64,000 bases of DNA from Mesoterricola silvestris (lineage in GTDB: Bacteria; Acidobacteriota; Holophagae; Holophagales; Holophagaceae), in NCBI RefSeq assembly GCF_030295405.1, contig NZ_AP027080.1, positions 3,208,001 through 3,272,000 on the forward strand, given 5' to 3'. Positions 1 to 64,000 of the stretch are shown one piece after another. Both the position numbers and the translations under genes were made by a program. How positions within the stretch are numbered: the stretch's first letter is position 1; each line of letters opens with the position of its first letter. The notes under the pieces are model-generated. The model saw only the letters and a list, made by a program, of their open reading frames with translations, made no database searches and was not told where the DNA came from.

Positions 1-30
1 GCGGGTGCTCCGGCGGCCCGGAATGCGAGT

Positions 31-954
31 TCAGTGCTTGGCTGCGGATTGGAGGACCTTGAGGAGATGGTCGAAAAGGCTGGCGTAGGACTTCGCCCCT
101 GGAATGCCCTCAAGGGAGGAGGGCACCGTGAGCACCGTCAAGCCCGGACGTTCTCTGCAAGCCTCCACATACTCAGGAGGCGTGTTGGGATCCACCAGGA
201 CGATCTGCGCCTTCATCTGGGTCACGTAGTCCAGCAGCGCGGCCGGGGCCGGCAACTGCCCGGGCGTCGCCTTGCACACGATGAACTTGGGGCCGCCCAT
301 GCTCGAGAAGTTTTGCCAGCCGCACTGGAAGCTGAAAATCCGGACACCGTGGAGGGGCTTGAGGTCCTTCTTCCACCGGACGAGATCGGCCTTCAGGGCC
401 GCGATGAAGGCCGCGGCATTGGCATGGAAATAGACTTCCGACGCGGGGGCCGCCTTGCTCAGGCCCTTGGCGACGTTGCGGGCGATCACGGCGCCGTTCT
501 CGGGATTGAGCCAGAAGAAGGGATCGCCGGCCGAATACAGCGGGTCGGCGAAGCCCTCGCAGGTGCTGAAGGGCACGTTGGTCCGGAAGGCGCTCGGAGA
601 GACGTCGACCCACTGGACGGCTGCGGTGGTGGCGCCCGGGGCCACCTGCAGAACCTTGTTTATGGCCTCCGTCTCCCGCAGGAAACCCGTCCAGACGATG
701 ACGCGGGCCTTGGTGAGCAGGTCCTTGGCGGACGCTTCCACGGCCAGGTCCTTCCGCAGGATGCAGCCCTTGAACAGGCTGAAGGTCTCCACCTGGTTGC
801 CGCCCACCGCCTTGACGATGGCCTCCACGTCGGCCTCGGCCACGGCCACCGGCAGCCGTTTGCCTTCCCCGGCCAAGGCCACGGCCGCCAGCCCTCCGGC
901 GGCGAAGAGTGTGAGAAGCGCGCGCAGCGCCTTTTTCGTGACAGGGTTGTTCAT
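31..954 (-). CDS. metal-type ABC transporter substrate-binding protein (TroA/ZnuA-like), atypical ligands
   Basis: Periplasmic binding component of a TroA/ZnuA-like ABC importer, 307 aa, normal family length. A signal peptide is visible (about residues 1-28, hydrophobic run ending AVALAG). Family landmarks are the AVGGNQVET segment near residue 50, the WLNPENG box before the long backbone helix, and the IVLVDPNTPPEYVE segment near the C-terminus. The ATG at 954 is chosen because GGAGG precedes it and it overlaps the upstream stop by one base (TGATG), implying translational coupling. Odd: the family metal box DPHxWxDP reads DPFFWLNP here, so the ligand His is Phe, and the His-rich loop is missing. 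Cysteines occur at KGCIL, STCEG, QCGW and VCKAT. The cargo may therefore not be zinc or manganese. ATPase and permease genes are not in the window but could lie beyond the left edge. Confidence 0.75.
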   Translation of the reverse strand: MNNPVTKKALRALLTLFAAGGLAAVALAGEGKRLPVAVAEADVEAIVKAVGGNQVETFSLFKGCILRKDLAVEASAKDLLTKARVIVWTGFLRETEAINKVLQVAPGATTAAVQWVDVSPSAFRTNVPFSTCEGFADPLYSAGDPFFWLNPENGAVIARNVAKGLSKAAPASEVYFHANAAAFIAALKADLVRWKKDLKPLHGVRIFSFQCGWQNFSSMGGPKFIVCKATPGQLPAPAALLDYVTQMKAQIVLVDPNTPPEYVEACRERPGLTVLTVPSSLEGIPGAKSYASLFDHLLKVLQSAAKH

Positions 955-1316
955 CAAGCACCTCCAGGAATGGGCGGGTTGCCGGGCGCACCAGGAATCC
1001 GGAAACGGGGTTCATGCAGAGCCCCCGTCGTGAATGCCGTGAGGACCTCGCGCACCTCCCCGGCGATGCCGGACAGCACCTGGATGCCCATGGCCTCCAG
1101 GTGTATCTTCAGGACCGTCCCGATGGCTCCGCAGAGCAGCATTTCCGTGCCCATGGCCTGGAGCCTCACGGCCTTCTCGAAAGGGTCGGTTGGTCGGCAC
1201 TTCTTGTTCGCGAGCTTCTGGAAGGCCATGCCTTCCACCTGCCAGAAGGTGACCCTGTGGCAGAAATCAAAGGTCGGCGAAACACGACCATGAAAAGTTG
1301 GAACGGCCACCAGCAT
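954..1316 (-). CDS. NifX/NifB-type dinitrogenase iron-molybdenum cofactor family protein
   Basis: Small protein of about 120 aa of the dinitrogenase Fe-Mo cofactor biosynthesis family (NifX/NafY/NifB C-terminal fold). In nitrogen fixers this fold carries metal-cluster precursors; many anaerobes have free-standing paralogues of unknown role. The N-terminus MLVAVPTFHGRVSPTFDFC matches the family opening (IA[IV]P...GRVSP.FD), and a Gly-rich stretch with an Ala-Ile-Gly turn follows near residue 70. The start is taken at 1316 rather than at an ATG 15 bases upstream, because GGAGG lies six bases before it and the predicted transcription start falls inside the longer version. Its stop overlaps the binding-protein start. 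The pair suggests uptake or handling of a metal or cluster, which is inference. Confidence 0.8.
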   Translation of the reverse strand: MLVAVPTFHGRVSPTFDFCHRVTFWQVEGMAFQKLANKKCRPTDPFEKAVRLQAMGTEMLLCGAIGTVLKIHLEAMGIQVLSGIAGEVREVLTAFTTGALHEPRFRIPGAPGNPPIPGGA

Positions 1317-1336
1317 GAAACCTCCAGTCATGGGAG

Positions 1337-1353
1337 GGCAAACGGCGGGCCAA
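1337..1353 (-). promoter_or_regulatory. sigma-54 (-24/-12) promoter for the NifX-like/ABC binding protein operon
   Basis: On the minus strand the sequence reads TTGGCCCGCCGTTTGCC. The sigma-54 consensus is TTGGCACG-N4-TTGCA. The GG and GC dinucleotides are exactly 12 bases apart and only two positions differ. The predicted start of transcription is near 1326, which leaves a very short leader beginning just before the GGAGG of the gene starting at 1316. The adjacent gene encodes a sigma-54 activator. Confidence 0.6.
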
Positions 1354-1412
1354 AACGTTAACTGATATTTTAATTACACTTTATTTGCAAAATTGCCACT
1401 GAGTCGCTGCCT

Positions 1413-1459
1413 GATTGCAAAGCGCACCCCTCCCAAGGGGCTTGAGATTGCAACCTGCA
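1413..1459. repeat. two direct repeats GATTGCAA-N3-GCA, candidate activator binding sites
   Basis: GATTGCAAAGCGCA at 1413-1426 and GATTGCAACCTGCA at 1446-1459 are 33 bp apart, close to three helical turns. They lie about 60-120 bp upstream of the sigma-54 promoter, a normal place for an enhancer-binding activator. A third copy, GATTGCAATCTGCA, lies inside the activator gene at 1870-1883. Confidence 0.4.
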
Positions 1460-1467
1460 CCCTCCGT

Positions 1468-2817
1468 TCAGATCCGCTTCAGTTTTCGCCAAAGGGTGGT
1501 CTTGTTAATGCCCAGTTCCTTGGCGACTTCCACCCGGTTGCCGCCATGGCGTTCCATGGCCGCCAGGATCATGGTCCTTTCCATCCCCTTGAGATCCGGC
1601 GCCGCGGGCACGTCGGCCCTGGCCCTCCAGGGCGCGGCCAGGGTCGGAGGCAGGCATTCCGGGCGGATCAAGGTGTGCCTGCACAACACGCAGGCATGCT
1701 CGACCGCGTTCTCCAATTCCCGGATATTGCCCGGCCACCCATAGCGCATGAGCGCTGCCATGGCCTCCGGCGTGAAGCCGCGGACCTGCTTCCCGTGCAG
1801 GCCATTCTGCTTCTCCAGGAAGCGGTGGGCCAGGGCCGGAATATCCTCCGCCCTTTCGCGCAGAGGGGGGATTGCAATCTGCAATACGTTCAACCGGTAA
1901 TAGAGGTCCTCGCGGAACCGCCCCGCTTCCATCTCGGCGCGCAGATCCTTGTGGGTCGCGGCCACGAAACGCACATTGGCCTTGAGGGTGCCGTTGGACC
2001 CCAGCGGCTCGTAGGTGCGCTCCTGGAGGACCCGGAGCAGGCGCACCTGGGTGGCCGGGGAGATGTCCCCGATCTCGTCCAGGAAAAGCGTCCCGCCCTC
2101 GGCGGCGGCGATGCGCCCCTTGCGTTCCTTCTTCGCGTCGGTGAAGGCCCCCGCCTTGTGCCCGAACAGTTCGGCTTCGAGCAGCGTGTCCGGCAGGGCC
2201 CCGCAATTCAGCGTCACCAGCGGTTTGGGGAACCGGGGGCTCAGCTTGTGGAGGGCCCTGGCCATGAGTTCCTTCCCGGTGCCGCTTTCGCCGAGGATGA
2301 GCACGGTGCTGTCGCTTTCCGCGATAATGGGGAGCAGCTTGAACACCTCCTGCATTCGGTGGCTGGCGGAGATGATGTCCTGGAAGGTGGCGCGGCCATG
2401 CACGGCCTTGCGCAGCTCCTCGACGAGGGTCATGTCGCGAAACGTCTCCACCCCGCCGACGACCGCTCCGTTCGCGTCCCTCAGGAGGGCCGTGCTCACG
2501 CTGATGGGAAGCCGTTGACCGGAGGCCGTGAGGATGTTCACCTGCTTGTTGACGATGGGAGCCCCGCTTTCCAGGGTCTCCTTCAAGGCGCATTCGCCTT
2601 CGCAGATGTCAGCCCGGAAGACTTCGCAGCAAGGCTGGGCCAGGGCCGCGGTCGCCGAAACCCCCGTGATCTCGGCGGCCGCCCTGTTGAAGGACGTGAC
2701 CCGGAAGCCACCGTCCACGGTGAACACGCCGTCATTGATGGAATCCAGGATGGTCCGCAGGTCCAATGGGGGCCCCGGGAACGCCGCGCCCGGCTTGACT
2801 GAACGTGTTCGGCCCAC
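1468..2817 (-). CDS. sigma-54-dependent transcriptional activator, PAS - AAA+ - Fis-type HTH
   Basis: Cytoplasmic enhancer-binding activator of 449 aa. Residues about 15-125 form a PAS domain with a Cys cluster (CCEVFRADICEGEC), as in a known subgroup of these regulators. Residues about 140-370 are the AAA+ motor: Walker A GESGTGKE, sigma-54 contact loop reading GAFTDA instead of the usual GAFTGA, Walker B GGTLFLDEIGD, and R-finger segment FREDLYYRLNV. The C-terminus (HGGNRVEVAKELGINKTTLW) is a Fis-type helix-turn-helix. Start is GTG 2817, after GAGG. It lies upstream and co-oriented with the NifX-like/binding-protein pair, whose promoter is of sigma-54 type, so it is the likely activator of that pair. 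The PAS cysteines could sense redox state or a metal (inference). Confidence 0.92.
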   Translation of the reverse strand: MGRTRSVKPGAAFPGPPLDLRTILDSINDGVFTVDGGFRVTSFNRAAAEITGVSATAALAQPCCEVFRADICEGECALKETLESGAPIVNKQVNILTASGQRLPISVSTALLRDANGAVVGGVETFRDMTLVEELRKAVHGRATFQDIISASHRMQEVFKLLPIIAESDSTVLILGESGTGKELMARALHKLSPRFPKPLVTLNCGALPDTLLEAELFGHKAGAFTDAKKERKGRIAAAEGGTLFLDEIGDISPATQVRLLRVLQERTYEPLGSNGTLKANVRFVAATHKDLRAEMEAGRFREDLYYRLNVLQIAIPPLRERAEDIPALAHRFLEKQNGLHGKQVRGFTPEAMAALMRYGWPGNIRELENAVEHACVLCRHTLIRPECLPPTLAAPWRARADVPAAPDLKGMERTMILAAMERHGGNRVEVAKELGINKTTLWRKLKRI

Positions 2818-3093
2818 CGATCACCTCATGGTTGCTGGGTAAACCGCCTCCGGCCCGTCGGGAGCCCGGTTCGGTAGTGGCGAAGTCAGTAGCCTTCGCC
2901 ATCCGCCGCCGCCTGGGCTTTGCCCCGGAAAAGGCGGAAGATCATTGCGAAAGTGGAATGTGGCCTTGTACCCGAACTGCACCCGATGCCAGAAAGGCGG
3001 ACCACCCATGGGACCTCCGAGCCGAAGCGGACTAGGCTTCAGGGTAGGTCAATTTAAGCATATGCCCAATAAAAAGATACCGGCCAGGTGTCC

Positions 3094-3399
3094 TTAATCG
3101 GACTCGGGATCCACGGTATAGGCTCCGCCTTCGATGCGAAGGGCCAGTCCCCCGACGAGCGCCTCGGTCACCTTGCGATGGGCCGCATCCAGGACCCTCC
3201 CGAAGGTGGCCCGGGACACGCCCATCCTTTCCGCCGCGGCCTGCTGGTAAAGCCCTTCCTGGTGGGCCAGCCGGAGGGCCTCCAACTCCTCAAAGCCGAG
3301 CGTGACCTCCTCCAGTTCCATGAGGGGCACCCCCCGGGGCTTGAAATAGCGCGCTCCGGGCAGTTCTTCGACTCGCTTGCAGCAGGGACGGCGTGGCAC
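3094..3399 (-). CDS. DUF134 (UPF0251) family helix-turn-helix protein
   Basis: Protein of 101 aa matching the DUF134/UPF0251 family along its whole length. It shows the YFKPRGVPLMELEEVTL opening, the ELEALRLAHQEGLYQ segment, the sigma-factor-like helix-turn-helix AAAERMGVSRATFGRVLDAA, and the closing EALVGGLALRIEGG. The family is predicted to bind DNA; no function is established. A CPCK-like start (MPRRPCCKR) is normal for it. Start is GTG 3399, with CTGGAG seven bases upstream. It lies near the NifX-like gene; genes of these two families occur together in many anaerobes, so it may belong to the same physiological module. Confidence 0.88.
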   Translation of the reverse strand: MPRRPCCKRVEELPGARYFKPRGVPLMELEEVTLGFEELEALRLAHQEGLYQQAAAERMGVSRATFGRVLDAAHRKVTEALVGGLALRIEGGAYTVDPESD

Positions 3400-3450
3400 T
3401 CGGCTCTCCAGAGATGACTATTCCGTCTTCTCCCCCGCCCTGTCCAGCCT

Positions 3451-3885
3451 TCAGACGGGCAGGGCCACCTGGGCCTCGAAATGGCGGACCCCCCGGAGGG
3501 TCCAGGTCTTAAGGAGGGCGCCCAAATACCACGCCTCCAGTTGGCCCGTGACCGGCCCGCCCTTCTCACTGTCCAGGATGCAGTGGAAGGCCGCCTGCAC
3601 GGGCGCGTCGGTTCGGCAGAAGGATGAGGCCAACTGGTGATCGTCGACGGTGAAGCCGCCGCCATAGTCCAGGAGGTTCCCAAACCTGCCGGAAATCCGG
3701 AACCGGACGCCCTCGCCCCCCTGGACCCTCACGACCCACAAGAGGCCGCATTGCCGCTTCCAGCCCTCAAGGCCCTTGGGCAACACCTGGGCCACCGCCC
3801 GGGTCCGGGTGCAGGCAGGGGGCCCCATGACCAGGAGGAGCCCAGGGATAACCATCAAACTCGAGAACGACCCATTTCTGCCCAT
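3451..3885 (-). CDS. hypothetical exported protein
   Basis: Unrecognised protein of 144 aa. The start at 3885 is favoured over longer in-frame versions because GGGAGG precedes it and it opens with a signal-like sequence: a hydrophobic run FSSLMVIPGLLLVMG followed by PPAC, which could be a weak lipobox. The rest is mixed alpha/beta with several Gly-rich turns (NLLDYGGGFTVDD) and no catalytic motif I can name. Its stop lies 51 bases upstream of the DUF134 start on the same strand, so the two may be co-transcribed. Function unknown. Confidence 0.6.
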   Translation of the reverse strand: MGRNGSFSSLMVIPGLLLVMGPPACTRTRAVAQVLPKGLEGWKRQCGLLWVVRVQGGEGVRFRISGRFGNLLDYGGGFTVDDHQLASSFCRTDAPVQAAFHCILDSEKGGPVTGQLEAWYLGALLKTWTLRGVRHFEAQVALPV

Positions 3886-3941
3886 GCGCAACCTCCCCCA
3901 TGAACGATCGCTAGCCAACGCCTGCCCAGGCCAAGGGCGAC

Positions 3942-4160
3942 TCAAGCGAACGGGCACCCTCCCCCCGAGCAGCAGGAGCCACCCATGGCCGGTCCCGGCT
4001 CCTTGGCCCCGGCGAAGGCAAAAGCCGTCGTGGAAAGCTGCCGTTTCATCCCCGACGCGCAGCCACAGGAAGGGCAATCATGTTCTGCGCTCGCCCCCAT
4101 GGATTCCAGGTTTTCCGCCCACTGACCGCAGGATCCGCACTTGTACTCGTAGATGGGCAT
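3942..4160 (-). CDS. FmdB-type small zinc-ribbon protein
   Basis: Protein of 72 aa beginning MPIYEYKCGSCGQ, the signature of FmdB-family putative regulatory proteins. Two CxxC knuckles are visible (CGSC near residue 8 and CPSC near residue 30), enough for one zinc ribbon. The tail carries a second Cys cluster (GGSCCSGGGCPFA), common in the family. The start at 4160 is chosen over an upstream ATG because GGGAGGGG sits just before it. An AT-rich stretch at 4175-4225 with a TTATAT box could be its promoter. Family function is not settled; proposed roles are regulation or metal handling. Confidence 0.88.
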   Translation of the reverse strand: MPIYEYKCGSCGQWAENLESMGASAEHDCPSCGCASGMKRQLSTTAFAFAGAKEPGPAMGGSCCSGGGCPFA

Positions 4161-4339
4161 GGCCCCTCCCTTGAAACATCTATATAATCCTATAGCTTGA
4201 TTAGAATACAAGAAAGTATCTTCACCCGCTTTCCAGGAAATGCGCTTCCATCAGACCAGAACGAGCAGGGGAGCAAGGATGAAGAGCATGGGGCACTCCG
4301 TGTGCGATCCGACTCGCGCGTCTCGTGATTGGGGATAGA

Positions 4340-5451
4340 TCAAAGGGTTCGCCTGAACGTCTTGGCCGCGAGCAGCAGCGCCACCGTGCCTATGCCCAGG
4401 AGGAGGAGGATGTCCAACCCGACGCTTAGTGGGTCCACCTGCCTGAGCATCACGGTCCGGAGGCCCTGCACCACGTAGGTCATCGGATTGATGGACGCCA
4501 GGGCGCGGAGCCACGTCGGGAAGGCCTCCAGGGGATAGATGGCCCCGCTGGGGAAGAACAGGAGGGTGTTCAGCAGGCCCGCGAGGATCTTGGGGGTCAT
4601 GGGGTCGTCGATCGGGCCCATGAGCAGGAACATCAGGGCGTTGAAGGCATATCCGACCGTGATGGTGAGGATCAGGACCCAGAGCAGGGACATGGGGAGG
4701 GCGATCAGGTTCACGCCGGCCAGGGTTGAGCCCAGCACGGCCACGAGGAATCCGCAGATGGTGGCCTTGACGGTGCCGGCGAGGACCATTCCGCCGACCA
4801 GGTCGAGGGTGCGGATGGGGGTCACCAGGAATCCCTCGTGAACCCCGCGGACCCGGTCCTCGTTGTAGAGCATGCCTCCGCCGAACATCACCGAGAGGAA
4901 GATCGCCAGGGCCATGATGCCGGGGAGCAGGAAATTGATGTAGCGGATATAGGGGTAGATCTCCACCTGGTCCAACGCGATGGAGCCTCTCAGCCGGGCC
5001 GCGTGGGGGGGCGCGTTCAAGGTGTCGACGATTTCCTGCATCTTCCTGCCGATGCCACCGCTGACGAAGGCGTCCGTGTTTCCAGGAGGAGGCCGATGCG
5101 GGGGGCCTCGTCCCGGAGGACCCGGCGGGTGAAGTGGGCGGGTATGATGACCGCGGCCTTGAGGCGGCCCTGGGCCACGGCCCCTTTCGCCTCGGCCTCG
5201 TCAGCGAGGGGCACGGTGCGGAACGTATCGGCGTTGGCGGCCACCGCCTGGAAGGCCTCCCGCAGGCGCACCGATTGGCTCCCGCCGTCCAGGTCCACGA
5301 CGCCGACGGGGGACCGCGTGACCTTCCCTCCAAACGCGTTGCCCATGAGCAGGAGCTGCACGAGCGGACCGATCAGGGCGACCCCCAGGAGCAGCGGGGA
5401 ATGGAAGAATTTCCGGAGCTCGCGCTCCGCGATGGCGAGCATGCCCATCAT
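4340..5451 (-). pseudogene. ABC-2 type efflux permease (DrrB/YbhS-like), broken by a one-base frameshift
   Basis: Membrane subunit of an ABC-2 exporter. The N-terminal part (start ATG 5451, overlapping the ATPase stop as ATGA) has the opening MLAIAERELRKFF and one membrane segment followed by a periplasmic domain. The C-terminal part (below 5080) continues with MQEIVDTLNAP and about five membrane segments, including LLPGIMALAIFLSVMFGG and FLLMGPIDDPMTPKI. The two parts lie in different frames. Near 5071-5080 one base is missing: adding one restores a continuous reading ...LLLET-x-DAFVSGGIGRKMQ. As written the protein is about 145 aa and non-functional. Sequencing error is possible, but the ATPase and regulator of the same operon are also broken. 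Confidence 0.8.
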
Positions 5452-6343
5452 GCGACCTCCTTGCGGCGCCCCTCTGGGGCGCCCTGGGACCTGTCCAGGA
5501 CATGCCCAGTGAAGTGGACGAAGACGTCATCCAGGGTGGTGGGTTTCACCGCGATCGAGGCCAGCTCCACCCCTTCCCGAACGGCGAGCTCCACGAGTCC
5601 GGTGATTGCCTTGGAGCCGTTCTCCGTGCGGAAATGCACGGTCTCCGTGTCAACCCGCGCGAGGTTCCGGATTCCAGGCAGTCGCTCCAATCGGTCCATC
5701 CAGCCGTCCGGAACGTTCACGAAGGAGGCCTCCACCAGGGTCCCCTCGGGGACGCTCCTTTTCAGGTTCTCGGGCGTGTCCATCGCGATCAGCGCACCGT
5801 GATCCACGATCGCGACCCGGTCACAAAGGAAGTCCGCCTCATCCATGTAGTGGGTCGTGATCAGCATGGTCATGCCCTGCGACCGGTTCAGGCGCTTCAG
5901 AAGCTCCCACACCCGCACGCGGGAAACGGGAGCTTGTGCACGAGATCGACGGCTTCGAGAAGCTCCTGGATGGCGGTTTCCCGCCGGAGCCTCTCCACCC
6001 CGTAAAGCTTGGCGTATATGGAGAGGTTTCCCCGCACCGTGAGATCCGTGTCGCTGGTCATGGCCTGGGGCAACACCCCGATGCTCTTCCGGACGGCGTC
6101 CGGGTGCGAGCGGACGCTGTGGCCGTCGATATGGACTTCGCCCTCCGTGAGGGGGACGAGCGCCGTCATCATGCGGATGAGGGTGCTTTTCCCGGCGCCG
6201 TTGGGGCCCAGAAGCCCCAGGATCTCCCCGGGTGCCACGTCGAGACTGATCCCTCCCACGGCCTCGAAGGCTCCAAAGCGCTTGACGGCATTCCGGACCC
6301 GGATCGACCCGGTGGGCATGCCCTCGGAATCGGGGCCGCTCAT
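5448..6343 (-). pseudogene. ABC transporter ATPase (DrrA/YbhF-like) lacking signature motif and Walker B
   Basis: ATP-binding subunit of a multidrug-type ABC exporter. The first part (ATG 6343) has Walker A LGLLGPNGAGKSTLIRMM, the Q-loop region GVLPQAMTSDTDLTVR and the helical segment up to EAVDLVHKL. The second part resumes in another frame at VRVWELLKRLNRS, with the H-loop segment MLITTHYMDEADFLCDR and the C-terminal domain. Between them, near 5920-5930, the LSGG signature, Walker B and D-loop (about 40 codons) are absent and the frame changes. It cannot bind or hydrolyse ATP normally even if both halves were made. Its start overlaps the end of an HlyD remnant (ATGA), as in intact tetR-hlyD-ATPase-permease operons. 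Confidence 0.88.
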
Positions 6344-6502
6344 CGCCGCCTCCCGCGCAGGGAGGCCGGAATCACCGTCTCGGCCGTCATTCCTGGGACG
6401 AATCGGCCCTCCGGGTTCGGGATCCCCAGTTTCAGGCGGACCGTCCTGATGTCCCTCTTCTCGTCATTGACGTCCCGTTGGGTCGCGAAAAAGGTATGAC
6501 CT
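6340..6502 (-). pseudogene. C-terminal remnant of an HlyD/YbhG-type membrane-fusion protein
   Basis: In the frame that ends at the TGA overlapping the ATPase start, the minus strand reads TFFATQRDVNDEKRDIRTVR, then LKLGIPNPEGRF and VPGMTAETVIPA. This is the C-terminal beta-domain of HlyD-family periplasmic adaptors (IRT...PNP.G.L.PGM.AE pattern). About 50 codons remain of an expected 300 or more. It has no start of its own; upstream it runs into the truncated TetR gene. Confidence 0.7.
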
Positions 6503-6821
6503 GCTGGATGAACTGCCACTCAAGCGGATGCTCGCGGAAGAATTCGATCCTCAAACGCCATTGCCGCCAGAGTTCCCGCTCGAAGGGCGTCTCGGGTTCG
6601 AAACCCTCGACGACGAGATCGGCCAAGAGGGTCACCTGCTCCTGCCAGAGCTTGTAGATCAGGTCCTCCCTGTCCTCGTAGTAGATGTACAGCGTGGCCG
6701 GGGATACGCCCGCCGCCTTGGCGAGCTTCTGCATGGAGAAGGCGTCGAAGCCATCGAGCACCAGCATCTCGAGGGCGCACTGGCGGATCTTTCTGGCCTT
6801 TTCCGGATCCCGCTGGCGCAT
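6432..6821 (-). pseudogene. TetR-family regulator, truncated by fusion to the HlyD remnant
   Basis: The first about 110 residues are a normal TetR repressor start: helix-turn-helix FDAFSMQKLAKAAGVSPATL and YIYYEDREDLIYKLW, then the beginning of the ligand domain up to EWQFIQQV. After that (near 6500) the sequence becomes the HlyD remnant read out of frame and ends at 6432. Normal length would be about 190-200 aa. Start ATG 6821 has GGGAGG upstream. The helix-turn-helix is intact, so a short DNA-binding polypeptide could still be made, but it lacks most of the dimer and ligand domain. A matching palindrome lies just upstream at 6843-6862. Confidence 0.8.
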
Positions 6822-6842
6822 GCCGACCTCCCGATTTCAATA

Positions 6843-6862
6843 ATAAACAAACGTTCGTTTAT
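6843..6862. promoter_or_regulatory. palindromic operator of the TetR regulator
   Basis: ATAAACAAACGTTCGTTTAT is a 20-bp inverted repeat with one mismatched pair, 22 bases upstream of the tetR start and between it and the rightward hydrolase gene. TetR repressors of drug-efflux operons typically bind such sites to control their own operon. Confidence 0.6.
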
Positions 6863-6874
6863 GCCAAGGAGGCG

Positions 6875-7540
6875 GTGACGGATGCCAAAGCGACGGACCC
6901 GTTGACCCGGTCGATGGCCACCGGCGATGAGGACTTCTCCATCGGCGGGTTCGCGGACGATGTGGCGGCGGTGGTGGATCGACTCCCATTCCCGCGGTTC
7001 TTCCTGGTCGGGCACAGCCTGGGGGCTTCCGTGGCCTCCTGCTTCGCGGGGAGGTATCCGGACCGGCTCCAGGGCCTGATCCTGGTGGACTTCGGAGGTG
7101 ATCCCCGCGACGATGGCCCCGCTGAACTTGCTTGGCTGATGGACGGGCTTGCCCCTGCCAACTTCGAGACCTTCGCAGAGCAGGCCATGAAGACCTGCCT
7201 GCGCGGCGCCAGGACTGGCGTTGCCGACCGGGTCCTTGCGGGCTTGAAGGCCACACCCAGAAACAGCTTTTCCGGCGCTGTGCTGGGCCTGATGGACTTC
7301 GATCCCGTCGCCTCCCTTGCCCATGGACCGGACCGAAAGCTCCATCTCTATTCCTCTTTCCTCGACACCATGGGGCTCGTTCCCATCCATCAACGGGTCC
7401 ATGGAATGGAGGCCGAGCAGATCCCTGACTGCAGCCATTGGGTCCATCTTGACGGTCCCGAACTGTTCAACCAATCGCTGCAGCAATGGTTGAACCCGGC
7501 GTCCCCACATCCACCTTTCCAGCCTCCACCCGAAGGATGA
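6875..7540 (+). pseudogene. alpha/beta hydrolase lacking its N-terminus
   Basis: Alpha/beta-hydrolase fold protein of about 221 aa. The nucleophile elbow is clear (FFLVGHSLGASVASC), and the catalytic His lies near the end (PDCSHWVHLDGPELF). The family needs about 60-80 residues before the elbow region for the first strands and the oxyanion-hole HG motif. Here only about 35 precede FADDVAAVVDRL and they resemble no hydrolase start. The first possible start is GTG 6875, only two bases after AAGGAGG, a poor spacing. The 5' end abuts the tetR operator, so a deletion joining a promoter region to the middle of a hydrolase gene is likely. An active esterase is doubtful. Confidence 0.65.
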
Positions 7541-7750
7541 AATCGTAATCCTGCAACGTGCCCATCCGATGACGCAGCCCGCAAGGAGTTGAGGAAGATG
7601 AATACCCCTGTGACCGTATCCCGGGCGAGAGAAGGATGCGTTTCCTGTCCCAGGATACGGGTGTGCCCACGCCCTGCCTCGTCCGGCTTATTCCCCATGC
7701 TATGTTTGGGTGTTCACCTGCACATGACGGCACCTGTGGTGGAGACCCGG

Positions 7751-8140
7751 ATGGCCTTGGAAATGCATGCTTCTCCATCCTGGCGGCGACGGCTTTCAGT
7801 CGCCCTCGGATTGGCCCTGGTGCTCCCTGGCATCCTCGGAGCATGGCACCTATGGGTGAACCGCGACCGCGGGGCGCGGGTCGCGCCGACAGCAGCAACG
7901 CCCTGGCGCCGGAAGGATCCCGCGCCCGGCGTGATCCACCTGGAACTCCATGGCCTGGGGTATGGACTTGGCCTGGCCCAGGGAACGGCAATGAAGGGGG
8001 AGATTCGCGAAATGGCCCGGTTCCTGCTGGAGGATTTCCTCGGGAAGGACGTGCTTGGCTCGGGAAGGGCATGGTTGGCCACCGGGACCACCATTCCCGT
8101 CACGCGGGGATCCTTCCTGAAACTGGAGCCCGCGTGGTGA
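7751..8140 (+). pseudogene. N-terminal fragment resembling a C45-type hydrolase/acyltransferase
   Basis: Short reading frame of 129 aa from ATG 7751 (GGAG nine bases upstream). It has an N-terminal membrane anchor (RRRLSVALGLALVLPGILG) and then VIHLELHGLGYGLGLAQG with KGEIREMARFLLEDF. This resembles the opening of C45/phospholipase-B-like autoprocessing hydrolases (L.G..Y..G...G...K.EI), which normally run past 350 aa. The frame ends soon afterwards without the catalytic Cys region. Its stop overlaps the next start (GTGA), so it would be translationally coupled to the M28 peptidase. The family call is tentative. Confidence 0.35.
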
Positions 8141-9108
8141 TCCGACCGAATCTCGCCCTTCCCTTACTCTTGGCCGGAGCGATGGTGGGTTGCCGAACTC
8201 CGAAGCTGGCGCCGCCACCAGCGGCGGTGACAGCCGCCTTCGAGGGAATGCCTTCCCGGCTTGAAAGCCATGTGCGCATGCTGGCCGAGACCCTCGCACC
8301 CAGGGACTCAGGCCACCCCGAGAACCTGGACCGGGTTGCGGCTTACGTGGAGGCCCGCTTCCGGGAGACCGGAGCCAAGGTCACCACCCAGCCCTACACC
8401 GTCGAGGGTCGTATCTACCGGAACGTCATCGCACACTTCGGCCCCGAAGAAGGCCCCTTGATCGTGGTTGGGGCGCATTACGACACCTACGGCGCCACGC
8501 CGGGAGCCGACGACAACGGCAGCGGCGTCGCGGGTCTCCTTGAACTGGCCGGACTCCTGGCCATGGAAAGCCAGCATCATCCCATCGACCTGGTCGCCTA
8601 CACTCTGGAGGAACCGCCCTTCTTCCGCACGGAGCACATGGGCAGCGCCCACCACGCGAAAGGCCTCAAGGATGCGGGCAGGAGGGTGAAGGCGATGGTC
8701 GCCCTGGAGATGATCGGGACGTTCTCGGACGCGCCCCAAAGCCAGGGCTATCCCATCGGCCTCCTGAAACTGTTCTATCCCTCCCAGGGCAATTTCATTG
8801 CCGTGGTGGGCAACCTTGGAGGCTTCGGCCTGACTCGCCTGGTCAAGGGGGCCATGCGGTCCGCCACCCCCCTGCCGGTCCGATCCATGAATGCCCCCAA
8901 AACCCTTCCCGGCATCGACTTTTCTGATCATCGCAATTACTGGAAGGAGGGCTTCCCGGCCGTCATGGTGACGGACACGGCCTTCAACCGTAACCACGCG
9001 TATCACGAAGCCGGAGACACTCCCGGACGGCTTGATTACCGTCGGATGGCGTTGGTCGTAAAGGGGGTCAGGGAGGTCGTTGCGGCCCTGGGACGAGGCG
9101 ACGACTGA
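8137..9108 (+). CDS. M28-family zinc aminopeptidase, putative lipoprotein
   Basis: Metallo-exopeptidase of 323 aa. The N-terminus LALPLLLAGAMVGC is a lipoprotein signal with lipobox ending at Cys about 19, so it is probably anchored in an envelope membrane. M28 metal-ligand motifs appear in order: VGAHYDTYG (His and Asp), GADDNGSG (bridging Asp), TLEEPPFF (catalytic and ligand Glu), EMIGTF, and the final His in NHAYHEAGDT. The start is GTG 8137, which overlaps the previous stop; no better start precedes the signal sequence. Likely role is trimming peptides in the periplasm. The upstream fragment may supply the ribosome. Confidence 0.85.
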   Translation: MIRPNLALPLLLAGAMVGCRTPKLAPPPAAVTAAFEGMPSRLESHVRMLAETLAPRDSGHPENLDRVAAYVEARFRETGAKVTTQPYTVEGRIYRNVIAHFGPEEGPLIVVGAHYDTYGATPGADDNGSGVAGLLELAGLLAMESQHHPIDLVAYTLEEPPFFRTEHMGSAHHAKGLKDAGRRVKAMVALEMIGTFSDAPQSQGYPIGLLKLFYPSQGNFIAVVGNLGGFGLTRLVKGAMRSATPLPVRSMNAPKTLPGIDFSDHRNYWKEGFPAVMVTDTAFNRNHAYHEAGDTPGRLDYRRMALVVKGVREVVAALGRGDD

Positions 9109-9241
9109 GATCACCTTTATTAACCCAGACATAGCAGACGAGGAGACCTACAATGGCCCGGCACGGCGACATGGCGGGACCCAGCCGCCGCGAATGAACG
9201 ATATCGATAACAGAAGCGCCATCCATCCTGGGAGGATTGCC

Positions 9242-10255
9242 ATGAAAGCTGCTACTTGGTTCTGCCGAGTCCCCCTTTCCTTCCTATTTTTAGCGGCCCT
9301 GCCTCTGGCCGCCCAGGTGGGCTGGTCCAACTACGAGGTTCCCGGCAAGGACGAAGGAACTCCGGCCATCACGGTGGCGCTCTACTACCCCAGCCCCTCG
9401 CAATGCCGGGACATCCCCATGGGCCCCTTCAGGATCCACGCCGCCATCAAGGGTGAGCAGGAACCCACCGTCAAGGGCCTGATCGTGGTGAGCCATGGAC
9501 TTGCCGGGTCGGAACTCGCCCATGGCCGATTGGCCGAGGCCCTGGCCGCCCGTGGGTACCTGGTGGCCGCCCTCCGCCATCCGGGCGACAACTGGATGGA
9601 CAGCTCCTTGTTGAACAAAACCCCGGAGCGGTACTTCTCCGAGCGGCCGCGTCAGGTTGGCCGGGTCATCGATGCTTTGTTGGCCGACCCCGCCTGGAAG
9701 GACCGCATCGCCCGGGACGCCAAGGGCCCGAGGATCGGCGCCATGGGCCATTCGGCCGGGGGCTATACCGTCCTGGCCCTGGCCGGGGGTGTCGCCGACC
9801 CCACCCAGTCGACCCGGCACTGCCGGGAGGAAGGCAAGGACGACCCTCTGTACTGCCGAACCGTCGGATCCTTGCGGCCCGTCGCCCAACCCCAGGTCGG
9901 CCCGCCCCTCAAGGACGACCGGGTCCGCGCCGTGGTGGCCCTGGCCCCCCTGGGCGTCCTGTTCACGGCCGAGTCCTTGGCCAAGGTCCAGGTCCCGGTG
10001 GCGATCCATGCCGGAGCAAAGGATCGCTGGCTGGTCCCGCGCTTCCACGCCATGTGGATCGCAAAGAACCTACCCGGCGCGGAACTGCACATGGTGCCCA
10101 ACGCCTGGCACTTCGCCTTCATGGATACCCCAAGCATCCCCATCCAGACACCGGACGGCGACATCGCCGCCGACCCACCCGGGTTCGACCGGGCCGCCTA
10201 TCTGAAAAATCTGGGGCAGGGAATTGCGGACTTCTTCGACAAGACGCTCAAATAG
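9242..10255 (+). CDS. exported alpha/beta hydrolase (PAF-acetylhydrolase/dienelactone-hydrolase-like)
   Basis: Exported esterase-type hydrolase, 337 aa. The signal peptide is clear (FLFLAALPLAAQ). Alpha/beta-hydrolase motifs: oxyanion segment LIVVSHGLAGSE, nucleophile elbow IGAMGHSAGGYTVLALA, acid in GAKDRW, and catalytic His in NAWHFAFMD. The spacing and the RHPGDNW segment resemble PAF-acetylhydrolase-like or dienelactone-hydrolase-like enzymes. Start ATG 9242 follows GGGAGG by seven bases, so an upstream in-frame extension is rejected. It stands 133 bp downstream of the M28 peptidase and could be in the same transcript. Substrate unknown. Confidence 0.85.
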   Translation: MKAATWFCRVPLSFLFLAALPLAAQVGWSNYEVPGKDEGTPAITVALYYPSPSQCRDIPMGPFRIHAAIKGEQEPTVKGLIVVSHGLAGSELAHGRLAEALAARGYLVAALRHPGDNWMDSSLLNKTPERYFSERPRQVGRVIDALLADPAWKDRIARDAKGPRIGAMGHSAGGYTVLALAGGVADPTQSTRHCREEGKDDPLYCRTVGSLRPVAQPQVGPPLKDDRVRAVVALAPLGVLFTAESLAKVQVPVAIHAGAKDRWLVPRFHAMWIAKNLPGAELHMVPNAWHFAFMDTPSIPIQTPDGDIAADPPGFDRAAYLKNLGQGIADFFDKTLK

Positions 10256-10355
10256 CACGAAGGGTGTGCCGTGGCCCAGAAGTAGCCGAGAGCCAGCACC
10301 AGGCCAATCCCCCTGACCCGAAGGCCCGGTGCGCGAAGCGCAGCCCACAGGCGTT

Positions 10356-11033
10356 CTACACCAGCGCCCCCAACGCCCTGGCATAGGCGGCCCGCACCTC
10401 CGCGACGTCGGCCCAGGCGGGAGGGTCGTGGGCGAGCCGGCGGCTCACCAGGGCCGTCAACTCCGTGGCCAGCCAGGCGTGGGCCAGGGCCTCCGCGGGG
10501 GGGCGGGGAAGGCGGGCGGCCAGGATCCGGGCGGCCTGTTCCACCTTCCCGGCTTCGGCCAGGATCCCCTCCGGGGACTGGAACCGCGCCAGCTCCGTTT
10601 CCAGGGAATGCATGAGCGCGGGCCGGTCCCCGTGGGCCTCCAGCAGGTCCTCCAGCAGGGTGGTCAGGATCCTGGCGGGGGGCTCGTCCCCCTTGGCCAT
10701 CCGGGCAATGGCCCCGGCGATGATGGGGTGGATGCCGGCCCTGTGCCGGGCGGCCAAGGCCCGGAACACGTCGTCCCGGTCGGCGAAGTACTGGTAGAGG
10801 GAGCCCACGGATACTCCGGCCGCCCGGGCGATGGCGTTAGTGGAGGCGGCCGCGTATCCCTTCGTCTCCAGGATCCGGGCGGCGGCCTCCAGGATGGCGG
10901 ACACGGTGTCCCGGGACCGGGTCTGACGGGCCGCCTTGCGGGAGCCGCCCGGGTCGGAAATGCGAGCACCCGGGGTCGGCGTGGGGGGCGTTACGGCGGG
11001 CAAAGGAAAGGAGGACTTGGGTTTCCGTGGCAT
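10356..11033 (-). CDS. TetR-family transcriptional regulator
   Basis: TetR repressor of 225 aa. After a Pro/basic leader of about 35 residues, the DNA-binding domain is intact (ILEAAARILETKGYAAAS, NAIARAAGVSVGSLYQYF, ADRDDVFRAL). An alpha-helical ligand domain follows, with the end helix RAAYARALG. The start at ATG 11033 (MPRKPK) is preferred; a TTG ten codons upstream is possible and neither has a strong ribosome site. It is divergent from a methyltransferase, with a 22-bp palindrome between them, so it probably controls itself and the methyltransferase. Ligand unknown. Confidence 0.9.
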   Translation of the reverse strand: MPRKPKSSFPLPAVTPPTPTPGARISDPGGSRKAARQTRSRDTVSAILEAAARILETKGYAAASTNAIARAAGVSVGSLYQYFADRDDVFRALAARHRAGIHPIIAGAIARMAKGDEPPARILTTLLEDLLEAHGDRPALMHSLETELARFQSPEGILAEAGKVEQAARILAARLPRPPAEALAHAWLATELTALVSRRLAHDPPAWADVAEVRAAYARALGALV

Positions 11034-11061
11034 GGGGCGGTCCCTGGGGATGCGAATCAAC

Positions 11062-11083
11062 AATGTGAGCGATCACTCGTATT
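11062..11083. promoter_or_regulatory. 22-bp palindromic operator between tetR and methyltransferase
   Basis: AATGTGAGCGATCACTCGTATT fits the symmetric pattern AATnnGAGnGATCnCTCnnATT, centred on GATC. It lies in the divergent intergenic region, 28 bases before the tetR start and 22 before the methyltransferase start, where a TetR dimer would block both promoters. Confidence 0.65.
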
Positions 11084-11105
11084 CTAAGCGAACCCAGGAG
11101 CCCCC

Positions 11106-11669
11106 ATGACAGCCCCTTCCTCCCACGCGGTGATCCCAGCCTGGCTGGTGCCATTCCTGTCCCTGCCCCTGCGCCGGCTCTGGGACCAACCTGAACGCCT
11201 CGTCCTGCCCCTGGTCCAACCCGGGGCGCGCATCCTGGAGGTGGGCCCGGGGTCGGGTTGGTTCACCTGGCCCATGGCCCTGGCCGTGGGCCCCGCGGGG
11301 CGGATCCTCTGCGTGGAACTGCAGGAGCCGGTCCGGCGCCGTCTGGCCCGGGCCGCGGTGCGCCGGCACCTGGCCCAGGTCGAGGTGCGGGCCTGCGGGG
11401 CCCACGATCTGGGCCTGGAGGACCTGGCGGGGACCCTGGACCTGGCCGTGGCCATCGACGTCCTCCACGAAACGCCGGATCCGGCGGCCACCCTTCGCCA
11501 GATGGCCGCGACCTTGCGCCCCGGGGGCCGTCTCCTCATCCGCGAACCCAAGGGCCACTGCCCCAGGGCCCTGTTCGAGGCCGAGCAGGCCTGGGCGGTG
11601 CAGGCGGGCCTGGCCCCCGCCCCCTGGGATAAGCCCAGCCCCATGGCCGCCCTCTTCCAAAAGGTCTGA
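11106..11669 (+). CDS. class I SAM-dependent methyltransferase
   Basis: Methyltransferase of 187 aa with a Rossmann-type SAM site: motif I ILEVGPGSGWFTWPMA, acidic motif II end ILCVELQE, motif III/IV region LDLAVAIDVLHETPDP, and the LRPGGRLLIREP strand. It opens with a hydrophobic helix (PAWLVPFLSLPLRRLWDQP), as in small UbiE-like enzymes that may sit near the membrane. AGGAG precedes the ATG by six bases. It is divergent from a TetR gene across a palindromic operator, so it is probably induced by an effector of that regulator. The acceptor substrate cannot be read from the sequence. Confidence 0.85.
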   Translation: MTAPSSHAVIPAWLVPFLSLPLRRLWDQPERLVLPLVQPGARILEVGPGSGWFTWPMALAVGPAGRILCVELQEPVRRRLARAAVRRHLAQVEVRACGAHDLGLEDLAGTLDLAVAIDVLHETPDPAATLRQMAATLRPGGRLLIREPKGHCPRALFEAEQAWAVQAGLAPAPWDKPSPMAALFQKV

Positions 11670-11831
11670 GTGGCCTCCGCCGCCTGGACCCGCTGGGGAA
11701 CCTGCCCTCAGCGCGGGGAGGTCCCCGGCGACCCGCCGGTCTCGATCCAAGGGTCCTCAGGTGCCCGCGTCAGGACTTCAAAACCATCGGACGGCACGAG
11801 CACCGCAGGCTACCCGGGATCATGGGGACTT

Positions 11832-12056
11832 ATGAGTCTGGACCAGATCCACACCGTCCTCGCCGTCGCGGAAACCGGCAGCCTGGAAGACGAACTCGGC
11901 ACCCAGCTCTTCCACCGCACCTCCAGGGGCATGCTCCTGTCGGACGCGGGGGCGCGCTTCGTGACGCACGCCCACCGCATCCTGGGCGCCATCGAGGACG
12001 CTCGGGATGCCTGCCTCCTCCGGGATGAACGCCGGGCTCCATATTCCTTGAAATAG
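11832..12056 (+). pseudogene. LysR-family regulator remnant lacking the recognition helix
   Basis: A 74-residue frame that opens like a LysR regulator (MSLDQIHTVLAVAETGSL) and then jumps directly to EDELGTQLFHRTSRGMLLS and DAGARFVTHAHRIL, the segments that normally follow the helix-turn-helix. About 20 residues (the AA..L..SQPA.S..I..LE part) are deleted in frame, and the whole effector domain is missing after ARDACL. It has neither a DNA-binding helix nor a ligand domain and is almost certainly dead. Confidence 0.75.
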
Positions 12057-12129
12057 AACGGAACCCGGACTAAAGTAGGCCCGCCCCACCCCACAGCTCG
12101 TTGGCCTGCATGCTTTCTGGGAGGTGCCC

Positions 12130-15100
12130 ATGGCCCCTTTGCGGCTTGGACTCCGGACGCGGTTCGCCCTTCTCGCCCTTCTGGCCGCCCTGGCCGGCTG
12201 CGGAAGCAGTTCGGGAGGCAGCCCAACGGTCCCCGCGGACCCGTCGATCTCCGCCTTCTCGGCCACGCCCGCCCTCCTGACCCGCGGGGCCACGGTGGAC
12301 CTGACGGCCACCTACCGGGACGGCACCGGCACCGTGGACCACGGCGTGGGCGCCCTGGCCAGCGCCGCGGTGGCCCACGCCACGCCGCAGGAGGCCACGA
12401 CCTACACCCTGACGGTCACGGGCAACGGCAAGACCGTGACCCGGACGGCCTCGGTGGACGTGGTCGCGCCTCCGGTCCAGCCGGTGGTGCAGGCCGCGGC
12501 CCAGGCCACCGAAGGCCAGACAGCCCTGGCCGCCTCGGTGCCGGCCCAGAACGGGTGCACCTTCGCCTGGACCTTGACCTCCGGCACCGTCACCGCCGGC
12601 CAGGGCACCGCGCAGATCACCTTCACCGCCGGCGCCCCCGGCAGCCTGGGGATCTCCTGCGTGGCCACCAACGCCGCCGGCACGGCCTCGGCGGCGGGGA
12701 CCGCCACCTGCACGGTGGTCGCCGCGCCCCGGCTGGCCTCCTTCCTGGCGACGCCGGCCATCCTTACCCTGGGCGACGCCTGCGGCCTCACCGCCCAGTT
12801 CAGCGGCGGCACGGCCCTGCTGCAGCCCGGGGGCATCGCCCTGACCAGTGGCCAGACCGTCCAGGTGACACCCACCACCGACACCCACTTCACGGTGACC
12901 GTCACCAATCCGCTCGGCGTCAGCACCGCCCTGGGCCTGGACGTGCAGGTGGTGGCCCCGCCCGTGATCACCGCCTTCTCTGCGGCGGGGGACTGGCTCC
13001 CCATGGCCCAGGGCCTCACGCTCTCCGCCACCTTCAGCGGCGGCACGGCGGTGGTCCGGCCCGGGAACCGGACGATCCTCAGCGGCACGGCCCTGCCCTG
13101 GACCGGGCCGATGCCCGATCGCTTTGAACTGGCCGTCACGAACGCCGCCGGCCGGGTGGCCACCCTGCGCGCCCAGGCCCGGCCCCGCCGGGCGGTGGCC
13201 CTGGGCCGGAACGGCTCCTGGATGCTCAAGGACGACGGGACGCTTTGGGTCTGCGGCCAGAACGCGACCCAGATGCCCATGGGGTATCCGGACTGGACGC
13301 CGGACACCTCGGTGCCCACCCGGAACGCCGCCCTGACCGGCGTGGTCAGCCTCGTCGGCAACCAAAGCGGGGCCCTGGCCCTGAAGGCGGACGGCACCGT
13401 CTGGCACCTCGAGGCCAACGGCACCTTCCCGGCGGCCCTCCTCCCGGGCCTTCCCGCCATCACCTCCATCTCCAGCAGCGGCAACCACAATCTGGCCCTG
13501 GCCGTGGACGGCACCGCCTGGGCGTGGGGTTCCAATTTCAGCGGCGAGCTGGGGGACGGTACCACCACGACCCGCGCCACCCCGGCCCAGGTGCTGGGCC
13601 TCCCGGCCATCGAGGGCCTCCATGCCGGGTCCAACAGCAGCTTCGCCTTCGGGGCGGACGGCACGGTCTGGGGCTGGGGCAGCAACTACAACGGACAATT
13701 GGCCCGGGCATCGGGAGCCAACGTGCAGGCCCCGGTCCAGCTCCAGGGCCTGCCCTTTCCGGCCTCCCTGGCCCTCACCGGCAATGGCACCTTCGCCCTG
13801 GATTTCGAAGGGCGCCTGTGGGCCTGGGGCAACGTCCCCGGCAGCACCAACCCCACGACCGTGACCCGGCAGACAGACCTGCCCGGCGCGGTGCGCCTGG
13901 TCTCCGACTCCCGCCTCGCCGCCGCCCTGGCCCTGGACGGCACCCTGTGGACCTGGGGCCCCAATTATTCGGGAAGCCTCGGCACCGGAGACTTCGAGGC
14001 GCGGTCGTCCGCGTTCAAGGTCGCCCTGGGGCCGGTTCTGGATCTGGCGACCGATGGCGCGTCCACCCTCGCGCTGCTCCAGGACGGCACCTTCTGGACC
14101 TGGGGCGACAACAGCGCCGGCCAGCTGGGCGACACCATCCCCGTGGACCGCACCAGCCCGGTGGATCTGGCCATTTCCAGCCCCCTGACCGCCCTGGCGG
14201 CCTCCACCTGGTCCACCGCCGCCGTGACGGCCGATGGGGGCCTCTGGCTTTGGGGCCAGGATCCCCGGACCCCGGCCTATCGCTTCCTGACCGTGCCCAC
14301 CTCCGCCCCCGGTTTCGCGCCCCTGGCCCGGGTGGCCATGGGCTTGTACCAGGGCCTGGCCCAGCGGGTGGACGGCAGTCTCTGGCGCTGGGGCTGGGCC
14401 AATCCGGTCTCGGCGGACGATGGCTTTTCCGCCCAGGCGCAGGTCACCGGCCTCGGGCCCGTGGCCGGAATCACCTCGCCCGGTTCGTCCACGTTCTTCG
14501 TGCTCCAGGACGGCACCCTCTGGGCGCAAGGCAACAACAGTTCGGGCAACCTGGGCGACGGTTCCACCACCACCCGGCCCACGCCCGTCCAGGTGACGGG
14601 TTTAACCGACGTGCGTCAGGTCGCCGCCAGTTCCTGGCACACCCTCGCCCTCGACGGCGCCGGACGTATCTGGGCCTGGGGCGACAACTCCTACGCCCAA
14701 CTGGGGGACGGCACCCTGACCAGCCGGACCTCCCCGGCCCTGGTCCCCGGCTTCACCGGGGTGACCTCCGTCAGCGCCGGGTCCACCTTCTCCGCGGCCC
14801 TGCTGGCCGACGGCACGGTCAGCACCTGGGGCTGGCTGCAGCCCCTGGCCTACCGGGCCCCACCGGCCGTGCTGCCGGGATCGGCCAACACCCGGGCCCT
14901 GGCCGCCGGCCAGCAGCACCTGCTGACCCTGCAAGCCGACGGGACCGTGCGCTCCATCGGGAACGCCGGGAACGGGCAAACCGGCCAGGGCACCTTCAAC
15001 AGCCTGGCCACCCTGACCGCGATCCCGGGCCTCACCGGGGTCCAGGGCATCGCTTCCTCGGGCTACACGTCCTTCGCCTGGGGCGCCACCTTCGCCAAGG

Positions 15101-15192
15101 GCTGGGGCCAGGACGCGTGGGGCAGCCTGGGTCTGGGGCGGATCATCGAAAGGCCCACCCCCGGGCGCATCGAGGGCCACACCGCCTGGTGA
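12130..15192 (+). CDS. lipoprotein with Ig-like modules and RCC1 (ATS1-type) repeats
   Basis: Exported protein of 1020 aa. The N-terminus ends in LAALAGCGSSS, a lipoprotein signal. Residues about 35-345 hold three to four Ig-like modules (pattern I.AFSATPALLT..., TTYTLTVTGNG, VVAPP linkers). From about 360 to the end are many RCC1 propeller repeats of the form W.WG.N..GQLGDGT...R..P..V. RCC1 proteins form beta-propellers used for binding; bacterial exported versions are common in acidobacteria and myxobacteria and their ligands are unknown. Start ATG 12130 follows GGGAGG. The Ig modules are of the same type as those in the Rhs protein at 29.4-32.7 kb. Confidence 0.88.
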   Translation: MAPLRLGLRTRFALLALLAALAGCGSSSGGSPTVPADPSISAFSATPALLTRGATVDLTATYRDGTGTVDHGVGALASAAVAHATPQEATTYTLTVTGNGKTVTRTASVDVVAPPVQPVVQAAAQATEGQTALAASVPAQNGCTFAWTLTSGTVTAGQGTAQITFTAGAPGSLGISCVATNAAGTASAAGTATCTVVAAPRLASFLATPAILTLGDACGLTAQFSGGTALLQPGGIALTSGQTVQVTPTTDTHFTVTVTNPLGVSTALGLDVQVVAPPVITAFSAAGDWLPMAQGLTLSATFSGGTAVVRPGNRTILSGTALPWTGPMPDRFELAVTNAAGRVATLRAQARPRRAVALGRNGSWMLKDDGTLWVCGQNATQMPMGYPDWTPDTSVPTRNAALTGVVSLVGNQSGALALKADGTVWHLEANGTFPAALLPGLPAITSISSSGNHNLALAVDGTAWAWGSNFSGELGDGTTTTRATPAQVLGLPAIEGLHAGSNSSFAFGADGTVWGWGSNYNGQLARASGANVQAPVQLQGLPFPASLALTGNGTFALDFEGRLWAWGNVPGSTNPTTVTRQTDLPGAVRLVSDSRLAAALALDGTLWTWGPNYSGSLGTGDFEARSSAFKVALGPVLDLATDGASTLALLQDGTFWTWGDNSAGQLGDTIPVDRTSPVDLAISSPLTALAASTWSTAAVTADGGLWLWGQDPRTPAYRFLTVPTSAPGFAPLARVAMGLYQGLAQRVDGSLWRWGWANPVSADDGFSAQAQVTGLGPVAGITSPGSSTFFVLQDGTLWAQGNNSSGNLGDGSTTTRPTPVQVTGLTDVRQVAASSWHTLALDGAGRIWAWGDNSYAQLGDGTLTSRTSPALVPGFTGVTSVSAGSTFSAALLADGTVSTWGWLQPLAYRAPPAVLPGSANTRALAAGQQHLLTLQADGTVRSIGNAGNGQTGQGTFNSLATLTAIPGLTGVQGIASSGYTSFAWGATFAKGWGQDAWGSLGLGRIIERPTPGRIEGHTAW

Positions 15193-15200
15193 AATCCAAG

Positions 15201-17792
15201 CTAGGGGGCGGTCCAGCCCACGCGGGTGCGCAGGCCGTCCTCCTCGAAGGTCATGTCCACCCGCACCTCCCGGACGCCCTCGAACAGGCCGAAGTCCTCC
15301 CCGGGCTTGCGCACCGGGAGGAGGGGACGCCAGGGCGTGCCGTAGCGCAGGTTGCGGGGGGTCGATCCGGGGCCCAGGTCGGCGGCGGGCAGCAGGGGCG
15401 CGCCGCCGAAGACCCGGCGGCTGCGGTCCTTGGCGGCCTCCACGTCCAGGCCGGAGGCGAGCCAGGGGGAAAGCCAGCGCTGCTCGGCCCAGGCCCGGTC
15501 CGCCTGGCCCTCCACAGCCGCCTGCCAGGCGGCGGGTAGGCCGAGGTTCAGGTCGCAGGGGCGCAGGGACAGGGCGGCGTGGGAGGCCGCCCGGGGGGCG
15601 GAGCCGGAAACCAGGGGCGCGGTCTGGGAGGTGTCGTTGCACACCACCAGCCAGCCGTCCTCCAGGTCCAGGGAGAAGCGCAGGGTCACCAGGCCCAGGA
15701 GGGAGGCGCTGAGGATCAGGCGCTGGCCCGTCTCCTGGTGGACGCGCCATTCCAGTTCCCTGGGCAGGCCCTGGCGCAGCGCGGCGCTCTGGGCAAGGCG
15801 GGCGAAGCCCTCCCGGGCCGCGGCGGGGTCGCGCACGGGGATGGCCAGCGCCACGGGGCGGGTGAGGGGGCCCAGGAGGAGCGGGGCCAGGAAGAGGAGG
15901 CCCCCCTGGGCGAGACGGTCCTGGGTGGCCAGGAGGCCGGCGGGGGAGCCGCCTCCCACCTGCAGCACGGGGGCCGCGTCCAGGAAGGCCAGGTGCGCTT
16001 CGCCGCCCAGGGCCCCCAGCAGTTCCCGGAGCACCGGCACCGGGGACCTGCCCAGCAGGCCCGCCCAGTCCACGGGAAGGCTCAGGGTGGCCACCTGGGG
16101 CCGGGCCCACCGGGGGGCGGCGGCTAGGGCCGGCAGGGGCCCCGGCTTCAGGAACTGCCGGAGCTGGCGGTAGGCGCTCTGGTCCAGCAGGGGGAGGATG
16201 AAGGTGTCCAGTCCGTAGGCCCCGTCCCGGGCCTCCAGGCGCAGGGCGATGGGATCGAAATAGCGGCTCCAGTACTGGCTGTAGTTCGCCCGGAAGGCCT
16301 CGTAGGCCTGGGCCTCCCAGGCCTCCACCTCGGCGGGGGGCGCCGGGGGGCGCATGCGGTCGAGCCGGCCCCAGACCCGGCTGGCCACTCCGCCGTCCTG
16401 GACGGAGAACCCGGACACATCCAGGCCGGGCTCGAGGTAGCCCAATTTGCGGAGCGTGGGAAGGTCCAGGGGGCTGCCGGGAGCGTCCAGGCGCCGCAGC
16501 TCCACGGCGGCCGCCACGGCCTCCAGGTCGCGGCGGGCGGCGGCCTGGCGCATCTGGCCGATGCGCTGGGCCGGGCCCACCAGGCGGCGGATGAAGGGGT
16601 CGGAAAGGTAGGCGTAGGCCCGGGTGGCCTCGGTGGGGGCCAGGTGGGTGAGCATCACCTTGAATTCGTCCGAGGCGCCCAGGGACCCCTGTCCTCCCGC
16701 ACGGTGGAGGGCCAGGGCCCGGTCCAGCTCCGCCCGCGAGGTGGACAGGAAGACCCGCCCGCCCTCCCGGGCCCGCCAGGCCTCGCCCCGGGGGGTCGCC
16801 ACCGCCTTGGGCGCGCCTGTGCCGAACAGGGCGGCGGCCACGGGGGTGAGCTCGGCCACGACGGTGAGGTCGGTGCCGCCCAGGAGGTTCAGGTCCGGCA
16901 GGAAGACGGCGGCCGAGGAAACCGCGCCCAGGAGGCTCCGGCGCACGCCCAGGTCCTCCAGGGCCCGGGCGATGAGATCCCGGTCCAGGGTGCCCTGGCG
17001 GCCGAAAGCGCTCACCCGGGCCAGGAAGGCCGCGCCGCCCCCCGCCAAGCCGTCCAGGGCGGCGGCGGGATCCGGCAGGTACAGGAAGGCCCGGTCAGGC
17101 GGCACGCACAGGGCCAGGGCCGGCACGGCGGGCTGGCGTCCGCCCAGCATTTCGGCCCAGGGGTGCGCGGCCACGGTGATCCCCGGGATGGAGGCCAGGG
17201 AAACCCGGGGCGCGGCGGCGCCGGGGGCGCCCTCCAGGCCGCGGTCCAGCTGCAGGGTCTCCTGCACGGCGGCGCGGCCCCCCAGGAGGCTGAGGAGGCT
17301 GGGGCCCTCGTCCCGGCGGCGGGGGGCCACCGGTCCGGGCTCCCGCCCTCCGAAGAAGAGCCGGTTCTGGATGGCCCGGAAGCCCGCCACCAGGGGCGAG
17401 GGATCACCGGCCCCCTGCTCCCAGGCCCGGGCGCGGGCGCGGGCCCACTGCTCCAGGAGGGACCGGTCGCCGGTCTTGCCACCTTCCAGGTCCCAGGCCT
17501 GGGCGCCGGGAATCCCCTCAAGGCGGGCGGTCCTGGCGCCGGGCACCCGCAACGCCAGCACGGCGACGGTCCGCGGGCCCGGCCCGGCCTGGGCCGGGGG
17601 AACCAGGAACACCTGCCGAACCCCCGCGACGGCCACCACCTGGGGCCAGGGCTGCCCGGTCGGAAGGACGAGTTCGGTCCTCACCACCTCCAGGCCCAGG
17701 GCCGCGTCGCGGTAGCGGGCCACCGTACGCAGGGGGGCCTGGGCCGCCAGGGCCAGCGAAAGGAAGGGCACGGCCAGACGGAGTGGGTTCAT
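15201..17792 (-). CDS. large exported protein of unknown function
   Basis: Protein of 863 aa that I do not recognise. It starts at ATG 17792 after GGGAGGAG, with a signal peptide (LAVPFLSLALAAQAP). It is Ala/Leu/Arg-rich with alternating strand and helix predictions by eye and no catalytic motif. Segments such as RVFLSTSRAELDRALALH and VPLRELLGALGGEAHLAFLD-like helices resemble the repeated checks in DUF3352-like proteins, but the similarity is weak. The C-terminus (VREVRVDMTFEEDGLRTRVGW) is strand-rich. It is convergent with the RCC1 gene, eight bases apart. Probably periplasmic or outer-membrane associated. Confidence 0.7.
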   Translation of the reverse strand: MNPLRLAVPFLSLALAAQAPLRTVARYRDAALGLEVVRTELVLPTGQPWPQVVAVAGVRQVFLVPPAQAGPGPRTVAVLALRVPGARTARLEGIPGAQAWDLEGGKTGDRSLLEQWARARARAWEQGAGDPSPLVAGFRAIQNRLFFGGREPGPVAPRRRDEGPSLLSLLGGRAAVQETLQLDRGLEGAPGAAAPRVSLASIPGITVAAHPWAEMLGGRQPAVPALALCVPPDRAFLYLPDPAAALDGLAGGGAAFLARVSAFGRQGTLDRDLIARALEDLGVRRSLLGAVSSAAVFLPDLNLLGGTDLTVVAELTPVAAALFGTGAPKAVATPRGEAWRAREGGRVFLSTSRAELDRALALHRAGGQGSLGASDEFKVMLTHLAPTEATRAYAYLSDPFIRRLVGPAQRIGQMRQAAARRDLEAVAAAVELRRLDAPGSPLDLPTLRKLGYLEPGLDVSGFSVQDGGVASRVWGRLDRMRPPAPPAEVEAWEAQAYEAFRANYSQYWSRYFDPIALRLEARDGAYGLDTFILPLLDQSAYRQLRQFLKPGPLPALAAAPRWARPQVATLSLPVDWAGLLGRSPVPVLRELLGALGGEAHLAFLDAAPVLQVGGGSPAGLLATQDRLAQGGLLFLAPLLLGPLTRPVALAIPVRDPAAAREGFARLAQSAALRQGLPRELEWRVHQETGQRLILSASLLGLVTLRFSLDLEDGWLVVCNDTSQTAPLVSGSAPRAASHAALSLRPCDLNLGLPAAWQAAVEGQADRAWAEQRWLSPWLASGLDVEAAKDRSRRVFGGAPLLPAADLGPGSTPRNLRYGTPWRPLLPVRKPGEDFGLFEGVREVRVDMTFEEDGLRTRVGWTAP

Positions 17793-18058
17793 GGGATCTC
17801 CTCCCTGCCACCCTACGCGAAACCCCTTATTTTGGCCAATACGCTCGCATCCGAGGCGTGAACACCACGTCCCGAAGGGTTTCAACGTGAAACCTCTCAG
17901 CCGAAATTCGCAACAATGGATTGCCCGCATTTCCGGAGGAGACCAGGGAGGGCCGCCATGAAATGCCCACCGGCCAGGGTGTCACGAGTGAAGCCTACGC
18001 CCCGCTGGACATGGGGCGGACGACCTTCGGATCCAGATAGTCCTCGGCTGTTCCGTGT

Positions 18059-18232
18059 ATGTCTCCCCTGCTGAAGGGCATCCGGGTGGGTCTGCCGTTC
18101 TTCATGGTGCTGGTGCTCCTGGTGAATTTCGAGAAGTTCGGTTGGCGCGCCAGGCGGATCCTGGGGATCAAGATCGCCCTTGGGATTCTGTGCCTGGCGC
18201 TCTATCAAGCGGCCTCCGCCTACCTTCCATGA
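18059..18232 (+). CDS. small two-helix membrane protein
   Basis: A 57-residue reading frame with two hydrophobic segments: VGLPFFMVLVLLVNF and, after the basic loop WRARRILG, IALGILCLALYQAASAYL. The positive loop between them fits a hairpin membrane protein. ATG 18059 is the only start after the in-frame stop at 18038, and no clear ribosome site precedes it. It lies 65 bp upstream of the membrane-bound MutS-like gene on the same strand. It matches no small-protein family that I know. Confidence 0.4.
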   Translation: MSPLLKGIRVGLPFFMVLVLLVNFEKFGWRARRILGIKIALGILCLALYQAASAYLP

Positions 18233-18297
18233 CGGCTTGGCGCGTCTGCCGCTCCAGGCGGGTCCCGGATCCGGGCATGGTAGCCTCTGGGGATCCC

Positions 18298-19875
18298 ATG
18301 ACGAATCTGCCCGCCGACGCCCCGCCCGAACGCGACCTGGACCTGGTGCGGAACTATCACGTGGCGCTGGGGGACGCGCCCGGCACCGTGGACGAAACCA
18401 CCTGGCAGGACCTGGCCATGGATGAGGTGTTCACGAGGATGGACCGCACGGTGAGCTGGCCCGGAAGCCAGGTGCTCTACCGGTGGATGCGGGTGGTGGA
18501 ACCCGAGGACCGGGTCCTGGAGGAGCGGTCCCGGGGCTACCGGATCCTCCGGGACTGCGGGTCCTGGATGGACCGGGCCAGGGCGGTCCTGAAGCCCCTC
18601 GGGGATCCCGGCGGCGCCTTCCTGGCGCCCTTCCTCATCGTCGGGCTCCCGGAACAGCTTCCGCGCCCCTGGCTCTACGTGCTCTGCGCCCTGATCCCCC
18701 TGCCCTGCTTCGCGGCGTGTGCCCGGGTGCCCTGGCTGTTCCTTCCGGGGCTGGCCTTCCTTTGCGTGAACATCCTCATCAACACCGTCCTCGGGCCGAG
18801 GCTGGCCCCGTACTATCCGGCCTTCTCCAGGATCCACGCCCTCATCGAGGCGGGCCTAAGGATCGCGGCCCTGCCCGACGCGCCCGCCCTGCCGGAAATC
18901 GAGCGGCTGCGTCGGTGCCGCCCGGCCATGGCGCGGGTGCAGGCGCGCCTGAGCACGCTTTCCGTGGACCGCAGCCAGCTGTCGGAGCTGGCCGCGGCGT
19001 TCTTCGGCTACCTGAACATGCTGTTCCTCATGGATATCATCTGCTTCCTCCGGGCCGTGCCGGCCCTGCGGCGGGAACGGGAGGAACTGCGTTCCATCCT
19101 GGAGACCCTCGGGGCCCTGGACGCGGCCATGGGTCTGGCGCGTTACCTCCAGGACCTTCCAGAGGGCCATGTGGAGCCCGCGTTCACGCCGGACCGGGAC
19201 GTGGACATCGCGGGGGCCTGGCATCCCCTGCTCTCCCGCCCCGTGCCCAACGATCTGGCCCTGCGGAACCGGTCCTGCCTCGTCACCGGTTCGAACATGG
19301 CCGGCAAGACCACCTTCATCCGGACCATCGGGATCAACTGCCTGCTGGGCCAGACCCTCCATTTCTGCCTGGCCCGCCGCGCCAGCCTCCCCCGCCTCCC
19401 GGTGCAATCCTCCATCCGGCGCAGCGACCACCTGGAAGCGGGCCAGAGCTACTACCTGGCGGAGGTGGACCGGCTGCGGGCGTTCGTTTCCGCCGGACCC
19501 GGAGATCCGCCGAAGGTCCTGCTCATCGACGAGATCTTCCGGGGAACCAACACCCAGGAGCGCCTCGCGGCCTCCACCGCGGTCCTGGACCACCTCCAGA
19601 AGGGCAACCTCCTGCTGGTCACCACCCACGACCTGGAATTGGGCGAAGCCCTCGGGGCCAGCTTCGATCTCTACCATTTCTCCGAGCAGGTCGTGGATGG
19701 GACCTTCGGGTTCGACTTCAAGCTGCGCCCCGGCCCCGTCTACACCCGCAACGCCATCCGGCTCCTGGAACTCCGCGGGTTCCCCGCCTCCATCACCCGG
19801 GAGGCCCGCCGTCTCGCCGGCTCAGGGCGATCCTTCGGCAGCGAAGCCTCCCTTACACCCGGGCCGGCCAGGTGA
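18298..19875 (+). CDS. membrane-embedded MutS-family ATPase (MutS-related protein)
   Basis: Protein of 525 aa with the MutS ATPase domain at its C-terminus: Walker A LVTGSNMAGKTTFIRTIG, the SIRRSDHLEAGQSYYLAEV segment, Walker B VLLIDEIFRGTNTQERLAAS and the LLVTTHDLELG switch. The N-terminal half lacks mismatch-binding and connector domains. It has a MutS-core-like helical part (YRILRDCGSWMDRARAVL) interrupted by two or three membrane segments around residues 110-165 (LYVLCALIPLPCFAACA, WLFLPGLAFLCVNILI). Such membrane MutS homologues are widespread in Bacteroidetes and Acidobacteria; they are not mismatch-repair proteins and their role is unknown. The 3' end overlaps the convergent antitoxin gene by 23 bp. 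Confidence 0.88.
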   Translation: MTNLPADAPPERDLDLVRNYHVALGDAPGTVDETTWQDLAMDEVFTRMDRTVSWPGSQVLYRWMRVVEPEDRVLEERSRGYRILRDCGSWMDRARAVLKPLGDPGGAFLAPFLIVGLPEQLPRPWLYVLCALIPLPCFAACARVPWLFLPGLAFLCVNILINTVLGPRLAPYYPAFSRIHALIEAGLRIAALPDAPALPEIERLRRCRPAMARVQARLSTLSVDRSQLSELAAAFFGYLNMLFLMDIICFLRAVPALRREREELRSILETLGALDAAMGLARYLQDLPEGHVEPAFTPDRDVDIAGAWHPLLSRPVPNDLALRNRSCLVTGSNMAGKTTFIRTIGINCLLGQTLHFCLARRASLPRLPVQSSIRRSDHLEAGQSYYLAEVDRLRAFVSAGPGDPPKVLLIDEIFRGTNTQERLAASTAVLDHLQKGNLLLVTTHDLELGEALGASFDLYHFSEQVVDGTFGFDFKLRPGPVYTRNAIRLLELRGFPASITREARRLAGSGRSFGSEASLTPGPAR

Positions 19876-20077
19876 TTTGAACCTTCCGGTGCTTGGCAAC
19901 GCAATCCCGGAGGTAGAGATTGATCAGGCTTTGATAAGGCACGCCTGCCTCCGTGGCCATGGCCTTGAAGTAGAGCACCACATCCTCGGAAAGCCGCATG
20001 GTGACGGGCTTTTTCAGCTTGGAGGCATAGGGGTTCTTGCGGGCCTTCATTTTTGAGAGATCGTATTCTGCTTTCAT
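19853..20077 (-). CDS. brnA: BrnA-like antitoxin
   Basis: Protein of 74 aa, the antitoxin of a type II toxin-antitoxin pair. The C-terminal half is a ribbon-helix-helix domain of BrnA/CopG type (VTMRLSEDVVLYFKAMA, then GVPYQSLINLYLRDCV) that binds DNA and represses the operon. The N-terminus is charged and probably wraps the toxin. Its start overlaps the toxin stop by four bases (ATGA), the toxin-first order typical of brnTA. The 3' end overlaps the convergent MutS-like gene. Confidence 0.85.
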   Translation of the reverse strand: MKAEYDLSKMKARKNPYASKLKKPVTMRLSEDVVLYFKAMATEAGVPYQSLINLYLRDCVAKHRKVQITWPARV

Positions 20078-20361
20078 TTGGCTTCACCCTTGTAGAAGGC
20101 GCTTTCGGATTTGGTGGCAAGGCGCGCCGAAATGATTCGAATGACCGTACCCGCCCGGCGCTCGCAATGGCAGACGAGGAGCAGCCGAGGGCCGGAACTC
20201 AGGCCGAGCATGAGGAATCGATCCTCGTCTCCGGAGTGTTGATCGTCAAAGAACTGGACTGCAAATTCATCGAGGAAGACGGATTGTGCCTCTTCAAAAG
20301 TGACCCCGTGTTTCTTCTTGTTGGCGATGGCCTTGGCGGGATCCCATTCGAACCAAATCAT
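20074..20361 (-). CDS. brnT: BrnT-like ribonuclease toxin
   Basis: Protein of 95 aa of the BrnT family, RelE-fold ribonucleases that inhibit translation. Family landmarks are FEWDPAKAIANKKKHGVTFEEA at the start, the DQHSGDEDRFLMLGLS segment, and the C-terminal RIISARLATKSE with the Arg residues used for catalysis. ATG 20361 has no ribosome site; the predicted -10 box ends six bases before it, so the transcript is probably leaderless or nearly so. It forms an operon with the antitoxin. The promoter contains symmetric AATACNGTATT-type sequences, probable BrnA binding sites. Confidence 0.88.
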   Translation of the reverse strand: MIWFEWDPAKAIANKKKHGVTFEEAQSVFLDEFAVQFFDDQHSGDEDRFLMLGLSSGPRLLLVCHCERRAGTVIRIISARLATKSESAFYKGEAK

Positions 20362-20367
20362 AAATAC

Positions 20368-20411
20368 AGTGTATTGCCGTTCGCGGAGCCGTCAATACTG
20401 CTATAAATACT
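20368..20411 (-). promoter_or_regulatory. brnTA promoter and probable BrnA operator
   Basis: On the minus strand TTGACG (20395-20390) and TACACT (20373-20368) are 16 bases apart, a sigma-70-type promoter. AATACAGTGTATTG overlaps the -10 box and CAGTATT repeats lie at 20394-20411, providing related half-sites for autorepression. The -10 box ends six bases before the brnT ATG. Confidence 0.5.
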
Positions 20412-20584
20412 GTAAATGAACGATATTGATAACGCCGACAGCGTTGACACGATGGCCGCAGCCTCCCCGCCTGAGGGGAGGGTTCGTCCCGGCGGGGCTT
20501 CATTGTAGACTTTTCCATGGGTCGCACGCTGCAAGCACCTGGGGCCGCCGGATGCGGCCCGGGCCGGCCTGGAGGACCTTGGAC

Positions 20585-22690
20585 GTGCCCCGTGACCCCG
20601 TGATGTTCGTGATGGCGCCCGGCGGCGATCTGCCGGCGTTCTCGGAGCACCTGGGCGCGGCCTACCTGCGCGCCGTCCTGCGGGGGGCCGGCATCGGCGC
20701 CGGCCAGTACCTGCCCCCGGCCCCGCCCACCCTCCCGGACTTCGCGACCCTGCTCCGGGCCCAGCGCCCGGCCATCGTCGGCTTCACCGTGTACGAGACC
20801 AACCTCTACCTGAGCCGGATCCTCGCGCGGATCGTGCGGGAGGTGCTGCCGGAGACCGCGGTGCTGGTGGGCGGCCCCAACGCCACCTTCAGCCCGGAGG
20901 AGACCCTCGAACTCCTGGGCGCCGACGGCGTGGTGCGGGGCGCGGGGGAGACGCTCATCGTCCCCCTGGCGGAACGGATCCTGGCCCGGGGCCGCACCGG
21001 GCTCGCGGAGCGGCTGGCGGACCTGCCCAACCTCGTCCTGGCCAGCCCCGGGGGCCCCCGGGCCACCGCCATCACCCAGCTCTCCAGCTTCCCGGAGGGC
21101 CTCGCGTCCCTGGACGACCTGCCGTCCCCCTACCAGTTGGGCCTGGTGGCCTCCCCCAGGCTGGGCTACCTGACGGCCCGGGGCTGCGACCAGCACTGCA
21201 CCTTCTGCAGCTTCGCGGCGGTGTCGGGGCACCGCATCGCCTTCCACAGCGTCGAGCGGGTCCTGGACGACCTGGAGGCGTTGGCCGCGCGCTTCGGGGG
21301 CGGCGCCCGGCCGCCGCGGGTGCAGCTGTACGACGACGCCTTCACCATCCGGCCCGGGCGGGCCCGGCGCATCTGCGAAGGGATCCTGGACCGGGGCCTC
21401 CGCCTGGAACTCACCGCCATGACCCGGGCCGACCGGGTGGACGCGGACCTGCTCCGGCTCATGCGCAGGGCCGGGTTCACGGGCCTCTGCTTCGGCCTGG
21501 AATCCGGCTCGCCCAGGGTGCTCAGGGCCATCGGCAAGGTCCGGGCCCCCGAGACGCGGGTGGATCCGGAGCTGGCCCGGGAGCGGGGCTTCCTGGATTC
21601 CGTGCGGGCCGCGGTGGCCGCGGCCCGGGAGGCGGGCATGGACGTGGAGACCAGCGTCATCCGAGGCCTGCCCGGGGAGACGGCGGAGGACTGGCGGGCC
21701 ACCACCGAATTCGTGGGTTCCCTGGGCCTGGAGGCCTGCGCCGACAACATCCTGTCCCTCATGCCCGGAACGCCGCTCCACCGGTCGCGCCGGCGCTTCG
21801 GCCTGGATGCCCGGCGGGACCCGGCCTCCCAGGCCTGGGTCACGACCCATGCCCATGCGGTGGGGTCCTGGCCGCCGGTGCCGGGCAGTTCCCTCTTCCA
21901 GCGCAACTGGCGGGAGGGGCAGGCCCTGGCCGACGCTCTGTGCGGCCGCGTGCCCGAGGGGCCCGGGTCCGGCGCCGCCGTGGTGGTGGCCCATGGCCTG
22001 GGCCCCACGCCGGCCTTCGCCGGGTGGCTCAGCCAGGTGCTGGCCCTGGGCGGCCTGCTCCTGGTGCTGGACAGCCCCGAGGAGGAGGCCCCCCGCTGGG
22101 CGGCGGCCCTGGCCCGGGCCTCGGTGCCCTATGGCGCCTGCCGGCTCCTCCGGCCCGCGGAGGAAGGGGGCTACCGCCTGGAACTCCTGGGCGGCGCCGG
22201 GGCCCACCGGGTGACCCTCCTGGATCGCTGGGACCGGGACCAGGCCCTGGCCCCCCTGTCCCTGGACGCCGCCGGGGCCTGCCGCATGACCGTCGGCCTC
22301 GCATCCGCCCCGGGCTTCCACCCCGCTCCCCTGGGCGAGCCCGGGGACGTGCCCTTCCTGGGCCCCGGCCTGCAGGTGGCCGATGCCTGCCGTTGGCGGC
22401 CCGGCCCTCCCCGGTGCCGGCACCTGCGCGCGGTGCACGTCTTTGCCGACGGGGCGGTGAGGCCCTGCTGGCACGGCCCCCGCCTCGGCACCCTGGGGGA
22501 CCCCTGGACCGCCCTGCTCGCCGCCGCGGACCGCCACTCCTGTCCCCTGGCCACGGAGGGGAACGGCGCCACCCTCGCGGCCCTGGATCTTGCTTCCCAG
22601 ATGGCCTGGCTCTTCCCCCCGAGGCGGGGACCCGGCCCTTCCCCGAACGCCTCGGACAACCCAGGAGCGGATCATGGAATCCATGAATGA
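20585..22690 (+). CDS. B12-binding-type radical SAM enzyme with Cys-rich C-terminal domain
   Basis: Enzyme of 701 aa. Residues about 5-140 are a cobalamin-binding-like Rossmann domain (VLVGGPNATFSPEETLELLG, VVRGAGETLI). Residues about 190-420 are the radical SAM barrel, with the 4Fe-4S motif GCDQHCTFCSF (CxxxCxxC) and the SAM-side LCFGLESGSPRVLRAIGK and VIRGLPGET segments. The last 80 residues hold four further Cys (DACRW, RCRHL, VRPCWHG, HSCPL) around FADGAVRPCWHG..LGTLGD, resembling a SPASM/twitch auxiliary cluster domain. Start GTG 20585 has GGAGG nine bases upstream. It overlaps the start of a small peptide gene by 17 bases. Substrate unknown; C-methylation or peptide modification are possible. 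Confidence 0.85.
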   Translation: MPRDPVMFVMAPGGDLPAFSEHLGAAYLRAVLRGAGIGAGQYLPPAPPTLPDFATLLRAQRPAIVGFTVYETNLYLSRILARIVREVLPETAVLVGGPNATFSPEETLELLGADGVVRGAGETLIVPLAERILARGRTGLAERLADLPNLVLASPGGPRATAITQLSSFPEGLASLDDLPSPYQLGLVASPRLGYLTARGCDQHCTFCSFAAVSGHRIAFHSVERVLDDLEALAARFGGGARPPRVQLYDDAFTIRPGRARRICEGILDRGLRLELTAMTRADRVDADLLRLMRRAGFTGLCFGLESGSPRVLRAIGKVRAPETRVDPELARERGFLDSVRAAVAAAREAGMDVETSVIRGLPGETAEDWRATTEFVGSLGLEACADNILSLMPGTPLHRSRRRFGLDARRDPASQAWVTTHAHAVGSWPPVPGSSLFQRNWREGQALADALCGRVPEGPGSGAAVVVAHGLGPTPAFAGWLSQVLALGGLLLVLDSPEEEAPRWAAALARASVPYGACRLLRPAEEGGYRLELLGGAGAHRVTLLDRWDRDQALAPLSLDAAGACRMTVGLASAPGFHPAPLGEPGDVPFLGPGLQVADACRWRPGPPRCRHLRAVHVFADGAVRPCWHGPRLGTLGDPWTALLAAADRHSCPLATEGNGATLAALDLASQMAWLFPPRRGPGPSPNASDNPGADHGIHE

Positions 22691-22883
22691 GAAGGACTTG
22701 CGGATGGCGGCGGGGGATGCCCTCGTGGACGCGGTGAAGGCCCACCTGGCGGAGCTTCAGGCCCAGGGCCTGACGGCGGAGCAGATCATGCAGGCCGTGG
22801 CCGAGACCTTCGCCCTGGATCGCCTGGGCAGCGTGGGCCGGCTCGTGCCCACGGGGCTCCTGAACGGGCCGGACGCCCAGTAG
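22674..22883 (+). CDS. small acidic peptide coupled to the radical SAM gene
   Basis: A 69-residue protein starting inside the end of the radical SAM gene, with AGGAG eight bases before ATG 22674 (a second ATG lies three codons later). The first about 45 residues are amphipathic helix (LVDAVKAHLAELQAQGLTAE, then IMQAVAETFALDRLG). The last about 20 are looser, with Gly, Val, Pro and Thr (SVGRLVPTGLLNGPDAQ). There is no Cys, no export signal and no family I recognise. Helical leader plus flexible tail next to a radical SAM enzyme is the layout of a RiPP precursor, but it could equally be a small partner subunit. A strong hairpin follows the stop. Confidence 0.6.
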   Translation: MESMNEKDLRMAAGDALVDAVKAHLAELQAQGLTAEQIMQAVAETFALDRLGSVGRLVPTGLLNGPDAQ

Positions 22884-22888
22884 TCCTA

Positions 22889-22911
22889 GGCGGGGGCCCC
22901 CGGCCCCCGCC
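22889..22911. terminator. hairpin between convergent genes
   Basis: GGCGGGGG and CCCCCGCC form a perfect 8-bp stem with a 7-base loop, filling the gap between the rightward peptide gene and the leftward kinase gene. It could end both transcripts; no T-run follows on either strand. Confidence 0.5.
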
Positions 22912-25497
22912 TCACTTCAGGCCGCTGAGCAGGTACAGGCTCGAGGGCAGCTTCACCAGGTTGGCGGCCACCGCCTTTCCGCCGGGCGCCACGAAGGCGT
23001 TGGTGAAGATCTGCCCCCGGTCCTCGGTGGTCAGGGAAAAGGCCGGCTTCCGCCCGCCGGTCGCCAGGTCCAGGGCCTCGATGGCCAGGGGCAGCGGCCC
23101 CTGCTTCCACACGTAGATCCCCTTGGAGTCCGCCGTCCAGCCCGCCGCGAATTCCCCCGGCCGCAGCCCGGGAATGGGCCGGGGCGCCCGGTCCGGCGCC
23201 TGGAGGTCCACCAGGACCGTGCGCCGCTGCTCCTCGGCGAGGCAGGCGCGCCCGTCGGGGGAGGGCCGGATCCAGTCGGCTGTGCAGGTGGTGCCCTCCG
23301 GGCTGAGGGGCCGGGGCGGGCCGCCCTGGAGTTCCAGGCGCCAGAGCCGTGGGGGGCGGCCCGGGGCGTGCCCGGCGGCCAGCAGGGTCTTCCCATCCGC
23401 GGACCACTGGATCTGGATCAGCCCCCCCAGTTCCGGAACCGCCAGTTGGCGGGCCTTCCCCTGGGGTCCCGTGGGGGACAGGACGATGCTCACCGGGGTG
23501 CCGGGGCCGATCACCGCCAGCCAGGCGCCATCCGGGGACAGGGCGCCGACGCTGCCGCGGCCGAGGAAGGTGGGCAGGCCCCCTTCCAGGGTCCGGCTGT
23601 AGAAGGAGGAATCCGGGCCCTCCGGACGGGTGGCGGGGTGCGTCTGCACCAGGACCCGCCGGCCGTCGGCCGTGAGGCCGAAGAGGTTGCCCCCGCCCCT
23701 CACCGACAGGTCCTGGGGCTGGAGCCCGGGGCTCCAGATGCGGATGCTGGTGTCGAAGCGGGATTCGCTCAGGAGCAGGCGCCCCTGCCGGTCGGCGTCC
23801 TGGACGCACCAGGAACCAGGCATCTCTGCCAGCTTGCGCGCCCGGCCCCGGAGGGAGAAGGCGAGGATCTCGCTGGAGCCCCGCTCGCTCTTGGCGACGG
23901 TGACGATCTCCGCCCCCCGCCAGGCGAGGCCCAGGTACCGGGCCCTCTGGGGCAGGACCCGCAGCCCGCCCCGGGCCAGGTCCAGGACCACGATGGAGGT
24001 TTCGGCCAGGATCAGGTCCTGCTGGCCGCACTCCAGGAAGGCCAGGTAGCGCCCGTCCGGGGAGAACCGGGGGTTGGCCAGGTAGGTTCCCCGCTCCAGG
24101 CGCACCGTGCCCAGGGGCCACTCCAGGCGGAAGTGCCCCTGGAGGTTGCGCACCGCGGCCAGGTCCCCCGCGGGCGAGAAGTCCGCGGCGACCACGTCCT
24201 GTTCCAGTTCCCGGGGCGCGGTGCCCCGGCTGGCCGTCGTGGCCAGGGTGCCGCGGAAGAGCTCGATGGCGTCCACGTCGCGCCTGGGTTCGGTCTGCAG
24301 CGCCCAATCGCCCTTGGCGGAGAGACCCAGGAGCCGGGCCGAGACGCCGCCCGAAGGGAACTCCTCCAGGTTGTCCAGGCGCACGGTGATGAGCCGGGGC
24401 GGCCTGTCGTCCTGCAGGAGGTCGTAGACCACCTCCTGGCCGTCCGGGCTGAACCGGGCCCCGCCGATCTCCCCCTTCTGGAAGGTGATCCGGCTGAACT
24501 GGGGCGGCCCCGCGGCGCCCCGGGCCCAGAAGCCGCCGACCACGAGGAGCCCCGCCAGGGCGAGCCCCGCCGCTCCCCAGCGCACCCGGTTCCGCATGGC
24601 CCCGGTCCACCAAACTGTCGGGCGGTACCGTTCGGGCGAGGAGGTGTTCCCCTGGGACAGGCTGCGCAGGGCGAGGGCCAGGTCGTGGGCCGAATGGAAC
24701 CGCCCCTGGGGGTCCTTCGCCAAGCAGGCGTCCAGGATCCGCTCCATGGCGGAAGGCACCTGGGCGGTGGGGTCCAGGGTGGGCAGATCCTCCTTGAGGA
24801 TCGCGTTGAGCACCTCCACGACCGTGGGCCGCTGGAAGGGCCGCATGCCGGTGAGCATTTCCCAGAGCATCAGGCCGAGGCTGAACAGATCGCTGCGGCC
24901 GTCCACCACGTCGCCCCGGATCTGTTCGGGGCTCATGTAGGCCGCCGTGCCCACCAGGGGGCCCTCGTGGGTCTTCAGATCCCCCGCGATGAGGGTGGCG
25001 GTTTCCCCGGGCACGTTCCGCTGGGGGGTGGCGATGCCGAAATCCAGCACCTTCACGTGGCCCAGTTCCGTGATGAACAGGTTGTCGGGCTTCAGGTCCC
25101 GGTGGACGATGTTCCGGGCGTGGGCGGCAGCCAGGCCGTCGGCGACCGCGGCGGCCAATTCGGCCGCCTTCTTCCAGGGCAGGCGCCCCTCGTTGAGCAG
25201 CGCCCGGAGGGTGCGGCCTTCCAGCAGTTCCATGACCAGGTAGGGATGGCCGTCCTGTTCCCCCGCGTCGAAGACCTGGACCAGGTTCGGGTGCGACAGG
25301 GAGGCGAGGATGCGGGCCTCCCGCCGGAAGCGGCGCAGCCGCTGGTCGTCCTGGGCGAAGGCGGCGGGCAGGACCTTGACCGCCACGTTCCGGTCCAGAT
25401 TGGGATCGTGGGCGCGGTACACCTCGCCCATCCCCCCCGATCCGATCAGGCCGAGGATTTCGTAGGTGCCCAGGTGAGTACCGATCAACTGTGTCAT
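22912..25497 (-). CDS. membrane Ser/Thr protein kinase with TolB-like beta-propeller
   Basis: Protein of 861 aa. Residues about 10-275 are a complete PknB-type kinase: P-loop IGSGGMGEVY, catalytic Lys in VAVKVLP, HRDLKPDNLFIT, DFG in KVLDFGIAT, and APE-equivalent MSPEQIRGD. A membrane segment lies near 308-330 (AAGLALAGLLVVGGFWARGA). Residues about 340-855 are WD40/TolB-like (PD40) blades with repeated FSPDG, LSPDGAWLAV and WSADGKTLLA motifs, outside the cytoplasm. This kinase-propeller design is characteristic of acidobacteria. Substrate and signal are unknown. It is convergent with the peptide gene; downstream, a similar propeller protein is cut by the window's right edge. Confidence 0.93.
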   Translation of the reverse strand: MTQLIGTHLGTYEILGLIGSGGMGEVYRAHDPNLDRNVAVKVLPAAFAQDDQRLRRFRREARILASLSHPNLVQVFDAGEQDGHPYLVMELLEGRTLRALLNEGRLPWKKAAELAAAVADGLAAAHARNIVHRDLKPDNLFITELGHVKVLDFGIATPQRNVPGETATLIAGDLKTHEGPLVGTAAYMSPEQIRGDVVDGRSDLFSLGLMLWEMLTGMRPFQRPTVVEVLNAILKEDLPTLDPTAQVPSAMERILDACLAKDPQGRFHSAHDLALALRSLSQGNTSSPERYRPTVWWTGAMRNRVRWGAAGLALAGLLVVGGFWARGAAGPPQFSRITFQKGEIGGARFSPDGQEVVYDLLQDDRPPRLITVRLDNLEEFPSGGVSARLLGLSAKGDWALQTEPRRDVDAIELFRGTLATTASRGTAPRELEQDVVAADFSPAGDLAAVRNLQGHFRLEWPLGTVRLERGTYLANPRFSPDGRYLAFLECGQQDLILAETSIVVLDLARGGLRVLPQRARYLGLAWRGAEIVTVAKSERGSSEILAFSLRGRARKLAEMPGSWCVQDADRQGRLLLSESRFDTSIRIWSPGLQPQDLSVRGGGNLFGLTADGRRVLVQTHPATRPEGPDSSFYSRTLEGGLPTFLGRGSVGALSPDGAWLAVIGPGTPVSIVLSPTGPQGKARQLAVPELGGLIQIQWSADGKTLLAAGHAPGRPPRLWRLELQGGPPRPLSPEGTTCTADWIRPSPDGRACLAEEQRRTVLVDLQAPDRAPRPIPGLRPGEFAAGWTADSKGIYVWKQGPLPLAIEALDLATGGRKPAFSLTTEDRGQIFTNAFVAPGGKAVAANLVKLPSSLYLLSGLK

Positions 25498-25561
25498 GGG
25501 GTGGGGAGGATCCTGGATGGGAACCTCTTCAGGCTAACAGATAGCCGAGCGTAGGAGGCGC

Positions 25562-26182
25562 TCAGGCCAGGATCCGGAGCCCCATGAGCCCCGCCAGGTA
25601 GGCGGCCTGTGCCGGATCCACGATCAGGCCCTTCAGGTCCTCGATGCGGATCCGGAGGCCCTTGAGCTCCGCCCCCCGGAAATCCGCCCCCGCAAGGCGG
25701 GCGAAGGACATCTGGCACTCGCCCAGATCGCACCCCGCGAAGGAGGCCCCCTTGAGATCCGCGCCCTGGAAGGAGGCGCCGCGCAGGTTGCAGTCCTTGA
25801 AGCGGGCCTCCCGGAGGCCCGCGTCCCGGAACTGGGCGAAGGACGCGTTGCAGCCTTCCAGCGCGCAGCCCTTGAGGTAGGCCCTGGAAAGATCCAGGCC
25901 GACCATCCTGCACCCCTCCAGGCGCACCCCGCCCAGATGGGCCTTCTCCCAGGCGGCATTGGCCAGGTCGCATGCGTCGAGGGTGGAATCCGTGAAATCC
26001 ACCTTGGGGAGCCGGGTGTTGGCCAGGCCTACCCGCGTCAGGCGGCAGCCCAGGAAGGAGACCAGGTCGGCGGCCTGGCCCTCGAAGCTCTGCCCCTCGA
26101 AGGCGAGCCGTTCGAACTTCTCCTCCGTCCCCAGCTGGGTCAGCCCCTGGGGCGCGGGAGGAAGGTGGAGGGCGGGCCGCAT
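25562..26182 (-). CDS. pentapeptide-repeat protein
   Basis: Protein of 206 aa made mostly of A(D/N)LXX-type pentapeptide repeats (for example CALEGCNASFAQFRDAGLRE, then FKDCNLRGASFQGADLKGAS), which fold into a right-handed quadrilateral beta-helix. The start at 26182 (MRPALHLPP) is the last plausible one before the repeats; no strong ribosome site is visible. Some family members mimic DNA and protect gyrase, but no such feature can be read here. It follows the NDH-2 gene by 11 bases on the same strand, so it is probably in the same operon. Confidence 0.85.
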   Translation of the reverse strand: MRPALHLPPAPQGLTQLGTEEKFERLAFEGQSFEGQAADLVSFLGCRLTRVGLANTRLPKVDFTDSTLDACDLANAAWEKAHLGGVRLEGCRMVGLDLSRAYLKGCALEGCNASFAQFRDAGLREARFKDCNLRGASFQGADLKGASFAGCDLGECQMSFARLAGADFRGAELKGLRIRIEDLKGLIVDPAQAAYLAGLMGLRILA

Positions 26183-26193
26183 ACCGTCCCAGT

Positions 26194-27486
26194 CTAGCCG
26201 CTCGGCGGGGCTTCGTCCCGGGAGGCCCCCAGGATCAGACGCACCCGGCGCTGGGTGGTGAGGTAGGCGAACAGCCATTCCATGAACACCGCCACGCGGT
26301 TCCGGAATCCCACCAGCAGCATGAGGTGCACGAAGAGCCAGGCCAGCCAGGCCACCCACCCCGAGAGGCGGAGCGGCCCCAGCTGGGCGATGGCCGAGCC
26401 CCGGCCGATGGTGGCCATGGTGCCCCGGTCCCGGAACTGGAAGGGCGAGCGGGGTTCGCCCGCCACGCTGGCCAGGAGGTTCCGGGCGGCGGCCCGGCCC
26501 TGCTGGATGGCCACCGCCCCCAGCCCGGGCAGGGGACCCTGGAGGCCGTGGGAAAAGGAGGCCAGGTCCCCGATGACGAAGATTTCCCCGTGGCCCGGGA
26601 TGGACAGGTCCGGGGCCACCACCACCCGCCCGGCGCGGTCCAGGGGAACCCCCAGGCTGCGTCCCAGGGGGGAGGCCTCCACCCCGGCGGCCCAGATGAC
26701 GGTGCCCGCGTCGATGCGCTCCCGCCCCACCGTCACCCCGTGGGCGTCCACCCCGGTGACGGCCTCTCCGGTGCGCACCTCCACACCGATGGCTTCCAGG
26801 CTCCGCCGGGCCTTGGCGGTGAGGCCCTGGCCGAAGGCGGGCAGGATGTCGGGCCCGGCCTCCACCAGCACCACCCGGGCGAGGTTCGCGTGGATGCGGC
26901 GGAATTCCCGGGGCAGGGTCAGGCGCGCCATTTCCTTGAGGGTGCCCGCCAGTTCGACCCCGGTGGGGCCGCCCCCCACCACCACGTAGGTGAGGAGCTC
27001 CCGGAGGCGCGCGGGGTCGGTCTCCAGCTCGGCCCGCTCGAAGGACAGCAGGAAGCGCCGGCGGATCTCCAGCGCGTCCTCCAGGGTCTTGAGGCCCGGC
27101 GCGTGGGCCCCCCAGCCGTCCCTGCCGAAGTAGGAGTGCCGGGCGCCGGTGGCCACCACCAGGAAGTCGTAGGCCAGGTCCCCGCCCTCCGCGAACCGCA
27201 CCGTGCGCGCCGCCGGATCCACGCCCACGGCCTCCCCCAGGCGCACCTCGGCGTTGCCCTGGTGGCGGAGGACATGGCGGATGGGCGCGGCGATATCCGC
27301 TGGGGAGAGGGTCGCCGAAGCCACCTGGTAGAGCAGTGGCTGGAACAGGTGGTGGTTCCGCCGGTCCACCAGGACCACCCGCACCGGGGCCCCGCGCAGG
27401 GCCCGGGCCGCTTCCAGGCCGGCGAAGCCCCCGCCCAGGATGACCACGCAGGGGAGCCCGGGGCGGGCGGCGTCGGATCGGGGCAT
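26194..27486 (-). CDS. ndh: type II NADH dehydrogenase (NDH-2)
   Basis: Membrane-associated NADH:quinone oxidoreductase that does not pump protons, 430 aa. FAD site VVILGGGFAGLEAARAL at residue about 13. The quinone/FAD region LFQPLLYQVASATLSPADIA is typical of NDH-2. NAD site YVVVGGGPTGVELAGTL near residue 165. Second FAD contact IFVIGDLASF near 295. The C-terminus has hydrophobic stretches (GWVAWLAWLFVHLMLLVGF) that would bind the membrane. Start ATG 27486 follows GGAGG. Upstream, 22 bases away, is a cupin gene preceded by a TetR-type operator, so NDH-2 expression is probably under that regulator. Confidence 0.92.
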   Translation of the reverse strand: MPRSDAARPGLPCVVILGGGFAGLEAARALRGAPVRVVLVDRRNHHLFQPLLYQVASATLSPADIAAPIRHVLRHQGNAEVRLGEAVGVDPAARTVRFAEGGDLAYDFLVVATGARHSYFGRDGWGAHAPGLKTLEDALEIRRRFLLSFERAELETDPARLRELLTYVVVGGGPTGVELAGTLKEMARLTLPREFRRIHANLARVVLVEAGPDILPAFGQGLTAKARRSLEAIGVEVRTGEAVTGVDAHGVTVGRERIDAGTVIWAAGVEASPLGRSLGVPLDRAGRVVVAPDLSIPGHGEIFVIGDLASFSHGLQGPLPGLGAVAIQQGRAAARNLLASVAGEPRSPFQFRDRGTMATIGRGSAIAQLGPLRLSGWVAWLAWLFVHLMLLVGFRNRVAVFMEWLFAYLTTQRRVRLILGASRDEAPPSG

Positions 27487-27508
27487 TCCATCCTCCTCTG
27501 GACCTGGG

Positions 27509-27835
27509 TCAGGCCGTGAGCCCCCGGGCGTGCAGCACGAGGAAATGAGAGGGCTCCTGGGCGCGAACCGCGTGGCGGATTCCCGCAGGTATGGGAAAGA
27601 ACTGGCCAGGCACCACCGGGTGCCAGGCGGTGTCCAGCTGGACCTCCAGGGTGCCGGAAAGGAGCAGGACCCCCGCCGGGTAGGGCACCGCATGGGGCGC
27701 CACCTCCGCGCCGCCGTCCAGGGCCGCCAGGACGAGCTTGGTGGCGCCCGGAAGGTCCACCAGGGCCTGGGTGGTTCGCTTGCCGGCTTCAAAAGGCAGG
27801 AAGGCAGGAAGATCAACGATGGGGAAGCTGGACAT
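27509..27835 (-). CDS. small cupin-domain protein
   Basis: Single-domain cupin of 108 aa. Motif 1 is recognisable around GAEVAPHAVPYPAGVLLLSG and motif 2 around PGQFFPIPAGIRHAV. Only one or two of the usual His ligands are present, so metal binding is uncertain. AAGGAG precedes the ATG at 27835. It begins the operon cupin-ndh-pentapeptide, directly downstream of a perfect 20-bp palindrome at 27888-27907. It could act as a small-molecule binding or detoxifying protein connected with quinone or redox stress; that is inference. Confidence 0.8.
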   Translation of the reverse strand: MSSFPIVDLPAFLPFEAGKRTTQALVDLPGATKLVLAALDGGAEVAPHAVPYPAGVLLLSGTLEVQLDTAWHPVVPGQFFPIPAGIRHAVRAQEPSHFLVLHARGLTA

Positions 27836-27887
27836 GGAATGCGCTCCTTTGCAGTCGGGCGGGGAAGATCATCGCCTCGGGATCAAT

Positions 27888-27907
27888 GTAAGTAAATATT
27901 TACTTAC
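27888..27907. promoter_or_regulatory. perfect palindromic operator upstream of the cupin/ndh operon
   Basis: GTAAGTAAATATTTACTTAC is a perfect 20-bp palindrome 53 bases upstream of the cupin start. The same core AAGTAAATATTTACTT occurs just upstream of the neighbouring tetR gene (28562-28577). Two identical sites flanking one TetR gene strongly suggest a local regulon. Confidence 0.8.
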
Positions 27908-27947
27908 GTCAAGGGGAACGTCGCGCCCGAACGGCGCAGAAGCGTTC

Positions 27948-28550
27948 CTAGGTCAGGTGCGGCAGGCTGCAGGGCGTCAGGAGCCGGATGACCGTATCGG
28001 CCAGGACGTCGGCCTCCGCCTCCTGGGCAAGGCCCAGGGAACGCGCGAAGATCAGGTGCTGCAGGGACCCCAGGACCACCGGCAGGAGGGTCCCCGGGGG
28101 GATGTCGGAGCGGATTTCGCCCCGTTCCAGGGCTTCGGCCAGGGCGTCCAGGAGGAAGTCCCGGGTGCGGGTGACCAGCCCCCGGAGGCGGTTGGCCGCC
28201 GGCTTTGGAAGGGCCAGGGTGAACTGCTCCGAGAACATGAGCCGGGCGATGCCCGCATGGCGCCCCACCGCCCTGGCCCGGGCGCGGAACAGGAGCCTGA
28301 TCCGCTCCAGGGGCGCGCAGTCGCAATCGGGGATGGTCTCCAGGACCAGTTCCTCCACCCGCAGGGCCACCGCCTCCAGGATTTCCTCCCGGTTCGCGAA
28401 GTGCCGGAAGGGAGCCCCCGGGCTGACCCCCAACTCGGCCGCCAAGGTCGCCGTGGTGAGCGCGGCGATGCCCTTGGTGCCGATGATCTTCAAAGCGGCG
28501 TCCGCGATTTCCAGGCGCTTGGGCGTGAGGGGGTGGAGGGGGGTGGTCAT
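27948..28550 (-). CDS. TetR-family repressor of the cupin/ndh operon
   Basis: TetR regulator of 200 aa: helix-turn-helix ALTTATLAAELGVSPGAPFR and HFANREEILEAV, then an all-helical ligand domain. A Cys pair (IPDCDCAP) lies at the start of the ligand domain and could sense oxidants or electrophiles. The gene lies between two copies of the AAGTAAATATTTACTT palindrome, one in its own promoter and one before the cupin gene downstream on the same strand. It therefore very probably represses both itself and cupin-ndh. Gene order and the NDH-2 target suggest a quinone, redox or drug signal (inference). Confidence 0.9.
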   Translation of the reverse strand: MTTPLHPLTPKRLEIADAALKIIGTKGIAALTTATLAAELGVSPGAPFRHFANREEILEAVALRVEELVLETIPDCDCAPLERIRLLFRARARAVGRHAGIARLMFSEQFTLALPKPAANRLRGLVTRTRDFLLDALAEALERGEIRSDIPPGTLLPVVLGSLQHLIFARSLGLAQEAEADVLADTVIRLLTPCSLPHLT

Positions 28551-28559
28551 GTTCCAAGT

Positions 28560-28579
28560 GTAAGTAAATATTTACTTCA
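28560..28579. promoter_or_regulatory. palindromic operator upstream of tetR
   Basis: GTAAGTAAATATTTACTTCA contains the perfect 16-bp core AAGTAAATATTTACTT at 28562-28577, starting about 12 bases before the tetR ATG. It is identical in core to the site at 27888-27907. Confidence 0.8.
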
Positions 28580-28619
28580 AACAAGGCGGTTCCGGGCGGG
28601 GCGTGACGCTCCCTGGCGA

Positions 28620-29062
28620 GGGCGAGCCGGACGGCGCGATCGAGCATCAGGCAAGGGCCACTATTACCCAACCCCCTCAACCTGATGGACGCCCAACGAA
28701 GCCAAAGAGCCCTGCGCGGCGGGAGACATAGCGAACCGTTATGTCTAGGCAGGCGGCGGGAGTTTTATGAAGCGCTCGGCAGCGCAGCTGACGAGGGGTT
28801 CACCAAAACCATTTTCGATAATGATCATTATCGAAAATGCGACGACTGCCGACCGACGCGCAGGGCGGCGATGGATGATGAATGGGCGAACTGGGGGGAC
28901 CCGTTGGGCCCTCAACGCTGCCGCCGTCCGAGGCCACCTCTTTCCCTCTGCACGACGGTATGGGACGGCGCTGATCACGGGCGCCCCGCTGCAGAGGGCG
29001 TGCTGGAGCGCCGCGCAGCGGTGCGCAGGCGCGGCCTTTGCCCGGGGCGAGCCGGACGGCGC
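28620..29062. other. unexplained element: 18-bp direct repeats around a 30-bp perfect palindrome
   Basis: The 580-bp stretch 28580-29161 holds no gene I can support. GGGCGAGCCGGACGGCGC occurs at 28620-28637 and again at 29045-29062. Between them is a perfect 30-bp AT-rich palindrome at 28810-28839 (core TCGATAATGATCATTATCGA). Near 28725-28747 is a hairpin AGACATA...TATGTCT that overlaps a GTTATGT box, and GCCCAAC lies at 28691, boxes reminiscent of integron attC ends. Several short frames cross it on both strands without any family resemblance. A cassette-like or MITE-like mobile unit is possible. Confidence 0.45.
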
Positions 29063-29161
29063 CTCTGATCGGGTGGGTCGGCGCACAGAATAGCGATCTA
29101 CCAAGCGTTGGGGCCTAGAACAGGAGGAGGTCAGTTCACCCTTGGGATCTTGGACGCTCTC

Positions 29162-29458
29162 TCAGCTTAGGGTCTCCTTTATCCACGGGCCTTTTGCCGA
29201 TTTCCGGTTGAAAACCGAACCGACTTCGGAATCAAGCATCTCCTCGATGGAGGGATCAATTGCAACCGCCTCCTCAACGGAGATAATCCGAATCGTATCT
29301 CCACTCTCTCTTACCCCCGAATCACAGACCACCTGCCAACCTGAATCCGAGGGATCGTCAGGGTCCAGCTCGTCCCGTTTGACCCTCAAAATGGGCAGCC
29401 CATCTTCAAAAACATGGGAACATATAATCAGGGATCGCCTGTCGTTTTTACGGCTCAT
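29162..29458 (-). CDS. DUF2185-like putative immunity protein
   Basis: Protein of 98 aa with the DUF2185 pattern: ICSHVFEDGLPILRVKRDE, then DDPSDSGWQVVCDSG, an IRIISVEEAVAIDPSIEEML segment and LDSEVGSVFNR near the end. DUF2185 proteins are often found as immunity proteins next to polymorphic toxins. Here the gene starts 11 bases inside the end of an Rhs protein with an HNH-type tip, on the same strand, which is the classic toxin-immunity position. The base composition is visibly less GC-rich than the surroundings, as is usual for exchanged toxin tips. Expected role: cytoplasmic neutralisation of the nuclease. Confidence 0.7.
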   Translation of the reverse strand: MSRKNDRRSLIICSHVFEDGLPILRVKRDELDPDDPSDSGWQVVCDSGVRESGDTIRIISVEEAVAIDPSIEEMLDSEVGSVFNRKSAKGPWIKETLS

Positions 29459-32400
29459 TTCTCCGACCTTTTCTGAGGTTTTCTTCTCTTGAAATAACTC
29501 TCATATTTGAACTTGAATTGCTGCCACCATTGGCCTTCGATTTGGCGTGGTCAACATGGGCCTCCCGAGGATTAGGAGCTACGCCCTTCTTGGATTGCTG
29601 GGATGGCGTAAGTGGTTTCCCATCACCATCAGACTTCAGTTGCCCACCGTTTCTACTCGCATTTTGGGCCTTAGCCTCTGCCTTCTGGCGTCGAGTGAAA
29701 TCTCGGCCTTCCCCTACCGCTTTTGGATCCTGCACCCCTGAATATGGGGAGTCGGCCTTAGCAGCCATTGCAAGATTGGTTACAACAGCACCGGCTGACT
29801 TCACCGCGACAGCGCCACCATATACCGCGATAGCCGCACCAACCACGGCTCCTGCTCCAGTTGGAGAAGTGGCCAGACCTCCCGCGGCACCTCCTGCCGC
29901 AGTGGTGGCCCCCATCTCTCCAGAAGCAAGGCTGCCAACAGCAGCACCCATGTAGAAATCCCGGTTCTGGCCGGAAGGATTAAAGCCAAAATACTTCTCG
30001 GCCATTCCACCTACGGCACCCAAGCTGGCGTTGTCCGCAATCGCATATGCGGCACCTTTGATGACATCCCAAGCAGATTCTCCGGTTGGATCCGTCATCA
30101 TCACGGGATTGTTCTGAACGTAGCTGTATATGTTCCAGCTCTGCGTCTCTTCAAAGTGCTGGTCGCGCGCAGGGTCGGGACTGGCAAACCTCCCATACAT
30201 GGGCAGATAGAACCGCGCCTGCATGTATATGAGCCCCGACGGATCGGTCTGCTCGTGCCCCGTAAACCCTTTCGCCAATCTGGAAGGATCCCCTGCGAGC
30301 AGTTCACCGAACGGCGTGAATTTCTGCATCGATTCCAGAACGCCGTTTCCATTCGTCACGAATCTCGGACTTCCCAGGGAATCGACCTGGGTGACGTGCG
30401 TCCCAGCCTGATCGACCTCGGCGATTTCCTTGTCCCCGAGGTAAACGACGCTTCGAACCCACTTCAACTTCATCCCGACCCTCAGCAGAAGGCTTTGGGT
30501 CACCTCCCTTCCGGCGGCGTTGCGCACCGTCAACGTATAGGTCGTGTCGGCAGCAGGCTGGACGAGCCTTGGCTGGCCGGGGAGGACCGCACCCAGCCCG
30601 GGTGCGATCTCGGCCGTGCCTCCCGTGAATTGGGCGGTGAGGTACGTGGAGCCCCCCGGCTCGATGCGCGCGACGTCGGACGTGAAACCCTGGATTACCG
30701 GAAGGGCTTCGACCGCAATCGTCACGGTGGCGGTGGTCGTGTCCGAGGCTGCGTTGGTCACCGTAAGCGTGTAGGTGGTCGTGGCCGCGGGGGACACGTT
30801 CACGGATTGTCCGCTGCTGACGGCTCCCGGCTGCGGCGTGACGATGCCCGTCCCGCCCGTGAAGACCCCCGTCAGGGTCAGGGGATCGCCCTGGGTGATG
30901 ACCGATCCGGTGGCCACGAAGGATGCGATGGCCGGTCCTGGAACCGCCTCCACCTGGACGGTCCGGGTCACGGCGTCCCCGGCCGCATTCTCCACCCGCA
31001 GCGTGAAGGACGTGGTCTGGCTGACCACGACGGTGGTCGAGGCTGGGCTCGCGGACCAACTGCCCGGCAAACCATCAATGGTCGCCTTCACCCCCGTGAA
31101 TTCCAGGGTGAGGGTCACGGCCTTGCCGGCCGTGGTGATGGCCTTGCTGGGAACAAACGAGGAGATCACCGGAGGGCCTGCGACATCCACCGTCAGCGCC
31201 GACGAGGCCGTGCGTCCGAGGGGATTCGTGACGGTGAGGGTATAGACCGTCCGGGAGCCTGGGGACACGGAAACACTCTGCCCGGAGGTGACCGGCCCGA
31301 CCCCCGAAAGGGTCCCGGTGCCCCCCGCGAAGACGGGAACGAGGGTTGTGGCCTGCCCCTGGGTGATGAGTCCCCGCCCTGCCGTGAAGGCCGAAATGAC
31401 GGGTTGCGGATGCACCGTGACATCCAGGGAGGCGCTGACCGGGCCGGCCAGATTCGAGGCCGTGAGGGTGTAGTGCGTGGTCGAGGCCGGCGCCACGGTT
31501 CGCGAGGATGTGCCGGAGACGTCCCCCACCGGGGTGAGATCCAGGGCCGTCTGGCCCTGGGTCGCCCAGCTGAGCGTGGTCGAGTCGCCCGCCGTAATGG
31601 CGGCCGGGTTCGCGGTGAAGGAACCGATCGTCGGGGGGGCGACCACTCCGACGATAAGCTCGGCGGTCACCTGCCTGTTCAGGGGGTTGGAAACGGTCAG
31701 CACATACCGGGTTTCCGCATTGACGGTGACCCCGATCCGCTGACCCGAGCTGACGGCCCCAAGGCCCGAAATCACACCCGTTCCACCGCTGAACACAGGG
31801 GTGAAATAGGCGACCTGGCCCTGGCCGACAGGATTGCTTTCCGCAGCGAAACCCAGGATCCGGGGCTGGGGATGAACGGTGACCGTGAGAGACCTGGAAT
31901 CCGAACCGGCGGGGTTGCTGGCCGTGAGCGTGTAGGGGGTGGTTGCCGGCGGACTGACGACAAGAGAATTGCCCGTGACGGTTCCGATTCCGCTGAGGGA
32001 TAAACCGGTCTGTCCTTGGGCCGTCCAACTGAGCGTCGTCGAATCCCCGCTGGTGATGGCCGCGGGGCTGGCCGTGAAACCCGTCAGGGCAGGAGCGGGC
32101 AGGACCGCCACCGAAACGCTGGCCTGGCTCTGGGCGCCGGCCCCATTGTAGGCCACCAGCGTGTACGTCGAGGTCCCCCCGGGTGATTCCTGGCGGCTGG
32201 ACGTGCCCGTCACGCTCCGGACCGAAGCGCCCGGTCCGTACAGCTCAAGGGCGCTCGCCCCCGTGGTGGCCCAGGAGAGGGTCGTGGCCTGGCCCAGGTA
32301 GATGGACACCGGCGAGCAGGACAGGCTCGTGATGGCCGGAAGGGCCAGGACCGTCTGGCTCCGGTTGGCGGATTCCGCCGTCCAAAGGGTCTGGTACGAG

Positions 32401-32720
32401 AGGCAGACCCGGTTCCCATCCGCGTCCGTACCCCATCTGAGGCATTTCCCCTCGCTTGGAACGGAAGCCGAAAGCGTCACCGAATAGACGCCCGGCGCCG
32501 CGTAGGCATGGGTGACGTTCCAGCCGCTGGCGCTGGCGCCATCACCGAAAGTCCACACAGGATTGGCGGCGCCGGTGCCCGAATCGGACCCGGTGAACGC
32601 CACGGCATTGCCGGAGGACGAAACCGTCGTGCCAGGGCCCGTGATGACGACATTCTGCCCGGCCAGCGGCAGGACGAGAAGAAGGGAGAGGGCAAGGAGC
32701 CGGATGCTGGAGGCCATCAT
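29448..32720 (-). CDS. Rhs core protein with PKD/Ig-like array and C-terminal HNH-type nuclease tip
   Basis: Exported protein of 1090 aa. Signal peptide LLALSLLLVLPLAGQ. Residues about 25-130 are a PKD domain (VWTFGDGASA). Residues about 130-745 hold about eight Ig-like modules of the form FTASPAAITSGDSTTLSW. Residues about 748-875 are the Rhs C-terminal core (VVYLGDKEIAEVDQAGTHVT, SLGSPRFVTNG, GLIYMQARFYLPMYGRFASP, NNPVMMTDPTGES). A Gly/Ala-rich hydrophobic linker follows, and residues about 1030-1090 look like an HNH nuclease (REAHVDHAKSKANGGSNSSS, then NMRVISREENLRKG). The ATG at 32720 overlaps the stop of the upstream Rhs gene (ATGA). It seems to be the toxin half of a split Rhs system; the immunity gene overlaps its end. 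Confidence 0.85.
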   Translation of the reverse strand: MMASSIRLLALSLLLVLPLAGQNVVITGPGTTVSSSGNAVAFTGSDSGTGAANPVWTFGDGASASGWNVTHAYAAPGVYSVTLSASVPSEGKCLRWGTDADGNRVCLSYQTLWTAESANRSQTVLALPAITSLSCSPVSIYLGQATTLSWATTGASALELYGPGASVRSVTGTSSRQESPGGTSTYTLVAYNGAGAQSQASVSVAVLPAPALTGFTASPAAITSGDSTTLSWTAQGQTGLSLSGIGTVTGNSLVVSPPATTPYTLTASNPAGSDSRSLTVTVHPQPRILGFAAESNPVGQGQVAYFTPVFSGGTGVISGLGAVSSGQRIGVTVNAETRYVLTVSNPLNRQVTAELIVGVVAPPTIGSFTANPAAITAGDSTTLSWATQGQTALDLTPVGDVSGTSSRTVAPASTTHYTLTASNLAGPVSASLDVTVHPQPVISAFTAGRGLITQGQATTLVPVFAGGTGTLSGVGPVTSGQSVSVSPGSRTVYTLTVTNPLGRTASSALTVDVAGPPVISSFVPSKAITTAGKAVTLTLEFTGVKATIDGLPGSWSASPASTTVVVSQTTSFTLRVENAAGDAVTRTVQVEAVPGPAIASFVATGSVITQGDPLTLTGVFTGGTGIVTPQPGAVSSGQSVNVSPAATTTYTLTVTNAASDTTTATVTIAVEALPVIQGFTSDVARIEPGGSTYLTAQFTGGTAEIAPGLGAVLPGQPRLVQPAADTTYTLTVRNAAGREVTQSLLLRVGMKLKWVRSVVYLGDKEIAEVDQAGTHVTQVDSLGSPRFVTNGNGVLESMQKFTPFGELLAGDPSRLAKGFTGHEQTDPSGLIYMQARFYLPMYGRFASPDPARDQHFEETQSWNIYSYVQNNPVMMTDPTGESAWDVIKGAAYAIADNASLGAVGGMAEKYFGFNPSGQNRDFYMGAAVGSLASGEMGATTAAGGAAGGLATSPTGAGAVVGAAIAVYGGAVAVKSAGAVVTNLAMAAKADSPYSGVQDPKAVGEGRDFTRRQKAEAKAQNASRNGGQLKSDGDGKPLTPSQQSKKGVAPNPREAHVDHAKSKANGGSNSSSNMRVISREENLRKGRRNEP

Positions 32721-35700
32721 TCCATCACCCACTGGCTCACCATCTGCCTCTGGTCGTTGTACAGATTGAGCCGAACCCTCTGGAGCACCGTTCCCTGCCA
32801 TTCCTGGATGACCGTTCGTAGGCCTCCATGGGTGTACTGGTAGGCTTCCGTGACACCGTCCCCCCGGTCCATGCGGGTGACCCGGCCCAGGGGATCGTAG
32901 ACGAGCGCAAGCCCCCTGCCCCCCAGGCCCGCGTTGACCTGGTCCAGGTGCCCCTGGGCATTGTAGTGGGCGCCGGTGCTGCCCCCCGAGGCCGTGGTGG
33001 CCGGCATGTGGTTGGATGATTTCAAGGCATCACTGTAAGGAGAGAACGTGAAGCCCATTTTCACCCAGGCCGGTGCGTTCGTCGACGTGGATGAAATCAG
33101 GTTGCCGAAGCCATCGTAGTCGAAGGCCTGGACCATGGAGCCGGGGGCCTCGGGCAGTTTGATGCTGGCGGTCCGGAGGCGGTTCAGAGCATCGTAGGTG
33201 AACGCGTCCTCCCCGTCCCCGATGAGGCGGCCGGCACCGTCGTATCGGAAATCCCACACCACGCTTTGCGGTGCCCCCAGGCCATCCTTGAACCGGTGAA
33301 GGATGCCCGTGAGCCGGGACTGGCCGATACCGTAGGTATAGAAGCTGGCCGCGGAGGTCGCCCAGCTCAGGCCGGCCATCTGCCAGGAGACATCCTGGTG
33401 GGACGCGTTGGCGACGTACTGGCCATCGTAGCGGACGGTGTTCGGGATGCCCCTCGCGGGGTCGAAAAGCCAATCCACGGTGTGGCTGTCCACCAGGTCG
33501 GTACCCCCCTGAACCCTCCCGACCGTGGCGGATTTGCGTTGGCCGAGCGAATCGTACTGGTAATTCTGGCGGAAGGTTTCACCCATTGCGGTCGTGTCCA
33601 AGGTTTCCAAACGGCCATTATCGCTGTTGTAGGCGTAGGCGCACGTGATCGCACCATCCGTTCCCCGCGCGATTTTCCCCTTCCCCTGGGGCGCCGTGTC
33701 GTAGGTGAAGGACTGCAGGGTCGCACCTCCACTCCCCACCGTGAGCGGCCTTCCCGTCAGGTCGTACGTCGTTTCCACCTTGAGGCCCGCGTAATCCGCG
33801 ATCCCGGGAAGACCCAGGACATTGAATTCCGAAAAGTCCGTTTCGCCGCTCTCCGGCTGGACCAGCTGCAACAACCAGCCGAAATCGTTCGTGGTCCAGG
33901 TCCGGATCTGGGACAGGCCCCGGGCCACGTCGGTCTGCAGAACCTTGGAGAGCTTCCCGTGGACGTCGTACCAATAGGAGGAGACCAGATCGGCGGATAG
34001 ACCCTGCTCAGAAACCCAATTGCCCTTGACATTGGTGACCTTGGCAAGGCGTCCCAGGGGATCGCGGGTCAACTCGGTCACCTGCGCCTCGGGCAGGCCC
34101 TCCGCGACGGTCACGTGCTGCGTCAGCCCTGAATGGGTGGTCCGGGTGATGAGGGTCGCGGGCTCCGACGGGGACCTCGGGTCCAGGGGCTCCCTGCGCA
34201 GGATCTCCCGGCCGCGTCCATCCACGACAATGCTGGTCCCCTTGTACTGGGCCGGCGCGGTGTATTCCGGAACGACAAGGGTCTGGTAGCGAAGGCAGGC
34301 TGGCGTGCCGTCCTCCGCCCGTCCCCACTCAACGCACTTGTTGTAGGTCGTGGCTGGGTAATGAACTTCCCACACCAGGTTCGGAACGGCCCAATCGGTT
34401 TCGGCGCCCTTGCCCGGAAGCCAGACCGTGTCTCCGGTCGGATGGCCTAAGGAATCACGGCCGTGGATCCGGTAGCTCCAGATTTCCGTGCCCATGGGAT
34501 CCAAGGCCTTCCTCCGCTCCAGAACCATTTCGCCAAAGGCATTGAACCGCAATTGGGTTTCCATGTCGGAACCGCGCTTGATGGATATCCCGAGGTTGTC
34601 CGGGTGGATCTCATAACGGGAAGGGATTTCCCCAGGTGGCTTGATCTCCTCCATTCGTCCGGCGCCATCCCAGGTGATCGTGGTCATCAACCCATTGGGA
34701 TCCCCCTGGGAGGTGGCCCGTCCAAAAAGATCATTCGTCTGCGTCACACTCAAATCCGGCCCTACGCCTGTCGCCTGGGTAATGGACGCCAGGTATCCGA
34801 ACCCGTCATATCCATACGAGGCGCCCGCCGTCCCCGCGATGGCGGTGGAGGTGGAGGAAACCTGCACCCTGAAAGGGTTCGGTGAATCCCCGGTGCTGAA
34901 TTCGAACGAGGTCTTGAGGGGACCCTTCGTGCTGCCCTCAAGGCGGTTGTTCGTAGGATTGAGGGTCCGGGTTTCGGCGGGTGATTGCCAGGGCATCGTG
35001 CGGCCTGGGTTATACCCCCAGGGGTCATTAATGGTAGTGGAGGATTCGACGACCCGGCCGAGAAGCCATGCGGAGGTGAGGCTTTCCAGGGTCGAGGTGC
35101 TGCTCTTGCTGTAGAAGGGAGGGGCCAGGTCGTCCAGCTTGCCGCTGTCCGCCAGCTCGATGCCCTCGGGGCTGGCGGTGATTCCCACCTGGGTCGTGGA
35201 ACGGTCCCACCCCAGGGTTGCGGAGTTGTACCACTTCTTGGTTTGCGTCTGGATTCCGGTCTCGCCATCCCAGCTTCGCGTCCGCGTGGCGACCGGAACG
35301 GTCAGGTTCCCAAGCTCCCCCGAGAGGTTTCCCGCACGCAGGAGCGACAGATGGTCGTTCAACGTGATCCGGTCGGGTGTCCCGGGAGCTGACTCGATGG
35401 TTTTCAATTCCAGGTGCTTTATGAAAGCGAGGTCCTGCAGCCCGGCTGGCCCGCAGGCGCCCCCGCCCGTGGTGGCAGGGGATGCAAAGACATGCTTGGT
35501 CAAGGTTCCATCGGGGTGGGCGACCACCACATTGAAATCGGTGCTGACCCATCGTTCCTCCACGGAGGAGGTGTAATCGGCGGGGATATCGGTGGCCCAG
35601 TTCATTTGCGGAAGGGTCCGCACATATTCGGTCGCCCGGGTTTGCATCGTCGCGGAATCCTGCACCGAACTGCCCACGACGCCCCAGGCGAAAGCCGGAA

Positions 35701-37201
35701 CCCGCCTAAAGGTCGCTTGCCCCGCCGTGAGGCCGTTGTAGGCCCACGGGTTATAATTCAACCGGAACGTGTGGGGAGCCCAGAACAAGGATGTCCCCCC
35801 ACCGGGGTGATCGATGGCGGTCAAGACGGTCGGAATGACCTCGTTCGCCAGGGGCCAACTGACGCCAGGGGCATGGCCATAGTGGAAGGTAAGCGACTGC
35901 GCGGGTGACGGAACGTCCTGGGTCACCGTAAGGGGCTGCAATTGCGAAATGGGTTGATTCCAGGTATGGCAATCCATCCCTTTGAAGTTCGGCGGCATGA
36001 TCGCCGGCTGAGGGACGGTCCCTCCATCCAAAGAGCTCACGCACAGGCTGATGTGGGGGGCGGCGGTGGTACCCATGTTCAGATAATTGACTTCGAGTTC
36101 CGTTGCCCCGGAGAGTTGGGAGGTCTGGAGTCCCGGCGTCCCTGGAATCGGGATGGGAGCCTGGGAAGACTTCATTTCAAGGGCGACCATGGGGCCAGAG
36201 AGGGGGGCCTGATCCGTCTGGGTGACCCACTCCGCTGCGAAATAGCGGGAAGCGAGGTTTTCCGATTCATACGTAATCCGGATGTATTCTTTGAATCTAT
36301 TCATGATGCGGACAAGCCGGTACGTGGCCCCGCGAAGCGGGACGTTGTCAGGCTTGGGCACCCAGTCCGATGGGACGTGTTCATACATGGGGTGGAGAAA
36401 CTCGAAGAGGAAGGCGACGTCGCTCCGCACCACCACCACAAACCGGGGAACATGGCAGATTTCGGAATACAGGTCGTGAAGGGGATTGGCTTGATAATGC
36501 AGCTGGGGATCCTGCCCACTGGAAAGGCCCAGCACCAGGTCGTCGGTGGAGGAGATCCGGGAGAGGTCGTACTGGGCGGTCAGGGCCTTCACTTCGCCCA
36601 AACTAAAGGACTCAAGACCAAAAGTGGCCAGGAGCCCCGGAACATCCCCTCCCGCGAAGCGGGGGGGAACGGCGCCAAGAACGGATGCTCCTCCGTGTCC
36701 CATCACCTCGTAGCTCGATTCCACCCCAAGTCCATCCTCGATGACGAGGTTGAACACGCCGGGCGATAGCGTTGCCGTCCCATACTCTGTCTGGGCGACC
36801 GAATACTGGAATTCCACGTCGGGTACCTGGGGGCTGGCCAATCGACAATCCCAATAGACCCATTCCTGTTGCTTGGGGGTTCGCAGGTTCTGGATCGCTT
36901 GCTGGAGGACCCTGGCCTGGGGGGACATCCGCATGCTCAGGGTGGGCCTGAAGGTTGCTCCACGGGCCCCGATCCCCGGTCCGAGCGGAATGGAAAGGTC
37001 GATCGCGCCCGTGGGGATCTCGACCTGGACAGGTCCCTGCAGGGTGACCGGTGTCCGGCTGCGGTCCAGTTTCTGCTCCGCGAAGGATGTCTGGAACATC
37101 TGAGCGGCAAGGGGCGTGGCTATAACGAAAACAGCAGCAAAATTCGCACAGATGCGAAATAATTCAATAGTAGTGGAATTAACCTTGTTTACTTTATTCA
37201 T
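32717..37201 (-). CDS. Rhs/YD-repeat shell protein, first half of a split Rhs system
   Basis: Exported protein of 1494 aa. The start ATG 37201 is chosen because it gives a signal peptide (ANFAAVFVIATPLAAQ); the ribosome site is weak. Residues about 50-790 are a beta-rich N-terminal region of the kind that precedes YD repeats in Rhs/Tc-toxin C proteins (VEIPTGAIDLSIPLGPG). From about 800 on there are YD repeats (SYGYDGFGYLASI, TNDLFGRATSQGD, VYDPLGRVTRMDRGDG). It stops at LNLYNDQRQMVSQWVME, before the Rhs core that would close the cocoon. The core is on the next gene, which overlaps by four bases. The two must be co-expressed; how they join is unknown. Confidence 0.87.
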   Translation of the reverse strand: MNKVNKVNSTTIELFRICANFAAVFVIATPLAAQMFQTSFAEQKLDRSRTPVTLQGPVQVEIPTGAIDLSIPLGPGIGARGATFRPTLSMRMSPQARVLQQAIQNLRTPKQQEWVYWDCRLASPQVPDVEFQYSVAQTEYGTATLSPGVFNLVIEDGLGVESSYEVMGHGGASVLGAVPPRFAGGDVPGLLATFGLESFSLGEVKALTAQYDLSRISSTDDLVLGLSSGQDPQLHYQANPLHDLYSEICHVPRFVVVVRSDVAFLFEFLHPMYEHVPSDWVPKPDNVPLRGATYRLVRIMNRFKEYIRITYESENLASRYFAAEWVTQTDQAPLSGPMVALEMKSSQAPIPIPGTPGLQTSQLSGATELEVNYLNMGTTAAPHISLCVSSLDGGTVPQPAIMPPNFKGMDCHTWNQPISQLQPLTVTQDVPSPAQSLTFHYGHAPGVSWPLANEVIPTVLTAIDHPGGGTSLFWAPHTFRLNYNPWAYNGLTAGQATFRRVPAFAWGVVGSSVQDSATMQTRATEYVRTLPQMNWATDIPADYTSSVEERWVSTDFNVVVAHPDGTLTKHVFASPATTGGGACGPAGLQDLAFIKHLELKTIESAPGTPDRITLNDHLSLLRAGNLSGELGNLTVPVATRTRSWDGETGIQTQTKKWYNSATLGWDRSTTQVGITASPEGIELADSGKLDDLAPPFYSKSSTSTLESLTSAWLLGRVVESSTTINDPWGYNPGRTMPWQSPAETRTLNPTNNRLEGSTKGPLKTSFEFSTGDSPNPFRVQVSSTSTAIAGTAGASYGYDGFGYLASITQATGVGPDLSVTQTNDLFGRATSQGDPNGLMTTITWDGAGRMEEIKPPGEIPSRYEIHPDNLGISIKRGSDMETQLRFNAFGEMVLERRKALDPMGTEIWSYRIHGRDSLGHPTGDTVWLPGKGAETDWAVPNLVWEVHYPATTYNKCVEWGRAEDGTPACLRYQTLVVPEYTAPAQYKGTSIVVDGRGREILRREPLDPRSPSEPATLITRTTHSGLTQHVTVAEGLPEAQVTELTRDPLGRLAKVTNVKGNWVSEQGLSADLVSSYWYDVHGKLSKVLQTDVARGLSQIRTWTTNDFGWLLQLVQPESGETDFSEFNVLGLPGIADYAGLKVETTYDLTGRPLTVGSGGATLQSFTYDTAPQGKGKIARGTDGAITCAYAYNSDNGRLETLDTTAMGETFRQNYQYDSLGQRKSATVGRVQGGTDLVDSHTVDWLFDPARGIPNTVRYDGQYVANASHQDVSWQMAGLSWATSAASFYTYGIGQSRLTGILHRFKDGLGAPQSVVWDFRYDGAGRLIGDGEDAFTYDALNRLRTASIKLPEAPGSMVQAFDYDGFGNLISSTSTNAPAWVKMGFTFSPYSDALKSSNHMPATTASGGSTGAHYNAQGHLDQVNAGLGGRGLALVYDPLGRVTRMDRGDGVTEAYQYTHGGLRTVIQEWQGTVLQRVRLNLYNDQRQMVSQWVME

Positions 37202-37587
37202 TTCAGTGAACGCTTCCCTTTCTGAGAGCATGATTTGCACCAAACAAAGGCATCCCGATGGAGGGACATTAAAATGCCATATGAGTTGTCTTTTACCCTG
37301 TCGTCACAGTCCCTTATAAAGACTTACAAACCCTTGGCGACCCTGCCTTCTTAAGGAAGGGCAAACATCTCGAATTTGAATGCAGTCACTTTACACGAAA
37401 CCTGGGGCAAACCCCCAGCTTTTTCCCTGAACGGTCGAATTCCGGGGATGAACGGGACGGAAGCCCCCCAGGGGGACCCGCCCTTCCGGGGCCCAGGGGG
37501 CACAACCGGAGCCGGGAGGCCCGAACACGGCGAAGCCGGGGGGCCACCTCGCCCCCCGGCCCCCGGGCCCCTCCACCCGGGCCCCCT
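37202..37587. other. intergenic region upstream of the Rhs genes
   Basis: 386 bp without a gene. The right-hand part (37430-37587) is very GC-rich with runs of G and C and contains the terminator hairpin at 37535-37560. The left part (37240-37380) is AT-richer; on the minus strand TTGTAA and TATAAG boxes near 37310-37330 may belong to the Rhs promoter, but spacing to a second box is not convincing. Confidence 0.4.
37535..37560 (-). terminator. GC hairpin downstream of cytochrome b561
   Basis: GCCGGGGGGC and GCCCCCCGGC form a perfect 10-bp stem with a 6-base loop, 28 bases past the stop of the leftward cytochrome gene. No T-run follows, so termination would rely on the hairpin alone or on Rho. 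Confidence 0.45.
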
Positions 37588-38391
37588 TCAATCCCGGTCG
37601 TGGCCCTTTTCCTCGTCCTCGTTCTCGTCCTGCTCCGGGGCCTTCCCGGCCCCTTCCTTTTCCCGCTCGCCCAAGGGGATGGGCTTGGCCAGGCCCGGCA
37701 CCTTGATCTGCCGCGCCTTGAGGTCCAGGCCCTGGGCCAGGAGCCCGGCGCCGCCGGCCACCAGGAGCAGGACGGCGAGGCCGGCCCAGGGGCGGGAGGA
37801 GGGGATGCCCGCACCCGCGGGGATCCTCCGGCGCCCGTGGAGCATGCTCAGGGCGATGTTCTCCCGGTGGCGGATCCCATACAGGGCCAGGCCCAGCAGG
37901 TGCAGGACGATGAAGGCCACCATGGCGTAGGCCAGGGCTTCGTGCACCTCCTCCGCCCATTCCCCGCCCCTGCCCTGGGCCAGGCCCGTGGCGGCCAGGC
38001 CCAGGGGGATCAGCAGCATGGCGTAACTGGCGTAGCTGGACCCGGGGTTGTGGCCGGCGGCGGGCTGGTCCTGGCCCCGGGCGGCATCCCGGAGGTACCG
38101 AAAGAGGGCCAGGGGGCTGAACAGGAAGGAGCTGAACCGGGAAGGCCGGGAACCCACCACGCCCCAGCCCAGGCGGAGCACCACCACCAGGGCCAGCACC
38201 AGGCCGAGCAGCGAGTGGATGAGGAAGACCTGCGAATGTTTGGAGGTGAGGGTCGCCAGGAGGAAGGCCCCTGCGAACAGGCCCGCCGTGAGGCCGTGGG
38301 TGATGCGGGTGGGCCAGTCCCACAGAAGCGCCTGCTGCGGGGCCGCATCATTGCCGGCCGGGTTCCCGTGGGATTGTGATGTGATAATCAT
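37588..38391 (-). CDS. cytochrome b561-type membrane protein
   Basis: Diheme cytochrome b of the b561/Ni-Fe-hydrogenase b subunit type, 267 aa. Four to five membrane segments carry the His residues expected for two hemes: TRITHGLTAGLFAGAFL, FLIHSLLGLVLALVVVL, EEVHEALAYAMVAFIVLHLL and RHRENIALSMLHG. The last 50 residues leave the membrane and end in a very acidic tail (EQDENEDEEKGHDRD), which is unusual. Start ATG 38391 follows GGAGGGAA. No partner dehydrogenase or hydrogenase is adjacent, so the electron donor is unknown. Divergent from a LuxR-type regulator. Confidence 0.88.
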   Translation of the reverse strand: MIITSQSHGNPAGNDAAPQQALLWDWPTRITHGLTAGLFAGAFLLATLTSKHSQVFLIHSLLGLVLALVVVLRLGWGVVGSRPSRFSSFLFSPLALFRYLRDAARGQDQPAAGHNPGSSYASYAMLLIPLGLAATGLAQGRGGEWAEEVHEALAYAMVAFIVLHLLGLALYGIRHRENIALSMLHGRRRIPAGAGIPSSRPWAGLAVLLLVAGGAGLLAQGLDLKARQIKVPGLAKPIPLGEREKEGAGKAPEQDENEDEEKGHDRD

Positions 38392-38471
38392 ATATCGTTC
38401 CCTCCAACCCGAAGCCTGGGGCCTGAGACCCCGGCGCACCATCCGGCAAAGGGCGGAAAGCGGGGAAAACC

Positions 38472-39062
38472 ATGAATGGATTGGCCACGGGCGCGCATCG
38501 AACGGATGGGGGATGGCGTCCTCCCGCCCTGCTGGCGGCGGTGCTTCTCGCCATGGCCCTGCTCCTGGGGGTGGATCTGGCCACGGACCGGGCCCAGCAT
38601 GCCACCGGCCTCATGCACCTCCTGGTGGAGGGGATCGGGGCCGTGGCCGCCCTGGGGGCGGCGGCGTGGGTGGTGCTGGCCCTGCGGTCCCAGCGCGCGG
38701 AGGTGCGGCGCCTGGCCGGAGACCTGGCCGCTTCCCGGGACGAGGCCCGGCGCTGGCAGGGGGAGGCCTCGGAGCTCCTGCGCGGGCTGTCCCAGGCCAT
38801 CGATCAGCAGTTCGACCGGTGGGGCCTGAGCCCCGCGGAGCGGGAAATCGCCCTGCTGCTGCTCAAGGGGCTGTCCACCCGGGAAATCGGGGCCCTGCGG
38901 GAAACCCGGGAGGCGACGGTCCGCCAGCAGGCCCAGGGCATCTACAAGAAGGGCGGCCTGCTGGGGCGGGCGGAACTGTCCGCGTTCTTCCTGGAGGATC
39001 TGCTGGTTCCCAAGGAGCAGGAGGCCTTCACGTCCATCCGGCCCGCCCCCCGGGGGCAATGA
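38472..39062 (+). CDS. membrane-anchored LuxR-type helix-turn-helix protein
   Basis: Protein of 196 aa. Two membrane segments at about 20-37 (ALLAAVLLAMALLLGVDLA) and 50-70 (GIGAVAALGAAAWVVLALR) are followed by a short coiled coil (EVRRLAGDLAASRDEARRWQ). The C-terminal LuxR helix-turn-helix has landmarks LSPAEREIALLLLKGLSTRE, IGALRETREATVRQQAQGIY and KKGGLLGRAELSAFFLEDL. DNA binding from a membrane anchor is unusual for this class but known in ToxR-like regulators. It lies 48 bp before a histidine kinase on the same strand and is divergent from the cytochrome b561 gene, a likely target. Confidence 0.85.
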   Translation: MNGLATGAHRTDGGWRPPALLAAVLLAMALLLGVDLATDRAQHATGLMHLLVEGIGAVAALGAAAWVVLALRSQRAEVRRLAGDLAASRDEARRWQGEASELLRGLSQAIDQQFDRWGLSPAEREIALLLLKGLSTREIGALRETREATVRQQAQGIYKKGGLLGRAELSAFFLEDLLVPKEQEAFTSIRPAPRGQ

Positions 39063-39110
39063 GGGCCCCTTCCCACCTTTCCATTGCGTTGCCGGGGCCT
39101 TTCTGGTGCC

Positions 39111-40097
39111 ATGGTCGTGAACCCATCCGTGAACCCCATGGAAGAACCCTCCGCGCAGCGTCCCCCGATCCTGCGGTCCAGGCCGAGGCTGGATGGCCTC
39201 CTGGTCCTGCTGGCGGGCCTGGGCCTGGCGACGTCCGCCTGGGCCCTGGCCAAGGGCCGCCCCGTTCGCGGGTACCTGGGCCTGGGGCTGGGGGCGGCCG
39301 CGGGCCTGGCCTTCACCGGGCGCCTGGTCGGATCCCGCAGGGACCTGGAAACCCGCCAGGCCCGGCTGCGGGCCCTGAACCGGAGCCTGGACGAGCAGAT
39401 CCAGGGCCGCACCGCCCGCCTCATGCAGACCATCGAGGACCTGGAGTCCTTCAATCGCATGGTCACCCACGACCTCAAGTCCCCCCTGACGGGGCTGCTG
39501 CTGGGCATGGATAACCTCCAGGCGCACATCGGCGCGGATCGCCCCGACCTCCTGCGCCATCTGGATCTGCTGCGCGCCGGGGCGGACCGCATGCAGCAGC
39601 TGCTGGCGGGACTCCAGGAACTGGCCCTCATTTCGGGCCGCCTGCCGGTGGTGGAGCGGGTGGACGTCTCCCACCACGCGCACCTGGTGTTCCTCAATCT
39701 GCGGGAGAAGGAACCGCACCGGGACGTGCGCTGGCACATCGAACCGGAACTCACCGTGCTGGGGGACCCCAACCTCATCCGCATCGCCCTGGAGAACCTC
39801 CTGGGCAACGCCTGGAAGTACACCCTGGGCCGGGCCCCGGCGGAGATCACGGTGCGCCGGGGGGACGGCGCCGGCACCGCCATCGAGATCCGGGACAACG
39901 GCATCGGCTTCGAGGCGGCCCAGGCGGAAACCCTGTTCCGGCCCTTCCAGCGGCTCCATTCGGATCCCCGGATCCCGGGCCATGGCATCGGCCTTTCCAT
40001 CGTCAAGCGGGTGATGGGCAAGCACGGGGGCAAGGTCACGGCCCAGGGCTGGCCCGGACAGGGCGCCCTCTTCCGCCTGGACTTCACCGCGGACTGA
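39111..40097 (+). CDS. sensor histidine kinase
   Basis: Histidine kinase of 328 aa. Two membrane segments near residues 30-48 and 55-75 (GLLVLLAGLGLATSAWALA; GYLGLGLGAAAGLAF) have almost no external loop, so it has no obvious sensor domain. A coiled coil follows, then the phospho-acceptor box FNRMVTHDLKSPLTGLLLG and the ATPase domain: N-box ENLLGNAWKYT, G1 IRDNGIGFE, G2 GHGIGLSIVKRVMG. Its partner regulator may be the LuxR-type protein just upstream or the degenerate receiver of the convergent PilZ protein, with which its 3' end overlaps by 14 bp. Start ATG 39111 lacks a strong ribosome site; ATG 39138 is possible. Confidence 0.88.
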   Translation: MVVNPSVNPMEEPSAQRPPILRSRPRLDGLLVLLAGLGLATSAWALAKGRPVRGYLGLGLGAAAGLAFTGRLVGSRRDLETRQARLRALNRSLDEQIQGRTARLMQTIEDLESFNRMVTHDLKSPLTGLLLGMDNLQAHIGADRPDLLRHLDLLRAGADRMQQLLAGLQELALISGRLPVVERVDVSHHAHLVFLNLREKEPHRDVRWHIEPELTVLGDPNLIRIALENLLGNAWKYTLGRAPAEITVRRGDGAGTAIEIRDNGIGFEAAQAETLFRPFQRLHSDPRIPGHGIGLSIVKRVMGKHGGKVTAQGWPGQGALFRLDFTAD

Positions 40098-41340
40098 AGA
40101 GCCTCCGTTCCACCACGGGCACCAGGTCCTGGTAGGACTCCCGCCGTTCGTGGATGTGGCAGGCCCCCAGGGCCTCGGCCACGTCCCAGGCGAAGGTGTT
40201 GCGGTACTCCACCACCAGGATGACGGGCGTATCCACCAGGAGGCCCTGGCCGCGCAGGAGCCGCATCATGTCCTTGGCCCAGTGGCCGCCCATGGTGTTG
40301 TCCAGGAGCACCAGGTCCACGCGCGGGGACGCGGCCAGGGTGCGGGCCTCCTGGAAGGACCGGGCCTCGTGCACCTGGCGGAAGCCGTCCTCCCGGAAGG
40401 CCTGGGCCAGGGCGTGGGTGGAGCCGGTGGTGGAGAGGAGGAGGATCCGCTTGGAGGCCTTGCGCAGGCGCAGGGCCGCGTTGATCTGGGGCCGGGGCTC
40501 GGGTTCGGGGGCGGGCCGTTCCAGGGGGCGCTCCACCACTTCGGCGGGCCTGGCCTTGACGCGGGTGGGGGTCGGGGCTCCCGGGACGTCGGCGGGGTCG
40601 GTGCGGGGCTTGCGGTCGGGAAAGCCCTGGCCGAAGGAGGGCGGAAGGCGCGGGGCGAGGATGCGCTCGAGGTTCTGGACATCGATCGGGGAGAGCCCCT
40701 CCAGGATCATGCCGCCGTCCCGGCCCGTGAGGTGCACCAGGGTGCCCGTGCCCTGGATGGGCGGCATGTGGGGCAGGCCCGAAACGCGCACCGCCTGGAA
40801 GCGGTCGCCGGGCTTCAGTTCCTTCACGGGCCCCCCGAGGGAATCGAATTCGTCCAGGGAAAGCCGCAGGCCCCGGGGACTCAGGTCCAGGAGCCGGCCC
40901 TGCAGGGTCCTCCCCCAGGGGAAGGGTCCGGAAAGGAATTCCACCGCGAAGACTTCCGCCCGCTCCCCCCGCCCGAAGGCCGCCCGGGGAAGGCTCCTGC
41001 GCTCGCCCTGGGCGAGGCTGGACGGGATCCCGAAGATCCCCGTGCCCTCGGCCCGGGTCAGCGCGGTGAAGCGCCTCGCGTCCAGCATGAAGGCCATGCG
41101 CAGGGTCTGGCCCGGCTCCAGCAGGGGCGTCGTGGTGGTGGAGAAGGCGGTCCGCCCCACCTGCTCCAGCGAGGTGTCGAAGGGCAGGGCCCCGTTCACG
41201 GGAAGCCAGAACTGCACCGGCGCCTTCAGGCGCGCCAGCTCCTCCAGGTAGGCCCGGATGGTTCCTTCGTCGCGAAGCTCGGGCTGGGGGGCGAATGGGG
41301 TCAAGGGGGTTCCGATGCCCCTCAAAGGAGGGGACTTCAA
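40084..41340 (-). CDS. PilZ (YcgR-like) protein fused to a degenerate receiver domain
   Basis: Protein of about 418 aa. Residues about 20-130 resemble the YcgR-type N-terminal barrel (LPVNGALPFDTSLEQVG). Residues about 110-230 are a PilZ domain with both cyclic-di-GMP motifs: the Arg cluster ERRSLPR and DLSPRGLRL (D-x-S-x-x-G). A Pro-rich linker follows. Residues about 300-418 resemble a receiver domain with the phospho-acceptor Asp in LVLLDNTMGG, but the acidic pair of strand 1 is replaced (RILLLSTTGS), so it may not bind magnesium or be phosphorylated. Start TTG 41340 is uncertain. Likely a cyclic-di-GMP effector for motility or surface behaviour (inference). Confidence 0.8.
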   Translation of the reverse strand: MKSPPLRGIGTPLTPFAPQPELRDEGTIRAYLEELARLKAPVQFWLPVNGALPFDTSLEQVGRTAFSTTTTPLLEPGQTLRMAFMLDARRFTALTRAEGTGIFGIPSSLAQGERRSLPRAAFGRGERAEVFAVEFLSGPFPWGRTLQGRLLDLSPRGLRLSLDEFDSLGGPVKELKPGDRFQAVRVSGLPHMPPIQGTGTLVHLTGRDGGMILEGLSPIDVQNLERILAPRLPPSFGQGFPDRKPRTDPADVPGAPTPTRVKARPAEVVERPLERPAPEPEPRPQINAALRLRKASKRILLLSTTGSTHALAQAFREDGFRQVHEARSFQEARTLAASPRVDLVLLDNTMGGHWAKDMMRLLRGQGLLVDTPVILVVEYRNTFAWDVAEALGACHIHERRESYQDLVPVVERRLFSPR

Positions 41341-41357
41341 GTATATGCAATTGTCCC

Positions 41358-41392
41358 TTGACGGGCGGCGAATACGTAACCAATATTGTTAC
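41358..41392 (+). promoter_or_regulatory. promoter and operator of the Rrf2 regulator
   Basis: TTGACG at 41358-41363 is followed 17 bases later by a CAATAT -10 box. The perfect inverted repeat GTAAC-N7-GTTAC at 41376-41392 covers the -10 box, so a bound dimer would block the promoter 14 bases upstream of the regulator's own start. Confidence 0.6.
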
Positions 41393-41405
41393 AGATCGGA
41401 ACCCG

Positions 41406-41831
41406 ATGACCACCAGCTCCCGCACCACCATCGCCATCCACATCCTCACCCTCCTGGCCTTCTGCGGTCCGGAGCCCCTCACGTCCGAGTTCATCGCCGG
41501 CAGCGTCAACACCAACCCCGTGGTCATCCGGCGCCTCCTGGCCCGGTTGCGGGAGGCGGGGCTCGTGGGCTCCCAGGGCGGGCCCGGGGGCGGATGGCAG
41601 CTGCTGCGGGCGCCGGGCAAGGTGACCCTCCGGGACATCCATCGGGCGGTGGAAGGCGGATCCCTCTTCGCCCTGCACACGGCGGGACCCAACCCCCAGT
41701 GCCCCGTGGGCCGCACCATCCAGTCCGCCCTGGAGGGCATCTACGCCGCGGCCCAGGCGGCCCTGGAGGCCGAACTGGGCCGCACCACCCTCGCCCACCT
41801 GGTGAAGGACGTCAAGACCCGGGCGTCCTGA
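41406..41831 (+). CDS. Rrf2-family transcriptional regulator (YwnA-like)
   Basis: Regulator of 141 aa of the Rrf2 superfamily. The winged helix is visible: TIAIHILTLLAFCGPEPLTS, then EFIAGSVNTNPVVIRRLLAR, LREAGLVGSQGGPGGGWQL and VTLRDIHRAVEGG. Only one Cys is near the region that would carry an iron-sulfur cluster (PNPQCPVGR), so it belongs to the cluster-free YwnA-type rather than the IscR/NsrR type. It stands immediately upstream of an NAD(P)H-dependent quinone oxidoreductase, and the same GTAAC-N7-GTTAC operator precedes both genes. Probably a repressor of itself and that enzyme, responding to an electrophile or quinone. Confidence 0.88.
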   Translation: MTTSSRTTIAIHILTLLAFCGPEPLTSEFIAGSVNTNPVVIRRLLARLREAGLVGSQGGPGGGWQLLRAPGKVTLRDIHRAVEGGSLFALHTAGPNPQCPVGRTIQSALEGIYAAAQAALEAELGRTTLAHLVKDVKTRAS

Positions 41832-41852
41832 GCCTTTTTTTTAACCCAATGC

Positions 41853-41869
41853 GTAACCCCCAAGGTTAC
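41853..41869 (+). promoter_or_regulatory. second GTAAC-N7-GTTAC operator, before the oxidoreductase
   Basis: The perfect inverted repeat GTAACCCCCAAGGTTAC ends 11 bases before the oxidoreductase start and overlaps its ribosome site region (AAGGAG at 41869-41875). It has the same half-sites and spacer length as the site in front of the Rrf2 gene. Confidence 0.65.
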
Positions 41870-41880
41870 AAGGAGACCTC

Positions 41881-42726
<846 letters not shown>

Positions 42727-42789
42727 AGGGCCGGACCTGCTACCCTGGGGAGGATCCGTCAACAGCCCCCCACGGTGGAGTTCCCTTCC

Positions 42790-45219
42790 ATGACCAGCCT
42801 TTCGGGAGAAAAAATCGGCGCCTTCCGCGTCCTGGAACTGTTGGGACAAGGCGGGATGGGGGATGTGTACGTGGGGGTTGACGAGCGGTTGGACCGGCGG
42901 GTGGCCCTCAAGGTCCTCCGCTCCGACCTCCACCCCGGCACGGAAAGCCAGCAGCGCTTCCTGCGGGAGGCCCGGGTCCTCTCCCAGGTGGCCCACCCCA
43001 ACATCTGCCAGATCTTCGACTACCTCTCCTCGGCCGGGCGGGAGGTGCTGGTGCTGGAGCTCATCGAGGGCCAGAGCCTGGCCAGGGCCATGAAGCGCAG
43101 CCTGGCCTTCCGGCAGAAGCTGGCCATCGCCCGGCAGATCGCCGAGGCCCTCCTGGCGGCCCATGAGAAGGGCATCATCCACCGGGACCTCAAGCCCGAG
43201 AACATCCTCATCACGCCCGGGAACCAGGTGAAGATCCTGGATTTCGGCATTTCCCGGCTGCAGGAGGAGGGCCCGGAACCGCCCCGGGCCGAACCCGGCG
43301 TCCAGCTTCCCCTGCCCGGCTTCGAGGACGGCCTCACCCGGCCGGCCTCGGCGCCCGCCGGGGACCCCGAGGAGATCACCGCCGGCACGGGGGCCGCCCC
43401 CGGCCGTTCCACCAGCTTGACCTCCCAGGGTTCGATCATCGGCACCCTGGCCTACATGAGCCCCGAGCAGGCCCGGGGGGAAATGGCCCAGGCCGCCAGC
43501 GACCTCTATTCCCTGGGCCTGGTGCTGCAGGAGCTCTTCACGGGCCACAGGCCCTACCCCAAGGGGCTGGAGTCCGCGGAGCTGCTGGAACGGGCCCGGG
43601 AGGGCCGCACCCTGCCGGTGGCGGGCATCGATGCGGACGTGGCGGCCCTGATCCGGCGCCTCACCGCGTTCGCCCCCGCGGCCCGGCCCTCCTCGGCGGA
43701 TGCGCTGGAGCGGATCCTCTGGATCCAGGGCAAGCCCGGCCGGCGCCGCCGGAAGGCGCTGGTGGCCGCGGCCTTGGCCGTGATGGGGCTCTTCAGCGGG
43801 GGCATGACCATCCAGACCTTGCGGGCCCGGCGGGCCGAGCGGGCCACCCGCGAAGAGGCCGAGGCCACCCGTCGGGTCGCGGATTTCCTCACGGGGCTCT
43901 TCAAGGTTTCGGACCCCGGGGAGGCCCGGGGCAACACCGTCACGGCCCGGGAACTGCTGGACAAGGGCGCCCGGGACATCACCGGCGAACTGGTGAATCA
44001 GCCCCAGGTGCGCGCCCAGCTCATGGACACCATGGGCATGGTGTACTACGAGATGGGTCTCTATCCCCAGGCCCGGCCCCTCCTCATGGAAGCCCTGGCC
44101 ATCCGCGAGCGCACCCTGCCCCCCACCGACCTGAAGGTGGCCGAGAGCCTGAACGACCTGGGCATGCTGGAGCTCAAGGAAGGCGCCTTCGATCAGGGCG
44201 CCGCGCACTTCCAGCGGTGCCTGGCCATCCGCACCCAGCGCCTGGGGGCGGGTTCCCTGGCGGTGGCCACCACCCAGGGCAACCTCGGGGGCATCTACTA
44301 CAGCCAGGGCAAGTACGACCTGGCCGAACCGCTCTACCGCCAGAGCCTGCGCACCAAGGAGGGCCTCCTGGGCCCCCGGCACGGGGAGGTGGCCACCGCC
44401 CTCAACAACCTCGCCAGCCTCCTCTGGCAGCAGGGGAAGTACGCGGAAGCCGAGCCGCTCTTCCTGCGCAACCTCGCCATCGAGGAGGCGACCCGGGGCT
44501 CCGACCACCCGGATGTGGCCCTGGCCCTCCTGAACCTGGGCATCCTCGACCGGAAGCTGGGGAAGTACGCCGAGGCCGAAGCCTACCTCCGCAGGAGCCT
44601 CGCCGTGGGCGAGAAGGTCCAGGGGCCAAGCCACCCCAGCGTGGCCGCCACCCTCTCCAACCTGGGCACCACCCTGCAGCAGGCGGGCCGCCCCAGGGAG
44701 GCCGAGCCGCTCATCCTGCGGGCCCTGGCCATCCAGGAAAAGACCCTGGGACCCGGCCATCCCGAAGTGGCGCGCACCCTCAGCACCCTGGGCGCCCTCT
44801 GCCACGCCCTGGGCCGGGACCCCGAGGCCATCGCCCGGTACCGCGCCAGCATCGCCGTGGGGGAGAAGGCCCTGGGCGCGACCCACCCCAGTCTCGCCGG
44901 CCCGCTCACGCACCTGGGGGAGCTGTACATGGACCGGGGCAATTTCGCGGCGGCCGAACCCCTCTACCTGCGGGGCCTGGCCCTCACGGCCCCCGCCCTG
45001 GGCGACCGGCACCCGGGGGTGGCGGGCATCCTCCTCGCCCTGGCCCGCATCGAAGCGGAACTGGGCCGGAAGGCGCAGGCCCTGGGATACCTGGCCCGGG
45101 CCGTGAAGGTGGACGGGAAGCCCGATTGGCTGGGCTCCTTGCGCCAGGAGCCCCAGCTGCGTTCCCTGCGGGGGGATCCGGAATTCGAGCGCATGGCCGC
45201 CGAAGCGGCCCGGCCCTAG
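42790..45219 (+). CDS. membrane Ser/Thr protein kinase with TPR repeats
   Basis: Protein of 809 aa. Residues about 12-300 are a PknB-type kinase ([50 protein letters not shown]) with a long Pro-rich insert after the DFG region. A membrane segment is near 318-335 ([17 protein letters not shown]). From about 400 to 780 there are about nine kinesin-light-chain-type TPRs (pattern [20 protein letters not shown]), which bind partner proteins. This kinase-TPR layout is common in acidobacteria and planctomycetes. Start ATG 42790; a GTG five codons upstream is possible. The target is unknown. Confidence 0.93.
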
Positions 45220-45364
45220 CTCAACGTTCCGACCCACCCCGTCTTTGACCGGGGCAACGCGTCGGGATTCACCTGTCGAATACGAAAACCCCATTTGCAG
45301 GGAAGCAACCGGGACGACCATTACAAGGAATCAAGCACCTGCCGCCCACCTTGGAGGCATGCTC

Positions 45365-45515
45365 ATCCCCTTCATCCTTTTCATCCGATTCATCCCTGTT
45401 CCCGCAGGGCCAGGGCTGGGATGGGTCGGCGCATGCAGATCACCTGCGCGCCGCCCCATCTCATCGCTGGCCCTGCGGGAACAGGGATGAATCGGATGAA
45501 CAGGATGAAGGGGAT
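45365..45515. repeat. 151-bp giant inverted repeat (hairpin)
   Basis: The arms 45365-45413 and 45467-45515 are complementary at 48 of 49 positions. Each arm contains three spaced CATCC (or GGATG) units and the block CTGTTCCCGCAGGGCCAG. The 53-base centre contains a second nested repeat (GATGGG..CGGCGC / GCGCCG..CCCATC). The whole element could fold into one long cruciform or RNA hairpin. It lies in the 367-bp gap between two convergent genes, with no coding frame worth calling. It may be a bidirectional terminator or a REP/MITE-like element. Confidence 0.85.
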
Positions 45516-45586
45516 CAGCCTTGGAACTCTGGCCGTTCCCGTCTGAGGGGCCAGACCAACCTGTCACCGGCCGGGAAAAGATCCAT

Positions 45587-46384
45587 TCAGCGCCTGGCCC
45601 CCGCCTTGCCGAAACGCAGGCCCATGGTGATGCGCCGCCGGGCCTCACGGCCATCCAGGGGTTTGGTGATCCAGTCGTCCACGGGGATCCCCGGCTCGGG
45701 CTCCTCGCCCTTGTCCACCACGGCCAGGATGGGGACGCCGGCCCAGGTGGGCTGGCTTCGCACGCTGGCGATGATCTCCCGGAGCTGGCCGTTGGACAGG
45801 GAGGCATCCACCACCAGCAGCGCCGGGGGCGGCCCGTCCAGCCGGTCCAGGAGCTCGCCCGCCGTGGCGCAGGTGTCCAGGTGGATTCCCGCGGGGGCCA
45901 CCTGCAGGGAGATCTGGCTCAGCAGCAGGGGCGAGTCCGAGGCGGCCACCACCCGGGCGCCGGCGAAGGCCTCCAGGGGTTCGGAGATGCCGAAGCCCCC
46001 GCCGGCGATCCCCAGCAGCTCCCGCACCCGCAGGCGCAGGAGGTCCTCGCTTCCCCGCTTCAGGAAGCAGTCGTCGGCGCCCGCCTCCAGGCTGCGCTCG
46101 GTCACGTTCCGGGACAGGGAGGTGATGATGGCGAAGGGCAGATCCCGGGTGGCGGGGTCGTCCTTGAGGCGCCGGCAGAACTGGAAGCCGTCGGTGACGG
46201 GCATGACCGCGTCGCACAGGATGAGGCCCGGCCTGCGGTCCGAGAGGATATCCATGGCGTTTTCCGCGTTGGCGGCCGTCAGGATCTCGGCGCCCAGGGG
46301 TTCCAGGACTTCCGGGAACAGTTTCCGCTGGAGCCGGTCGTCATCGATGAAAAGTAACAGGGCCTTGGATAAATCCGTGTGCAA
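45587..46384 (-). CDS. response regulator with two receiver-like domains
   Basis: Protein of 265 aa without an output domain. The first receiver (about 5-130) is complete: acidic pair in LLFIDDDRLQ, phospho-acceptor in GLILCDAVMPVTDG, Thr/Ser in FAIITSLSRN, and Lys in DCFLKRG. The second (about 140-260) has an acceptor-like Asp in LLVVDASLSNG and a Lys in WITKPLDG but lacks the full acidic pair, so it is degenerate. It is 54 bases downstream of a hybrid histidine kinase on the same strand and probably receives phosphate from it, relaying to another protein. Confidence 0.88.
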   Translation of the reverse strand: MHTDLSKALLLFIDDDRLQRKLFPEVLEPLGAEILTAANAENAMDILSDRRPGLILCDAVMPVTDGFQFCRRLKDDPATRDLPFAIITSLSRNVTERSLEAGADDCFLKRGSEDLLRLRVRELLGIAGGGFGISEPLEAFAGARVVAASDSPLLLSQISLQVAPAGIHLDTCATAGELLDRLDGPPPALLVVDASLSNGQLREIIASVRSQPTWAGVPILAVVDKGEEPEPGIPVDDWITKPLDGREARRRITMGLRFGKAGARR

Positions 46385-46438
46385 TGATCCGTCCTCTTGA
46401 GAAATGATACATTGGGAGCGGCCAAGGTCACCTTAAAT

Positions 46439-48094
46439 TCACCCGTCCAGGGCGGCGCGGAGTTTTTCCAAGAGGTCCCTCCGGCTGAACGGCTTCTGGA
46501 GGAACTGGACGCCGGCGGGCAGTTCCCCCCGGCCGGAGGCGGCCTCCAGGGGATAGCCGGACATGAAGAGCACCTTGGCCAGGGGCCGGTGCTTGAGCAT
46601 CAGGCGGCTGAAATCCAGCCCGCCCATGCCGGGCATCACCATGTCCGTGACCAGGGCGTGGATCTCCTGGTCCTCCCGGGCCAGGAAGGCCAGGGCCAGG
46701 GCGGGGCGGAGGAAGGCGAGCACCCGGTAGCCGGCGTCCTCCAGCACCTTCGTGCCCAGTTCCAGGAGGGCCTCCTCGTCCTCCACCAGCATCACGGTCT
46801 CCCAGCCGCAGGGGACGGGCGCCTCGCCGCCCTCCCGGAAGGACCCGTCCGCGGGGTACTCGAAGCGCGGGAAGTGCAGGCGGAAGGTGGAACCCCGCCC
46901 GGGGGCCGTGTACACCGAAACGAAGCCCCCGTTCTGGCGAACGATGCCGTACACCATGGCCAGGCCCAGGCCGGTGCCCTTCCCCACCTCCTTGGTGGTG
47001 AAGAAGGGTTCGAAGATGTGGGCCACGATCTCCGGGTCCATGCCCCGGCCCGAATCCGTGACCGAGAGCACCACGTAGTCCCCGGGCCGGGCGTCCAGGT
47101 GGGTCTGGGCGTAGGCCTCGTCCACCTCCTGGTTGCCGGTCTCCAGGAGGATCGAACCGGTCCCGGTGATGGCGTCCCGGGCGTTGACCACCAGGTTCAC
47201 CAGCACCTGGCTCACCTGGGAGGGGTCGATCCACACGGACCCCAGGGAGGTGGTGGGCTTCCACACCAGGGAATGGTTCTCGCCGATGAGGCGGCGGAGC
47301 ATGGCCTGGGTCTCGTCCACCAGGGCATTCATGTCCACCGGCCGGGGCTGGATGGTCTGCTTTCGCGCGAAGGCCAACAGCTGGCGCGTAAGGTCGCTGG
47401 AGTGGGTGGCCGCCTTGCGGATCTGGGCCAGATGCTGGCGGGCCGGCCCCTCCGCAAAGGCCGGATCCTCCAGGAGCAGGTCCGAATAGCCGATGATGAC
47501 GCTCAGCATGTTGTTGGTGTCGTGGGCCACGCCGCCGGCCAGCTGACCCAGGGAATCCAGCTTCTGGGCCTGGCGCAGGATCGATTCGGCCTGCTTGCGC
47601 CCGGTGATGTCCCGCACCACGGCGGCGACGGCGTCCTGGCCGTACCAGGTGGCGGGCTTGACGGACACTTCCACGTCGAAGGGCGGGCCGCCCCCGGGCT
47701 GCACCGCCCTCATTTCGAAGACGGCGAACCCCTCCCGGTCCATGCGGGCCAGCATCGCGGGCAGCTGCACCTCGGTCCCGCCCTGGTCGGGGTCGGGAAG
47801 GCTGAGGCTCCCCACGCCCAGGCCGCACAGGGCCTCCCGGGAGAGGCCGAACATCACGGTGGCGGACTGGTTGGCCTCCAGGACGGTCCCCCGGCGGTCG
47901 TGGATGAGGACGGCGTCGTGGAGGCTGTTGAACACGGAAAGCAGGTTCTCCTGGGACACCCGCAGGCGCTCCCGCACCTCCTCCAGCTGGTGGAGGCGCT
48001 CCTGCAGTTCCGGGTAGAAGCTCTTGCGGCCGGATTCCTCGCCCAGGCCGATGATGCGTTCCCGCATGGCTTCGCGGCCCAGGCGGGGGGTCAT
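46439..48094 (-). CDS. hybrid sensor histidine kinase, PAS - HisKA - HATPase - REC
   Basis: Cytoplasmic hybrid kinase of 551 aa. Coiled coil (LQERLHQLEEVRERLRVSQE), PAS at about 50-170 (LLSVFNSLHDAVLIHDRRG), H-box at about 185 (LAGGVAHDTNNMLSVIIGYS), ATPase domain (VVNARDAITGTG, SVTDSGRGMDPE, GKGTGLGLAMVYG), and a C-terminal receiver (MLVEDEEALLELG, LVTDMVMPGMGG, FLQKPF). Its ATG overlaps the stop of the upstream ErcA-like dehydrogenase by one base (TGATG), so the two are translationally coupled. In Pseudomonas, ercA lies beside soluble sensor kinases of ethanol oxidation, which makes this pairing meaningful. Confidence 0.92.
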   Translation of the reverse strand: MTPRLGREAMRERIIGLGEESGRKSFYPELQERLHQLEEVRERLRVSQENLLSVFNSLHDAVLIHDRRGTVLEANQSATVMFGLSREALCGLGVGSLSLPDPDQGGTEVQLPAMLARMDREGFAVFEMRAVQPGGGPPFDVEVSVKPATWYGQDAVAAVVRDITGRKQAESILRQAQKLDSLGQLAGGVAHDTNNMLSVIIGYSDLLLEDPAFAEGPARQHLAQIRKAATHSSDLTRQLLAFARKQTIQPRPVDMNALVDETQAMLRRLIGENHSLVWKPTTSLGSVWIDPSQVSQVLVNLVVNARDAITGTGSILLETGNQEVDEAYAQTHLDARPGDYVVLSVTDSGRGMDPEIVAHIFEPFFTTKEVGKGTGLGLAMVYGIVRQNGGFVSVYTAPGRGSTFRLHFPRFEYPADGSFREGGEAPVPCGWETVMLVEDEEALLELGTKVLEDAGYRVLAFLRPALALAFLAREDQEIHALVTDMVMPGMGGLDFSRLMLKHRPLAKVLFMSGYPLEAASGRGELPAGVQFLQKPFSRRDLLEKLRAALDG

Positions 48095-49245
48095 CAGAGG
48101 GCCTCCAGGAAAAGGGCCTCCAGGTCGCCGGGGGAGGGCTCCCGGGGATTGGTGGCGACGCAGGGATCGTCGAAGGCCTTGGAGGCCAGGTGGGGCGCGT
48201 CCCCGGCGCTGATCCCCCGGGAGGCCAGTCCGCCCTTGATGCCGCAGGCGGTGCGCAGGGCCAGGATCCGGTCCACCAGCGCGCTTCGCACCTGCGCATC
48301 CGGGAGGCCCCTGGGGTGGGCGCCCAGGGCTTCGGCCACCCGCCGGAAACGCTCGGGGGCCGCGGGGAAGTTGAAGTCGATGACGTGGGCCAGCAGCAGG
48401 GCGTTGCACTCCCCGTGGGGCAGGTCCTTGAAGCCGCCCAGGCTGTGGGCCATGGCATGCACGGCCCCCAGGCTCGCGTTGGAAAAGGCCAGGCCCGCGT
48501 GGAGGCTGGCCTGCATGATGCAGGTGCGGCGCTCCAGGTCCTCCGGTTCCCCCACGGAGGCCTCCAGGTGGGCGGCCACCAGGCGCATGGCCTCCAGGGC
48601 GTGCACGTCCGTGACGGCGGAGTTGGCGTTGGAGACGAAGGCCTCGATGGCGTGCACCAGGGCGTCCAGCCCGGTGCAGGCCGTGAGGAAGGGGTTCAGG
48701 GTCAGGAGGGTGCGGGGATCGATGAGCGCCACATCGGGCACCACGGCCTTGCTGATGATGGCGATCTTCACCCGTTCGTCCGCGTCGTTGATGATGGCGA
48801 ACTGGGAAACGTCCGCGGAGGAGCCGGCGGTGGTGGGCACGCACAGGAGGGGCGGCATGGGGATCCGCACCTCGTCCACGCCCTCGTAGTCCAGGATGGA
48901 ACCGCCGTTGGTGGCCACGATGCCGATGCCCTTGGCGCAGTCCATGGCGCTGCCGCCCCCCACGGCGGCGATGAGGTCGCTGCCGCTGGAACGGTACACG
49001 GCGACGCCGCCGGCCACCTCGCCGGAGCGGGGGTTGGGGGAGACGTCCAGGTAGCGCGTGACCTCCAGGCCCTCCTCCTGGAGGAAGCCCGCCGCCTCGT
49101 TCGTCCAACCGGCCGCATCCACCCCGGGGTCGGACACCAGCAGCACCCGGCGGGCCCCCAGGTTCCGGGCATAGCGCCCCAGGAGCTTCCGGGCGTCCAG
49201 CCCAAACAGGAATTCCGGCGCGACGAATTTACGCAGTTCAGACAT
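48094..49245 (-). CDS. ercA: iron-containing alcohol dehydrogenase, ErcA-like
   Basis: Group III iron-dependent alcohol dehydrogenase of 383 aa. The N-terminus MSELRKFVAPEFLFG and RKLLGRYARNLGARRVLLVSDPGV closely follow the ErcA subgroup. The NAD-binding segment is AAVGGGSAMDCAKGIGI. Metal ligands appear in VPDVALIDP (Asp region) and in HAMAHSLGGFKDLPHGECNALLL (His residues). In Pseudomonas aeruginosa ErcA is linked to the sensor kinases that control ethanol oxidation and may act as a signalling or modulating dehydrogenase. Here it is coupled by overlap to a hybrid kinase and followed by a response regulator. ATG 49245 preferred; a GTG precedes it. Confidence 0.87.
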   Translation of the reverse strand: MSELRKFVAPEFLFGLDARKLLGRYARNLGARRVLLVSDPGVDAAGWTNEAAGFLQEEGLEVTRYLDVSPNPRSGEVAGGVAVYRSSGSDLIAAVGGGSAMDCAKGIGIVATNGGSILDYEGVDEVRIPMPPLLCVPTTAGSSADVSQFAIINDADERVKIAIISKAVVPDVALIDPRTLLTLNPFLTACTGLDALVHAIEAFVSNANSAVTDVHALEAMRLVAAHLEASVGEPEDLERRTCIMQASLHAGLAFSNASLGAVHAMAHSLGGFKDLPHGECNALLLAHVIDFNFPAAPERFRRVAEALGAHPRGLPDAQVRSALVDRILALRTACGIKGGLASRGISAGDAPHLASKAFDDPCVATNPREPSPGDLEALFLEAL

Positions 49246-49334
49246 CACGGGGTTGCCTCGCTAGCGTTCCTTGCGGACGGATGCAGACACCCTACCACGC
49301 TCCCCGGAATCCGGGAGCCGTGTATCCTTGACGG

Positions 49335-49715
49335 GTGGCGAAAATTCTCGTGGTCGACGACAGCCGGATGATGCGCCTCTACCTGCGTCGGTGCCTGGAG
49401 CGGGCCGGCCACGAGGTGGAGGAGTGGGTGCCCCTTTCGGCCATGGAGGTGCCGGACCACGTCAACGCCAGCGCCCCGGACCTGATCATCAGCGACTTCC
49501 AGATGCCCGGCTGCAACGGTACCTCCCTGGCCCGCATGGCCCAGAAGGCCCGCCCCGGATCCCCCATCCTCATCCTCACCGCCTTCCGGGACGAGGACAT
49601 GGAAGCCGGCCTCCTGAAGCTGGGCGTCAGCCGGGTCCTGGCCAAACCCATCGAGGAGGCCGTCCTGCTGGCCGCGGTGGCGGGCACCCTGGCCGGCCCC
49701 GGCGAGGCGGAGTGA
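49335..49715 (+). CDS. single-domain response regulator
   Basis: Receiver domain of 126 aa with all conserved residues: ILVVDDSRMMRLYLRR (acidic pair), LIISDFQMPGCNG (acceptor Asp near residue 55), ILTAFRDEDM (Thr) and VLAKPIEE (Lys). No output domain, so it acts CheY-like through a protein partner. Start is GTG 49335, without a good ribosome site. It is divergent from the ErcA operon and could be another relay component. Its stop abuts the stop of the convergent Sel1 gene with no gap. Confidence 0.9.
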   Translation: MAKILVVDDSRMMRLYLRRCLERAGHEVEEWVPLSAMEVPDHVNASAPDLIISDFQMPGCNGTSLARMAQKARPGSPILILTAFRDEDMEAGLLKLGVSRVLAKPIEEAVLLAAVAGTLAGPGEAE

Positions 49716-50771
49716 TCACAGAAGGCGCCTGAGGGCCAGGATCTCCTCCTTGACCAGGTGCAGGCGCTCGTGGGCCCGTTCCACCTCCTCGGCCGAAAGG
49801 TGCCGGGCCACCAGGTCCTTGTGGTCGGCCGCGAACCGCGCGCCGTTTTCCGCGGCCAGGGCGATCCACACGTAGGCCTCGGCCTGGTCCTGGGGGATGC
49901 GCTCGTCCTCGTCGAAGCACAGGCCGTGGTGGTGGCTGTAGCCCAGGTGGAACTGGGCTTCGGGATCCCCCCACAGGGCGGCGCGGCGGTACCAGGCGGC
50001 GGAGCCGGGCGCGTCGCCGCCGGTGTAGTGTTCCCCCCAGGGATTCTGGATATCCAGGATGACCTGGGCGGCGCTGCAGCCCCCGTGGGCGGAAAGGAGG
50101 AACAGCTCCTGGGCCGCCCCTTCGTCCAGGGGCATGCCCAGGCCACGCAGGTAGCACACCCCCAGGTAGTAGGTGGCCAGGGGGTCCCCGGCGTCCGAGG
50201 CGGCGCGGAAGCGCTGGGCGGCCTCCCCCTCGTCCTTGGCCAGGCCGATGCCGTTCTTGAGGTTGAAGGCGGTGACGAACTGGGCCCTGCGGCTGCCCCA
50301 GTCCGCGGCGATGCGGTACCAGCGCACGGCCTCCGTCAGGTCCCGGGGGATCCGGTCGCCGTCCTCGTAGAGGTGGGCCAGGCGCAGCTGGGTGCGCTCG
50401 TCCCCGTTCTCCGCCGCCCGGCGCATCCAGGCCAGGGCCTGGGCGAAATCCGGGGGGACGCCGTCGCCTTCCTCGAAGATGCGCACCAGCTGGAGCTGGG
50501 CCTCGGTGCTGCCGTGGTCGGCGGCCTTGCGGAACCAGGCCAGGGCCTGGGCGGGATCCCGGGGCCCGAATTCCCCGACGCTGGCGCAGTGGCCCAGCAG
50601 GTACTGGGCCTCCTGGGAACCCAGCTCCGCGGCCCGGCGCCACCACAGCAGGGCCTCCGCCCCGTCCCGGGGCACGCCCGTGCCGGTGGCATAGTGGCGG
50701 CCCAGGGTCACCTGGGCCGTGGCCAGCCCCTTCTCGGCCTCGGCCCGCAGGTCCGGTGTGGGTTCGGTCAT
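49716..50771 (-). CDS. Sel1-like repeat protein
   Basis: Protein of 351 aa formed almost entirely by about eight Sel1-type helical repeats (GATAQVTLGRHYATGTGV pattern; A..WYR.AA..G...AQ..L). These make a solenoid for protein-protein contacts. There is no signal peptide, so it is probably cytoplasmic. The C-terminus carries a charged helix (AEEVERAHERLHLVKEEIL). Start ATG 50771; a purine-rich GGGGAGGAG lies upstream. No partner is evident from position, though the region is rich in two-component genes. Confidence 0.88.
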   Translation of the reverse strand: MTEPTPDLRAEAEKGLATAQVTLGRHYATGTGVPRDGAEALLWWRRAAELGSQEAQYLLGHCASVGEFGPRDPAQALAWFRKAADHGSTEAQLQLVRIFEEGDGVPPDFAQALAWMRRAAENGDERTQLRLAHLYEDGDRIPRDLTEAVRWYRIAADWGSRRAQFVTAFNLKNGIGLAKDEGEAAQRFRAASDAGDPLATYYLGVCYLRGLGMPLDEGAAQELFLLSAHGGCSAAQVILDIQNPWGEHYTGGDAPGSAAWYRRAALWGDPEAQFHLGYSHHHGLCFDEDERIPQDQAEAYVWIALAAENGARFAADHKDLVARHLSAEEVERAHERLHLVKEEILALRRLL

Positions 50772-50937
50772 GGTGGCGCCCTTGGGGAGGAGTTGGCTTA
50801 TTGGGTCGTTCCGACCCGATTCTAAGAGTTATTTCCAATTATAAATCATGAAATGTTGCCTGCGCCCTTCCCCCCGAAGAACCGGCTTCCGCCCGGGCCA
50901 CCCTCGCAATATGATGGCTTATTCCCCGAGGCCCACC

Positions 50938-52992
50938 ATGCGCACCCCCCTGCTTCTCGCCGCCGTGTCCCTCTGCGCCCAGGCCCAGACGGCCAACCCC
51001 TTCTTCGCCGAGTGGAAGACGCCCCACGGGGTCCCGCCCTTCGCCGACATCCGGGACGAGCACTTCCTTCCGGCCTTCAAGGAGGGCATGGCCCGCCACC
51101 GGGCCGAAATCGAGGCCATCGCCACCTCTCCCGACGCGCCCACCTTCGCCAACACCGTGGAGGCCCTGGAGCGCTCGGGGCAGCTCCTGGAACGGGTCTC
51201 CCTGGTCTTCGGCGCCCTCTCCGGCGCCGAGACCAACCCGAAGCTGCAGGCCGTCAACCGCGAGCTGGCGCCCCTGCGCGCCGCGCACTACGACGCCATC
51301 AACCTCGACCCCCGGCTCTGGCGCCGCGTGAAGGCCGTGTGGGAGAACCGCACGGGGCTGGACAAGGAGCAGCTGCGGCTCCTGGAGGACCGCCGCCGGG
51401 GCTTCCTGAGGGCCGGGGCGGACCTGGACGAGGCCGGCAAGGTCCGCATGCGGGCCCTCAACGCCGAGCTGTCCCGCCTGGGCGTGCAGTTCGGGGATCG
51501 CATGCTGAAGGCCACCAAGGACTTCAAACTGGTGGTGACGAGGCCCGAGGACCTGGCCGGGCTGCCCCAGGGGGTGCGGGACGCCGCGGCGAGGGGCGGC
51601 ACCTGGGTCTTCACCCTGGACGGGCCCAGCATCTGGCCCTTCCTGCAGTACGCCGACAACCGCGACCTGCGCCGGCAGCTCCTCACGGGCTACCTGGAGC
51701 GCTGCCGCGCCGGAGAGACCGACACCCGCGAACTGGCCAGCCGCATGGCCTCCCTGCGGGTGCAGAAGGCGAAGCTCCTGGGCTACCCCACCTGGGCCGA
51801 CTACATCCTGGAGGAGAACATGGCCCGGACGCCCGCGGGCGCCTACGGGCTCCTGAAGCCCGTGTGGGAGGCCTCCCTGGCCAAGGCCAGGGAGGAGCGC
51901 GCCGAGCTCCAGGCCGCCATGGCCAAGGAGCTCCCCGCCGCCAAGCTGGAGTCCTGGGACTGGCGGTACTACCAGGAGAAGGTGCGCCGGGCGAAGTACG
52001 ACCTGGACGAGGCCGCCCTGAAGCCCTATTTCAGCCTGGACAGCGTGCGCGGCGGGGCCTTCGGGCTGGCCACGCGGCTCTACGGCATCACCTTCACCGA
52101 GGTCAAGGACGTGCCCGTGTACCACCCGGAGGTGCGGGTCTTCGAGGTGAAGGAGAAGGATGGGCGGCACCTGGGCCTCCTCTACACCGACTACCACCCG
52201 CGCCCCGGGAAGCGCGGCGGCGCCTGGTGCGGGAGCCTGCGCCCCGGGCGGGACCGCCACGCGGTGCCCGCCATCACCACCAACGTGGCCAACCTCTCCC
52301 GCCCCGCCGGGGACGCCCCCGCCCTGCTCACCCCCGACGAGGTGCGCACCCTCTTCCACGAGTTCGGCCACGCCCTGCACGGCCTTTTCTACGCGGGCCA
52401 GTACCGGGGCCTGGGCGGCGCGCCCCGGGACTTCGTGGAACTGCCCAGCCAGATCATGGAGAACTGGGCCATGGAGCCCGAGGTGCTCAGGACCTACGCC
52501 CGCCACTGGAAGACCGGGGAAGTGATCCCCGCAGCCCTGGGCGACCGCATCAAGAAGTCCCGCACCTTCGGCGAAGGCTTCGCCACCACCGAATACATGG
52601 CGGCCGCGCTCCTGGACATGGACTGGCACACCCTCGCCGACGACGCCCCGCGGGACGCCGATGCCTTCGAGAAGGCCAGCATGGAGAAGTGGGGCCTCCT
52701 GCCGGAAATCCCCCTGCGCTACCGCACCGCCTTCTTCAATCACATCTGGGGCGGCGGAAACGGGTACAGCGCCGGCTACTACGCCTACATCTGGAGCGCG
52801 GTGCTCGACAGCGACGCCTTCCTCGCCTTCAAGGAGAAGGGGAACCTGTACGATCCCGCCACCGCCCAGGCCTTCCGCACCAAGGTGCTGGAAAAGGGCC
52901 AGACCGCGGATCCGGCCCAGCTGTACCGGGATTTCCGGGGACGGGATCCCCGGGTGGAGGCCCTGCTGAGGAAGCGCGGCCTGAAATCCTGA
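50938..52992 (+). CDS. dcp: M3-family oligopeptidase (dipeptidyl carboxypeptidase Dcp-like), exported
   Basis: Zinc metallopeptidase of 684 aa, normal Dcp length. The active-site HEFGHALHGLF lies at about residue 474, with the third ligand Glu in ENWAMEPEVL about 30 residues later. The closing GGGNGYSAGYYAYIWSAVLD segment provides substrate-binding Tyr/His. A short signal sequence (LLLAAVSLCAQAQ) starts at ATG 50938, so the longer in-frame version is rejected. It would cut dipeptides from the C-terminus of peptides in the periplasm. A strong hairpin follows the stop. Confidence 0.92.
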   Translation: MRTPLLLAAVSLCAQAQTANPFFAEWKTPHGVPPFADIRDEHFLPAFKEGMARHRAEIEAIATSPDAPTFANTVEALERSGQLLERVSLVFGALSGAETNPKLQAVNRELAPLRAAHYDAINLDPRLWRRVKAVWENRTGLDKEQLRLLEDRRRGFLRAGADLDEAGKVRMRALNAELSRLGVQFGDRMLKATKDFKLVVTRPEDLAGLPQGVRDAAARGGTWVFTLDGPSIWPFLQYADNRDLRRQLLTGYLERCRAGETDTRELASRMASLRVQKAKLLGYPTWADYILEENMARTPAGAYGLLKPVWEASLAKAREERAELQAAMAKELPAAKLESWDWRYYQEKVRRAKYDLDEAALKPYFSLDSVRGGAFGLATRLYGITFTEVKDVPVYHPEVRVFEVKEKDGRHLGLLYTDYHPRPGKRGGAWCGSLRPGRDRHAVPAITTNVANLSRPAGDAPALLTPDEVRTLFHEFGHALHGLFYAGQYRGLGGAPRDFVELPSQIMENWAMEPEVLRTYARHWKTGEVIPAALGDRIKKSRTFGEGFATTEYMAAALLDMDWHTLADDAPRDADAFEKASMEKWGLLPEIPLRYRTAFFNHIWGGGNGYSAGYYAYIWSAVLDSDAFLAFKEKGNLYDPATAQAFRTKVLEKGQTADPAQLYRDFRGRDPRVEALLRKRGLKS

Positions 52993-53012
52993 GGAATGCA
53001 GCCATGAAATAG

Positions 53013-53040
53013 GGCCCGCCCCGGGGAACCGGGGCGGGCC
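53013..53040 (+). terminator. GC hairpin after the M3 peptidase gene
   Basis: GGCCCGCCCCGG, loop GGAA, CCGGGGCGGGCC: a perfect 12-bp stem with a tetraloop, 20 bases past the stop codon. No T-run follows. Confidence 0.65.
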
Positions 53041-53083
53041 ATGGGCACACTAATCCCCTGCGGCGCCGTGCCGAGGAGAGCCC

Positions 53084-53401
53084 ATGACCCAGCCGAGCAC
53101 CGCCCCCGCGGTGGGCCCGACCCTTGTCCTTAAAGGACCCCCCAGCGCCGTGCAGGGGAAGAGCACCGTCGTGCGCGTGGAGGTCCGGGGCGCCGTCCCG
53201 GGCCAGGTGGTATCCGTGCGGGGCTGGGTCAAGGGGGAGAAGATGTTCGAATCCCACCGGACCCTGGACGGGGCCCCCACCTTCGACACCTGCATTCCCA
53301 TCCCCTTCTTCGGGGAGATCCAGATCCTCGTCCTCCAGGCCCACTGCCAGGGCTCCCGGTCCCCGGCCCACGCGGTGCCCCTGCGCATGCCGCCGCCATA
53401 A
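53084..53401 (+). CDS. small hypothetical protein, Ig-like beta sandwich
   Basis: Unrecognised protein of 105 aa. GAGGAGAG lies seven bases before ATG 53084. It is strand-rich (TLVLKGPPSAVQGKSTVVRV, PGQVVSVRGWVKGEK, IQILVLQAHCQG) with a spacing suggestive of a single Ig-like domain. It has no signal peptide, so it is probably cytoplasmic. It ends directly against the convergent hybrid-kinase gene. Function unknown. Confidence 0.6.
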   Translation: MTQPSTAPAVGPTLVLKGPPSAVQGKSTVVRVEVRGAVPGQVVSVRGWVKGEKMFESHRTLDGAPTFDTCIPIPFFGEIQILVLQAHCQGSRSPAHAVPLRMPPP

Positions 53402-55420
53402 CTAGGTGGACTCGAGCACTTCCCGGACCTTCCCCAGGAGGTCCTTGATGCGGAAGGGCTTCTGCAGGAAGTGCGTCTCCTCCCGCATGAGTCCCCGCTT
53501 GGCAAGGATATCGCCCGTGTACCCGGAGATGAAGAGGACCTTGAAGCCCTGGCGCTCCTCCAGGATGCGCTGCTGGAGTTCCTTCCCGTTCATGGCGGGC
53601 ATGACCACGTCCGTGATGAGGAGATGGATCGGGCCCTCGTACCGGGCCGCCAGGAGCGCCGCCTCCAGGGGGTTGGAGGCGGCGAGCACCCGGTAGCCCT
53701 TCTCCTCCAGGACCAGCTTCATGACCTCCAGCATGGGGGCCTCGTCCTCGGCGATGAGGATGGTCTCGTCGCCGCCGCCCGCGGAAGCGCCGGCGGAGGG
53801 GTCCGGCGCCTCGTCCTCGGCGTCGAAGGCGGGCAGGTAGATCTTGAAGGAGGTGCCCAGGCCCGGGTTGCTGTAGACCGAAAGGGCCCCGCCGTTCTGC
53901 TTGATGATGCCGTACACCATGGAGAGCCCCAGCCCGGTGCCCTTGCCTTCGGCCTTGGTGGTGAAGAAGGGCTCGAAGATCTGGGCGAGGGTGGCGGCGT
54001 CCATGCCGCAGCCGGTGTCGCTGACGGTGAGCTGCACGTAGCTTCCCGGTGGCAGCCCCCCGAAGACCAGGGCGGAGGATTCCTCCACCAGGAAATTGGC
54101 GGTCTCGATGCTGATGGTGCCGCCGCTGGGCAGGGCGTCGCGGGAATTGATGACCAGGTTCGTGAGCACCTGGTTCACCTGGGAGGGGTCGATGAAGACG
54201 GCCCTCAGGTCGGGAGCCGGATGCAGGGTGAGTTCGATATCGCCCTCGATGAGCCGGTTGAGCATCTTCCGGTTCTCCCCCAGGACCTGGTTGAGGTCCA
54301 GGCGCCGGGGCTGGGCGGCCTGCTTGCGGGAGAAGGCCAGCAGCTGGCGCGTGAGCTCCGCGGAATGTTCCGCGGCCCTCTTGATCTCCAGGATGCGCCG
54401 CCGGGCGGAATCCGGGAGCGCCTCGGTCTCCAGGGAGATCTCGGAATTGATGAGGATGACGTTGAGCATGTTGTTGAAATCGTGGGCCACCCCTCCCGCC
54501 AGCCGGCCGATGGCTTCCATCTTCTGGGCCTGGAGGAGCTCGGATTCCATGCGCCGCTGCTCGGTGATGTCCTGCATGATGCCGATGAAATGATCGATGC
54601 CGCCCCCCTCGTTGCGCAGGGGGGAGATGGCGGTCTGGAAGAGCCGGGAGGCGCCGCCCTTGTGCCGGCTCAGGATCTCGCCCCGCCACACCCGGCCCCC
54701 GGACACCGCGTCCCAGATCCGGGCGTGGAAGGCCGGGTCCTGGGCCGGGGATTCCAGGAACGGGGGCTTGGAGCCCAGGATCTCCCGGGCCTCGAAGCCG
54801 GTGATTTCCAGGAAGGCCGGGTTGGCCCATTCGATGGCGCCCTGGCGGTCCAGGATCAGGATGCCGTTGGCCGCGGCGTCCAGGGCGAAGCTCTTCAGCC
54901 GGAGGCTGGCCTCCATCTCCCGCAGCTCCTCCACCTGCTGGGCGAGGCTCTGGGAGCGCTGGTCCAGCTTCTGCACCAGGCGTTCGTTGTAGAGCTTGAG
55001 GAAGGAGCCCTCGTCGGTGGGGACCGGTTCCGGGGCCTTGAGGGCGCCGGCCTGGGTGCGCCGGACCACGTCCTGCACCTGGCCCAGGAAGGCCTCGGGC
55101 TCCATGGGCTTGCGCAGGAACGCGGCGGCGCCGAGCGACAGCGCGAAGGTCTCGTCCTCATCCGACTGGTACGTGGCGGTGTAGAAGATGAAGGGGATCG
55201 GGGCCAGCCCCGCATCCCCCATCCAGGCCCGGCAGAGGGTGTAGCCGTCCATGACCGGCATCAGGATGTCGGAGATGATGAGATCCGGCGGATCCTTCCG
55301 GGCCGCCTCCAGGGCCTCCTTTCCGTTCATGGCCTTGGAGGTGGCGTGGCCCTGGCTGCCCAGGAGCAGTTCCAGGAGGGTGATGTTGGACTGGATGTCA
55401 TCGACCAGAAGGATCTTCAT
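53402..55420 (-). CDS. hybrid histidine kinase, REC - PAS - HisKA - HATPase - REC
   Basis: Cytoplasmic protein of 672 aa. The N-terminal receiver (1-125) has MKILLVDDIQSN and LIISDILMPVMDGY. Coiled coil about 150-185. PAS about 185-310 (LDAAANGILILDRQGAIEWA). H-box about 330 (LAGGVAHDFNNMLNVILINS). ATPase domain has VTSDTGCGMDA-type box, FFTTKAEGKGTGLGLSMVYG. The C-terminal receiver has ILIAEDEAPMLEVMK, LLITDVVMPAMNGKE and FLQKPF. It is the last gene of a leftward cluster: MASE1 kinase, receiver, this protein (gaps of 9 and 22 bases). The two receivers allow a multistep relay within the cluster. Confidence 0.93.
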   Translation of the reverse strand: MKILLVDDIQSNITLLELLLGSQGHATSKAMNGKEALEAARKDPPDLIISDILMPVMDGYTLCRAWMGDAGLAPIPFIFYTATYQSDEDETFALSLGAAAFLRKPMEPEAFLGQVQDVVRRTQAGALKAPEPVPTDEGSFLKLYNERLVQKLDQRSQSLAQQVEELREMEASLRLKSFALDAAANGILILDRQGAIEWANPAFLEITGFEAREILGSKPPFLESPAQDPAFHARIWDAVSGGRVWRGEILSRHKGGASRLFQTAISPLRNEGGGIDHFIGIMQDITEQRRMESELLQAQKMEAIGRLAGGVAHDFNNMLNVILINSEISLETEALPDSARRRILEIKRAAEHSAELTRQLLAFSRKQAAQPRRLDLNQVLGENRKMLNRLIEGDIELTLHPAPDLRAVFIDPSQVNQVLTNLVINSRDALPSGGTISIETANFLVEESSALVFGGLPPGSYVQLTVSDTGCGMDAATLAQIFEPFFTTKAEGKGTGLGLSMVYGIIKQNGGALSVYSNPGLGTSFKIYLPAFDAEDEAPDPSAGASAGGGDETILIAEDEAPMLEVMKLVLEEKGYRVLAASNPLEAALLAARYEGPIHLLITDVVMPAMNGKELQQRILEERQGFKVLFISGYTGDILAKRGLMREETHFLQKPFRIKDLLGKVREVLEST

Positions 55421-55442
55421 GGGCGGCTCCCGGGAGGGACGG

Positions 55443-55802
55443 TCATATGAAGGTGGAGATGGTGCCCGTGAAGGTCTCGGGATTGATGGGCTTCTCGATG
55501 TATTCCGTGAACCCCTCCAGGAGGGCCCTTTCCCGGTCCCCGGCCATGGCGTAGCTGGTGATGGCCATGATGGGCGTCTCGGCGGTGCCGGGCAGGGCCC
55601 GCAGGGCCTTCACCACCTGGTAGCCGTCCATGCCGGGGAGCTGGATGTCCAGGAGGATGAGGTCGAAGGCCTCCTTCTCCGCGATGGTGATGCCCGAGGG
55701 CCCGTCCATGGCGGCCACCAGGTCCACCTTCAGCGAGCTCAGGAGCATGCGCACCAGCAGCAGGTTGTCCGGATTGTCTTCGATGACCAGGATGCGTTTC
55801 AT
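55443..55802 (-). CDS. single-domain response regulator (DivK-like)
   Basis: Receiver of 119 aa: MKRILVIEDNPDNLLLVRML (acidic pair), FDLILLDIQLPGMDGYQVV (acceptor Asp), PIMAITSYAMAGD (Thr), IEKPINPETF (Lys). It resembles the stand-alone DivK/CheY-like receivers found beside hybrid kinases. The gene begins nine bases after the MASE1 kinase stop and ends 22 bases before the hybrid kinase start, so the three are one operon and this is the probable phosphate shuttle between the two kinases. Confidence 0.93.
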   Translation of the reverse strand: MKRILVIEDNPDNLLLVRMLLSSLKVDLVAAMDGPSGITIAEKEAFDLILLDIQLPGMDGYQVVKALRALPGTAETPIMAITSYAMAGDRERALLEGFTEYIEKPINPETFTGTISTFI

Positions 55803-55811
55803 GGGGTCCTT

Positions 55812-58800
55812 CTAGGCGGAAGCCAGGGGCAGGGTGAGGGTGAAGGTGGAGCCCCGGCCCAGGTCGCTGGCGGCTTCGATATCGCCGTCCATGAGCCGGG
55901 CCAGGCGGCGGCTCAGGGCCAGGCCCAGGCCGGTGCCTTCGTTGCGCCGGGCCAGCCCCTCGTCCAGTTGTTCGAATTCCCGGAAGAGCCGGTGGAGATC
56001 CCGGGCGGCGATGCCGGGCCCGGTGTCCCGCACCGCCACCCGCACCCGGCCCTGCCCCGGGAGGACCTGGACGGTGACGCCGCCGGCCTCGGTGAACTTC
56101 ACGGCGTTGGAAAGCAGGTTCAGGAAGATCTGGGAAACGCGCCGGCGATCCCCGGCCATGGGAAGGGCTTCGGGGAAATCCTGGCGGACCAGGGCCAGCC
56201 CTTTGGCTTCCGCCGCGGGAACCAGGGTCTCCATGGACTCCCGCAGGGTCTGCACCAGGTCGTAGGGCGCGGAGGCCAGGCGCATTTCCGAGGCCTCGAT
56301 CTTGGAGAGGTCCAGCACGTCGTTGATGAGGTCCAGGAGGTGGCGCCCGTTGCGCTGGACGATGCGCAGGGGCTCCTCCTGCTGGGGCTGGAGCGGACCG
56401 GCCATGCCCCCCAGCAGGACGCCGGTGAAGCCGATGACCGAGTTCAGGGGGGTGCGCAGTTCGTGGGACATGGCCGACAGGAAGGCGGACTTGGCGCGGT
56501 CCGCCGCCTGGGCCCTTTCCACGGCCAGGGCGAGGTCCTCGTTGGTCTCCCGCAGGAGAGCCGTGCGCTCCTCCACCCGGCATTCCAGGTCCGCCGCGTG
56601 GGCCTTCAGGCGCTCATGGAGGAGGGCGTTCTGGATGCCCGTGGAGGCCTGGGCCGCCAGCGTCTCCAGGAAGGTGGCCTCGTCCCCGTAGGAGCGGGGC
56701 CGCCCCGACCCCAGGACCAGGCGGCCCAGGTTCTGGCCGGCCTTGCGCAGGGGGAGGATCGCGAAGGAGGCCACCCCGGGCGCGCCGCGGCGCGGATCCG
56801 AGGCCACGTCGTCCACGTAGACCGCCGGGCCGTCGGCGTCCTCCAGGGCGCTGAGCTCCAGGCCCTCCTCCCCGGTGGGCCCGGCGCCGCCCCCCCGCTG
56901 CACGCTGTCCTTGAGCCGGAGGGCGGTCCCCTCCCGCAGGAACAGCATCGCCAGGTCGGAATCCGTGGCCGCCAGGAGGCCCTGGATGGCCGCCCGGGCG
57001 CAGGTGGCCACGTCCAGGGTCGTGCTGAGGCGGTTGCCCAGTTCGTTCATGGCCGAAAGCTGGACGGCCCGCTGGAGGAGGGCCTCCTCCGCGTGCTTCT
57101 GGTCCGTGATGTCCTCGCCCAGGCCGATGGTGCCGGTGATCGCCCCCGCCCGGTCCCGGAGGACCGTGTTGTTCCAGCGGATGAGCCTGCGCTCCCCGCC
57201 CCGGGTGAGGATGGCGTTCTCGTTGTGGATCTGGATCTCCCCCCGGTTCACGGAGGCGTCCAGGGCCGCCGAAACCCTCGGCCGGTCCTCCTCGGGGATG
57301 AAGAGGTCGAACCAGCGGCGGCCCAGGACCTCCTCCCGGGACCAGCCCGTCACCTGGAGCAGGTGATCGTTGCAGAAGGTGATGGCGGCCCCGGCGTCCA
57401 GGGAGACCGCCACGAGCTTCACGTTTTCCAGGGTGGCCCGGAAGCGCCGTTCGGATTCCACCAGATCCACCCGCGTCTCCATGGCCCCCAGGGCGTACCC
57501 CAGGTCCCCCGCGAGCTCGCCCAGAAGGCGGATTTCCTCGGTGCCCAGGTCGTCCGGGTCGCCGTAGCAGGCCATGAGCGCGCCCGCCACCTTCCCCGCC
57601 TTGAGGATGGGGAAGGCGCACTGGGCCTCGTAGCCCTTGGCCAGGGCCGTGGCGCGCCAGGGGGCGTAGGCCGGATCGTTCAGGCAGGCCGGGTACGCGA
57701 GGGAGGCGCCGGCGGGCGCCGCCCCCTCCGGCAGGGCGAGACCGCCCAGGTGGCCGAAGGTGGCGCCGGGCACCACGCATCCGGTGGCCTCCTCCTGGAA
57801 GCCCAGCCAGGCCATCTGGAAGCCGCCCAGTTCCACCAGGAGGCGGCAGGTTTCCCGCAGGAGGCCGATGCGGTCCTCGCAGTGGACGATGGTCTGGTTC
57901 ACTTCCGAGAGGGTGCGGTAGAGGCGGTTCTGGACGCGCAGGCGGTCCTCCAGGCCCTGGCGCTCCTGCAGGGCGGCGGCCAGCACCAGGGTGGTGATGG
58001 CCAGGGTGCAGATGAAGCCCTGCTGCAGGAGGAGAGAACCGCTCAACGGACCGGTAAGCATGAAGGGACCCGCGCCCAGGAGCGTGGAGGTGGTGGCCAG
58101 GGTGGCCAGCAGGGCGACGAGGCTCGACGCGTAGAAGGGTCCCAGGCGGGCGGTGCTCAGCACCAGGAGCGGGAAGAAGAAGAAGGCCAGGGGCGGCAGG
58201 AAGGGGCACACCCCGTACCAGAAGGCGAGGATCAACCCGGCCGCCAGCACCGCATTGCGGTGGACCTTCGCGGGCAGGGCGGCCAGGTGGCGGCGGCGGA
58301 AGGTCATCGCCACGGGCACCAGGACCAGCGCACCGGCGGCGTCCCCCAGCCACCACGCCGCCCCCACGTCCCGGAAGATCTCCCAGCGGCCCGTGGCCGC
58401 GCAGAAGGCCAGGGTGCCCGCCAGGGCGCTGGCGAAGGTCGCCACCACCGCGCCCCCGAGGATGAACTGGAGCACGTGGGCCACCCGGTTGAAGGGGTGG
58501 CGGGTGCCCGTGAAGCGCTCGATGAGGAAACCCGCCAGGATGGCCTCCGAGGCGTTGCCCAGGGAGGTGACCAGGGAGGCGGCCAGGAGCGGCCCCGGAG
58601 CGAGCCCCAGCCGCCCGAGGATCACGCCGTTGGCCAGGAAGGCCCCCACCAGGACCGCGGGCCAGATGCCGGGGCCGAAGCGCAGGCAGGCGGCTATGAC
58701 CAGGCCCGTGGGGATCCAGATGGAGCTGGCGTTGGAGCCGGGAAAGGCCAGGTGCAGGCTCAGGAGGGCCAGGACGAAATAGGCCGCGGCCAGGGCCGCC

Positions 58801-58850
58801 AGATGGGTGAGGGGAGGGCGTTTCCAGGGGAGGTGCCAATGGGGCTTCAT
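55812..58850 (-). CDS. MASE1 membrane sensor histidine kinase with GAF and PAS domains
   Basis: Membrane kinase of 1012 aa. Residues about 12-300 are a MASE1 sensor with eight membrane segments (LAALAAAYFVLALLSLHLAF, WIPTGLVIAACLRFGPGIWP). Then a GAF domain (about 315-475, LLVELGGFQMAWLGF), a PAS domain (480-605, AITFCNDHLLQVTGWSREE), a second GAF (615-760, AMNELGNRLSTTLDVATCAR), H-box at about 785 (FLSAMSHELRTPLNSVIGF), and an ATPase domain (LLSNAVKFTEAGG, VRDTGPGIAARD, EGTGLGLALSRRLARL). No receiver of its own; the next gene supplies one. The MASE1 ligand is unknown. Confidence 0.93.
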   Translation of the reverse strand: MKPHWHLPWKRPPLTHLAALAAAYFVLALLSLHLAFPGSNASSIWIPTGLVIAACLRFGPGIWPAVLVGAFLANGVILGRLGLAPGPLLAASLVTSLGNASEAILAGFLIERFTGTRHPFNRVAHVLQFILGGAVVATFASALAGTLAFCAATGRWEIFRDVGAAWWLGDAAGALVLVPVAMTFRRRHLAALPAKVHRNAVLAAGLILAFWYGVCPFLPPLAFFFFPLLVLSTARLGPFYASSLVALLATLATTSTLLGAGPFMLTGPLSGSLLLQQGFICTLAITTLVLAAALQERQGLEDRLRVQNRLYRTLSEVNQTIVHCEDRIGLLRETCRLLVELGGFQMAWLGFQEEATGCVVPGATFGHLGGLALPEGAAPAGASLAYPACLNDPAYAPWRATALAKGYEAQCAFPILKAGKVAGALMACYGDPDDLGTEEIRLLGELAGDLGYALGAMETRVDLVESERRFRATLENVKLVAVSLDAGAAITFCNDHLLQVTGWSREEVLGRRWFDLFIPEEDRPRVSAALDASVNRGEIQIHNENAILTRGGERRLIRWNNTVLRDRAGAITGTIGLGEDITDQKHAEEALLQRAVQLSAMNELGNRLSTTLDVATCARAAIQGLLAATDSDLAMLFLREGTALRLKDSVQRGGGAGPTGEEGLELSALEDADGPAVYVDDVASDPRRGAPGVASFAILPLRKAGQNLGRLVLGSGRPRSYGDEATFLETLAAQASTGIQNALLHERLKAHAADLECRVEERTALLRETNEDLALAVERAQAADRAKSAFLSAMSHELRTPLNSVIGFTGVLLGGMAGPLQPQQEEPLRIVQRNGRHLLDLINDVLDLSKIEASEMRLASAPYDLVQTLRESMETLVPAAEAKGLALVRQDFPEALPMAGDRRRVSQIFLNLLSNAVKFTEAGGVTVQVLPGQGRVRVAVRDTGPGIAARDLHRLFREFEQLDEGLARRNEGTGLGLALSRRLARLMDGDIEAASDLGRGSTFTLTLPLASA

Positions 58851-58950
58851 GGGTGCCGCCGGGTTTGTGGGGTGAAGGTAGTTCCTTTATACCCTGGAAC
58901 CCTCGCCAACCGGGGACCATCCGGCGGAAAGCGCCGCGCCTATGCCGGAT

Positions 58951-59532
58951 TCATGGCTTTCCGGGCTCCCCGGCCGTCAGTCCCAGCTCCGCCGCGTGGG
59001 CGTGCAGCACGTCCACCACCCGCTGGAAGTGCTCGTCCTCCGTCCCGCCGATGCATTCCGAAAGCCGCCGGAACCCCTCCAGCATCTCCTCCCGGTTCAC
59101 CCCCGCCGCGAAGGCCGGGGTCTTCATCTTCTTCCGGATGCTCCGGGGCTCCAGCCCCAGGGTGCGCTGGGGCCTCACCAGGGCGCAGGCCGTGACGAAG
59201 CCGGTCACTTCGTCCGAGGCCACCAGGGCCCGCTCCAGGAGACTCTCCGGCCGGATCCCCGTGCGCTCCCAGGCATGGGCCGCCACCGCCCTGGCCAGGG
59301 CGGGCTCGCCCCGCTCCTCCAGCCACGCCACGACCCGGGCCGGATGCTCGTCGGGCCACCGGTCGTAGTCGGCATCGTGGAGCAGCCCCGCCAGGGCGAA
59401 GGCCCGCGGGTCCTCGCCAAGGCGCCCCGCCAGGTCCTCCATCACCCGCTCCACCCCCAGGGCATGGATGCGCAACCGCTCGGAAGCCGTCCATTCGCAC
59501 ACCAGCTCCCAGGCCTCTTCCCGTGTCACCAT
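58951..59532 (-). CDS. HD-domain phosphohydrolase
   Basis: HD-superfamily hydrolase of 193 aa. Metal ligands are visible as His in LRIHALGVERVME, the HD pair in LAGLLHDADYDRWPDEHP, a further His in VAAHAWERTG, and Asp in LVASDEVTGFV. This compact form resembles predicted HDIG-type hydrolases. The start at 59532 is supported by GGAGG; a longer version is rejected. It stands alone between two leftward sensor kinases. Substrate unknown, possibly a nucleotide. Confidence 0.87.
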   Translation of the reverse strand: MVTREEAWELVCEWTASERLRIHALGVERVMEDLAGRLGEDPRAFALAGLLHDADYDRWPDEHPARVVAWLEERGEPALARAVAAHAWERTGIRPESLLERALVASDEVTGFVTACALVRPQRTLGLEPRSIRKKMKTPAFAAGVNREEMLEGFRRLSECIGGTEDEHFQRVVDVLHAHAAELGLTAGEPGKP

Positions 59533-59610
59533 CGCAACCTCCAGGACCATTCTAGGAGGCCGGCCAAGGATGCGCACGTGTCCCGGACGTTCGGCCCAGG
59601 ACACGTGCGA

Positions 59611-62415
59611 TCACGTCCAGCCCAGCTCCCGGATCTTCCGCGCCAGTTCCTGAACCGAGAACGGTTTGTGGAGGAGGCCCACCGTCGGCAGGCCCTCCAC
59701 CAGGGCCCGGGCGGCGGCGTCCACGTGGCCGGAGGACACCAGGATCCGCTGGCCGGGACGCAGGGCGAGGATGCGCGGCAGGGCCTCGTCCCCGGTCATG
59801 CCGGGCATGTTCAGGTCGAGGATCACCAGATCGAAGGGGGCGGGGTCCGCGAGCGCGTCCAGGGCCTGGAGGCCGCCCTCCACGCAGGTCACCTGGTGGC
59901 CCTGCCAGTGGAGGACATCGGTCACGGATTCGCGCAGGAGCTCGTCGTCATCCACCAGCAGGACCCGGAGACCCCGCGCCGGGGGCTCCTGCGGCGCCGG
60001 GGCGGATTCCGCGGGCCTGGCTTCGGAACCGGGGAAGGACAGGCGCACCTGGGTGCCCTCCCCGGGGCGGCTGGCGAGGGTCAGGGTGCCGCGGTGGGCC
60101 TCCACCGTGCCGTAGACCATGGCCAGGCCCAGGCCCGTGCCCTTTCCGGCGGGCTTGGTGGTGAAGAAGGGTTCCGTGGCGCGCTCGACCACATCCTCGG
60201 ACATGCCTTCCCCGGTGTCCTCCACGTCCAGAACGACTTCGCCGCCGGGGGCGTTGGCGGTGCGCAGGGTGATGGTGCCGCCCTGGGGCATGGCGTCCAG
60301 GCTGTTGACGCAGATGTTCATGATGGCGTGGTTGAGGGCGCCCGGATCGCCTTCCACGGCCCGGAGGTCCGGGGCCAGATCGGTGACGAACCGGATCCTC
60401 TGGAGGGTGGTGCGGCTCAGGAGCTCCACGATCTCCTCCACCTGCCGGTTGAGGTTCACGGGCAGGATCTCGCCCAGGTCCCGCCGGGCGAAGCACAGGA
60501 GCCCCTGGACCACCCCGCGCCCCCTCACGCAGGCCTTGCGGATCGTCTCCATGGACCGGTTCCCCGGGTCCCGCTCGGCCTCCAGGGAGGCCAGGCCCAG
60601 GATGGCGCCCAGCACGTTGTTCAGGTCGTGGGCGACGCCGCCGGCGAGGTTGCCCAGGCTCTCCAGCTTCTGGGACTGCTGCAGGCGCAGTTCCAACGCG
60701 CGCTGCTGCTCCTCCTGGCGGCGCAGGGGGGTGATGTCCCGGGCATAGCCCAGCACGCCCTCGATGCGTCCCTGGGCGTCCCTCAGCGGCGCCTGGAGGG
60801 TGTCGAGGATCCGCTCATCCCCGCCCATGGGCGGCGGAAGGGCCACTTCCCGGGTGACCACCTTGCCGGCGAAGGCTTCCGCCTCGTCCTGGAGGATGGC
60901 CAGGAGCGCCGGCGTCACCGGCGCGGTCCAGAGTCCCGCCGCGGTGCGGCCGATGATCTCCCCGGGCTCCCGTCCGATGAACCCGGCCATGGCGCGGTTG
61001 GCCAGGAGGAATCCGCCGGCGGGGTCCTTGGCGTAGATGAGGTCGGGGGTGGAATCGATGATGGACTGCAGGAGCTCCCGCAGCCGGCCCTGCTCGGCCT
61101 CGGCGCGCTTGCGGCGCTCCTCCTTGTCCAGGTCCTCCAGGGCGTACGTGATGTCCTTGCACACCTCCTCCAGGAGCGTGATCTCCTGGGGACCGAAGAA
61201 CCCCGCCTCCTCCGCGTAGATGGCCAGCACGCCGAAGACGACCCCGTCGCCCCTGCGCAGGGGGAACGAACCCGCGGCCTTGAACCCCAGGCCCGCGCCC
61301 GCATCGTGCCAGGGCGCGGTGCCGGGGTCCTCGGAGAAGTCGTAGGCCAGCACCGGGACGCCGGTGCGGAAGGCCCGGCCCATGGTGCCGCGGCCCTCGG
61401 GGCGGTCATCGGTGGCGTAGACCTCGAGCCCCTCAACCCATCCCTCCCGGCCCCCGTGGAAGGCCAGGGCCCGGAAACGGCCGGTCCGGGCATCCGGCTC
61501 GGCGATCCAGGCGCCCCAGAATCCGCCGCCCGCCACCAGGTCCCGGCAGATGCACTGGAAGAGCTCCTGGGGCGTCTGGACCCGGATGATGGACTGGTTC
61601 ACCAGGCTCAGGGCGGCGTACAGCCGCGAAGCCCGGCCCAGGGCGTCCTCGTAGGCCTTGCGGGCCGTGATGTCCTCGATGACGGTGAGGATCCGCAGGC
61701 CGGCCGCCAGGTTCAGCAGGTCCCCCGAGACCCGGCCCACCAGGATTTCGCCGGACCGGGTGCGGAACCGCGCCTCCAGGCCCTTCACGTGGCCCTGGGC
61801 CCGGAGCCGCTCCAGGTACCGCTCCCGGTCCTCCGGGGCGGCCCAGAAGCCCGCGGAGGAACGCCCGATGATCTCCTCCCGGCCGTAGCCCGTGAGCGCC
61901 AGCAGGGTGTCGTTCACCTCCTCCACCTCCCCGTCCGGGTACCGCCCCAGGAGGATGCTGGAGGGGTTGGACCGGAAGATGCGCTCGAACTTGTCCTCGG
62001 CCAGCTTCAGGGCCTCCTCGGCCTGGGCCGCGGCCGTCACGTCCCGCACGACGGCGATCACGCGCCCGAAGGCGGTGGTGAGCCGGACCTCGCTCCAGAA
62101 GAAGGACCCGTCCGCGCGCCGGGAACGCCAGGGGAACTCCACGCGCCCCCGGGCCAGGGATTCCCGGATCCGCACCTGGGCCTCGGCCAGGGTGTACCCC
62201 TCCTCGGCCGCGCTGAGCATCTCCAGGTCCAGGCCCGCCATGGCCTCCGGGGAGTGCCCGAACATCTCCAGGCAGGCCCGGTTCACCTCCAGGATCCGCC
62301 CCGTGACCGCGTCATGGATGAGCACCGCGTCCGGCAGGGCGTCCAGGATGAGGGCATAATCCAGCGGCGCACCCCCCGGGCTGGGTTCCATCAACGGTGG
62401 CCCAATGGAAAACAT
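59611..62415 (-). CDS. multi-PAS hybrid sensor histidine kinase
   Basis: Soluble protein of about 934 aa. Domains in order: PAS (about 15-135, LILDALPDAVLIHDAVTGRI), PAS (140-265, FERIFRSNPSSILLGRYPDG), GAF (275-440, ASRLYAALSLVNQSIIRVQT), PAS (450-575, LLQSIIDSTPDLIYAKDPAG), H-box at about 600 (LAGGVAHDLNNVLGAILGLA), ATPase domain (MNICVNSLDAMPQGG, VEDTGEGMSED, FFTTKPAGKGTGLGLAMVYG), and a C-terminal receiver (LLVDDDELLRESV, LVILDLNMPGMTGD, LLHKPFSVQEL). No membrane segment, so it senses an internal signal. ATG 62415 has GAGGAGG close upstream; ATG 62391 is the alternative. An HD hydrolase lies downstream. Confidence 0.92.
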   Translation of the reverse strand: MFSIGPPLMEPSPGGAPLDYALILDALPDAVLIHDAVTGRILEVNRACLEMFGHSPEAMAGLDLEMLSAAEEGYTLAEAQVRIRESLARGRVEFPWRSRRADGSFFWSEVRLTTAFGRVIAVVRDVTAAAQAEEALKLAEDKFERIFRSNPSSILLGRYPDGEVEEVNDTLLALTGYGREEIIGRSSAGFWAAPEDRERYLERLRAQGHVKGLEARFRTRSGEILVGRVSGDLLNLAAGLRILTVIEDITARKAYEDALGRASRLYAALSLVNQSIIRVQTPQELFQCICRDLVAGGGFWGAWIAEPDARTGRFRALAFHGGREGWVEGLEVYATDDRPEGRGTMGRAFRTGVPVLAYDFSEDPGTAPWHDAGAGLGFKAAGSFPLRRGDGVVFGVLAIYAEEAGFFGPQEITLLEEVCKDITYALEDLDKEERRKRAEAEQGRLRELLQSIIDSTPDLIYAKDPAGGFLLANRAMAGFIGREPGEIIGRTAAGLWTAPVTPALLAILQDEAEAFAGKVVTREVALPPPMGGDERILDTLQAPLRDAQGRIEGVLGYARDITPLRRQEEQQRALELRLQQSQKLESLGNLAGGVAHDLNNVLGAILGLASLEAERDPGNRSMETIRKACVRGRGVVQGLLCFARRDLGEILPVNLNRQVEEIVELLSRTTLQRIRFVTDLAPDLRAVEGDPGALNHAIMNICVNSLDAMPQGGTITLRTANAPGGEVVLDVEDTGEGMSEDVVERATEPFFTTKPAGKGTGLGLAMVYGTVEAHRGTLTLASRPGEGTQVRLSFPGSEARPAESAPAPQEPPARGLRVLLVDDDELLRESVTDVLHWQGHQVTCVEGGLQALDALADPAPFDLVILDLNMPGMTGDEALPRILALRPGQRILVSSGHVDAAARALVEGLPTVGLLHKPFSVQELARKIRELGWT

Positions 62416-62881
62416 GCGCCTCCTCGACGAGGTCTGGCCGATTTGTTGGTTCATTATGCTCCAGGAGGGTGGGCAAGCAATCGTCCGTGTCCCGGACTTT
62501 CGCCCCGGGTCGTTGGCGCAGGCAAGCTGCGCCAACGGGAAGGCACCGTCCTTGGGACCCGGAGGTGTGCTGCCGCGTTCCTTCTTCGATGGTCCGTGGG
62601 GCGGGTGACGGTTCTGGGCTCCCCTGGAGGACCTAGGCATTGGGGGTACGCTTCGAGTGATCCGGGAGCGGATTGGTTGGCGCCGACGCTGATCGCCAAT
62701 GGTTATTGCTTAACTAATTAAGCGTCGGCGCGGCCCCATAACCGCCATGGAGGACGCGAAGCGGGTCCATGCCCGACCGCTGCCAATGGGTGAAACACCG
62801 CCCTCTCGTCCAGACGGGGGCTTTCCGTCGGCGCCGGCCCCGCCGGCGACGACGAACCGGGGCGAAGGTCCGGAACCCGGC
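62416..62881. other. 466-bp intergenic region with an inverted repeat
   Basis: No gene is supported here. GCGCCGACGCT at 62680-62690 and AGCGTCGGCGC at 62721-62731 form a perfect 11-bp stem around a 30-base AT-rich loop. It lies downstream of the leftward gene that ends at 62882 and may terminate it. The segment 62740-62880 is GC-rich with short C/G palindromes near 62835-62860. Promoter elements for the kinase at 62415 could not be picked out with confidence. Confidence 0.45.
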
Positions 62882-64000
62882 CTAGGGGTGTAGCCCGTCC
62901 ACTTCGAAGAGTTCGCTGAGCTTGCGGTCGCAGGTGTAGGCCACGGTGCGGGCGTCGGGGGTCATGAAGACGCTGCGGACCTGGAGGTGGCCGGCGGGGT
63001 CGGGGGGGGTGAAGGCGCGCACGGGGGTGCCGGTCCCGGTGGCCGGGTCCAGGCGGCGCAGGACCACGGGCAGGGCGGCCAGTTCGCTGCGCACGTGGAT
63101 GCCCCGGCCATCGCCGGTCCAGCCCACGATCCGCTCGCCCTTGGCCAGGCCCCGGATGGGCTGGGGGGCCGAGCCCCCATGCACGGGGACGATGAACCAG
63201 TCCTTGGCGTTGCCCGTGGCGATGAAGCGGGTGCCGTCGGGGGAGAGGGGGGTGAGGCCGGCCACCATGGCGCCCAGGCCCTCCGGGGTGAAGAGCCGCG
63301 GTTCGCCCTTGCCGGGAATCCAGTGGTACCAACCCATCTGGTCGTTCTCCTGGCCCTGGAAGACCAGTTCGGCACCGCGCTGGAAGGCGGTGCCCAGGCC
63401 CCGGAAACGCCGGGGCATGGGCAGCACCCGGGAGGTGCCGGCCCCGGTGGGCATGAAGAAGAAGTAGCCCACCGGGTCGCCCTTGGCGTCCTTGACGGCC
63501 CCCGGGGTGAGCCCGGCCTGCTGGAAGGCCGCGGCGGCCCCGCGGTCCAGGTCCTTGGGTCCCAGGAAATCGATGGAGAGCTGCAGGGAGGAGCCGTCCG
63601 GAGCCAGGGTCATGGGATTGCCCCGGGCCAGCTTCACGGGAGCGGCCTCGTCAAGGCGGTACACGTACGCCTGGTCCAGGGCGGTGCCGCCGTCCAGGGC
63701 CGGGGACTCCAGCAGGAGCAGGGTCCGGCCGTCGGCGCTGAGGCCCGTGGCCTGGGTGCCTTCGAGGATGGAGATCTCCCGGGTGGCGCCGTCCCGCTGC
63801 ACGAAGACGCCCCGGTGCACCCGCTGGCTGGCCAGGAGGGCCCGCCCCTGGGGCGAGATGTCCATGAGCTGCTTGGCCCCCTCGCCCCGCCACACCAGGC
63901 GCTTGGCGCCCCGGCCCGACAGGGCCCAGAGGGTCGTCTGGTCCCCCTCCCATTCCGTGAACCAGAGCTCCCCCGAAGGGCTCCAGGCCAGGCCGGTGAG
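62882..64000 (-). CDS. C-terminal beta-propeller of a probable Ser/Thr kinase (partial, cut by window edge)
   Basis: The frame is open through base 64000, so the start lies outside the window; at least 372 residues are visible. They form TolB/PD40-like propeller blades (LAWSPSGELWFTEW, QLMDISPQGRALLAS, GLSADGRTLLLLE, LSPDGTRFIATGN, FMTPDARTVAYTC). The layout and wording of the repeats match the extracellular half of the kinase at 22912-25497. The missing upstream part is therefore probably a PknB-type kinase and a membrane segment. The propeller's ligand is unknown. Confidence 0.8.
   Translation of the reverse strand, partial: LTGLAWSPSGELWFTEWEGDQTTLWALSGRGAKRLVWRGEGAKQLMDISPQGRALLASQRVHRGVFVQRDGATREISILEGTQATGLSADGRTLLLLESPALDGGTALDQAYVYRLDEAAPVKLARGNPMTLAPDGSSLQLSIDFLGPKDLDRGAAAAFQQAGLTPGAVKDAKGDPVGYFFFMPTGAGTSRVLPMPRRFRGLGTAFQRGAELVFQGQENDQMGWYHWIPGKGEPRLFTPEGLGAMVAGLTPLSPDGTRFIATGNAKDWFIVPVHGGSAPQPIRGLAKGERIVGWTGDGRGIHVRSELAALPVVLRRLDPATGTGTPVRAFTPPDPAGHLQVRSVFMTPDARTVAYTCDRKLSELFEVDGLHP

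Follow-up and report, generated by a model that had tools for sequence, protein, structure and literature searches.

The question raised by this locus is whether a 69-residue peptide, encoded by a small gene which begins inside the 3' end of a gene for a B12-dependent radical SAM enzyme, is the substrate of that enzyme. The locus lies in the window (the whole stretch of 64,000 nucleotides of Mesoterricola silvestris that was analysed), within a 4.99-Mb single-contig genome (G000), and has the following features:

About 20585..22690, plus strand: enzyme of 701 aa with B12-binding, radical SAM and SPASM-like parts (Pfam; ortholog in UBA706; alignment of ten family members)
20648..20956, plus strand: B12-binding domain, residues 22-124 (Pfam PF02310, E 9.8e-16)
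21173..21715, plus strand: radical SAM domain, residues 197-377, with C201, C205 and C208 (Pfam PF04055, E 5.3e-17; invariant cysteines in alignment A6)
22388..22543, plus strand: putatively SPASM-derived module, CRW (C602)-x8-C611-x16-C628, then C653 (tail model; alignment)
22663..22667, plus strand: AGGAG ribosome site of the peptide gene (sequence; kept in the DNA alignment with UBA706)
22674..22883, plus strand: gene of the 69-residue peptide, the proposed substrate or precursor (translation; ortholog L046:190-399; coding signature)
22815..22880, plus strand: conserved peptide tail LDRLGSVGRLVPTGLLNGPDAQ, residues 48-69, the proposed modification site (identity with UBA706 over residues 49-69; short motif also in distant partner peptides)

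The reading frame of the enzyme is open up to TGA 22688-22690, with its start being uncertain (candidates TTG 20579, GTG 20585 and ATG 20603). A sequence-only reading of this DNA had claimed a cobalamin-binding-like N-terminal domain and a CxxxCxxC motif, and both were borne out: the PF02310 and PF04055 matches each lie above the curated cut-off, giving the domain order of a B12-dependent (class B type) enzyme, and the motif (C201-x3-C205-x2-C208) is invariant across all nine members of alignment A6. A weak match to daptide_RRE (3e-4) was judged to be due to chance, being absent in seven relatives. An AlphaFold2 model of the full-length enzyme, made from a two-row alignment, reached a mean pLDDT of only 38.7. 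The enzyme gene has a GC content of 0.76 against a window mean of 0.69; its GC3 (0.94) equals that of the adjoining kinase gene (0.94), and for this reason no claim of foreign origin is made from base composition.

The C-terminal part of the enzyme contains the four extra cysteines that had been reported, at residues 602, 611, 628 and 653, with the stretch from 611 to 628 covering RHLRAVHVFADGAVRP. A search for distant relatives, which covered a phylum-wide sample and then the class of one match, returned eight enzymes in four other Acidobacteriota genomes (G202, G386, G516 and G519). These have 726-763 residues (one is cut by a contig end) and align with the window enzyme over its full length at 27-31% identity. 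In an alignment of ten family members most of them share a CRW-x6-C ... C-W-x-G-x-x-x-G-x-x-G tail, and most keep an eight-cysteine pattern, CX8CX16C...CX2CX5CX2C...C, which resembles the full SPASM pattern (PMC10452713). Several also match TIGR04085 SPASM weakly (3e-4 to 0.05, below the cut-off), and in one of the G519 enzymes (G519d) most of the second cysteine group is also lost. A tail model built from the eight distant members, with the window and UBA706 enzymes left out, picked out the window enzyme from 3847 ORFs, at about 2e-8, and matched no TPR-tailed paralog. The homology of the window module to SPASM-bearing relatives is significant, and the module retains C602, C611, C628 and C653. 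Most of cysteines 4-8 of the full pattern are missing from the window enzyme, which gave no match to TIGR04085 and has four C-terminal cysteines where SPASM requires seven or eight, as ligands of two auxiliary clusters. Twitch, or reduced SPASM, domains have three or four C-terminal cysteines and one auxiliary cluster (PMC10452713), a count which the four cysteines of the window enzyme would fit, with three of the four lying in a contig gap in UBA706. As judged from its sequence, the window enzyme carries a reduced four-cysteine, Twitch-like form of SPASM, and the earlier reading, which called the tail SPASM-like, was right as to its origin. A further B12-radical SAM protein (G428, 154.7 bits) lacks a SPASM tail and was not taken as a family member. 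A tblastn search of plasmids with the G202 relative gave no match at 1e-30, and a search of 398 Pseudomonadota genomes with alignment A6 at 1e-75, a set without a positive control, gave none.

The peptide gene runs from ATG 22674 to TAG 22883 and overlaps the enzyme gene by 17 bases, with its AGGAG standing 6 bases 5' of the ATG. Its GC content by codon position is 0.76/0.40/0.93, and the gap between GC3 and GC2 was never matched in 20,000 shuffles. This coding-type composition, together with an ORF of the same start, stop and frame in UBA706, shows that the gene did not arise as an ORF by mere chance; the claim of a 69-residue gene starting inside the enzyme end with its own ribosome site was therefore confirmed.

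UBA706 is a genus-mate recorded as Holophagaceae, phylum Acidobacteriota, and its enzyme, 73% identical to that of the window, is the sole ortholog found among 93 genomes of the class. Five other loci from the scan of genome contigs match the radical SAM region in part only and at low identity, and were rejected, leaving UBA706 as the sole true relative. In UBA706 the enzyme sequence breaks off at residue 600, where its contig ends, and is taken up again on a second contig from about residue 645, so that about 45 residues, including three of the tail cysteines, are unsequenced; the two contigs presumably adjoin, as suggested by the continuity of the protein and the shared downstream kinase. 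The UBA706 peptide gene (L046:190-399) encodes a product 61% identical to the window peptide in a gap-free alignment, with AGGAGCGG conserved, and has the same start, stop, frame and ribosome site. The overlap geometry of the two genes is kept, and the DNA of the two genomes has diverged immediately 3' of the peptide stop.

The C-terminal part of the enzyme was found in 2 of the 93 class genomes and the peptide in exactly the same two, with all further peptide matches in the class having E > 0.006 and being located in longer frames. An enzyme occurring widely without the peptide, named beforehand as an observation that would speak against the RiPP reading, was not encountered. The gene pair is sporadic even within the genus (two of six genomes).

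The two peptides differ most in their N-terminal part (25/48 residues identical, dN/dS 0.70), while conservation is highest in the tail, residues 49-69 (17/21 identical, dN/dS 0.17). This comparison of two sequences says that the tail is probably constrained, as would be the case for a fixed product or for the functional end of a subunit, and such constraint leaves room for the RiPP reading. A conserved tail would also be expected if a single fixed product were made on the peptide, which might be a carrier that is used repeatedly or might give rise to one particular small cofactor or signal; the enzyme would then act on that tail. PqqA for PQQ, MftA for mycofactocin and TglA for pearlins are analogues of this kind. 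A precedent exists in TmoD, a B12-radical SAM enzyme in a carrier-peptide (pearlin) pathway (PMC11002830). However, neither a PEARL ligase nor an MNIO, nor a partner of the PQQ or mycofactocin type, was seen among the genes adjacent to the pair, and the sporadic presence of the pair in the genus is unlike a core cofactor pathway, so that a role as carrier or cofactor precursor is considered quite unlikely.

AlphaFold2 predicted from the single peptide sequence two helices (residues 6-30 and 35-45) and two short strands (46-49 and 56-59), in a fairly ordered model (pLDDT 84.5) with low confidence in the last residues only. The helical first part had been foreseen, and of the flexible tail that had been proposed alongside it the last residues conform to the description and the strand-forming ones do not. 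The C-terminal residues of the peptide are GPDAQ, and both Tyr and Trp are absent from it. Foldseek with the peptide model gave no match below E 0.001, and NCBIfam and Pfam searches with the peptides gave no credible match. An ordered peptide conserved end to end in UBA706 might instead be a small accessory subunit, a partner in recognition, assembly or activation, with the substrate of the enzyme lying elsewhere. The surroundings of the pair would agree with this: the flanking genes that were checked include no adjacent transporter, protease/peptidase or recognition (RRE) gene, much as the sequence-only reading had it for transporters and peptidases. The peptides of the distant relatives bear against a subunit, as they differ in sequence and in position (upstream, downstream, duplicated) and vary in their tails in G519 and G516, and the duplicate peptides beside one enzyme (L075) fit substrates better. 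On these grounds an accessory subunit is thought unlikely, if less so than a carrier.

As to the other neighbours of the window pair, a BrnA/BrnT type II toxin-antitoxin pair (19853-20361, minus strand) lies directly upstream of the enzyme gene and has a GC content of 0.55 against 0.69 for the window. A MutS domain V ATPase without other MutS domains is encoded at 18055-19875 (plus strand), its closest NCBIfam families being MutS and KamC. Downstream lies a convergent Ser/Thr kinase-like gene, found in the window (22912-25497, minus strand), in UBA706 (L046:439-3027, minus strand) and in G202 (L063:10056-12491, minus strand); its recurrence may be due to chance, such kinases being common in the phylum. 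A gene for a pentapeptide-repeat protein is also located downstream of the window pair.

Six of the eight distant enzymes are flanked by a gene for a peptide of 47-71 residues with a strong ribosome site. In an automatic test such a neighbour was found at 6 of 8 family enzymes, compared with 2 of 64 other long genes, both of the latter through peptides bordering a family enzyme. The test missed the window pair itself, an antisense ORF having masked the peptide gene. In G202 a 47-residue gene lies 76 bases upstream of the enzyme, and in G516 one peptide gene lies directly upstream; in G519 there are three peptide genes near three tandem enzymes and two more before a fourth enzyme, with strong ribosome sites in all three genomes. 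The link is weak for a second G516 enzyme (G516b), where the peptide gene lies two genes upstream, and the G386 enzyme stands at a contig end, so that a neighbouring peptide would be beyond view. It should also be noted that class I lanthipeptide-type leaders (L074:3071-3328, 2691-2900 and 13076-13276, minus strand) lie beside three tandem B12-radical SAM-SPASM genes of G519, the first matching NF038153 at 2.6e-8 and the other two looking alike. At a further locus (L076:499-4502, plus strand) two different B12-radical SAM genes (591 and 743 aa) stand in tandem, following a 58-residue peptide gene at 115-291.

The G519 and G516 peptides have conserved N-terminal parts and variable tails (GIVYGFIYP, GIVYGFIVP, GIVNGFFYPIVFPQ, SAMYTIFLS, SAMCAIFLS and GVVFGFVRIV). 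Two duplicated peptide genes precede one enzyme in L075 (1192-1395 and 1516-1716, plus strand), and between them positions 5-60 show six silent changes and one replacement, and the last six residues two replacements and no silent change. Both patterns read as leader/core behaviour. The conserved N-part and variable tail that had been predicted is thus seen in G519 and G516 and is reversed between the window and UBA706, and the RiPP reading as a whole gained from the small peptide genes which usually accompany the distant relatives and lost from the conserved character of the close ortholog's tail.

Comparison of the window peptides with the G519 and G516 peptides by hhalign showed no significant similarity. 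A motif near the C-terminus, [FL]D-x(2,3)-[GS]-x-[VM]-x-x-hydrophobic-hydrophobic, is present in both the window and the distant peptide sets; it arises in 0.12% of shuffles of the window peptide, a frequency to be read with the motif having been chosen after seeing the sequences, and the G516 and G202 peptides deviate from its exact form. The lack of a detectable relation to the distant partner peptides is what would be expected of an independent small protein, unrelated to the enzyme and translationally coupled to it by chance. Against such a coincidence stand the perfect co-occurrence, the overlap geometry kept in UBA706 and the peptide genes beside most family members, and it is regarded as very improbable.

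It is considered fairly probable that the two genes form a RiPP-type precursor/maturase pair, in which the B12-dependent radical SAM enzyme encoded upstream acts on the peptide as its substrate; a small peptide gene adjoining a peptide-modifying type of enzyme, as in such pairs, is what the locus contains. The overlap would couple translation of the peptide, which has a ribosome site of its own, to that of the enzyme. The enzyme would bind the helical N-part, perhaps through its middle or SPASM-derived C-terminal region, and the LGSVGRLVPxGL tail would be placed at the radical site. There a 5'-deoxyadenosyl radical would take hydrogen from an aliphatic carbon of the tail and methylcobalamin (or an auxiliary cluster) would complete the reaction. 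C-methylation of Val, Leu or Pro would be the most likely outcome, because of the chemistry of ApyD and PoyC and because the tail has Val, Leu and Pro and no aromatic residue. Methylation is not certain, since B12-radical SAM enzymes can also form crosslinks, as does PbsB (PMC12257519). The product may either be cleaved and exported or have a role of its own as a small conserved molecule, be it a signal or a cofactor.

The precursor/maturase pair is favoured because of the co-occurrence, the stronger constraint on the tail than on the helix, the SPASM-tailed relatives and the recurrent peptide neighbours, as well as the variable tails in G519 and G516, the changes in L075, ApyD as best match and the lanthipeptide-type leader in G519. 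It is weakened by the conserved window tail, the lack of similarity between peptide profiles, the post hoc motif and the lack of an adjacent protease, transporter or RRE gene, and also by the weak peptide link of G516b, by the contig end at the G386 enzyme and by a fairly ordered peptide model which would fit a subunit too. It is possible, although held only tentatively, that the pair belongs to an undescribed RiPP family, so far seen in Acidobacteriota only, whose maturase fuses B12-binding, radical SAM and SPASM/Twitch parts and whose chemistry may go beyond methylation (for example methylation with oxidation or crosslinking), with the Holophagaceae branch having one fixed product and having lost the second auxiliary cluster. 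No description of a fused B12-dependent radical SAM and SPASM enzyme was found in the literature searched, which was mostly without subscription journals and is weak evidence; few papers in it mention RiPPs with radical SAM enzymes in Acidobacteriota.

Of the known systems, ApyD (NF050148) is the best NCBIfam match of the window enzyme (113.7 bits, residues 57-400) and is likewise a B12-binding and radical SAM enzyme whose gene is clustered with that of a precursor peptide. The score is far under the family cut-off of 750 bits and the match stops at residue 400 of 701, which places the window enzyme outside that family. ApyD is a proven peptide C-methyltransferase which methylates a Tyr, at its beta-carbon, close to the C-terminal end of the precursor (PMC10635010). 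It contains an RRE and acts together with MNIO, P450 and methyltransferase genes, which this locus lacks, and the SPASM-derived tail of the window enzyme is a further difference. The Tyr-Leu-Tyr-Asp-like end of an ApyD-type precursor and the MNIO and P450 genes were not found at this locus, the flanks being the kinase, BrnT/BrnA and the MutS-like ATPase.

The SPASM/Twitch maturases AlbA, PqqE, MftC and SuiB (TIGR04085) share a C-terminal cysteine module with the window enzyme, which differs from them in keeping only four of the cysteines and in its TIGR04085 scores, below the cut-off in relatives and none for the window. These four maturases are not known to have a B12-binding domain. The C-methyltransferases of PoyC, bottromycin and TIGR03975 (rSAM_ocin_1) use B12 and radical SAM on aliphatic carbons of ribosomal peptides, as in the methylation of Val by PoyC (PMC5682303). 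TIGR03975 matches the window enzyme at 3.8e-15, yet under the cut-off (55 of 282 bits); the locus has no proteusin-type precursor, and no SPASM module is described for this group. Other Holophagaceae B12-radical SAM proteins (L006-L033) are about 28-36% identical to the window enzyme in the B12 and radical SAM domains, with about 30% identity over the first 400 residues, and differ from it in their C-terminal parts, mostly TPR-like repeats, none of which matches the SPASM-tail model. In the reviews consulted, peptide-modifying radical SAM enzymes that depend on B12 and those of the SPASM type are treated as two distinct groups, and a family joining the two, with a peptide of its own for each member, would if true offer a compact and easily tested system of one enzyme and one substrate. 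The window pair is of a known kind, a RiPP-type radical SAM maturase with its precursor, and what is unusual in it is the combination of B12 with a SPASM/Twitch architecture.
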